Below are positions 1 through 37,189 of a DNA stretch of 37,189 nt, one piece after another. Made by a program: the position numbers and the translations under genes. The stretch lies in the NCBI GenBank assembly GCA_030550115.1, contig JAUQPY010000005.1:1-37189 (forward strand), in the 5' to 3' direction. Source of the stretch: Microcaldota archaeon. GTDB lineage: Archaea; Micrarchaeota; Micrarchaeia; Anstonellales; J096. The notes under the pieces were generated by a model that was not told the origin of the DNA, did not search any database, and saw nothing but the letters and a program-made list of their open reading frames with translations. Each line of letters starts with the position of its first letter. Position 1 is the stretch's first letter.

Positions 1-276
1 CTGCTATTTCCCCTACTACGAACTTCACATTCCTCTAGGTAGCTTACAGACCCGTGGGGTTTTTACGAATTAAAAATTAATTCAAACCACCCCCCATTTT
101 TTGTCAAACTGGCGATCATGCAAAATTTTTGGGGGTTTTAGAGAGAAAAGTACTAAAAATTCGCGAAAAGTGAAATCAAACTTCACAAATATGATAACTT
201 TTTCCCCTATCTCACTCCAACAGGAGTGATCACATATTTATAATATAATTACAGTAGAAATCTTTAAAAAGATTAA

Positions 277-349
277 TGGGCCCGCCAGGATTCGAACCTG
301 GGATCTCCGCTGTGTAAGAGCGGCGTCTTAACCCCTCGACTACGGGCCC
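277..349 (-). tRNA. tRNA-Val (anticodon UAC)
   Basis: Reverse complement gggcccgtagtcgag...ccgctcttacacagcgg...ggttcgaatcc...cgggccca: 7-bp acceptor, anticodon stem CCGCT/AGCGG with loop ctTACac, TTCGAATC T-loop, no encoded CCA. Confidence 0.95.
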
Positions 350-378
350 ATGTTATTTTAATTTCCAACAAAATATTT

Positions 379-1833
379 TTATATGAAATGGATCCAATAG
401 AATCGATTCTGTTTAGGGTTAAACAGACAACCATATCCAATATCTGGATTTAATCCTACTTTTTCCTGAAATGGGGTTTGATTCTGAAATGTTCCTGGAT
501 TAACTATATATGAAGGCTTAAAATGAGTTACAAATTTTTTGTGAACGTGACCCATATTAAATACATGTGGCATTTTCCTAATCACAAGAAAATCTTCTCT
601 AAGTGGTGCTACAGGATTACCCTCTATAATAGAAGACATATGCCTTCTACGTACCATCTCTATAGCTGCCTGTTCTGGTCGAGAGTAGCTCATTCCAGGT
701 AGAGTATTTATGTATGAATCTAATGAAGTACCATGATATATGAGATGTTCGATTCCATGAATTTTAACATAAACTGGATTTGGTAGTGAATAACTATCTA
801 CCCATATCAGATCTTTAAGAATTATTTCTGTGGGTTCATTTCGTCTAGTAGCATCATGATTACCTGGAATAAAGATTACTTCTATATGTTCAGGAATCTG
901 TTCTATAAATTTATTGAATTCAATATACTGTTTTTCTATATCAAGTATATCCAATTCCTTTTCCTGTCCTGGGTATATACCTACGCCCTCTACATTATCA
1001 CCAGCAATAACAATATATTTAATCTTACTAGCAATCCTATTCATGGGATCATTAATATATTTTAGAAAATTATTAATGGCCTTCATGTTGACATGTTTAC
1101 TCCCAAAATGTAGATCAGATATGTAAAGAATATAAAAATCATCCTCTATATTAGGCATCGGATTATTGCTGTTCAGATCTGGATAGGAAATTTCTCTGAT
1201 TATTCCAAAGTTTCCGTTCCATTTTGCATATACTTTTATAATATCATCTTCAAGTATTGTATTTTTATAATTCAAATATTCGGGATGATCTTTTGGTACG
1301 ATAAACTTCCTCATCCCAAATCTTTCCAGATCTTCAGATCCTATCTCTAAATCAAGAACTAAGTTGCCATTTTTTGAAACTCCTTTACGAAAAACAACCC
1401 CTATAACCATTATATCTCTATTCAAATTCTTATTATCAGTTAACTCCATAAAATCTAGTATATCAATTATTCTATCATCATGATTTCTGTTGAACAGTTT
1501 GGATATGGCTCTGAATCTAGATCTGTACAATTCTATAAAATCGTCGACCGTTGATCTGGTGTTATGTATATTTGGATCGTAAGTTATGTCTCTATCTACC
1601 TCTATTCGAGATTCAATATCTTTGGCATCAGGTCGAATCTCTTGTTTAATCACAACTCTAGTTGATAGTATTTCTACTACTGTATTCTTATCAATTAGCT
1701 TCACATCCCTGCGTCGAATCTCGTTTAATATATAATCTAGCTCATCCTGACTACACTTTTCTAAAAACTCTTTTGCCTCTCTCGATATTCTAAGATCTAC
1801 ATTTCTACGTTTAATCTCTTCAAATAGGTTCAT
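379..1833 (-). CDS. polB: DNA polymerase D small (exonuclease) subunit DP1
   Basis: Calcineurin-like motifs ISDLHFGS, AGDNVEGVGIYPGQ, GNHDATRR, GHVH in archaeal DP1 context. Confidence 0.93.
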   Translation of the reverse strand: MNLFEEIKRRNVDLRISREAKEFLEKCSQDELDYILNEIRRRDVKLIDKNTVVEILSTRVVIKQEIRPDAKDIESRIEVDRDITYDPNIHNTRSTVDDFIELYRSRFRAISKLFNRNHDDRIIDILDFMELTDNKNLNRDIMVIGVVFRKGVSKNGNLVLDLEIGSEDLERFGMRKFIVPKDHPEYLNYKNTILEDDIIKVYAKWNGNFGIIREISYPDLNSNNPMPNIEDDFYILYISDLHFGSKHVNMKAINNFLKYINDPMNRIASKIKYIVIAGDNVEGVGIYPGQEKELDILDIEKQYIEFNKFIEQIPEHIEVIFIPGNHDATRRNEPTEIILKDLIWVDSYSLPNPVYVKIHGIEHLIYHGTSLDSYINTLPGMSYSRPEQAAIEMVRRRHMSSIIEGNPVAPLREDFLVIRKMPHVFNMGHVHKKFVTHFKPSYIVNPGTFQNQTPFQEKVGLNPDIGYGCLFNPKQNRFYWIHFI

Positions 1834-2078
1834 TTGGTCTTTGCTTCCAACTTTGCAATAACATTCATCAATCTCAATCTGAAATGTTGGGATATGTTAA
1901 TATCATTAACCACTTTATCCAATTCATATATGGCCAGACTCGCTCTAATATTCTCAGCTTTAGATCTGTCTTCTAGTATTGCCTTAGCAGTGGTGATACC
2001 AGATTTAACATTTCTGGGTAAATTTTTCTCCTCTAACAGCATATCCAAAGACTTGACTATTTCTTGCAAAGATTCCAT
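1830..2078 (-). CDS. UPF0147 family protein
   Basis: MESLQEIVKSLDMLLEEKNLPRNVKSGITTAKAILED... resembles UPF0147; start moved to internal ATG (ORF track start 2147). Confidence 0.8.
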   Translation of the reverse strand: MESLQEIVKSLDMLLEEKNLPRNVKSGITTAKAILEDRSKAENIRASLAIYELDKVVNDINISQHFRLRLMNVIAKLEAKTK

Positions 2079-2141
2079 AAAATCACCGATGTTTAACTTA
2101 TCACTTGTTTTTAAAAAACTTAACATGATTAAAGAACAAAT

Positions 2142-2771
2142 ATGCAAGATGATCTGATGATATTCGAAGAATTCAGAGATGCTCTATTCAGATCGTTTTA
2201 CGATGATAATATAAAAATATCAAACATACCTCTATTTATTGTATGGGTTAAAAAAGAATTGAATAGGAATGCTTATAATCTAGGGATATCCTCTGAAGAT
2301 TTTTTAGAAGCTGTTATAAAAATACTTAGCTGGAATAATTATAATATAGAGCAATTCTATGAAGAACTCGATAATAGAAAGTGGAAAAGGATTGTTTTTA
2401 TGAAATTAGATCCCACAAATCAAATGAATATACTAAACAGAGATCCAGAGGCAATAGATTTTTTGAAAGATGCGACCCCACAGGTAATTACTAGATTCAA
2501 GGAGATACTGATTGATATTGCTAAAAATCCCAAGCATCCTAATCAATACACTTCCATATTTGTGCTATCAAAGATAATCTCTGATCCTGATGTTAAGAAT
2601 CTATATAAAGAATTGCTCTACGATTGGGATGAAAATTTGAGGAGATCAATACTATTAGTAATAAAAGAGACAAGAGATCCAGAATTGATAGAATATATAA
2701 AAATCCTAAAATCAGAAGAGAATGATGATACTAATTTAAAAATAATCCAAGATATTTTAAACAATGGATGA
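2142..2771 (+). CDS. Hypothetical alpha-helical protein, possibly HEAT-like
   Basis: Long ORF with TATA-like box upstream; overlaps the next ORF start; C-terminal repeat-like helices. Confidence 0.75.
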   Translation: MQDDLMIFEEFRDALFRSFYDDNIKISNIPLFIVWVKKELNRNAYNLGISSEDFLEAVIKILSWNNYNIEQFYEELDNRKWKRIVFMKLDPTNQMNILNRDPEAIDFLKDATPQVITRFKEILIDIAKNPKHPNQYTSIFVLSKIISDPDVKNLYKELLYDWDENLRRSILLVIKETRDPELIEYIKILKSEENDDTNLKIIQDILNNG

Positions 2772-3264
2772 TTCTATCTTAGTACCTAGATCTAGAGTTC
2801 CATACTTCTTAAAGATAAAAGATCTATTGAAACATAGGGCTGAAATAGATGTTGAGATTAGAGATAATGTTGTTAAATATAGATCTAATAACATGTACGT
2901 AGCAAGACTGATACTCATTGCTATAGCAAGAGGGTTTGATATAGATCGGGCTATGATACTAAAAAATGATGATTATTCATTATATATATTAGATTTGAAA
3001 GATTACTTTAATACCGAGAATAAAATTAGAGTTATGAAGGGTAGGTTGATAGGTAGGAAAGGTAGCATAAGAGAAACAATAGAATCTATTACCGAGAGCT
3101 ACATAAGTATATTCAATAATACTGTTGCCGTGATTGCTCCTTCTTATAGCTATGATTATGTGTTAAAAGCTATTAACATGATATTAGCAGGTAGTAAACA
3201 CTCTAGTGTTCTGAATTTTCTATCCCGAGCTAAAGAGATGATACGGTTGAGCAAATTAAGATGA
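2764..3264 (+). CDS. KH-domain RNA-binding protein, Pno1/Dim2-like
   Basis: GRLIGRKGSIRETIESIT KH GxxG motif followed by ...KAINMILAGSKHSSVLNFL, typical of archaeal Dim2/Pno1 homologues. Confidence 0.8.
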   Translation: MDDSILVPRSRVPYFLKIKDLLKHRAEIDVEIRDNVVKYRSNNMYVARLILIAIARGFDIDRAMILKNDDYSLYILDLKDYFNTENKIRVMKGRLIGRKGSIRETIESITESYISIFNNTVAVIAPSYSYDYVLKAINMILAGSKHSSVLNFLSRAKEMIRLSKLR

Positions 3265-3827
3265 CAATAGAGCAGCTCAAGAAGCCTAGTAAGGAAATAA
3301 AAATAGAGAAGAAAGAGATTAACAGAGGGTTTAATATAGATTCAAAATCCAAGCAGAAAATGGAAGAGCTAATGTCAGAATTAGCTAAGAGACAGAGTTT
3401 TGATAAGGAAGTAATGGATAGGTATATAAATTCCAAACGTGAGATTGATGCAGAAATAGTAGAACGTATGGGATTCAAAGATTTTGAAGAATTCAGATAT
3501 GAAATGAATTCTATTTTCAAAGATTCTAAATACAAGGATCTGATGAAGAAAATTGGGGAGAAATTTCCTGAATTAGCTCTATTGCTGAATAGGAAAGGGA
3601 ATATCCTACTGAATTACTATATAATAAAATATGTATTACCATATCTATTTGCAGGGGGGATGAGTAAAAAGAAGATCCTTGAGATTGTGGAAATGCTGCT
3701 AGATAGAATGGTAATATATCCAAATTTTAAGAATTTCTTCAAGAAATTGGAAGAGTTTTTGAAAAAATATGCTACTCCTGATGGGGAGGCCGTGAAGATA
3801 TTTATAAGTTCGGAGAGCTGGAGGTGA
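3261..3827 (+). CDS. Hypothetical helical protein
   Basis: ORF overlapping upstream stop; charged helical sequence; operonic. Confidence 0.7.
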   Translation: MTIEQLKKPSKEIKIEKKEINRGFNIDSKSKQKMEELMSELAKRQSFDKEVMDRYINSKREIDAEIVERMGFKDFEEFRYEMNSIFKDSKYKDLMKKIGEKFPELALLLNRKGNILLNYYIIKYVLPYLFAGGMSKKKILEIVEMLLDRMVIYPNFKNFFKKLEEFLKKYATPDGEAVKIFISSESWR

Positions 3828-3838
3828 CTCCTGTGGAA

Positions 3839-4882
3839 ATGTATGAATTATTGGAAGAAGTACTCGATGAGAACTTTCACACAGATTATACTTTGGCAAA
3901 GAATATTATTAGAAATGCATATTCGGGAAGTTTCAGAGATATTTTTTTCCTTTCAATGCTTATTGATGAATTGAAAGAGGTTGAATACAAGGGTGAAAGA
4001 GTTGAAACATACGTTCTAAAATGGGAAAATATTCCAAAGAGCTTTGGGGTTACTCCTTACGGTAGATTTTCGGATCCAGAATTCAAATTATCCGTATCAA
4101 ACGGGATAGTGGCCCTAAATGATAGCCCTTCATCGATAAAATTAGATGTGAATAATGTAACTATCTATGGGATATGGGATAGATTGGAGAAATCCATATT
4201 CATGAGTGATACTAATTCTATAAATTTGAGTAGAGCTAATATAATATATATGGTATTTCAGAATGGGAGAATAGAGGGGTGGTCTATTAGAAAAGATTAC
4301 TTGCCGGTAGATACTATTTGGGCACTGGTTGAGGCTGAGCAGAAAGGGTATGGGGGGATTATAAAGAATAATATATTCTACCCTTGTAAAAACTACATGT
4401 TTGAGGAAGAGATTTACAGGAAAAATATATACACTCCAAACCAGCAGGAGAAGTATAATATATTTCTAAGGGCAAGATCTTTCTATAAATTAGCTGGAAA
4501 TTTTATGGGAAATGTTATGAAATATTTAGAGGAGGATAATAGAATGTATGACCCTAGAGAGACTAAGGTTGTAGTGCCAAGGCACCTACTTCTTGATGTT
4601 AAGGAAACAGTATCACTAACCCTCTTAGAGACTGTTATAGCTTTTATAAATAGGAGGAATACTGGTGGATTTGTGGTTTTCCCTATCGGTAATGGTGTAT
4701 GGAAGATTAGAGAGAGTAAGTATTATCAGCCAGGAGATAGGATAATAAGCTATTCATTGTTAGATAATAATAGACTTAAAATAGATGTGAATCTGGGAAA
4801 CGTGTTCTTTGATTATTTTCTGTCTAAGACTTATTTATATTATATATCAAGGAGAGAGGATGGTAGGATAGTTGTGATTTAA
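3839..4882 (+). CDS. Hypothetical protein
   Basis: Long ORF; SD-like GGAGGTGA at 3820-3827 favours ATG 3839 over the GTG at 3824. Confidence 0.75.
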   Translation: MYELLEEVLDENFHTDYTLAKNIIRNAYSGSFRDIFFLSMLIDELKEVEYKGERVETYVLKWENIPKSFGVTPYGRFSDPEFKLSVSNGIVALNDSPSSIKLDVNNVTIYGIWDRLEKSIFMSDTNSINLSRANIIYMVFQNGRIEGWSIRKDYLPVDTIWALVEAEQKGYGGIIKNNIFYPCKNYMFEEEIYRKNIYTPNQQEKYNIFLRARSFYKLAGNFMGNVMKYLEEDNRMYDPRETKVVVPRHLLLDVKETVSLTLLETVIAFINRRNTGGFVVFPIGNGVWKIRESKYYQPGDRIISYSLLDNNRLKIDVNLGNVFFDYFLSKTYLYYISRREDGRIVVI

Positions 4883-4906
4883 AAACTTCACTAATATAAT
4901 AAAAAT

Positions 4907-5587
4907 ATGAACTTGGAAGATGTGAAAAATGTAATAGTTGGGGATATTGTGTTCAGTTCAAATGTAGGGGAGACTCTGAAGAAATGGAGGATAATTTTTG
5001 GAATCAAACAGAAAGAATTAGCAGAAGCTATGGATATGAATCAATCTATGCTCAGTGATTATGAGAATGGGAGAAGGAAAAATCCTAATATAAATTTTAT
5101 AAAGAATTTTGTCGAAGCTCTTATAAATATAGATCATAAGAAAGGAGGGGAGATTCTTAAGAAGATCATAAACGTTAGCAGTTCAGATTATTTTGAGCGA
5201 AAGAATTTTTCAAAAGGGATACCTATTAGAGAGTTTATTAGGGCTATAGATGGTAAGGTTATAGTTGATACGGGGAATATGAATGAAATGGTTTATGGAT
5301 ATACTATTGTGGATAGTATTAGAGTGATTCTAGAGATGCCTTTAGATGATTTTCCATTGCTCTATGGAGGCATTGCAGATAGAGCTATGATATTCTTAGG
5401 GGTTAGCACAGGTAGGAGTCCTATGGTAGTGATTAGAGTAGCACCAATCAAACCAAAAATAGTGGTGTTTTTAAATCTTGATAATATTGATGAGTTGGCC
5501 AAAGAGATTGCTAAGAGAGAAAAAATACCTATAGTCTCTACAACTCTCTCGGTTGATCAGCTGAAAGAAGTTTTAGCAAAGATTTAA
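4907..5587 (+). CDS. XRE-type HTH transcriptional regulator with archaeal C-terminal domain
   Basis: HTH: LKKWRIIFGIKQKELAEAMDMNQSMLSDYENGRRKNP. Confidence 0.88.
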   Translation: MNLEDVKNVIVGDIVFSSNVGETLKKWRIIFGIKQKELAEAMDMNQSMLSDYENGRRKNPNINFIKNFVEALINIDHKKGGEILKKIINVSSSDYFERKNFSKGIPIREFIRAIDGKVIVDTGNMNEMVYGYTIVDSIRVILEMPLDDFPLLYGGIADRAMIFLGVSTGRSPMVVIRVAPIKPKIVVFLNLDNIDELAKEIAKREKIPIVSTTLSVDQLKEVLAKI

Positions 5588-5623
5588 AATATTTTATTAA
5601 CAATACAAATTAAGTGATCTTAG

Positions 5624-5842
5624 ATGAATGGGTCAGAAAGGGCTAAGCCATATGATCATCTGAACTCTTGGTTAGATAAAATTGTAAGAGTAAAATTGAG
5701 AGATGGAAGCGTTGTAGAGGGAATCTTTCAATCATATGATGTACATATGAATGTAGTTGTGAAGGTTCAGAAAGAGTTGAATATAAGCTATCTATTCATA
5801 CGAGGGGATAGCTTACTATTTATCGAAAAGGCAGAGAAGTGA
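5624..5842 (+). CDS. Sm-like (LSm) archaeal protein
   Basis: Sm1/Sm2 motifs: VRVKLRDGSVVEGIFQSYDVHMNVVV ... LFIRGDSLLFI. Confidence 0.92.
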   Translation: MNGSERAKPYDHLNSWLDKIVRVKLRDGSVVEGIFQSYDVHMNVVVKVQKELNISYLFIRGDSLLFIEKAEK

Positions 5843-6447
5843 ATATAGAAACACTTCTCAAAAAGATCATAGAGGCTAACTTAGATTCACCAGTATATAG
5901 AGTTAAAAGATTTTTAGATACGAAGGAGAAAAAATTTTTATATGTTTTTCTCTCTACAAGAACCCGAGATGAGATTACTCTAGAAGCAACTCAGAGATTC
6001 TATAGTGTGTACAGATCTATTTGGGAAATAGATGATGTGGATCGTGTAGCAAGATTAATTCAACCTGTGGCTTTCTATAGAGTTAAGGCTAAAAATCTAT
6101 ACCAAATCTCTAGAGAGTATGATCATATTCCAGAATCATTAGAAGAACTCTTAGAGATGCCTGGGGTAGGGATCAAAATTGCTAAGGTATTTCTTGCAGA
6201 GATCGGTAGAGAATATATAGGTGTGGATACTCATGTACATAGGATTAGTAATAGATTAGGTTTGGTGAACACTAAAACACCAGAACAGACTGATAGAGAG
6301 TTGGAAAGAATAGTACCAGATAATCTAAAACCTGAGTTTAACAAACATCTAGTTGCATTAGGTCAGAGTATATGTAAGGCTAGATCTCCAAAATGCAAAA
6401 TTTGCCCTGTAAATAGCATGTGTAAGTATTTTTTAAAAACATCATGA
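5839..6447 (+). CDS. nth: Endonuclease III (DNA glycosylase/AP lyase)
   Basis: HhH-GPD LLEMPGVGIKIAKVFLAEIGREYIGVDTHVHRI and Cx6Cx2Cx5C cluster CKARSPKCKICPVNSMC; GTG start. Confidence 0.93.
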   Translation: MNIETLLKKIIEANLDSPVYRVKRFLDTKEKKFLYVFLSTRTRDEITLEATQRFYSVYRSIWEIDDVDRVARLIQPVAFYRVKAKNLYQISREYDHIPESLEELLEMPGVGIKIAKVFLAEIGREYIGVDTHVHRISNRLGLVNTKTPEQTDRELERIVPDNLKPEFNKHLVALGQSICKARSPKCKICPVNSMCKYFLKTS

Positions 6448-6457
6448 TTATATAATT

Positions 6458-6715
6458 GGTTGGGTAGGCGGGGGCTAGGGGTCCCCTATCCGCAAATATC
6501 CCCTTAGCGGGCCACATGGGGAGGTGTGATAGAGCCCTCATGATAGTTGCTGTAGGGCAGATGAGTCGGCACCTCCACAATAACCATCTACACTGAAACG
6601 GGTCAGGCCGAAAGGAGCATCCCTAAGGTGTAGGTGGTTGTTTGTGGAGATTGCTAAGATGATGTCTAAGGTAACAATTCATGAGCAAGCTTTATCGCTC
6701 CCTCCCCTCCCAACC
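6458..6715 (+). ncRNA. Archaeal signal recognition particle (7S) RNA
   Basis: Helix-8 signature gggtcaggccGAAAggagcatccc; closing 5' ggttggg / 3' cccaacc; archaeal Alu-like 5' region; TATA-like ttttttaaaaac about 24 nt upstream. Confidence 0.92.
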
Positions 6716-6731
6716 ATACCAGGTGATAAAT

Positions 6732-7145
6732 ATGATAATATCCGCCGGAATAATCCTAATCAAAGATGGGTCGATACTTTTACTTAGAAACAGAAAAGGG
6801 CATATAGACTTTCCAAAGGGTCATGTTGAGGAGGGAGAATCTATTCTAGAGGCTGCTATTCGAGAGTTTAAAGAGGAAACAGGTCTTAGTGATAAAGATA
6901 TCTACATCATTCCAGGAAAAGAATATGTTATGGAATACCCTGTATTAGAAAAGGGGGAGATTCAGAATAAGAGAGTGATATTATTTTTAGCTAAATATGT
7001 GGGAAAAGATGAAGTAAAGATTTCAAAAGAACATTCAGAGTATAAATGGGCTCCATTGGATGAAAAACTAGAGAAGGATCTGAAATACCGAGAACAGAAG
7101 AATATAATAAAACAGCTTTTAAAAGACATTCAGGAAATAAAGTAA
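6732..7145 (+). CDS. NUDIX hydrolase (Ap4A hydrolase-like)
   Basis: Nudix box GHVEEGESILEAAIREFKEETGL; ORF-track start 6681 lies inside the SRP RNA, so ATG 6732 is preferred. Confidence 0.9.
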   Translation: MIISAGIILIKDGSILLLRNRKGHIDFPKGHVEEGESILEAAIREFKEETGLSDKDIYIIPGKEYVMEYPVLEKGEIQNKRVILFLAKYVGKDEVKISKEHSEYKWAPLDEKLEKDLKYREQKNIIKQLLKDIQEIK

Positions 7146-7147
7146 AT

Positions 7148-7942
7148 ATGGTAAGTTCTGAGTTAGAGCCATTAGTTAAAATGGCATATGATAGCAATCC
7201 AGCAATCAGAAAATACGCTGCTGAAAGATTGGTGGAGTTCGCAGATGAATTGGCATATCAGATATTATTAGAACTAGCTAATGACAAAGATGAATCTGTG
7301 AAAGAGGCCGCAAAGAGATCAATAGAGATCTTCAAGGAGAAGCATGCGGATAAGATGCAAAAACCACTATCTGATAAATTACCAGCTATAATATACGGCA
7401 ATCAGCAGCAGGAAACTACTGAGCCAAGGACACCAATATACTTTGAAACTGTAGATACTCGTGAATCTCATCAGAAAGAGGAGAGAAGAGAGTTTAATCT
7501 ATTCGAATACGTTTATTCATCGCTAGATAAATATAGGGAGAGACCTGAAGTGATGAAAAAGCATTTTGAGAATTTACGAGATTATATTACTAAAGAGATG
7601 AACTTAATATATGAATTAATACAGAGTGAAGATTCTTTTGATATAACAAAGATAAAGAATAAGATGAAGATCATAAATACAGGTGAGTTGAAAGTCAAGG
7701 ATAAGGTTCTTAAGGAGTTTGTAGAGAAGAAAAATAGGAGAAAAATAAAAATGTACAGATTATTAGTAGAGGATAGGTATGGTAGAGAGGGGATTGTATA
7801 TGTGTATGAATCTGCAGCAAAAGAGATTAATCAAGGCGATGTGATAAAAATCATTAATTGTGAAGCTAGATCCATAGTTGGAACTGATGAGACTGCTATA
7901 TGGGTATGGAAAGAGGAATCTGAAATATGGAAGAGGATCTAA
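7148..7942 (+). CDS. HEAT-repeat protein with unknown C-terminal beta-rich domain
   Basis: N-terminal HEAT pattern (NPAIRKYAAERLVEFADELAYQILLELANDKDESVKEAAKRSIEIF); C-terminal OB-like strand pattern. Confidence 0.75.
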   Translation: MVSSELEPLVKMAYDSNPAIRKYAAERLVEFADELAYQILLELANDKDESVKEAAKRSIEIFKEKHADKMQKPLSDKLPAIIYGNQQQETTEPRTPIYFETVDTRESHQKEERREFNLFEYVYSSLDKYRERPEVMKKHFENLRDYITKEMNLIYELIQSEDSFDITKIKNKMKIINTGELKVKDKVLKEFVEKKNRRKIKMYRLLVEDRYGREGIVYVYESAAKEINQGDVIKIINCEARSIVGTDETAIWVWKEESEIWKRI

Positions 7943-8319
7943 ACCTATATGACAAATCAAATAGTATTCTAGTAGTGGGTGTTTCTAGGGATAATAATAA
8001 ATACGGCAGTAAAATATTCCAGACCCTACTACTAGAAGGGTATAATGTTTATGGATTTGGAAGAGAAAAAGTGCATGAAAGAGTCTATACTTCTCTACAA
8101 GAGTTACCAGATCATTACGATCTTGTTATTATTGTAATCCCACCTTCAACTCAGAAGGATATAATAGAATGGATAACTAAGAGCAAAGTAAAAACCGTGT
8201 GGTTTCAACCTGGAAGTGAATCACCAGAATATATAGGATATTTAGAACAGCATGGGAAGAGAGTTATCAGAAATATGTGTTACATAAAAGATGGATTGAA
8301 GATCTCCTTTAGACTCTAA
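7927..8319 (+). CDS. CoA-binding (Rossmann) protein
   Basis: ILVVGVSRDNNKYGSKIFQTLLLEGYNVYGFGRE ... VIIVIPPSTQKDIIEWI ... VWFQPGSES. Confidence 0.85.
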   Translation: MEEDLNLYDKSNSILVVGVSRDNNKYGSKIFQTLLLEGYNVYGFGREKVHERVYTSLQELPDHYDLVIIVIPPSTQKDIIEWITKSKVKTVWFQPGSESPEYIGYLEQHGKRVIRNMCYIKDGLKISFRL

Positions 8320-8330
8320 ACTATTAAATC

Positions 8331-8666
8331 TTAATTAGAAAGAGTCTTTATCAGTTCTAATAACTCCTCATCGTAGTGGACATTTGTCAATATTCTGATT
8401 ACATTATCACGATCCAATCCCTCTGGCCATTTATTGTTTTTAAAAATGTAATCTTTCAATCTCTTCATAGCCCCCTCTACAGCTTCTCTTGTTTGCTGAT
8501 CTTTGTATCTTATATCTTTGAAATTGTTGAGAATATTTATATCCTTTTCATCGAGATTGTATGGTCGAGATGATCTGTGAGCATTATTATCATATACTCT
8601 AGAATTTATTATAGGTTTTTCAACAATAATATCTGGATTAGTTCTTCTTAGAATCTTCTCTGCCAT
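8331..8666 (-). CDS. Hypothetical protein
   Basis: 111-aa ORF, TATA-like tttttaaatt about 29 nt upstream of start. Confidence 0.6.
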   Translation of the reverse strand: MAEKILRRTNPDIIVEKPIINSRVYDNNAHRSSRPYNLDEKDINILNNFKDIRYKDQQTREAVEGAMKRLKDYIFKNNKWPEGLDRDNVIRILTNVHYDEELLELIKTLSN

Positions 8667-8699
8667 TGTTATATTATATATGCAAAACTCTTTTTAAAT

Positions 8700-9971
8700 T
8701 CATCTGAATAGAATACTTATAAAAATAAGCATAATGAGACTAAACGATAGTATTTTGAGCAAAATTCTTCCCCTATCCTTGAGGATAGTTTCTAGTACTT
8801 GCCCACCATCTATAAAGTACACTGGAAACATATTAGTTATTGATATTATCAGATTCAATGAGAATAACATGAATAATAAATTGTATAAAAAGTCTAGAAA
8901 TGGATTATCATAGATTCTGAATATAGAATTTGAGGGTAGGGGTGAATACTTCACGTACCTATTCAATTGGAAATTTCCGTAATTTGTCTCTAGAATGGAA
9001 TCGTTATTGAGAAATGCTGCTGTACACGGCACACCATCTATTTTCTTAATAATTACATATTTATCTGGAATTACATCATTACTTATACAGGCTCCTACTA
9101 TAGAGAAGGGTTCAGTTAATATTAGAAATACCCATAGAACCAAGAAAAAGATCATGCTGAAAAACAAATTTACTCCTACTCCAGCTAATAATATATCTGT
9201 TTTCTTAGAGCTCTCTGTTAGGTTCTTGAACTGATCATCGTCAGGCTCTACAAAAGCTCCTACAGGAATTGCCCCGTATGTTATTAATCCTGTACTCCTA
9301 ATAGGTATATTGTATCTCATAGCAATAACAGCATGAGCAAGTTCGTGTACTATCATAACAAACCCTAGAGCAAATATAGATTCAAGAAATGGTAAGGTAA
9401 TGCCTGGAATTAGAGGAGATACTATAGTACTACTTACCTGCCCTTCTAATGATATCTCTCTCCATAGTCTTAAGAATCCGTTCAGTAGGGAGAATACAAA
9501 CCAACCTATCACTCCACTCAACAATAATATAAGAGATGATAGGGAGATAGGCGGGGAATAGGAAGTGCTATTGGTAATTACAAATTTGGATAGAGCGATT
9601 TGATACATTATCGCTATTATAAACATTAACATTATTGATGTTAAATATGTTAATATTCTATGTTTATACTTTTGTGGAAAGAGAAAAATTCCTAGAAACC
9701 CAAACATAACATGGAAGGCAATTCTTGAGAGAAATGTTATAAATTCGCTTAACCATATGAAATCTTTTATTATATTGTTAAACCTGACTGTTCTAATCAT
9801 GTTAAATAATCCCATTACTGGTTCAGCTCTATAGAATATATACAGAGAATATGCTGATAAGAACCCCCATATTCCTAATAGGATTAGGGCTAATAGGGAA
9901 GAGATTGATGAATCAACTAAAATTTTGATAAGTATAGATGTAGCTAGAAAGATCGCTATATATCCAACCAT
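8700..9971 (-). CDS. Membrane-embedded site-2-type metalloprotease (M50)
   Basis: HELAH motif in a TM segment plus NMFPVYFIDGGQVLE (NPxxxxDG-like) motif; multiple TM segments. Confidence 0.88.
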   Translation of the reverse strand: MVGYIAIFLATSILIKILVDSSISSLLALILLGIWGFLSAYSLYIFYRAEPVMGLFNMIRTVRFNNIIKDFIWLSEFITFLSRIAFHVMFGFLGIFLFPQKYKHRILTYLTSIMLMFIIAIMYQIALSKFVITNSTSYSPPISLSSLILLLSGVIGWFVFSLLNGFLRLWREISLEGQVSSTIVSPLIPGITLPFLESIFALGFVMIVHELAHAVIAMRYNIPIRSTGLITYGAIPVGAFVEPDDDQFKNLTESSKKTDILLAGVGVNLFFSMIFFLVLWVFLILTEPFSIVGACISNDVIPDKYVIIKKIDGVPCTAAFLNNDSILETNYGNFQLNRYVKYSPLPSNSIFRIYDNPFLDFLYNLLFMLFSLNLIISITNMFPVYFIDGGQVLETILKDRGRILLKILSFSLIMLIFISILFR

Positions 9972-11197
9972 TCTCCAACGCCTATTGATCTAGCATCATA
10001 ACCCAGCTCAGATCTCAATTCTTCCTCGAATATTTCGCTAGAATCAGAATGAACTAGAATGATCTTTTCAGGTTGAACTCTATCTATGAAGTTGAGTATA
10101 TCTTCCCTATCAGCATGTGCAGATAGGCTAAAATTATAAACTGGTAAATCCACTTTCAACTCCACATCATTCAATTTGATTTTACCAAAATTTATCAATC
10201 TATATCCATTACTCTGTTTAACCTGATATCCAGTAAGGATTATTCTGGATTTTCTATTCAAGTTAAATACGTAGTAGAGTGCAGGCCCCCCTTCCAACAT
10301 ACCTGAAGATGATATTATTATAGCTGGTTCATCTGTGATTTTAGATCTCTTCCTATTATTCTCTACTTCCTCTATACTATTCAATTTAGATATGAATTTA
10401 GGATCATTCAGTTCATTGTAATATGCTTTATATACTCTGTTTATCTTCTTGCCAAGACCATCAACATATATAGGAACTCTATTCTTATATCTCTCCACTA
10501 ATATCGATATTAATTCCTGGGTTCTCCCTAGAGAGAATGCGGGAAATAGAGCTACACCACCATTGTCTAGGGTCTGATCAACTACTTCATATATTCTATC
10601 AATCTGACTTTTTCTATCTGGATGATTTTGATACCAATAAGTAGATTCTATTATCAGAACATCTGTATCAGGAGGGTTATCAGCTTTTCTTAATAGCTCA
10701 GTATTTTTGTATTTGAAATCTCCTGTATAAAGTATTGTTCTATCTTTTATTTCTATGTTTATCATTGCTGCCCCTAACAAATGCCCTGCATACAGAGCCA
10801 TGAATCGGATTCCATGAGACGAGTTCCATAGGTTGTAATCTAGCAGTTCTGCTCTCCTCAGTATTGTTTTAACATCTCTAACTGAGTAGTCTGGTTTTCT
10901 ATTGTTTAGTTTAGCTACTTTTATAGCATCTATCCACATATGCTCTGATTCTAACAGAGTGGGTTTGGTTAGAAAAAGAGGGATTTTAGATGCTAGTGCG
11001 GGTACATATCCAGAATGATCCATATGCGCATGAGATAATATGAGGAATTTTAGATTATCCTGAATGATAGGGTATTCTATACCCCTATCCTCTAGAACCT
11101 TTATACCCGCATCTAGACCAAACCTCAATCCATTATAGTCCACTACAAAATGGGATCTCCCCACCTCTCTTCCAGCACCTCCACAGAACAATTTCAT
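9956..11197 (-). CDS. Beta-CASP metallo-beta-lactamase ribonuclease (aCPSF2-like)
   Basis: LSHAHMDHSG, GHLLGAA, TGDFKY, LSAHADRED motifs; start placed at ATG 11197 (track start is GTG 11206). Confidence 0.9.
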   Translation of the reverse strand: MKLFCGGAGREVGRSHFVVDYNGLRFGLDAGIKVLEDRGIEYPIIQDNLKFLILSHAHMDHSGYVPALASKIPLFLTKPTLLESEHMWIDAIKVAKLNNRKPDYSVRDVKTILRRAELLDYNLWNSSHGIRFMALYAGHLLGAAMINIEIKDRTILYTGDFKYKNTELLRKADNPPDTDVLIIESTYWYQNHPDRKSQIDRIYEVVDQTLDNGGVALFPAFSLGRTQELISILVERYKNRVPIYVDGLGKKINRVYKAYYNELNDPKFISKLNSIEEVENNRKRSKITDEPAIIISSSGMLEGGPALYYVFNLNRKSRIILTGYQVKQSNGYRLINFGKIKLNDVELKVDLPVYNFSLSAHADREDILNFIDRVQPEKIILVHSDSSEIFEEELRSELGYDARSIGVGEWLDI

Positions 11198-11204
11198 ATT
11201 ATAC

Positions 11205-11265
11205 ACCTTCAGCTTTGGGTCTTTTCCTCACCATAATCAGATTCATCCGATTTTCATCACACCGG
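11205..11265 (-). ncRNA. C/D-box guide sRNA candidate
   Basis: Minus strand GTGATGA(C)-aaatcggatgaat-CTGA(D')-tt-ATGGTGA(C')-ggaaaagacccaaag-CTGA(D); TATA-like ttatttaaac at 11285-11293 about 25 nt upstream. Confidence 0.75.
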
Positions 11266-11292
11266 AATTATATAGGATGTTTTTTATTTAAA

Positions 11293-11820
11293 CTAATCCT
11301 TAAAAACCCTTTTCTTGATCCTCTCATTTTGAAAGCCTTCTATTCTTTTTATAGCTTCATCAACGAATGGTTCAGGATCATCTATAGCATCTAGTGAGAA
11401 CTCACTCAATTTGATATCAGTTGCAGCAGTAGAAATTATTACTTGTCCTACCCCAAGTAATCTGTGTATTATATCATATCTAATAGCAATATTCTGGATT
11501 TTAACATATGGGATCCTCTCTATTCTCTTCCTTATAATCCCGTATTCTATTATCAGATTGTGGTCGGTAAAAGTATACTTAAAATTCCTCCATTTCAATT
11601 CAATGTAGATATAGTATATGAAGAGTAATATTGATAGCCCAATTAATCCTAATATGAACATCGTATCGAATATTAAAGAAAGAGGGTTTACGAATATGTT
11701 AGTTATGAAGCTCAATATTATCAAAATTATCATAACTCCTAGAATACTTAAAACTACATTTAGCATCCATATGAGTTTTACTTTAGGGGATAGATTGTAG
11801 GCTGTATTTAACTTTATCAT
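11293..11820 (-). CDS. Membrane protein with bacterial PH-like (YdbS/bPH2) domain
   Basis: Two N-terminal TM segments then WRNFKYTFTDHNLIIEYGIIRKRIERIPYVKIQNIAIRYDIIHRLLGVGQVIISTAA. Confidence 0.85.
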   Translation of the reverse strand: MIKLNTAYNLSPKVKLIWMLNVVLSILGVMIILIILSFITNIFVNPLSLIFDTMFILGLIGLSILLFIYYIYIELKWRNFKYTFTDHNLIIEYGIIRKRIERIPYVKIQNIAIRYDIIHRLLGVGQVIISTAATDIKLSEFSLDAIDDPEPFVDEAIKRIEGFQNERIKKRVFKD

Positions 11821-11845
11821 TATATTTGATTTTAATAATATTTTT

Positions 11846-12055
11846 TTAAAGTTTATTCATAATTTCCTCTGCAGTACTGGTAAGTCTAAGTATACTATTT
11901 AGTATCTGTCTGGCCCTTATGGAGTTTTCTGAGGATATTTTAACTACTAACCTATCCGAATCTAATTCCATATCAAAACCTCCAGCCTTGTATATCGGAT
12001 ATAGAAGATTATATAGGGCCTTAGGATCCTCTCTAAACTCTAGAATTATCAACAT
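11846..12055 (-). CDS. KEOPS complex subunit Pcc1
   Basis: 69 aa; LVVKISSENSIRARQILNSILRLTSTAEEIM matches Pcc1 C-terminal pattern. Confidence 0.72.
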   Translation of the reverse strand: MLIILEFREDPKALYNLLYPIYKAGGFDMELDSDRLVVKISSENSIRARQILNSILRLTSTAEEIMNKL

Positions 12056-12345
12056 TTTAGACCAAACACCTTATAATAGCCTCTATTAGTATCCAATATG
12101 ACAGCTGTTGGACACCTATCTACGTAGATACTTTCATTATAATCGTATGTCATATTGCCTGGGAATACTGTAAGAGAATACACCTTAACATTAGTATTTA
12201 GTTCGAAAATCAATCTACCCTCATCGTATTTTATAGATATCAAGCTCTCCAGCTCTTTTGGTTTTATTACGTATTTTGATCCCCAAAGAACCATCATGAT
12301 AGCTATTATCAATAACCACATCGTAAGTATATATTCTAATCTCAT
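12049..12345 (-). CDS. Hypothetical single-TM protein with extracytoplasmic domain
   Basis: N-terminal TM, NMT/NES sequons and two cysteines; ATGA overlap with upstream gene. Confidence 0.65.
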   Translation of the reverse strand: MRLEYILTMWLLIIAIMMVLWGSKYVIKPKELESLISIKYDEGRLIFELNTNVKVYSLTVFPGNMTYDYNESIYVDRCPTAVILDTNRGYYKVFGLKC

Positions 12346-13775
12346 CTTACATCCCTATTATCAGAAACATAATTTCCATAATCAATAGTAAGATTCTTCC
12401 ACCAGTTATTCCCAACAATAGATCTGATCTGTGATTCAACTGGTTTTGCTATTCTTAGAGCTTCCTGAACATGTCTACTAAGAATATACTCCTCCTCATC
12501 CAAAACAGCTAGATCTCCAGCAACCCTAATGATCCCTCCTAAGTATCTTAGTCTCAGAGTTAATCCATTAACATCATCATAGCTCTTAGCTATCATCTTA
12601 GAGACTTTTATTATCTCGTGTAGAGCAGAGATATGTGCATGAGGAATTTTACCATCATTAACTATTTCCTGGGCTACAAATTGATATGTTTTGTATATAT
12701 TCTCCTCATTGATTGGCATCCATGTGTTCAACAGTATTTCATATCCATAACCTGATATTCTATTTCTTAGCGCTGGATGTATACTCTCTAAATCAACTAC
12801 ATTAATAGCTCCTACCAATATGAAATCACATGGTACGTTTTCTACCTTAACTACTGCTCCAGTCCCATGTGTGTTCTTAGCAGCAATAGGAAACTTTTTA
12901 TCTTGCATAGCTGTTAGCAATCCTCTCTGAATATTGGGTTCCATTGTGGATAGTTCGTCTATATATAGAATTCCTTCATGAGCCTCATGTACTGCACCTG
13001 GAACTACTCTCTCATGGTGGGGAGAACCTAGATCTGGATGGGCCCCATACGGATCATGTTCTACATCACCGAACATCTCAGATTCAGTCTTAGCTACTAC
13101 CTGGACGAATAGAGGCCTATCAAATGGAACTATTATTTTTCTATCATAATTATCCATATCTATTCTGGACAGGATTGCATCAGGTATAGGAGTATTATCT
13201 TTAGGTTTTTGATATTTATAGACTTTATCATCATCAACAAAATATATTTCCATTACATAATCTCCATTATCTAAAATCGTGTTCTTGGTAATGAAATTCC
13301 TCTTCTTATCAAACTTATACATAAAAGTAGGATTTCTGGAAGAAGATTTTTTGTTTAGACAGTAAGGACAGATATCCTTGCTAGGTTCACTATAACCTCC
13401 ACATTGTTTGCATCTTATCCCAAGTTTATCAGCTACATCATCAGGGATCATCTCGTAAGGTATTGGTTTTAGGTTGTATTCAAATTGATTTTTCCCATCT
13501 CTACGTTCAATTCTTAATATCGGTCTTTGAGGTTTCTTTGGGTTGTACTGGACAGAAATTTGCTCTTTGGGTAGTGGTAGTGCGCTTGCCATCGCCCTTC
13601 CTATCATGCTCTTACCAATTCCTGGAGGACCTACTAGAAGTATGTGCCTTCTCTGTTTAACAGCCATCTTTACCAATCTTATTGCATTATCCTGTCCAAT
13701 TATCTTTTGAAACTCATCATTTGGTATCTTTATATCTTTAGTAGAAAATATATCATCGACTGACTTTACAATCAT
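12342..13775 (-). CDS. LonB-type AAA+ ATPase lacking the S16 protease domain
   Basis: Walker A GPPGIGKS, FGDVEHDPYGAHPDLGSPHHERVVPGAVHEAHEGILYIDELSTM (LonB-type), CxxC-x11-CxxC insert; ends before a protease domain. Confidence 0.85.
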   Translation of the reverse strand: MIVKSVDDIFSTKDIKIPNDEFQKIIGQDNAIRLVKMAVKQRRHILLVGPPGIGKSMIGRAMASALPLPKEQISVQYNPKKPQRPILRIERRDGKNQFEYNLKPIPYEMIPDDVADKLGIRCKQCGGYSEPSKDICPYCLNKKSSSRNPTFMYKFDKKRNFITKNTILDNGDYVMEIYFVDDDKVYKYQKPKDNTPIPDAILSRIDMDNYDRKIIVPFDRPLFVQVVAKTESEMFGDVEHDPYGAHPDLGSPHHERVVPGAVHEAHEGILYIDELSTMEPNIQRGLLTAMQDKKFPIAAKNTHGTGAVVKVENVPCDFILVGAINVVDLESIHPALRNRISGYGYEILLNTWMPINEENIYKTYQFVAQEIVNDGKIPHAHISALHEIIKVSKMIAKSYDDVNGLTLRLRYLGGIIRVAGDLAVLDEEEYILSRHVQEALRIAKPVESQIRSIVGNNWWKNLTIDYGNYVSDNRDVR

Positions 13776-13795
13776 ATATCTATAAACAAAATTTC

Positions 13796-13806
13796 TTTTT
13801 TTAAAA
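13796..13806. promoter_or_regulatory. Shared TATA box between LonB-like ATPase and M24 peptidase genes
   Basis: tttttttaaaa; TA centre about 27 nt from 13775 and 20 nt from 13823. Confidence 0.5.
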
Positions 13807-13822
13807 CTATCATCACTGTATT

Positions 13823-14740
13823 ATGGAGTACCTCATCCCATCATCGTCACATTTAAGATACTTTACAGGATTGGATATAGAACATATTTTTATGTTCCAG
13901 AATACAATTTATACTTACGATCTGAACATGAAATTAGTGAAAGCATCTTACAGAGGAAATGTAAAACATATACAATACTTATTTGAAGATTTGAAAAACA
14001 GAGATATAAAAGCCCCTCTAAAAAATTTAGATGCCAGATTCTATAACAAAATATCTAAGTACGTAAGATCGATTCAAGATTGTACAGATGAGTTCTATCT
14101 GATAAGAATGAACAAAGAACCATATGAATTTAATAGGATACGACGGGCTGCTATGAATAGCTTGAGGGTTATGTATGATCTCGTAGATGAGATAGATCCT
14201 TCGATGACTGAGAAAGAGATAGAGGCTCTACTAAAGATCAGAACTGCAAATCACGAACTATCCTTTAGACCTATTGTAGCTTCGTATAGTAATGCAAAAT
14301 ATCCACATTACTATGCAAGAGATGTTAAGATTGGAGCTGGAGTGATGATAGATTTTGGAATAGAATATAGAGGGTACAAAGCAGATATAACTGATTTTGT
14401 GATATTTGATAGTGGATATTTACAAGATAAATATAGTAAATTACAGAAAATATTCAAATATATAGTTGATCGATTATCTCCTGGTATGTTAGCCAGCAAG
14501 TTACACAAAATCTATATAGAGGCGTATAAAAAGTATGATCTCCCTCTACCTCCGCATGCTATAGGTCATGGAATAGGGTTAGATATTCATGAATACCCTA
14601 TATTATCTGAATCCTCTGATCACGTTCTTATGAATACTATAATCACCATAGAACCAGGTTACTATAATGATAGATATGGTATGAGATATGAGAGGGATGT
14701 GATAATATATGATGATGGAATTGAAGTTTTAGATATCTAA
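13823..14740 (+). CDS. Xaa-Pro aminopeptidase/M24 metallopeptidase
   Basis: IDFGIEYRGYKADITDF, HAIGHGIGLDIHEYP, ITIEPGYY, RYERDV metal-ligand motifs. Confidence 0.9.
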   Translation: MEYLIPSSSHLRYFTGLDIEHIFMFQNTIYTYDLNMKLVKASYRGNVKHIQYLFEDLKNRDIKAPLKNLDARFYNKISKYVRSIQDCTDEFYLIRMNKEPYEFNRIRRAAMNSLRVMYDLVDEIDPSMTEKEIEALLKIRTANHELSFRPIVASYSNAKYPHYYARDVKIGAGVMIDFGIEYRGYKADITDFVIFDSGYLQDKYSKLQKIFKYIVDRLSPGMLASKLHKIYIEAYKKYDLPLPPHAIGHGIGLDIHEYPILSESSDHVLMNTIITIEPGYYNDRYGMRYERDVIIYDDGIEVLDI

Positions 14741-15100
14741 TACAATCTCTAATCTATTGTTTTCATATTTCAAGTCCCAATATGTGGCAGCTTTTATATT
14801 GGTGCTCCACTGTCCAGGCTCATAGAAGACTTCTAACTTACATTTAAACTCCTTGAGCTCTTTTATTGTATATGATATTGGCCTTACTGATCGTATTTCT
14901 AGCTCAGCTATTATCGAATTTACTAATTGTACAAAAAACAGATCAGGGTACTCCTCATCAATATGTATTATGAAACTCTCCTCACTACTCTTCCCTTCTG
15001 GAACCCTTAGTACATAACCGACTAATTCCCTAACAATAGTATTTAAATCCCCGGAAATCACTAATTTAATATCAGCTGTATGATCCTCAATTCTTAGCAT
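14729..15100 (-). CDS. Archease
   Basis: DHTADIKLVISG N-terminus, 123 aa, ATYWDLKYE C-terminus. Confidence 0.85.
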   Translation of the reverse strand: MLRIEDHTADIKLVISGDLNTIVRELVGYVLRVPEGKSSEESFIIHIDEEYPDLFFVQLVNSIIAELEIRSVRPISYTIKELKEFKCKLEVFYEPGQWSTNIKAATYWDLKYENNRLEIVLDI

Positions 15101-15515
15101 TTCTGTCTCTGAAATATTGATCGTATCCAGGTCCCAATACTAAAAATTCTCTGCGTCCAATCTTCTCTACTCTAATAAATTCTCTGTTCATTAGCTCCAA
15201 GAATTCTTCTTTAGAGAGCTTTCTAGTGGCCTCTGAACGAGGAATCTTCCCATGAACCTTTATTGCCCCAATTATCTTCAATTGCTTATCAGATAATTCC
15301 CTATTCTCATAATACTTGGCAATTCTATCTACATAATTAGGTTTTATCTCCATGATTAGATGATTGTTCTTTACAGTTATCCATAATACAGTATCCTTAT
15401 ACTTCTCATTCAACCTATCTATGATTTCCTGTATATTTCTATCTTGTAGATTATCCAAAGGTATCCCATTAGGTTTTAGAAACAACAATCCTTCAATTAC
15501 TTCATCATCCATCAT
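15087..15515 (-). CDS. scpB: Segregation and condensation protein B
   Basis: EVIEGLLFL...LSDKQLKIIGAIKVHGKIPRSEA; adjacent to scpA. Confidence 0.82.
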   Translation of the reverse strand: MMDDEVIEGLLFLKPNGIPLDNLQDRNIQEIIDRLNEKYKDTVLWITVKNNHLIMEIKPNYVDRIAKYYENRELSDKQLKIIGAIKVHGKIPRSEATRKLSKEEFLELMNREFIRVEKIGRREFLVLGPGYDQYFRDRNAKN

Positions 15516-16143
15516 TCCTCACCCTAACAATCTTAATATCTTCAAAAGGTTTGGATTGATAGAAATCGAGCTTTCCATCGTTACTAAGAATCAAAAGAGA
15601 CAGGAAATTCTCCACTCTATCCCCAGGGATATCTGAGAACATAATCTCATCAGCAATCATATCTAAAAATCTCCTAAGCTTTATTTCAAAATCCTCTCGA
15701 TCTGTAATAAATATATGATCAATTGGTTGTGTATTGATTTGGATTTCAGTATTTACTCTTCTTGTTGAACTGTATCTCTTCATGTATTTTCTTATAATTT
15801 TAATCAGATACTTTAGAGATACGGGGATCTTCCTAGCAGGTCTTTTGAGCTCCCTGATTTCATGAGTGTAATCCATATTATCAGCAATATCTACATTACT
15901 ATATTCTGGAATATTTAGCATTAGAGCTCTATATTTAAGAATTATAGCATAAGCTAATAATAGATCTCCAGTAATCTTAAAATCTACCTGTTCGATTCTT
16001 TCCTTTATCTTCTGAGCTAACAGCTCTAAGTCTAAATCCCACGGATCTAGCCTATTAGTCATTACCAAATCTACTAACACTCTTTTCCAATCCGATCTCT
16101 CTACAATTCTCTCTATATCCATATTGATTATATTTACATTCAT
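15505..16143 (-). CDS. scpA: Segregation and condensation protein A
   Basis: DPWDLDLELLAQKIKERIEQVDFKITGDLLLAYAIILKYRALML kleisin N-terminal motif. Confidence 0.88.
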   Translation of the reverse strand: MNVNIINMDIERIVERSDWKRVLVDLVMTNRLDPWDLDLELLAQKIKERIEQVDFKITGDLLLAYAIILKYRALMLNIPEYSNVDIADNMDYTHEIRELKRPARKIPVSLKYLIKIIRKYMKRYSSTRRVNTEIQINTQPIDHIFITDREDFEIKLRRFLDMIADEIMFSDIPGDRVENFLSLLILSNDGKLDFYQSKPFEDIKIVRVRNDG

Positions 16144-16154
16144 CTATTTTTAAG

Positions 16155-16212
16155 TTTATCAGCCGCTGTCGGTCTCATCATAACTCAGAGGTTGTCTATT
16201 TCATCAACAGCT
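16155..16212 (-). ncRNA. C/D-box guide sRNA
   Basis: Minus strand TTGATGA(C)-aatagacaacct-CTGA(D')-gtt-ATGATGA(C')-gaccgacagcgg-CTGA(D): two 12-nt guides, 3-nt spacer; TATA-like attattaaat about 25 nt upstream. Confidence 0.85.
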
Positions 16213-16241
16213 TTTAATTAGTGTTATATTATTAAATAGTT

Positions 16242-17114
16242 ATGCTTAGACTCTTAAATGATCTAGTGAAAATACCTACTGTAACTACTAGAGAGGAGAT
16301 TTTCATTAGCAGTATACTAGAGATATTGCCGGATAATGCATTAATTGTGGATAAAAACATATTCATCCCGGGAAGATCTAGATTCGTATTTGCAGCACAT
16401 TATGATACTATTGGTATAGTATTAGAGGATTATTTAAGTAGTGATATGTATGTTGTTGGTAAGAGAGGATTGATAGATGTTAAAAGAGGTTATATGTTCA
16501 GAACATTATCTGATAACGAGGATATCGTTGGAATCGCTGCAGATGAGAATACTATACATCTAATCCAACCATCCGAAGAATTACCAGAGTTACAACCTTT
16601 CCAATATTATCCAAATATGATTATTACAAATACTAAAATAATCTCCCCAAATCTAGATAATAAGCTTGGAGTTGCCGTTCTACTAGATCTCCTTAGGAAT
16701 TATGATATCGCTATTCTATTATTAGCTGGAGAGGAACAGGGTACTACTAGATTGTCTAGAGTTATAAAACACCTGGAAGGGCGTGATATAATATGCATTG
16801 ATTCCACATCAGCTATCAATCCACATGATGAGAGAGGTATCGATAGAGTTAGCTACAGAGCCATAGAGGGTGCAGGTACGGGAAATATTGCTCCAAAAGA
16901 TCTGGTTGAAACGATTAGAAAATATATCTCTAGAGAAGCAATATCCTATTCTATTCATCAGATCAGTGATGCCACTGCTATGTTTAGATATGGACTTAGA
17001 GCAATAAATATCTCCTATCCAGTCAGATATTTGCACAGTCCGATGGAAATTGCAGATAGAGACGATATAGATGAATTGGTTGAATTGCTAATTAATATTA
17101 TAAGAGATTCTTAA
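16242..17114 (+). CDS. M42-family (glutamyl aminopeptidase-like) metallopeptidase
   Basis: FAAHYDTIG, SPNLDNKLGVAVLLDLL, LLAGEEQG, YLHSPMEIADRDDI motifs. Confidence 0.88.
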   Translation: MLRLLNDLVKIPTVTTREEIFISSILEILPDNALIVDKNIFIPGRSRFVFAAHYDTIGIVLEDYLSSDMYVVGKRGLIDVKRGYMFRTLSDNEDIVGIAADENTIHLIQPSEELPELQPFQYYPNMIITNTKIISPNLDNKLGVAVLLDLLRNYDIAILLLAGEEQGTTRLSRVIKHLEGRDIICIDSTSAINPHDERGIDRVSYRAIEGAGTGNIAPKDLVETIRKYISREAISYSIHQISDATAMFRYGLRAINISYPVRYLHSPMEIADRDDIDELVELLINIIRDS

Positions 17115-18612
17115 ACATATATCGTCCTACCAGTCTGTATCCTAGCTTTCTATAGTACTCTCGAACTCCTACTGCAGAGATTACAGAGATATTTAGATTG
17201 TTGCTGATAGCTATTTCCTCAGCTCTGGCCATAAGTCTCTTACCTATACCCCTATGTTGAACTTTACCTACTTCCCCAATTCTAGTCTCTTTTCCATATA
17301 CATGTAACTCTCTAACAATCGCAGTATTTTTTATATCATCCACACTCCATTTGTCAGGTAATCTCAATCTCAAGAACCCATATATCAACTCTCTATCCAA
17401 GCTCTCCATGGATATAAAATACTCTATCCCATCACTAGCTTCATATTTTATCTCATATATCTTTGCTCTATCAGGATCATATTCTATTTCACCTTTCCTA
17501 CCAGCCTCATTAGCTCTTATCTCTTCAAGATGTATTCCAAGCTTTGTAGCAAGATCTGTGGCAATTTCTCTAATGTTTGCTCTCTTTACTCCGGCCTCTA
17601 TCTTGTGAGAAGGTATATCTCGATTTATCCTTTGGATACGAACATATCTAGGGATGTATTTAAAGATCTTTGCTAATACCTCCGCTGCTGTATCATCATC
17701 ATATGGTTTATAGAGTCCGGCTCTGTAATCTAGATACAGAGGAGCTCCAGGAACTACTAGAGTCGGATATATTTTCAACATATCTGGTCTAAATCTAGGA
17801 TCTTCAAACAGAATCTTAAACATCTCAATATCCCTATCAGGATCACTACCAGGTAAACCCAACATCATATGATATAAAATTTTATATCCTGCATTTTTTA
17901 ATTCCTTAGTAGAGGATATCACTGCATCTAATTTATGTCCTCTCTGTATTTTTTCATAAACATCATCATAAAGTGTCTGTACACCTAATTCTATCTTAGT
18001 AGCCCCATAATATAGAAGTTCCTCTATATCATATACATCAGGTCTAGTTTCTATTGTTAATCCAACAACTCTCCTGTCTGCAGTCTCATTGTATCTCTTC
18101 GCAGACTCTAGATCTTCAGATATATAGTTGTTTACAGCATCATAGATAGATTTTATAAAATACTCTTTATAGTCTCTATCCATTTCAAGGAAAGTTCCCC
18201 CCATTACAATTACATCTAGCTTTTGAGCATAATGGTTCTGTATTTCATAGTGGTGCAATCTAGTCTTTACTTGCTGATAAGGATCATAGTTCACGGCTCT
18301 AGCCCTTAGTGATGTAGGCTCATATCCTGTGTAGCTCTTTGGAGCTATTGAAGAAGCGGGGCAGTAGCTACATTTCCATCGGCAAGATCCCTGAGGTTTT
18401 ACCATTACAGCTACAGGTGCAACTCCAGATAGAGTTCTTGAGGGTTTTCTGAACAGTAAGTCTCTGTATCTGTCTCTTAGAACACTATACAATTCAGAGT
18501 TCTTAGGTATCCTATCTATCTTGGTTTCACTAGCTGCTAATCTCTTTGCCCGATCTATATCACCGTAAAGTTCTAAGTACTTTACAACTGCTCTTATAAA
18601 CTCACTATTCAT
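17098..18612 (-). CDS. elp3: Elp3-type tRNA uridine-34 modification enzyme (radical SAM + GNAT)
   Basis: CRWKCSYCPASS...SYTGYEPTSLRARAVNYDPYQQ; C-terminal VQHRGIGKRLMARAEEIA...YYRKLGYRLVGRYMFK. Confidence 0.93.
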   Translation of the reverse strand: MNSEFIRAVVKYLELYGDIDRAKRLAASETKIDRIPKNSELYSVLRDRYRDLLFRKPSRTLSGVAPVAVMVKPQGSCRWKCSYCPASSIAPKSYTGYEPTSLRARAVNYDPYQQVKTRLHHYEIQNHYAQKLDVIVMGGTFLEMDRDYKEYFIKSIYDAVNNYISEDLESAKRYNETADRRVVGLTIETRPDVYDIEELLYYGATKIELGVQTLYDDVYEKIQRGHKLDAVISSTKELKNAGYKILYHMMLGLPGSDPDRDIEMFKILFEDPRFRPDMLKIYPTLVVPGAPLYLDYRAGLYKPYDDDTAAEVLAKIFKYIPRYVRIQRINRDIPSHKIEAGVKRANIREIATDLATKLGIHLEEIRANEAGRKGEIEYDPDRAKIYEIKYEASDGIEYFISMESLDRELIYGFLRLRLPDKWSVDDIKNTAIVRELHVYGKETRIGEVGKVQHRGIGKRLMARAEEIAISNNLNISVISAVGVREYYRKLGYRLVGRYMFKNLL

Positions 18613-19210
18613 CCTGCTTTTTGATATTTATATTTAAATTTAAAATTTTGTATGAAATAATTCCAATAATAACTGCTGTAATTAGAATTTTTACCAACAT
18701 ATTACCTGCCCAAAAACCTCCATTGATCCATAAGTGCACAATTAATACAGCAGCAGCTAAGTAACTAAGCACTCTATGGATTGGCTTCCAGATCTTACCT
18801 AATCTCCTGATGATTCCATCATAAGAAGTAATAGCTAATATCATTAGAGATGTGAAAGCTATCATTCCAGCAAACAATCCAGGGAATCTTGGATTGTTCA
18901 GAATTGCAGAGATATTAAAATTGAAATAATTTAGCTGAACCAACATTACATGTATCAGAGCAAATACAAAAACATTCAACCCAATCCACTTTCTGTTCGA
19001 TAGTAGAGATGAAGTTAGGGTAGAGGGAAATTTAGAGTAAAGCACCGGTATTATCAATACAAATATCAATCCTAACAGAGAGATCATTCCAAAGCTTGAT
19101 ATTAAAAATTTTGTTCGCTGTAGATTATTTTCTATAAGTATTGAACTAGCCAGTATCATTATGATTATGAACAATCCTATGCCAAGTACTAGATCTCTAG
19201 ATATTTTCAT
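18605..19210 (-). CDS. Ferric reductase-like/MsrQ-like heme-binding TM protein
   Basis: RKWIGLNVFVFALIHVMLV ... AITSYDGIIRRLGKIWKPIHRVLSYLAAAVLIVHLW. Confidence 0.8.
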   Translation of the reverse strand: MKISRDLVLGIGLFIIIMILASSILIENNLQRTKFLISSFGMISLLGLIFVLIIPVLYSKFPSTLTSSLLSNRKWIGLNVFVFALIHVMLVQLNYFNFNISAILNNPRFPGLFAGMIAFTSLMILAITSYDGIIRRLGKIWKPIHRVLSYLAAAVLIVHLWINGGFWAGNMLVKILITAVIIGIISYKILNLNINIKKQDE

Positions 19211-19282
19211 TAGTTGGTATTTATAGAATATTTTTAAAAAAGTATTGTTAATTTTTTAAACATTTCTACTAATAAAATTGAT

Positions 19283-19591
19283 ATGATATCGAAATCATTA
19301 GATGTGAATATGCTTAGAAATAAATTAGAGAATTACAAATCTAAATTAGAATTAGAGGCTGAAGGGCGTGCTATTCAGAAATTCAAAGAAAATGGGTATG
19401 GATATTATGGGGTTGTAAAATACAACTGGTTAATGAGAGGAGGATATGATATTATTAATGAGATATATAATATTATTGATAGCGGGCATATTAATGATAG
19501 GGAAACGATTAGATTATCGAGTCTATTAAAAAGATTGAAAGAGAAAGCTAAGGAGATTGAGATTGAGTTTGATCTTGATGATACTGCCTGA
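19283..19591 (+). CDS. Hypothetical protein
   Basis: 102-aa ORF with TATA-like attttttaaa about 25 nt upstream. Confidence 0.6.
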   Translation: MISKSLDVNMLRNKLENYKSKLELEAEGRAIQKFKENGYGYYGVVKYNWLMRGGYDIINEIYNIIDSGHINDRETIRLSSLLKRLKEKAKEIEIEFDLDDTA

Positions 19592-20489
19592 TACGTTCTA
19601 TCAGTATTTTGAATCCATCTGGGTTTACTATAGGCTTCTTGTACTGCTCCACGTCATCAACTATCCTAGGACAGGCTGTGTTTATAAATGCCTCAATGAA
19701 TACAAAATTAGAAATAGTATTAGGATCAAGGTTATTAGCAACTAATATATATACCTCTTTACCATATTTTTCCAACTCTCTTTTCATCTTCTCGGCTAAT
19801 CTATAACTAAATTGTCCTGGTTTTGTTGATACTAATATTCCAAATCGATTCATTTCAGCAGCCTTAAATATAGATGCTATCCTTCTATTGTTCATCTTAC
19901 GTAAAAGATCATTCACTATTGTAAATTTTCCATTATAAGGATTTAGACCGTATACTAACATCTTATCAACTACATGTGTAGCTGCAGTCCAGTGAAATAC
20001 TCCATCGGCTATTATCACAGCTGCTTGGGCAGATTCATCGATTGCATAAGCATCACATCCGAGCACCTGACCCGTATTAGAACAGAACGGCCCTTTCCTA
20101 ACTCTGTTCTCAAACCCATTATCTTCAAAATACTTAACGATCTGTTCGTATTGGTGATAATGCTGAGTCGTTGTTAGTATAGATAAGACTTTTATACTTT
20201 TGGATTTCAGCTCATCTATCAATTCTGGCCAGCCTATATTAATATCTATATAATAAGGTATATATTCAACTTCTATCCCATTCAATTCTCTTCTAAGAGG
20301 AAAATAGGTGTGACCAACATGTATTATCTTATCAGCACCAATTGCTCTAGCCTCATCTATAGCTATATCACACCCACCATACATTGCAGATGCCGATATC
20401 ACTATCTCTTCATTAGTTATATTCAGTTTTTTTATTATCTCTGGGGCCTTGTGCTTCAATCCCTCGGGTAATTGAATCAGAACAACCAT
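19548..20489 (-). CDS. dph2: Diphthamide biosynthesis protein Dph2 (radical ACP transferase)
   Basis: MYGGCDIAIDEARAIGAD, GHTYFP, GQVLGCDAYAID, NTACPRIVDD: three conserved Cys. Confidence 0.93.
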   Translation of the reverse strand: MVVLIQLPEGLKHKAPEIIKKLNITNEEIVISASAMYGGCDIAIDEARAIGADKIIHVGHTYFPLRRELNGIEVEYIPYYIDINIGWPELIDELKSKSIKVLSILTTTQHYHQYEQIVKYFEDNGFENRVRKGPFCSNTGQVLGCDAYAIDESAQAAVIIADGVFHWTAATHVVDKMLVYGLNPYNGKFTIVNDLLRKMNNRRIASIFKAAEMNRFGILVSTKPGQFSYRLAEKMKRELEKYGKEVYILVANNLDPNTISNFVFIEAFINTACPRIVDDVEQYKKPIVNPDGFKILIERIRQYHQDQTQSQSP

Positions 20490-20507
20490 GCTAAGATACA
20501 GAAATAG

Positions 20508-20519
20508 ATATTTAAAAAA
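20508..20519. promoter_or_regulatory. Shared symmetric TATA box between dph2 and the 56-aa gene
   Basis: atatttaaaaaa; TA centre 24-25 nt from both starts (20489 and 20538). Confidence 0.6.
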
Positions 20520-20537
20520 TTCCTAGTTATAAATAGC

Positions 20538-20708
20538 ATGAATGATGATTATTCAGAAGAAGATTATCTGGAACTCAGATACATAACACTTGAATTGATG
20601 AAGCTCGCATATCTGAAGAATATCAGCTTCAGAAGAGTTGCTAAGGAGTATATTAAAAATGTACTAACTTTACAGAATATGATAGAAGAGTTACAGAAAG
20701 ATGACTAG
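20538..20708 (+). CDS. Small 56-aa helical protein (absent from ORF track)
   Basis: ATG 20538 to TAG 20708: MNDDYSEEDYLELRYITLELMKLAYLKNISFRRVAKEYIKNVLTLQNMIEELQKDD; TATA-like box 24-25 nt upstream; overlaps next ORF start by 8 nt. Confidence 0.7.
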   Translation: MNDDYSEEDYLELRYITLELMKLAYLKNISFRRVAKEYIKNVLTLQNMIEELQKDD

Positions 20709-22332
20709 TCTAGATATAAAGCCAGCTATCAATATTACTAGAATACTGGGATTTAGGATATCATATTTACATGTACTCATATACATATTCTCCCTTACAG
20801 TAATATACATTCTACTGGGGTTAATAGATCTAATCTTATACATCATTCCATATGCTGTTTTTATATGGTTTACTCTAAAGAATAGAATAGATTTTAAGAA
20901 GATAACGATTCTATTCTCCATAGCATATTCAATTGGGATATTCCTCTACCTCTCCACACTCCAACCAATACTAGTGGTATTTGTAGCAATAATTATGATT
21001 GTTATATTCGTAGTGCTTCAATATCTGCTTGCGTATTTAGTAGGGGGGATTATTAGTCTGATATATCTAATCACAATGATGTATTTTCTCTCCCCTTCTT
21101 TAGACTGGTTTAAGCTTCTAATCCTATCTGTTAGTATATGGTTAATAATGCTCCATCTTTTCTCGTATTTTATCACATCAGCTACCAAGAAACTATTTAA
21201 TACAACAATTAGAGATATATTCTCAAGTTTCTTCATGAGTTGGTTCTACGATGATCCTGCTGTAGAGAAGCTGCTAAAATCCATTGGTAAGAGAACCCAA
21301 ATTCCCATAGAGGTAATTGTTCTGAAAGTTAAGGACGAGTTGATATATCTAATCTTCCCTCAATTTCATTTTGGTCCATTTGGATCGATTGGTAGTGCAG
21401 ATGCTCCAGCACTATTTAGAGATTATATAAATAACAATCTAATATTCCATGGGTTGTGCCATCATGACAGGGATATATGTACTAGAGAACAGGCCGAAAT
21501 GATCATCAGGAAAATTGCTACTACCCCTCCAGGAGATTTTAAGAGATTCAGATTTAAATACAAGAGCTATGATAAGGAGAGCGCTAGAGCAAATGTAATA
21601 TTCAGTGATGAATTTACTATCATTGGATTAAGTAGATACCCTAATGTTACTGAGGATCTGAAGAGTGGAAGTGACATAATACTAAAATCTGAGATTAGAG
21701 AGGATATTAAGAATCCTATTCTATTTGATCAGCACGATTCTGATGCTAAGATAGTTACTTATTTTTCATCTGACAGTGATGAATTTCAAGAGTATTTAGG
21801 TGCGGTCAGAAAAATCTCTCCTCAGGAGGATCTTAGAGTGGCTAAGGGTGCTTATTATAAAATTGACACTTTGGACTCAGGAGTGGGTTCTAATGGGATT
21901 AATCTTCTGATTTTGAACAATGGACAACAGAAGATAGCTATGATAAATATTGATGGAAATGGAATAACAGATATCACTCATAAAAAACTAGAGAAGGTCT
22001 GTAGAAGCTATGATTATATCCCAATAATATCGACTACAGACTCGCATGAAAACAATGATATTGCAGGTATTATAAATGATATTGATCTATCCGATTATAC
22101 TATCGCTCTTATAGAATCTCATCTTAAATCTTCTAACTTAGAAGATGTTTATTATACCTATAGAAACTATGAGTTCGAAGTGTGTGTTCTAGGAGAGGAA
22201 GCTTCTGCTAGATTGATCACATATTTGAGAATGAGTACAAATTTTCTACTGGCAATGATCTTTGGAGCAATGATTATGAATTTGCTTATTCTGTTGATAA
22301 TTATCTATTTAAATAACTTTTCAATTATATAA
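20701..22332 (+). CDS. DUF2070 family archaeal membrane protein
   Basis: N-terminal TM cluster then LIFPQFHFGPFGSIGSADAPALFRDY; C-terminal TM. Confidence 0.82.
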   Translation: MTSLDIKPAINITRILGFRISYLHVLIYIFSLTVIYILLGLIDLILYIIPYAVFIWFTLKNRIDFKKITILFSIAYSIGIFLYLSTLQPILVVFVAIIMIVIFVVLQYLLAYLVGGIISLIYLITMMYFLSPSLDWFKLLILSVSIWLIMLHLFSYFITSATKKLFNTTIRDIFSSFFMSWFYDDPAVEKLLKSIGKRTQIPIEVIVLKVKDELIYLIFPQFHFGPFGSIGSADAPALFRDYINNNLIFHGLCHHDRDICTREQAEMIIRKIATTPPGDFKRFRFKYKSYDKESARANVIFSDEFTIIGLSRYPNVTEDLKSGSDIILKSEIREDIKNPILFDQHDSDAKIVTYFSSDSDEFQEYLGAVRKISPQEDLRVAKGAYYKIDTLDSGVGSNGINLLILNNGQQKIAMINIDGNGITDITHKKLEKVCRSYDYIPIISTTDSHENNDIAGIINDIDLSDYTIALIESHLKSSNLEDVYYTYRNYEFEVCVLGEEASARLITYLRMSTNFLLAMIFGAMIMNLLILLIIIYLNNFSII

Positions 22333-22334
22333 AC

Positions 22335-23270
22335 ATGTTCTGGAAATTCAGACATAAGAGACAGATTGAGAAGAATCAAAGTAATATGAGTGAAATATTT
22401 GAGACCAGATATACTGAATTGATTAATAATAATATAAATAACAAATTATCTGATAGTGTAAAAAATGAAATACTCAACTATGTAAAGCAGATCGTTGATA
22501 AAGAGATGTTTGAATTTGATAAATCAAGTATAGAAGATTTTGCAACTAATCTTGGCAGGTATACAATAGTTAAATCGCATGATGTTGAAAGTGAGCAGGA
22601 GCTTAAAGAGGTGGTGTATACTACATTACAGAGTATGGTTCAGAACATTCTACACGGGGAGGGGATCTTTGGAAGTTTTAAAATGAAAACCCGAAGAGAT
22701 GTTTTAATAGGATTATTGAATGCGTATGTAACTTTGAGAAAGATGGTTCATGTTACAGATAGAGGTAATTCAGAGATAAAATTTGATCCGGATAGAGCTG
22801 ATAGATTCATAGATTGGTTTATACGATTGGGTCAAAAAAGCGATAAAAGTAGTGAATTGTTAAAATATCTGAATAATCATAGATTTTCAGAAGCTGAACT
22901 TCTGTTTCTGTATATGTATGTAGGGGAGAACTATCTTGATGTGACTGGAGCTAGAAATAATCAGAGGTATAACCCAATCTCACTGGATGATACTAGAATT
23001 CTGAATTATATTAAAGCTATAAATTTAATTCCTTTGGGATTGTTGATAGTCAGATTAGTAGCACTTGAAAGTAAAGATAATGAATTACTAAAGAAATTAG
23101 ATCTAAACAATTGGCCAACTGAGCTACATAATTTTCTACTCAACAATCCTGATTTAGATGATAAAAAGATAGAAGAAGTGCTTAATATGATTAGGAAAAT
23201 CAGACAAGAACTAAAAATAGAAACATTAGATCCACAGATAAAAACATTTAAATCTAATTTGCTCTTTTAA
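22335..23270 (+). CDS. Hypothetical protein
   Basis: 311-aa ORF, 2 nt after the upstream gene; no recognised motif. Confidence 0.72.
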   Translation: MFWKFRHKRQIEKNQSNMSEIFETRYTELINNNINNKLSDSVKNEILNYVKQIVDKEMFEFDKSSIEDFATNLGRYTIVKSHDVESEQELKEVVYTTLQSMVQNILHGEGIFGSFKMKTRRDVLIGLLNAYVTLRKMVHVTDRGNSEIKFDPDRADRFIDWFIRLGQKSDKSSELLKYLNNHRFSEAELLFLYMYVGENYLDVTGARNNQRYNPISLDDTRILNYIKAINLIPLGLLIVRLVALESKDNELLKKLDLNNWPTELHNFLLNNPDLDDKKIEEVLNMIRKIRQELKIETLDPQIKTFKSNLLF

Positions 23271-23274
23271 ACTA

Positions 23275-24792
23275 ATGGTATATATAATACTTCTATTCAT
23301 ATTCTTAAGTTTCAGTACATGCAATCTAAATATAGATATAAATTTTCTCGCGATATCTCTTGATAGAGGGAGTTTAGTTCCAGCATATATCAAGTTTGAA
23401 GGTGTTGGGGATAAACTATTCCTTAGAGTTCTTAAGATCACCGGTACTGATACTCAGAGATCTTTTCTTGATGCATACACTCTTGCCAATCCGGGATGCA
23501 ATGTTTATGTTGATATAGATAGTGATGTTGAAGGGGGTTCAGGAGGATTGTTATTTTATATATTAATGAAATATAGAACTAATCGGACAGGAGCCACAGG
23601 AGGCATAGATAGTCAGGGTAATATAATACCTATTAGTGGACTCTATGAGAAAATATTGGTTGGTTCTAAGAAATTTGATAATTTTGTAGTACCTGTGGGA
23701 TCAATCTATCAGTATTATGTAACCAAAGTACTACCATACAATATTACATATGTTTCTAACATAGATGATCTTATATACATTGATGGCAGAGTTTATGGTA
23801 AGAGCTTAGAAACAAGCATATTTAGACTCCCACGACTTCCAAACTCAGAATCTAAGTATAATAATTCAATTATTAAACCTATTTATAATGAATTGAGAGA
23901 GTTTTTCACAAATATTCCAAAAATAGGTATTCATGAGATTGATAACTATTATGATGAGCTTGTTAACATAACTGATAAAATAGCTAATATGGGTTATTAC
24001 TATACAGCGGCAAACTTCCTGTTTCTGGCATCTGCGGAAAAGAACGCTTTGTATCATCTGCACACTAATCAGAGTCCAAGTAGAATTAAGGACCAGGCGA
24101 AGAGATGTCTAGATCAGATCTCTATCCGTGGGAATTCAGAGAATGATATAGCTGCACTAACTCGATACCAATGGGCTAAACAAGCTCTGGACAGGAGTTA
24201 TAATAATCTGCATGAGCAGAGATTCCAACAATACTATGATTATACTCAATCCTATCTATGGTGTAGATTAGCAATTTCACTGTATGAGGATCAATTGGTG
24301 GAATATAGTTCGGATATTGCCAATTTAACACTTGATTGGTTGATTTTGGGTTTTGAAAATCTGGGAGATAGGGACATAGATAGATACAAAATAGCTCTAT
24401 ATTATATCGTTTCTAACCCAGTGTTGGCAGCATACAATCTTGCATTTGTAGTTAGAAAAGACCCATCTCTTAAAGATACATATAGATCCACATGGGCTAA
24501 TATATACGCATCACAAGCTCAATATCTGAGAGAAACTGGAGGGGATTCTACAGAGGTTGTGTACTTAGCAAACAATCTAGAGACCATATTTGGGGAAGGC
24601 GATATAGTTTATAAATTGAAATCGTATTTTGATAGACCAAAAATAAACAGCTATGATCTTTTGAAATTGAAGAATTTAGCTATAGTACTACTATTATTAT
24701 TAGGTTTATATATGTTAGTAAAGCTGACGGATTTCCTACTTAGGATCCTATTAATCATTATCATAGTTCTTGCTGTGGTGATGATGTTATGA
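23275..24792 (+). CDS. Extracytoplasmic Lon-like (S16-type) serine protease domain protein, membrane anchored
   Basis: Signal/TM N-terminus; Ser motif VEGGSGGL and Lys motif GNIIPISGLYEKILVGSKKFDNFVVPVGS in Lon order; several N-x-S/T sequons; C-terminal TM pair. Confidence 0.82.
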   Translation: MVYIILLFIFLSFSTCNLNIDINFLAISLDRGSLVPAYIKFEGVGDKLFLRVLKITGTDTQRSFLDAYTLANPGCNVYVDIDSDVEGGSGGLLFYILMKYRTNRTGATGGIDSQGNIIPISGLYEKILVGSKKFDNFVVPVGSIYQYYVTKVLPYNITYVSNIDDLIYIDGRVYGKSLETSIFRLPRLPNSESKYNNSIIKPIYNELREFFTNIPKIGIHEIDNYYDELVNITDKIANMGYYYTAANFLFLASAEKNALYHLHTNQSPSRIKDQAKRCLDQISIRGNSENDIAALTRYQWAKQALDRSYNNLHEQRFQQYYDYTQSYLWCRLAISLYEDQLVEYSSDIANLTLDWLILGFENLGDRDIDRYKIALYYIVSNPVLAAYNLAFVVRKDPSLKDTYRSTWANIYASQAQYLRETGGDSTEVVYLANNLETIFGEGDIVYKLKSYFDRPKINSYDLLKLKNLAIVLLLLLGLYMLVKLTDFLLRILLIIIIVLAVVMML

Positions 24793-25529
24793 ATTTTGTG
24801 AATTACTATAGAGCTAGAAAGAGATATTATAGCATGTTGATATACACTAAAATATATTCTGATATTAAAAATTCTCAGGAACTAGAGATGTTAAGAGAGG
24901 AATTTGATAATGCAAAAAGGGATATACAGGAAGATGAATTACCTCTATTTGATAGGATTCTTGATGTAGAGGATCTCCTTATGAACTGTGATGAGGAGAG
25001 TTTTAAAAAACAGTTCGAATCCAAAACAGGTGAATACTATCAGAAACTTCTGGAAAGAGAAGAGCTATATAGGGCAATATTTGATAAAACCAAGGTAATT
25101 GCAACACTATATTCAATAGAACAGATAAAACCTGTGGTGATAAAAGGAAAGGTTGGGGGGGAATTAGAGATTCAGCATGGTGAGTTGTTAGAACCTCTGC
25201 TGAACTACGTGAACATTTTTGTAAAATACGTAGATGGTAAATTAGTTGATACTGATTCAAATGATTACGATATCATACTGAGTGCACCATACAAGTATAT
25301 AGTTAGAAAATCTGAGAGAGAAAATGTAGATCGGTTGGTTCATGAGATTGAACAGATCCAATTAAAGCTTCAGGTTGAAATTGCCCTTAGACAGATAGAA
25401 GATCCAGATAAAGAGAGGGAGGAGATTTTTAAGGAGAATCAGGAGAGATACCTGAAACTAAGAGCGCTTCTTGAAAATTATGATGTGAATAATTTACTTG
25501 ATAAGGTTAGAGCAGTTTTCAAGAATTAG
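24789..25529 (+). CDS. Hypothetical helical protein
   Basis: 246-aa ORF, ATGA overlap with the S16 protein gene. Confidence 0.7.
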   Translation: MNFVNYYRARKRYYSMLIYTKIYSDIKNSQELEMLREEFDNAKRDIQEDELPLFDRILDVEDLLMNCDEESFKKQFESKTGEYYQKLLEREELYRAIFDKTKVIATLYSIEQIKPVVIKGKVGGELEIQHGELLEPLLNYVNIFVKYVDGKLVDTDSNDYDIILSAPYKYIVRKSERENVDRLVHEIEQIQLKLQVEIALRQIEDPDKEREEIFKENQERYLKLRALLENYDVNNLLDKVRAVFKN

Positions 25530-25958
25530 AGGGTTTACAATTAGAGCTCTGTTTCGCGTATCTACTCCTTTACTGAAACTATAATCTATAAATACGTAAA
25601 AGGCATTTGATCTAGAGAATAATTCTGTCTCACAAACATTTCTATTTGATCTTATGTTATTATAATAACACGTATCGTTTGTAAATACGTAAGCCTGATT
25701 GATGAATTTGCCGTAATTATAACCTATACTAGTTACAATATCAACTCCACATTGATATATCATACTATCTCTTTCATCACCAGGAATTATGTATATTAAA
25801 TATAACTCAGAACTATTCTCCAGATTCTCAAGAGTTTTTGAAATAGGAGCTTCTGATAGTGCTATTGATCTATTCAAATCTATATTGAATAATGTTAAAG
25901 ATATAAATATTACTATAATAATTAATGCACTAAGAACTAGTAGTAATTCTGTCCTCAT
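25494..25958 (-). CDS. Hypothetical single-TM extracytoplasmic protein
   Basis: N-terminal TM then Cys-containing domain; ATG 25958 preceded by SD-like GGAGAG. Confidence 0.68.
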   Translation of the reverse strand: MRTELLLVLSALIIIVIFISLTLFNIDLNRSIALSEAPISKTLENLENSSELYLIYIIPGDERDSMIYQCGVDIVTSIGYNYGKFINQAYVFTNDTCYYNNIRSNRNVCETELFSRSNAFYVFIDYSFSKGVDTRNRALIVNPLILENCSNLIK

Positions 25959-27855
25959 AACTTCTCTCCAGCTCATCAAGAATAGCAGAACATTTGTTCA
26001 TATCATCAAGATTGATATTTAGATATATTATATATAGAGGATCACCTAGTATCAGGATATTTGATTTATCAGTGGTGGTTCTGATCACAACACTATTTGT
26101 TTCTATATCGCTGCATTTCACTTCAGAATCCCCTGATATACACACATCACCAACTCTTCTGAAAAATTTCCTATTAGCCAGACAATCTCTCAATCTTTCA
26201 TCTTCTATTATATACGTACCATTGTGATCCCTTATAGTATTATAGATTTCATATATATTTACGTTAGTTGGAATGAGCGTATAGTAAGAGTATACAAAAT
26301 TGAATATTATTAAGATTATATATGCTGCAAACATATATCGCAGGAGCTTAGCATCTGTTAGAATGGATTTTAAAATGTAAACGATTATGAATAGAAAAGA
26401 TGGTATGAGAAGAGAACTTACAATAGCTAATAATAATCTTAACATATCTACACTGAAATTTCCTAGCCGAGATATGTTTTTGTATATCCAGTATATATTA
26501 ATTGCATAAGATGGTATTTGTCCTTGCTGCTCTTGCGCATAATTAGATTCTATCTTATCTCTAAGTCTGATGGTTCTATTTATAATCTCATCTAACCTAT
26601 CTCCATCTATAGGCCTTGTATACAATCTTTTTAGATCGTTGAACTCTCTAGCCACCTGATCGTCTGCTGGATTTAGAATTATGTAAAGATAATATTTATC
26701 TGTGATTGATTTTTCAAGCATTAAAACATCAGAATAGATTTCTTCAACCTTAGCGGACATATTACGAAATACATCCTCAAAGAATAGCATTCTATCCAGA
26801 TAATATTCAAAATCGCTCATATTTCTTTCAGATAGTTTGTTTCTTAACATATCTCTGAGATTCTTGTATTCATTATAGACTTTAGTGTAATTAGAAAATG
26901 TTATATTTTGAGTTATGCTTGAATACATCCTTTCTATTTCCAGAGATCTATTCAGAGCAAGCTGGAATGGTGCAGATATTCTATTAATTTCCTGATTTAT
27001 AGAGTATATTTTCATTCTGATGGGTGTGTTAGTCTGTATTTTAGATATCGTATCCTTTAGATTAATCAATAAGGGAATTTCTAATCTAGATGTTCTATTC
27101 AATGCGATCGATAGTGCAGAAGTATTGTGTAGTATTGGAAAACACAGATTATAACAGTCAGGACATTCTCTCCCTCCTATTCTTAGAGTAGTGTTCTGCA
27201 TGGTATTTGAATAATTTATAAGAGTTGATATCTGGGATCTTATCTTTGAGATTTCGGAGCTGTAATTATCTAAAGATATGTAACCATTTAAGATTCTGGT
27301 TAGATTTGCTACTATTTCATCTGTTCCTTTACTAGATACAAAAAATGATGTAACTATTGGTTTCATGGAATTGAATAATCTGGTATCACAATCTAATATC
27401 TCGGGTCTGCATATATATAGAGTATAGCAATGATATGGGTCTCGTTGGCATATAGGTTGGTTTATCGGTATTATTCCATCTCCTAGAATAGTTCTACATG
27501 CAAACTCCTCTACTTTACCTAAAAACTTATATCTAGGATTAGTCTCATCATATCTTGATGCATTGAATAACAGTATCAAATCTAATATCTCTTCTCTTAT
27601 GGGTGCAGTCTCCTGAAATACTTGTTTAGCTCTCAATGTTAATATGTATTCTATAGTACGATTATCTTCTATGATCGTATTTGAACATTCCAATAGATTT
27701 GGTATGTTGTTTAAATAGATTATTCTACAAGTTTGATTATTAACCATGAATATTTCATCTTTGTAATTCTTAGGTTCATCAGGTAAGAAATAATCAATTA
27801 TACTACCCCCAACACCGTATGAGTATATTAATAATAATACAATATTCCAAATCAT
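25930..27855 (-). CDS. Large membrane protein with sequon-rich, Cys-rich ectodomain
   Basis: 641 aa; N-terminal signal/TM; about 17 N-x-S/T sequons before the central TM pair; ECPDCYNLC cluster. Confidence 0.75.
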   Translation of the reverse strand: MIWNIVLLLIYSYGVGGSIIDYFLPDEPKNYKDEIFMVNNQTCRIIYLNNIPNLLECSNTIIEDNRTIEYILTLRAKQVFQETAPIREEILDLILLFNASRYDETNPRYKFLGKVEEFACRTILGDGIIPINQPICQRDPYHCYTLYICRPEILDCDTRLFNSMKPIVTSFFVSSKGTDEIVANLTRILNGYISLDNYSSEISKIRSQISTLINYSNTMQNTTLRIGGRECPDCYNLCFPILHNTSALSIALNRTSRLEIPLLINLKDTISKIQTNTPIRMKIYSINQEINRISAPFQLALNRSLEIERMYSSITQNITFSNYTKVYNEYKNLRDMLRNKLSERNMSDFEYYLDRMLFFEDVFRNMSAKVEEIYSDVLMLEKSITDKYYLYIILNPADDQVAREFNDLKRLYTRPIDGDRLDEIINRTIRLRDKIESNYAQEQQGQIPSYAINIYWIYKNISRLGNFSVDMLRLLLAIVSSLLIPSFLFIIVYILKSILTDAKLLRYMFAAYIILIIFNFVYSYYTLIPTNVNIYEIYNTIRDHNGTYIIEDERLRDCLANRKFFRRVGDVCISGDSEVKCSDIETNSVVIRTTTDKSNILILGDPLYIIYLNINLDDMNKCSAILDELERSYEDRITTSS

Positions 27856-27875
27856 ATTTTTAAAGATACAAAAAG

Positions 27876-27886
27876 ATTTTTAAAAT
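27876..27886. promoter_or_regulatory. Shared symmetric TATA box (attttttaaaat-like) for divergent genes
   Basis: ATTTTTAAAAT centred 25-26 nt from ATG 27907 and 26-27 nt from ATG 27855. Confidence 0.65.
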
Positions 27887-27906
27887 AAACCTAATTATAG
27901 ATAAGC

Positions 27907-28596
27907 ATGTATCCTTCACCACAAGCATATGATAGAGCAATAACTGTTTTTAGTCCTGATGGAAGATTGTTTCAAGTAGAATACGCTAGAGAAGCTGTAA
28001 AGAGAGGATCCCCTAGCATAGGTGCCATATGTAAAGATGGTATTGTTATGATAGCTGCTAAAAAGATAGAGAATAATCTGATAGTAAAAGATAGTATAAA
28101 AAAAATCGATATAATCCACAATCATCTATTCATAGCTACTGCCGGATTGGTTGCTGATGCTAAAAAGGTTCTTGATTATATTACAGATCTATCGCTTGGT
28201 TATAGAAATGCATTTAATGAAGATGTTAGTCCTATATACGTAGTAAAACAGATATCAAATCTATTTCAGAGTTACACCCAGTATGGGGGGGTTAGACCAT
28301 TTGGTATCTCTGTTCTAGTTGCTGGTATGCAAGAATCTAATCCAACTCTATACGAGATAGACCCTTCTGGTGCATATGCTAGCTATCATGCTGTTGTAAT
28401 TGGTAATAAGAAGAAAGAGATCGAATCAGTGTTAAATCAGAAATATGATTACAAACTAAATTTAAATAAATTAGAATCTCTATTGTACGATTCACTTACA
28501 TCTAATAGTGATAAGGAAGAATACAATTATGTAGAGATCCTATCATATAACATCAAAGGTAACAAGCTCTCCTATGAACTCAGATCCTTAAAATGA
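27907..28596 (+). CDS. psmA: Proteasome subunit alpha
   Basis: YDRAITVFSPDGRLFQVEYAREAVKRGSPSIG signature. Confidence 0.95.
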   Translation: MYPSPQAYDRAITVFSPDGRLFQVEYAREAVKRGSPSIGAICKDGIVMIAAKKIENNLIVKDSIKKIDIIHNHLFIATAGLVADAKKVLDYITDLSLGYRNAFNEDVSPIYVVKQISNLFQSYTQYGGVRPFGISVLVAGMQESNPTLYEIDPSGAYASYHAVVIGNKKKEIESVLNQKYDYKLNLNKLESLLYDSLTSNSDKEEYNYVEILSYNIKGNKLSYELRSLK

Positions 28597-29579
28597 TCTT
28601 CTCCCCAGATCTAGGTAAATTCGCAGAAACTTTAATTCTCTCTCCTTTTTCTCACTCTTTGAATTATGCAGATGCGATATTCGAAGGTATGAGTATAGTT
28701 GTTGGTAAGAGAATATCAATATTCCACCCAGAATTGAATTATGAGAGAATGCAATATGGAGCAGATTTCATGAAGTATGGTTATAAAATAAATATTGTCA
28801 GGGCAATAAATACAGTTTTCTATCTATACCTTATGAATAACTATCAGAGCAAGAGAGTATATGTAAGACCTCTTTTATATAGAGATAATGATTCGGTAGG
28901 CTTAAGAAACAGCGGATCAACAAAGCTGATGCATGTACTAATGCCTATGGGAGAGTACATTGCTAAGGAAGAATTAAGTGTTCTAGTATCAGAAATTCCT
29001 AGAGAACTACCTTTCGCTAGGATAAAAGCAAGTAGTAACTATCAACTTTCTCTATATGCTCTTAGAGAAGCTAATGGATATGATGAGGTAATTTTCATGA
29101 ACTCAAAAGGTAAGCTCATAGAGGGTTCAGGAGAGAATGTAGTGTTTCTAAAAGATAATACTATATACACAGATAGAGATAACTCTCTTCCTGGAATAAC
29201 TCTAAGATTCGTAGTGAAAATAGCTAAAGAATTAGGATTGGATTTTAAATACGGCTCTTTTGGGCCCGAAGAGATCAGAGATGTAGATCTGGTGATGTTT
29301 ACTGGAAATGCTATTGGTGTGAAAATAGTGAAGAATTTGAGCTGGCGTGGTAATCTTATCTCACCTAAAATGCAGTCATTAGATATCTACCATAAAATCA
29401 GAGATCGTTACAATGAAATATTCATGGGTCAAGATGAACAGTATCATATGTTTCTAGATGAGTTTATAGATATAGATGCTTATAATTCTAATAGAATAGA
29501 TCTTGATAGAAAACCTGAGAGATTTGATAGAGTAGTAAAAGAGAATATCGAGGAATTAGGTATTGCTAAATTCCTGTAG
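28593..29579 (+). CDS. ilvE: Branched-chain amino acid aminotransferase (class IV PLP)
   Basis: ADAIFEGMSIV, YVRPLLYR, ARIKASSNYQLSLYALREANGYDEVIFMNSKGKLIEGSGENVVFL, DNSLPGITLRFV. Confidence 0.9.
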   Translation: MIFSPDLGKFAETLILSPFSHSLNYADAIFEGMSIVVGKRISIFHPELNYERMQYGADFMKYGYKINIVRAINTVFYLYLMNNYQSKRVYVRPLLYRDNDSVGLRNSGSTKLMHVLMPMGEYIAKEELSVLVSEIPRELPFARIKASSNYQLSLYALREANGYDEVIFMNSKGKLIEGSGENVVFLKDNTIYTDRDNSLPGITLRFVVKIAKELGLDFKYGSFGPEEIRDVDLVMFTGNAIGVKIVKNLSWRGNLISPKMQSLDIYHKIRDRYNEIFMGQDEQYHMFLDEFIDIDAYNSNRIDLDRKPERFDRVVKENIEELGIAKFL

Positions 29580-29957
29580 TTGTGAGGGCAGATATTTTTT
29601 TAGATTGCCCCATTGTTTCCCTCTCCAATAGAATCTATTACAACTAGGACATCTGTATTTGTTACCGATTCTCTCTAATTTCACATTGCACAAATAGCAA
29701 TATGGGTTTTGGATATCAAGCTTAATCCCACTATTTACAATTTTTTCCAAATTAGTTTTCAGATCCTTACTATCTAAATATATTACATTCTTAACTCTTT
29801 TGCTCAGCTCAAAATCAGAAGTTATCAACACGTCATTATCCTTCAGTAGTTTCACAATCTGATTATCTGTTAGATCAGAAGTGAGGTATACACAGCTTAC
29901 TCCAAACACTCTTAGGATTCTTGCTAATTTTCCATGCATTGCATCAACGTATATCAT
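29556..29957 (-). CDS. Mut7-C (DUF82) PIN-like RNase with zinc ribbon
   Basis: VDAMHGKLARILRVFGVS, DVLITSDFELSKR, CYLC...CPSCNRFYWRGKQWG. Confidence 0.88.
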   Translation of the reverse strand: MIYVDAMHGKLARILRVFGVSCVYLTSDLTDNQIVKLLKDNDVLITSDFELSKRVKNVIYLDSKDLKTNLEKIVNSGIKLDIQNPYCYLCNVKLERIGNKYRCPSCNRFYWRGKQWGNLKKYLPSQLQEFSNT

Positions 29958-30658
29958 CTTAGTTTGTTATATACTTCTATAAGAGACATCTGGTCTCGAT
30001 AGAATTCATAATCTTTAACTCTACCTATATCAGCCCAGAACTCATCCGTTATATAATAATCTATAGGAATTCCTTGATTCAATAATTTAGGGAATACATC
30101 TTTTGCAAAATCCTCCCCTACCCTTATATGATCTAGTATGTTCTTTTTAATCACGTATATACCTGTGTTTATATAGTATGTATAGGTAGGTTTCTCTTCA
30201 AAATTCAGAATTCTGTTATTATCTATCATTGCTACTCCATATTCTATAATTACATTGTGAATCTTCAGGGCAATAGTTAAATTAGATGCCTTAGCTATGT
30301 GATTTGAGTAGATGTTTTTCAGATCAATTGTTGTTATCTGATCTCCCATTAGTACTAGAAAATTGTCTGCAAGATCATCTTTCATTTTTAGCAGACATCC
30401 AGCTGTACCTTCCAATTCTTTCTCCCTATAATACTTTATACCCACCCCATTCCACCTGTTTCCCAGATATTCCTCTATCTGATCACCCAGATGACCTGTG
30501 GCGATAATGACCTTATCAAAACCAGCTCGCTTGACATTACTGAGTACATATTCAATTAGAGTCCATTTACCTACCCTAAGCAATGGTTTTGGTGTATTCT
30601 CTGTATATGGTCTAAGTCTCTGACCTTTACCACCAGCCAGGATAACTACTTTGTACAT
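29954..30658 (-). CDS. Sugar nucleotidyltransferase (NDP-hexose pyrophosphorylase)
   Basis: VILAGGKGQRLRPYTENTPKPLLRVG, LVLMGDQITT, VDYYI..DIGRVKDYEFY-like C-terminus. Confidence 0.9.
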   Translation of the reverse strand: MYKVVILAGGKGQRLRPYTENTPKPLLRVGKWTLIEYVLSNVKRAGFDKVIIATGHLGDQIEEYLGNRWNGVGIKYYREKELEGTAGCLLKMKDDLADNFLVLMGDQITTIDLKNIYSNHIAKASNLTIALKIHNVIIEYGVAMIDNNRILNFEEKPTYTYYINTGIYVIKKNILDHIRVGEDFAKDVFPKLLNQGIPIDYYITDEFWADIGRVKDYEFYRDQMSLIEVYNKLR

Positions 30659-30680
30659 ATGTAAAATTCATTAGATAGTG

Positions 30681-30687
30681 TTTTAAA
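30681..30687. promoter_or_regulatory. Shared TATA box between nucleotidyltransferase gene and sufC
   Basis: ttttaaa; TA centre 26-28 nt from both starts. Confidence 0.55.
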
Positions 30688-30711
30688 GGCTTTATAGTAT
30701 TTTTATAGCTT

Positions 30712-31440
30712 ATGATTATTAGGGATTTAAAGGTAACAGTATCTAATAGAACAATCTTACAAGATTTCAATCTGATAGTGAATGACATTGATGTAATAAT
30801 GGGTCCAAATGGATCTGGTAAGAGTACTCTCAGTCGAGTAATAGCAGGAGATTCTGGATATGAGGTATTAGGGAGTATAGAAATAGATGGACAGAACATA
30901 TTACAATACGATGTAGATGAGAGAGTTAATCGATTTGGAATATTCTTATCATTTCAACTTCCTCCATACCTTGAGGGCATAACTCTTAAACAGCTCCTAA
31001 AAAGAATATTCTATAAGAGAAGGGGATATGACGAGAGAGATCTAACTAAAATAAGAGAGTTTAATCAGGAGCTAAAGAGATGGATGGACATTCTTGGTTT
31101 ATCAAATGAGTTTCTAGATAGAGAAGTGAATAAGGATCTCTCGGGAGGGGAGAAAAAGAAGAGCGAGACTCTGCAGCTGCTGATGTTTAAACCCAGATAC
31201 ATAATCTTGGACGAGATAGATTCAGGATTGGATGTGGATTCTCTAAAGAGGATAACTGATGCTATAAACATCTATTATTCCGAAAATAAGCCTAAGATTC
31301 TACTAATAACACATTACAATAGAATTCTCAGATACATAAAACCCACAGCAGTTCACATAATGAAATCAGGGAAAATAGTTAGGAGTGGGGGTGTTGAGTT
31401 GATAGATTTCGTAGAATCACATGGATATGATCCGTTCTGA
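30712..31440 (+). CDS. sufC: Fe-S assembly ATPase SufC
   Basis: Walker A MGPNGSGKSTL; LSGGEKKKSETLQLLMFKPRYIILDEIDSGLDVD. Confidence 0.95.
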   Translation: MIIRDLKVTVSNRTILQDFNLIVNDIDVIMGPNGSGKSTLSRVIAGDSGYEVLGSIEIDGQNILQYDVDERVNRFGIFLSFQLPPYLEGITLKQLLKRIFYKRRGYDERDLTKIREFNQELKRWMDILGLSNEFLDREVNKDLSGGEKKKSETLQLLMFKPRYIILDEIDSGLDVDSLKRITDAINIYYSENKPKILLITHYNRILRYIKPTAVHIMKSGKIVRSGGVELIDFVESHGYDPF

Positions 31441-32530
31441 TTTTCCCATATTATCAAAGTATCCTAGATTAATCTACTTAGATAATGCCGCCACAACTCA
31501 TAAACCCAAATCAGTGATTGATGCTCTATCAGAATTCTATATTAATTATAATGCAAATATCCATAGAGGGGTTTATAGATTGAGTGAAGAGGCCACAGAT
31601 CTTTATGAGAGATCTAGAGAAATCGTAGCTAGATTCATAGGAGCTGAGCCATACCAGATTGTATTTGTTAAAAATGCAACAGAGGCTCTAAATACAGCAA
31701 TATGGAATTTCAGATCACTTGATATACAATCCACAGTATATGAGCATCATAGTATGCTATTACCTATCTATAGATATTCAAAATCCTACAAGCTACATTC
31801 TAGAATAGATGAGATAAAAGGGGATATAATCGCTGTAACTCATGCTAGTAACGTTACCGGAAGAGTTATTGATCTCAAGACAATTAGGGAGAATAATCCG
31901 AATGCAATCATAATAGCTGATGGAACACAATATGTACCGCATATGAGTGTAGACATTAAATCTATCGATGTTGATATGTATGCATTCTCTGGACACAAGA
32001 TGCTCGGACCAACTGGTATAGGAGTACTATACATCAAGAATCCGGAGCAGTATGAACCACTAATGCTAGGAGGAGGAACTGTTAGCAATGTTACTGATAG
32101 CATGTTTAGACTCTTAGATACTGTGGAGAGATATGAGGCTGGAACACCACCTATTGCAGAGGCATATGCTCTTTCTAAAGCTGTAGAATATCTAAGCTCA
32201 AAATTTGAAGATCTATATCAACTAGACCAGAAGATCATCAGAATTGCAAATAAACTATTCCAAGAGTATGAGATATATCCTGTGGAGATGAACATAAACA
32301 TTCCTATCTTCTCTTTCTATTTCCCTTCTGTCCATTCACATGATGTTGCAGAGATGTTAGATACTTATTATGATATTGCCGTTAGATCCGGATATCACTG
32401 TGCTCAGCCATTACACGAGTTCTTAGGTATAGGACCAACTGTTCGAGCAAGTTTCTACATATATAACACAGAAGAAGAATTGTATAAATTTATGAATGCT
32501 TTAAAAAACATCATATTGAAATTTAAATGA
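31421..32530 (+). CDS. sufS: Cysteine desulfurase SufS
   Basis: YLDNAATTHKP, SGHKMLGPTGIGVLY, RSGYHCAQPLHEFLG. Confidence 0.95.
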   Translation: MDMIRSDFPILSKYPRLIYLDNAATTHKPKSVIDALSEFYINYNANIHRGVYRLSEEATDLYERSREIVARFIGAEPYQIVFVKNATEALNTAIWNFRSLDIQSTVYEHHSMLLPIYRYSKSYKLHSRIDEIKGDIIAVTHASNVTGRVIDLKTIRENNPNAIIIADGTQYVPHMSVDIKSIDVDMYAFSGHKMLGPTGIGVLYIKNPEQYEPLMLGGGTVSNVTDSMFRLLDTVERYEAGTPPIAEAYALSKAVEYLSSKFEDLYQLDQKIIRIANKLFQEYEIYPVEMNINIPIFSFYFPSVHSHDVAEMLDTYYDIAVRSGYHCAQPLHEFLGIGPTVRASFYIYNTEEELYKFMNALKNIILKFK

Positions 32531-32904
32531 TGGATCTATACAAAGATGATTTTATAGCCATCTACAAGAACCCAATGAAATATGGTAAGTTAGATCATTA
32601 TACCCATGTATTAGAAGGTAATAATGGGAGCTGTGGAGATAATATTAAGATATATCTTAAAATCGATGATCAAGGTAAAATAGAAAGGGTTAGTTTTGAG
32701 GGCCATGGGTGTGTTATAAGTATTGTATCTACATCGTTATTACTTAGTTATCTGGAAGGCAAGCATGTGGATTTGCTGAAAGAATTAGGAGAGCAGGACA
32801 TGTATGAGCTAGTTGGAATAGATCTATCTGATAATCCATCCAGAAAAAAATGTATGATGTTAGCATTAGATACTCTTAAAAAATTAACATCCCCACACCC
32901 CTAA
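32527..32904 (+). CDS. sufU: SufU/IscU-like Fe-S scaffold
   Basis: Cys motifs NGSCGD, GHGCVIS, RKKCM; follows sufS with overlap. Confidence 0.88.
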   Translation: MMDLYKDDFIAIYKNPMKYGKLDHYTHVLEGNNGSCGDNIKIYLKIDDQGKIERVSFEGHGCVISIVSTSLLLSYLEGKHVDLLKELGEQDMYELVGIDLSDNPSRKKCMMLALDTLKKLTSPHP

Positions 32905-33474
32905 TCGATTTGCCCTAGCATAATTCTCATTTCTGAGACATTCTTCAGCTATTCTAATTAATTCAGGATGTTCTAGTCTATGAATTGAATCATATCTATA
33001 GAAACAGAATGCTAATCCCTCTCTTACCATATTCAAGCCAATTATCGACATGTTACTATCCAAAAATATACCTAAAATTCTATCGTATTTATCTCTGGGG
33101 ATTGTAGTTCCAACTTTAGGAATCTTTATAGTATAAACTGTTCTATTTAGATATTCATAAGCTCTGATTCCAAAGATACGCATACAATTTGGATCCAAAT
33201 TATAGCCTAACCACCTATCTTTCTGATTAGTGGTTTTCTCTGGAGAATCAATAAATAGCTCTCTGTAGGTTATATTCTTATATTCTATCGTGTCCCCATC
33301 TATGACCCTTCTAGTTTGATCTAATAGAATTAGTTCGTATGAATCTACTGAATCGTTATAGTTTCTATCTATTAAAAAGATCCGATTTGAAAATATAATA
33401 GTCAATACCAGGAGGACCACTGAGGAATAAAATAACAAAGATACCAGAGAATAGTATTTGGACTTTCGCGACAT
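32884..33474 (-). CDS. Membrane-anchored staphylococcal nuclease-like (thermonuclease) protein
   Basis: N-terminal TM; RRVIDGDTIEYKNITYRELFIDSPE, DKYDRILGIFLD, NMVREGLAF, ANRLGVWG. Confidence 0.88.
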   Translation of the reverse strand: MSRKSKYYSLVSLLFYSSVVLLVLTIIFSNRIFLIDRNYNDSVDSYELILLDQTRRVIDGDTIEYKNITYRELFIDSPEKTTNQKDRWLGYNLDPNCMRIFGIRAYEYLNRTVYTIKIPKVGTTIPRDKYDRILGIFLDSNMSIIGLNMVREGLAFCFYRYDSIHRLEHPELIRIAEECLRNENYARANRLGVWGC

Positions 33475-33479
33475 TCTCT

Positions 33480-34115
33480 CTATCTACTCATCAAGAGTTT
33501 TATATTAATATTCTGAGGTTCTATATACAATACCCAATTATCTACAGACATATATAATCTGTTATCTTGATCCAAGCCAATAGGTTTGGGAAATGATTCG
33601 AAATAATTCAACCATCTATCTAATTGCACTATTCTCTCTGTATTCTTGAAGGTTAAGACCCCACTATCTATCGGATCTATGAACACTCCAAACCCAAGTT
33701 CATCCAGATATATAGGGAGATTGTTTTTGTAATTTCTACTTACTAAATCTGTAGCCTGCTTTAGATTATCTAATAGATATCTGGTGCTGGTAAAAGATAT
33801 GTAGATATAAGGAAATTGTCCCTCTTTTAAATCATAGGGGAATAGGGCCCCTAGTTCAAAAGGTTGTCTAAATACTTCTACCAGTATCCCAATATCCTCT
33901 CCCTCTTCTTGAAAAGTTCTGCGCTCGTAATTTGTGTCATGTAGAACTTTGCTTGGATCTAGTTGAATTTTTATTATAAATGTACCCCAGCTTATTTTAA
34001 ATCTATTCGATATTTCATTCAAATCTTTAGCAACTTTATCTCTTACATAATCTTTCAATCCATTAACATATTCAATCTCTATATACGCAGGAGGGGTGGT
34101 TTTAGTTACTTTCAT
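33480..34115 (-). CDS. Hypothetical protein
   Basis: ATG 34115 (MKVTKTTPPAYIEIEYVNGLK) with TATA about 25 nt upstream; ORF-track start 34214 unlikely. Confidence 0.65.
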   Translation of the reverse strand: MKVTKTTPPAYIEIEYVNGLKDYVRDKVAKDLNEISNRFKISWGTFIIKIQLDPSKVLHDTNYERRTFQEEGEDIGILVEVFRQPFELGALFPYDLKEGQFPYIYISFTSTRYLLDNLKQATDLVSRNYKNNLPIYLDELGFGVFIDPIDSGVLTFKNTERIVQLDRWLNYFESFPKPIGLDQDNRLYMSVDNWVLYIEPQNINIKLLMSR

Positions 34116-34136
34116 ATAAAAATATACCAGGCATAG

Positions 34137-34145
34137 TTTTAAAAA
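34137..34145. promoter_or_regulatory. Shared TATA box
   Basis: ttttaaaaa; TA centre about 25 nt from ATG 34115(-) and ATG 34165(+). Confidence 0.55.
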
Positions 34146-34164
34146 TATAAATTTCTTTATATTA

Positions 34165-34290
34165 ATGATGATAAAGCAGAAATTTATAAAGATCAAACAA
34201 GGTATAATAGTCAAGAATTACATACTGGGCATTCCTTATGATGAGAAGAAAGTATATGTATTGAATGATGCAAATCTAGATAGAGATTAA
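34165..34290 (+). CDS. Putative 41-aa small protein
   Basis: MMIKQKFIKIKQGIIVKNYILGIPYDEKKVYVLNDANLDRD; TATA 24-25 nt upstream. Confidence 0.4.
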   Translation: MMIKQKFIKIKQGIIVKNYILGIPYDEKKVYVLNDANLDRD

Positions 34291-36566
34291 CCACTCTGCT
34301 GTTTTAATAGTTTCAGTTCTAGTTCTACCATTGAAGGGAATGTAGAGTCAAATATCTTCTGAGCCTCACCGAAATCAATCTCTCCAAACTCCTGTTCCAT
34401 ATCATATAGAATTTTATTTGCAAAATTATTTGCCTTTAGGTAGAAGTCTAGTTTCATCAGCTCCTTATTATCTAGATCGACCGCTGTCCTATATACTCTA
34501 TATATTATATAACCTTTGTAGAAAGCTTGTAGTATTAGATCTTCAGGTTTCAATCCATTATCATCAGCTCTTCTCTGTATTGTTGGAGGTATAAATAATA
34601 AATCTAGCTCCTTAGCTAACTTTGATATATCCAAATTCTTCCAATCTTTCATGTTAGCTTCTGGATTTTTAATGAATTGTGCCTTTAGAACAGTTGAATC
34701 TATATTATTTCCTCGCTCTAATTCGAATATTTTTTCGAACTTTTTCTCCTTTCGATTACTCTCGTATTCAAATCCAACCAATCTGTAGGTTCTACCTCTT
34801 CTGCTGTATCTAATTTTCTTCAAAAATGTATATCTATCAGTGGCAAACATAGAACTAGAAGGAATACCAAACACCAATTCCAATCTGTCTCTGATATCTG
34901 CCAAACTCTCTGCATGCAGATTATACAGAAGGAAAACTCCAGGCTGTGTATTCAGAAGATTTATAATTCCTTGCACATTTGATTTGGATCTTACTTCATT
35001 TATTATAAGAGCAGCATCTCCCATTCTGAGTAAAGCATTAGCCATAGCTACTAAATCCAACTCAGCTAAATCTCTGTTTAGATGCTCCATATCCAAAGAT
35101 GCTATTTTTGCAGCTCCTATATGGAAACCTCTCTTTCTATAAGCTCTTACAGGAATCTCCCAGATATCTTGGACAGGAATAATTCTTCTCCTTGTGCCTA
35201 TGGCAGCTATCTTTGCAGCAGTGAATGAAGTCTTACCAACACCTTTAACTCCAAGTACAGCCTCTGATGATCCATATGTTACCAGAACATCATCATAACC
35301 AGCGAATAGTGGAGTCATTGATTGATAATAGAGATACTGTGCATAGGTAAATGGTTCTTCAGACATAAGTCTCAGAGCTCCTTGTAACTCTCCAAATGTA
35401 GCTGGGGGCCTCTGCAGGTGGCATCTCATAGCAGCTCTTGAACTGACAATATCTACTACAGGAGAATTAGAATCGAATTTCTTACCTCTTTCTGATAGAA
35501 CCATATTCTTGAAAGCTCTTTCTAGTTGTTCTCTGTTGTATCTGTAAAGAGTATGTGTAATTCCAAATTCTCTATGATCCAGATATATTGGAGAGTTTTC
35601 ACTATCAATATAAATATCAGTGACATTATCTCTATCCAGAGCTATATTCTCTATAGGAGTTCCAAAACCAATTACCCATGAGGCAGCGTCTCTTGCCATG
35701 AGTAATGCTTGCCTCGGAGTTATGGATATATTTCTGATTAGAGCTGCTTCTAAGAAGATTTGCTTATATTCATTTATTTTATAGTTGTATAATATATTGT
35801 AATCTTGATTTAGGAAATTTTCCTTGAGTTGATTGAGTATTAATTCTCTGAGTAGATTTTTCAGCTCTAGAGGTAACTCTTCCAATTCAGGTTGTCTTAT
35901 ATCATATATAAATATATCCTTCTCTGGAATCTCATAGATCTGAACTCTGACACCATATGGTAGTGAGTAACTACCCTCTCTCCTTGTAACTTTAACCGCA
36001 TCTGAAGGAATATCTAATACTACTAGATCGATATAGCTCAGTGTACTTAAGTTAACCAGACTTAAGAATGCCTCTTTAACCCCTCCTCTACTAATCACCA
36101 AGTTATAGAATTTTGTGGATTTGAGTCGATTTATTACGTATTTGATGGTGTTAAAAAAGGTTTCATAACTCTTCATCATACTTGCTCTATCAGGAGGAGG
36201 TTCTCTGTATGATTCTAGAAATCTTATGGCCTCTACAGGATTGGTATATGCAGTGTTCAGGAATCTCTTAAAAACTTCCATACGCCTTGTATACATACCA
36301 TCTCTAGGATCTCCATATATATCCTTCTTTAAATATAATCCTTCCATCTCCCCTAATACTCTTGCATATTCTACTAGAATTTGAGTAGCTTCTTTGGTTA
36401 GTGTGTATGTAATCTCTTCTTCATATATTATCTGTTCAACTTCATGATCCTGAACAAAGCTTACTAGATTCTTCAAATGATAATTAAGAAATTCGGTCGA
36501 TCCGAATTCGAATGAGGCTTTAGATAGATCAACATATGCCTTCTTCCCCTGTGCAAATAGTTCCAT
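34287..36566 (-). CDS. FlaI/VirB11-type secretion (type IV pilus/archaellum-like) ATPase
   Basis: Walker A GVKGVGKTSFTAAKIA, MGDAALIINEVRSKSNVQGIINLLNTQPGVFLLYNLHAES; large N-terminal extension. Confidence 0.85.
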   Translation of the reverse strand: MELFAQGKKAYVDLSKASFEFGSTEFLNYHLKNLVSFVQDHEVEQIIYEEEITYTLTKEATQILVEYARVLGEMEGLYLKKDIYGDPRDGMYTRRMEVFKRFLNTAYTNPVEAIRFLESYREPPPDRASMMKSYETFFNTIKYVINRLKSTKFYNLVISRGGVKEAFLSLVNLSTLSYIDLVVLDIPSDAVKVTRREGSYSLPYGVRVQIYEIPEKDIFIYDIRQPELEELPLELKNLLRELILNQLKENFLNQDYNILYNYKINEYKQIFLEAALIRNISITPRQALLMARDAASWVIGFGTPIENIALDRDNVTDIYIDSENSPIYLDHREFGITHTLYRYNREQLERAFKNMVLSERGKKFDSNSPVVDIVSSRAAMRCHLQRPPATFGELQGALRLMSEEPFTYAQYLYYQSMTPLFAGYDDVLVTYGSSEAVLGVKGVGKTSFTAAKIAAIGTRRRIIPVQDIWEIPVRAYRKRGFHIGAAKIASLDMEHLNRDLAELDLVAMANALLRMGDAALIINEVRSKSNVQGIINLLNTQPGVFLLYNLHAESLADIRDRLELVFGIPSSSMFATDRYTFLKKIRYSRRGRTYRLVGFEYESNRKEKKFEKIFELERGNNIDSTVLKAQFIKNPEANMKDWKNLDISKLAKELDLLFIPPTIQRRADDNGLKPEDLILQAFYKGYIIYRVYRTAVDLDNKELMKLDFYLKANNFANKILYDMEQEFGEIDFGEAQKIFDSTFPSMVELELKLLKQQSG

Positions 36567-36589
36567 AATATGTTTATGAACATATCTAT

Positions 36590-36599
36590 TTTTAAAAAA
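36590..36599. promoter_or_regulatory. Shared TATA box between secretion ATPase gene and tRNA-Gly
   Basis: ttttaaaaaa; TA centre about 27-28 nt from both 36566 and 36622. Confidence 0.55.
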
Positions 36600-36621
36600 T
36601 TTCTATTCTAATTAAAAATGA

Positions 36622-36692
36622 GCGGCCATAGTCTAGTGGTAGGATGTCAGCTTGCCAAGCTGAAGACCCGGGTTCGAATCCCGGTGGCCGCA
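36622..36692 (+). tRNA. tRNA-Gly (anticodon GCC)
   Basis: gcggccatagtctagtggtaggatgtcagcttGCCaagctgaagacccgggttcgaatcccggtggccgca; full cloverleaf, no CCA. Confidence 0.96.
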
Positions 36693-36905
36693 TAGCAACA
36701 ACATGTTTCGATAGAAAAACATTTCAATGATCATATATTTAAACCCACAGATTAATATTCGCAATATCTCATAAATAGGGCCTAAATCCTTAATATTATT
36801 ATGGGTATTATTATTCTATTATCACGAGTTAAACCTACTTAATCTGCTGGTTTTTAAATTTATTCCTTATCAGACATATATGCACCACTAATCTTAGGTT
36901 TATTG

Positions 36906-37189
36906 ATGGTGTTAAGTAGTGCTCAATGGGATGTGCTTGTAATGTGGAATAAGACTTTCCATGGTGGTTATGGATGGGATAGAGGGTATTCCATAACCAA
37001 ATCAGATGATGGAGGATATGTGATAGTAGGGTGGAGTTATCAAGGTACAAATTATAGTGATTTCTGGATTATTAAATTCTATGAGTATATATATGATGTA
37101 AGGGGTAATTTCAGTTCGAATGTGAGTAATAATGATTATTGGATTAATCTAACATTAGATAGTGCAATATCTTGGAATGTTACATTGGT
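36906..37189 (+). CDS. Partial secreted/surface protein, beta-propeller-type repeat (runs off window)
   Basis: Open frame: ...MVLSSAQWDVLVMWNKTFHGGYGWDRGYSITKSDDGGYVIVGWSYQGTNYSDFWIIKF; 'SDDGGYVIVG..DFWIIK' repeat pattern; start uncertain. Confidence 0.65.
   Translation, partial: MVLSSAQWDVLVMWNKTFHGGYGWDRGYSITKSDDGGYVIVGWSYQGTNYSDFWIIKFYEYIYDVRGNFSSNVSNNDYWINLTLDSAISWNVTL

Follow-up and report, generated by a model that had tools for sequence, protein, structure and literature searches.

A conserved archaeal C/D box sRNA with two guides predicted for U2552 and U2504 of 23S rRNA in Micrarchaeota

The window analyzed here is a 37,189-nt stretch (contig JAUQPY010000005.1) from the 0.58-Mb genome of a Micrarchaeota archaeon (G000; GCA_030550115.1). 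Between scpA and a divergent M42 peptidase gene, neighbors that family matches confirmed as named in the initial annotation, the minus strand of 16212–16155 reads directly as ctgTTGATGA aatagacaacct CTGA gtt ATGATGA gaccgacagcgg CTGA taaa. The features of the locus are as follows.

15505–16143 (−): scpA (PF02616), directly downstream of the sRNA and on the same strand; family match
16159–16207 (−): core of the C/D box sRNA gene, box C to box D, 49 nt; direct reading, shuffles and model match
16201–16207 (−): box C, TTGATGA; reading and alignment A1
16189–16200 (−): D′ guide, aatagacaacct, N5 predicted to pair with U2555 of the genome's own 23S rRNA (E. coli U2552); rRNA target scoring
16185–16188 (−): box D′, CTGA; reading and alignment A1
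16175–16181 (−): box C′, ATGATGA; reading and alignment A1
16163–16174 (−): D guide, gaccgacagcgg, N5 predicted to pair with U2507 of the genome's own 23S rRNA (E. coli U2504); rRNA target scoring
16159–16162 (−): box D, CTGA; reading and alignment A1
16225–16240 (−): TATA-like element; TTTAAA-type element at matching distance in L033 and L035
16242–17114 (+): M42 peptidase (PF05343), divergent neighbor; family match

The four boxes follow the order C–D′–C′–D of a double-guide C/D RNA, with RUGAUGA for C and C′ and CUGA for D and D′. Boxes D′, C′ and D match the consensus perfectly, while box C deviates by one mismatch at the R position, which is also one base off consensus in two relatives (L033 and L035); its TGATGA is invariant in alignment A1. 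The layout with two exactly 12-nt spacers, as initially proposed, was borne out by the pattern TGATGA-12-CTGA-gtta-TGATGA-12-CTGA at 16206–16159 (−). Allowing up to two mismatches, a single four-box layout is found in the 37-kb window and none in 100 dinucleotide-preserving shuffles. Across the genome, where sRNAs were sampled by the strict pattern only, that pattern was found at five sites compared to zero for a reversed-pattern control, which also gave zero across 20 relatives. Two guides of 12 nt and a core of 49 nt agree with the ranges of archaeal C/D box sRNAs, whose guides span about 10–12 nt and whose entire length is about 50–70 nt (PMC7994747). The mature sRNA probably ends a few nucleotides beyond the core, at about 16155–16212. 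No clear, consistent terminal stem around boxes C and D was seen in the aligned flanks, where such a stem is weak or absent. The covariance-model check suggested at the outset was answered in part: archaeal C/D models are the top Rfam matches of the locus, but the best of them, RF00095, scored 25.7 bits (E = 0.0008) against a gathering score of 45, and no C/D family matched at the gathering threshold. The locus shares with RF00095 (snoPyro_CD) and the archaeal sR families the four-box layout and size, whereas its guides do not correspond to theirs.

The TATA-like element TTTAATAA ends 22 nt upstream of TGATGA, close to the initially estimated distance of about 25 nt, and in the two syntenic relatives (L033 and L035) TTTAAA-type elements, read by eye, lie at 20–22 nt. 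The element is probably the promoter of the sRNA or of a joint sRNA–scpA transcript. Because a second ATG of scpA is conserved in L033, translation of scpA probably starts near 16122 rather than at 16143, which would leave about 37 nt between the sRNA and the scpA start downstream of it on that strand.

Relatives preserve the RNA in two genomic settings. In G002 (L033) and G003 (L035), it occupies the same position beside the M42 peptidase gene with near-identical guides; scpA follows in G002 too, and the G003 contig ends at that point. In G004 (L034) and G001 (L036), of the same genus, the sRNA instead lies 5 nt behind a tRNA-Cys gene. The guides of these four copies are identical to those of the window or altered by one base each. 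Such retention of the guides through a change of setting is what a trans-acting RNA would show, and would not be expected if the RNA were a leader element of scpA. In the window genome, the sRNA is probably transcribed from a promoter of its own or carried on the scpA leader, while in the sister species tRNA 3′ processing probably frees it from a tRNA-Cys precursor. In the tRNA-linked copies, the sRNA immediately follows a tRNA, as in the dicistronic tRNA-Val–sRNA8 of Nanoarchaeum equitans (PMC3491384); sRNA8 differs from them in tRNA and guides, and the window copy is not tRNA-linked.

To follow the RNA further, a sequence-only model (R1) was built from five copies including that of the window, which the model matches at 16155–16210 (E = 6.6e-20, the window copy being part of the model). 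R1 matched 96 of 301 genomes of the phylum at E ≤ 0.01, many weaker matches being counted on E value alone. In 29 copies read out, the window's included (28 in one set plus that of G007), D′ is preceded by the guide core ACAAC and D by ACAGCG, with few exceptions. The conservation of the boxes in relatives on which the initial annotation had staked its reading is seen, and both guides are kept as well.

This distribution bears on two readings of the locus that involve no guide function. That the boxes fell together by chance in A+T-rich intergenic DNA has in its favor that they are short and that their position is intergenic, but we consider it extremely improbable: the shuffles and the five-to-zero genomic count speak against it, leading us to reject it, and the spread of R1 matches over the phylum refutes it. 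Slightly less remote, yet still very unlikely, is an L7Ae-bound k-turn element in the scpA leader that controls scpA rather than acting as a guide RNA. Such an element would fit the position of the sRNA, on the scpA strand and shortly before the probable scpA start, whereas conservation extends from the boxes to guides that fit 23S rRNA, and the same RNA stands behind tRNA-Cys in G001 and G004; on the R1 conservation and these tRNA-Cys-linked copies, we rejected it as the explanation. The sRNA may nonetheless have a dual role, as a guide and in leader control of scpA.

The guides were scored against rRNA, with E. coli numbering taken from direct alignment of the genome's own 23S rRNA to E. coli rrlH. 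As the initial annotation anticipated, targets for the guide complements were found in the genome's own rRNA: both guides pair with 23S rRNA across the fifth nucleotide upstream of D or D′, which falls on U2552 and U2504, respectively, for D′ and D. The 12-nt target strings it had predicted do not occur literally in the rRNA, because the duplexes extend over about 10 nt and contain G:U pairs. For the D′ guide, the best site is U2555 (E. coli U2552) in the A-loop with 16.0 points, one mismatch and two G:U pairs. This score is not significant in the one genome, since 59–65% of shuffled guides do as well, and the case for D′ therefore rests on the relatives, in most of which the duplex N2–N11 is free of mismatches. 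The D guide fits best at U2507 (E. coli U2504) in the peptidyl transferase centre with 25.5 points, a score reached by about 3–5% of shuffled guides. The next-best score for D was 18.5 points, and an alternative D site at 16S position 31 was rejected for this genome (18.5 versus 25.5 points). Across 16 genomes, each tested with its own 23S rRNA and with the 16S rRNA of the window organism throughout, the predicted site ranked first among all 23S and 16S sites in 16 of 16 cases for D′ and 14 of 16 for D. Column-permuted guides attained the observed mean score in 0 of 1,000 (D′) and 9 of 1,000 (D) trials, a test that still contains the shared ancestry of the guides.

Whether both guides direct methylation is the point on which a third reading differs, in which only D′ directs methylation, at U2552, and the D guide binds rRNA, acts as a chaperone or guides methylation inefficiently. 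We regard this as unlikely, though well ahead of the two readings above. It draws on the weaker D pairing of many relatives, with an A·C mismatch at N8 and U·U at N1, on two genomes in which a better-scoring site lies elsewhere and the predicted D site comes second, and on the literature searched, where Um2504 was not found under that name, although archaeal surveys may list U2504 among their sites. Against it, the D duplex is the stronger of the two in the window's own genus, with ten contiguous pairs and rank 1, and the D core N2–N7 is retained in most genomes.

In several cases, guide variation follows the target, which supports the predicted sites. The two guide differences between the window copy and that of G002 turn G:U into A–U pairs. 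In G023 (23S L109), the A-loop carries U2555A, and the facing guide base has a matching T for A. In the genus of G007–G009, the rRNA reads GGUUUG; the G007 guide forms a G:U pair there, that of G008, compared with this rRNA of the genus, has a fitting A and that of G009 is mismatched. G074 is a counter-example, keeping an altered guide base though its 23S rRNA has the usual U2555.

A2503 is nearly universal in 23S rRNA. Micrarchaeota read ACAUCGCUGUCGG where E. coli reads ACCUCGAUGUCGG in all sequences showing the region, a variant with C2503 and A2499 in E. coli numbering (2506 and 2502 in the window genome's 23S rRNA, and L002 4006 and 4002). N4 of the D guide is a G, which fits this C. In 23S domain V of G035, G043, G074 and G017 (L053, L115, L120 and L050), about 35–50 nt are inserted adjacent to the guide targets or between them; these insertions may be introns or expansion hairpins.

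The genome encodes the proteins of a C/D host: fibrillarin, a Nop5-type protein and three L7Ae-family proteins, one of which is presumably L7Ae itself. By established C/D biology, boxes C and D would fold into a k-turn and C′ and D′ into a k-loop, which L7Ae would bind, followed by Nop5 and fibrillarin. The two 12-nt guides would pair with 23S rRNA, D′ at A-loop U2552 and D at U2504 of the peptidyl transferase centre, and fibrillarin would methylate the 2′-OH of the nucleotide opposite guide position 5. Um2552 is nearly universal. No RlmE-type gene is evident in the genome, which is 84% complete; its sole FtsJ-family match (21 bits, below the cut-off) lies inside the fibrillarin gene. Among 59 relatives, none had a convincing FtsJ/RlmE-family gene: 13 had FtsJ-family matches just above the cut-off (24–29 bits, best 29), which we take as other methyltransferases of the same fold, while 14 of 14 control genomes were positive. 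Seen beside this gene content, the sRNA suggests that Um2552 may be made by an RNA-guided route in these archaea, where no RlmE is evident.

The boxes, conservation, 23S complementarity and protein genes mark the locus as a real small RNA gene, whose RNA most likely directs fibrillarin to methylate two nucleotides at the catalytic core of the ribosome; expression, processing and methylation are inferred. That the gene encodes a trans-acting archaeal C/D box sRNA with two guides, for Um2552 and Um2504, has a probability of about 0.93 in our estimate. Tentatively, and at somewhat less than even odds, this could extend to much of Micrarchaeota, in which one conserved double-guide sRNA would methylate U2552 and U2504, replacing an RlmE-type enzyme for U2552, while Um2504 would be a mark specific to this lineage and linked to its C2503/A2499 variant.

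Catalogues of C/D guide RNAs cover cultured archaea, among which Nanoarchaeum represents the reduced DPANN genomes. For Micrarchaeota, the literature searches returned no paper on such RNAs. Among archaea, U2552 is already known as a guided position, predicted in five species (Dennis et al., PMC4644070), and the window sRNA and Pyrococcus abyssi sR25 are both C/D sRNAs predicted for it, sR25 at U2669, the equivalent of E. coli U2552 (PMC2584109). An RNA-guided Um2552 without evident RlmE fits these predictions for other archaea (PMC4644070, PMC2584109). N. equitans sR10 resembles the window sRNA as a double guide of a reduced DPANN genome with D′ directed to an A-loop uridine, alignment position U2826, which we equated with E. 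coli U2552 by offset; unlike the window D guide, directed to U2504, that of sR10 is directed to the C2606 equivalent (PMC4644070). The RNA type is well known, and this member is unannotated and conserved over much of the phylum. Less ordinary are U2504 as a site and the wide conservation as a double guide; the analysis gives one site that can be tested. A seven-species survey found only about 17% of predicted sites common between species and shared double guides rare (PMC4644070), which makes an sRNA whose two guides can both be followed across many families unusual.

Other RNA genes and candidates were also observed. L040 (C21:5006–5053) is a C/D sRNA candidate whose D′ N5 falls on 23S G2251 in the P-loop (25.5 points) and whose D guide falls on U2438; similar copies occur in many relatives. 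In L041 (C27:15088–15135), the D′ guide fits 16S C1483 (own numbering) with a score reached by 0.3% of shuffles, and in G001 and G004 an L041-type sRNA lies about 40 nt after an L040-type sRNA. Two further candidates, L038 and L039 (C18 and C20), are matched by similar copies elsewhere in the genus, and no convincing target for their guides was found in rRNA. An SRP RNA gene lies at 6459–6714 (+) of the window (Rfam bacterial large SRP model, 63.7 bits), overlapping the start of a mechanically called ORF at 6681–7145.
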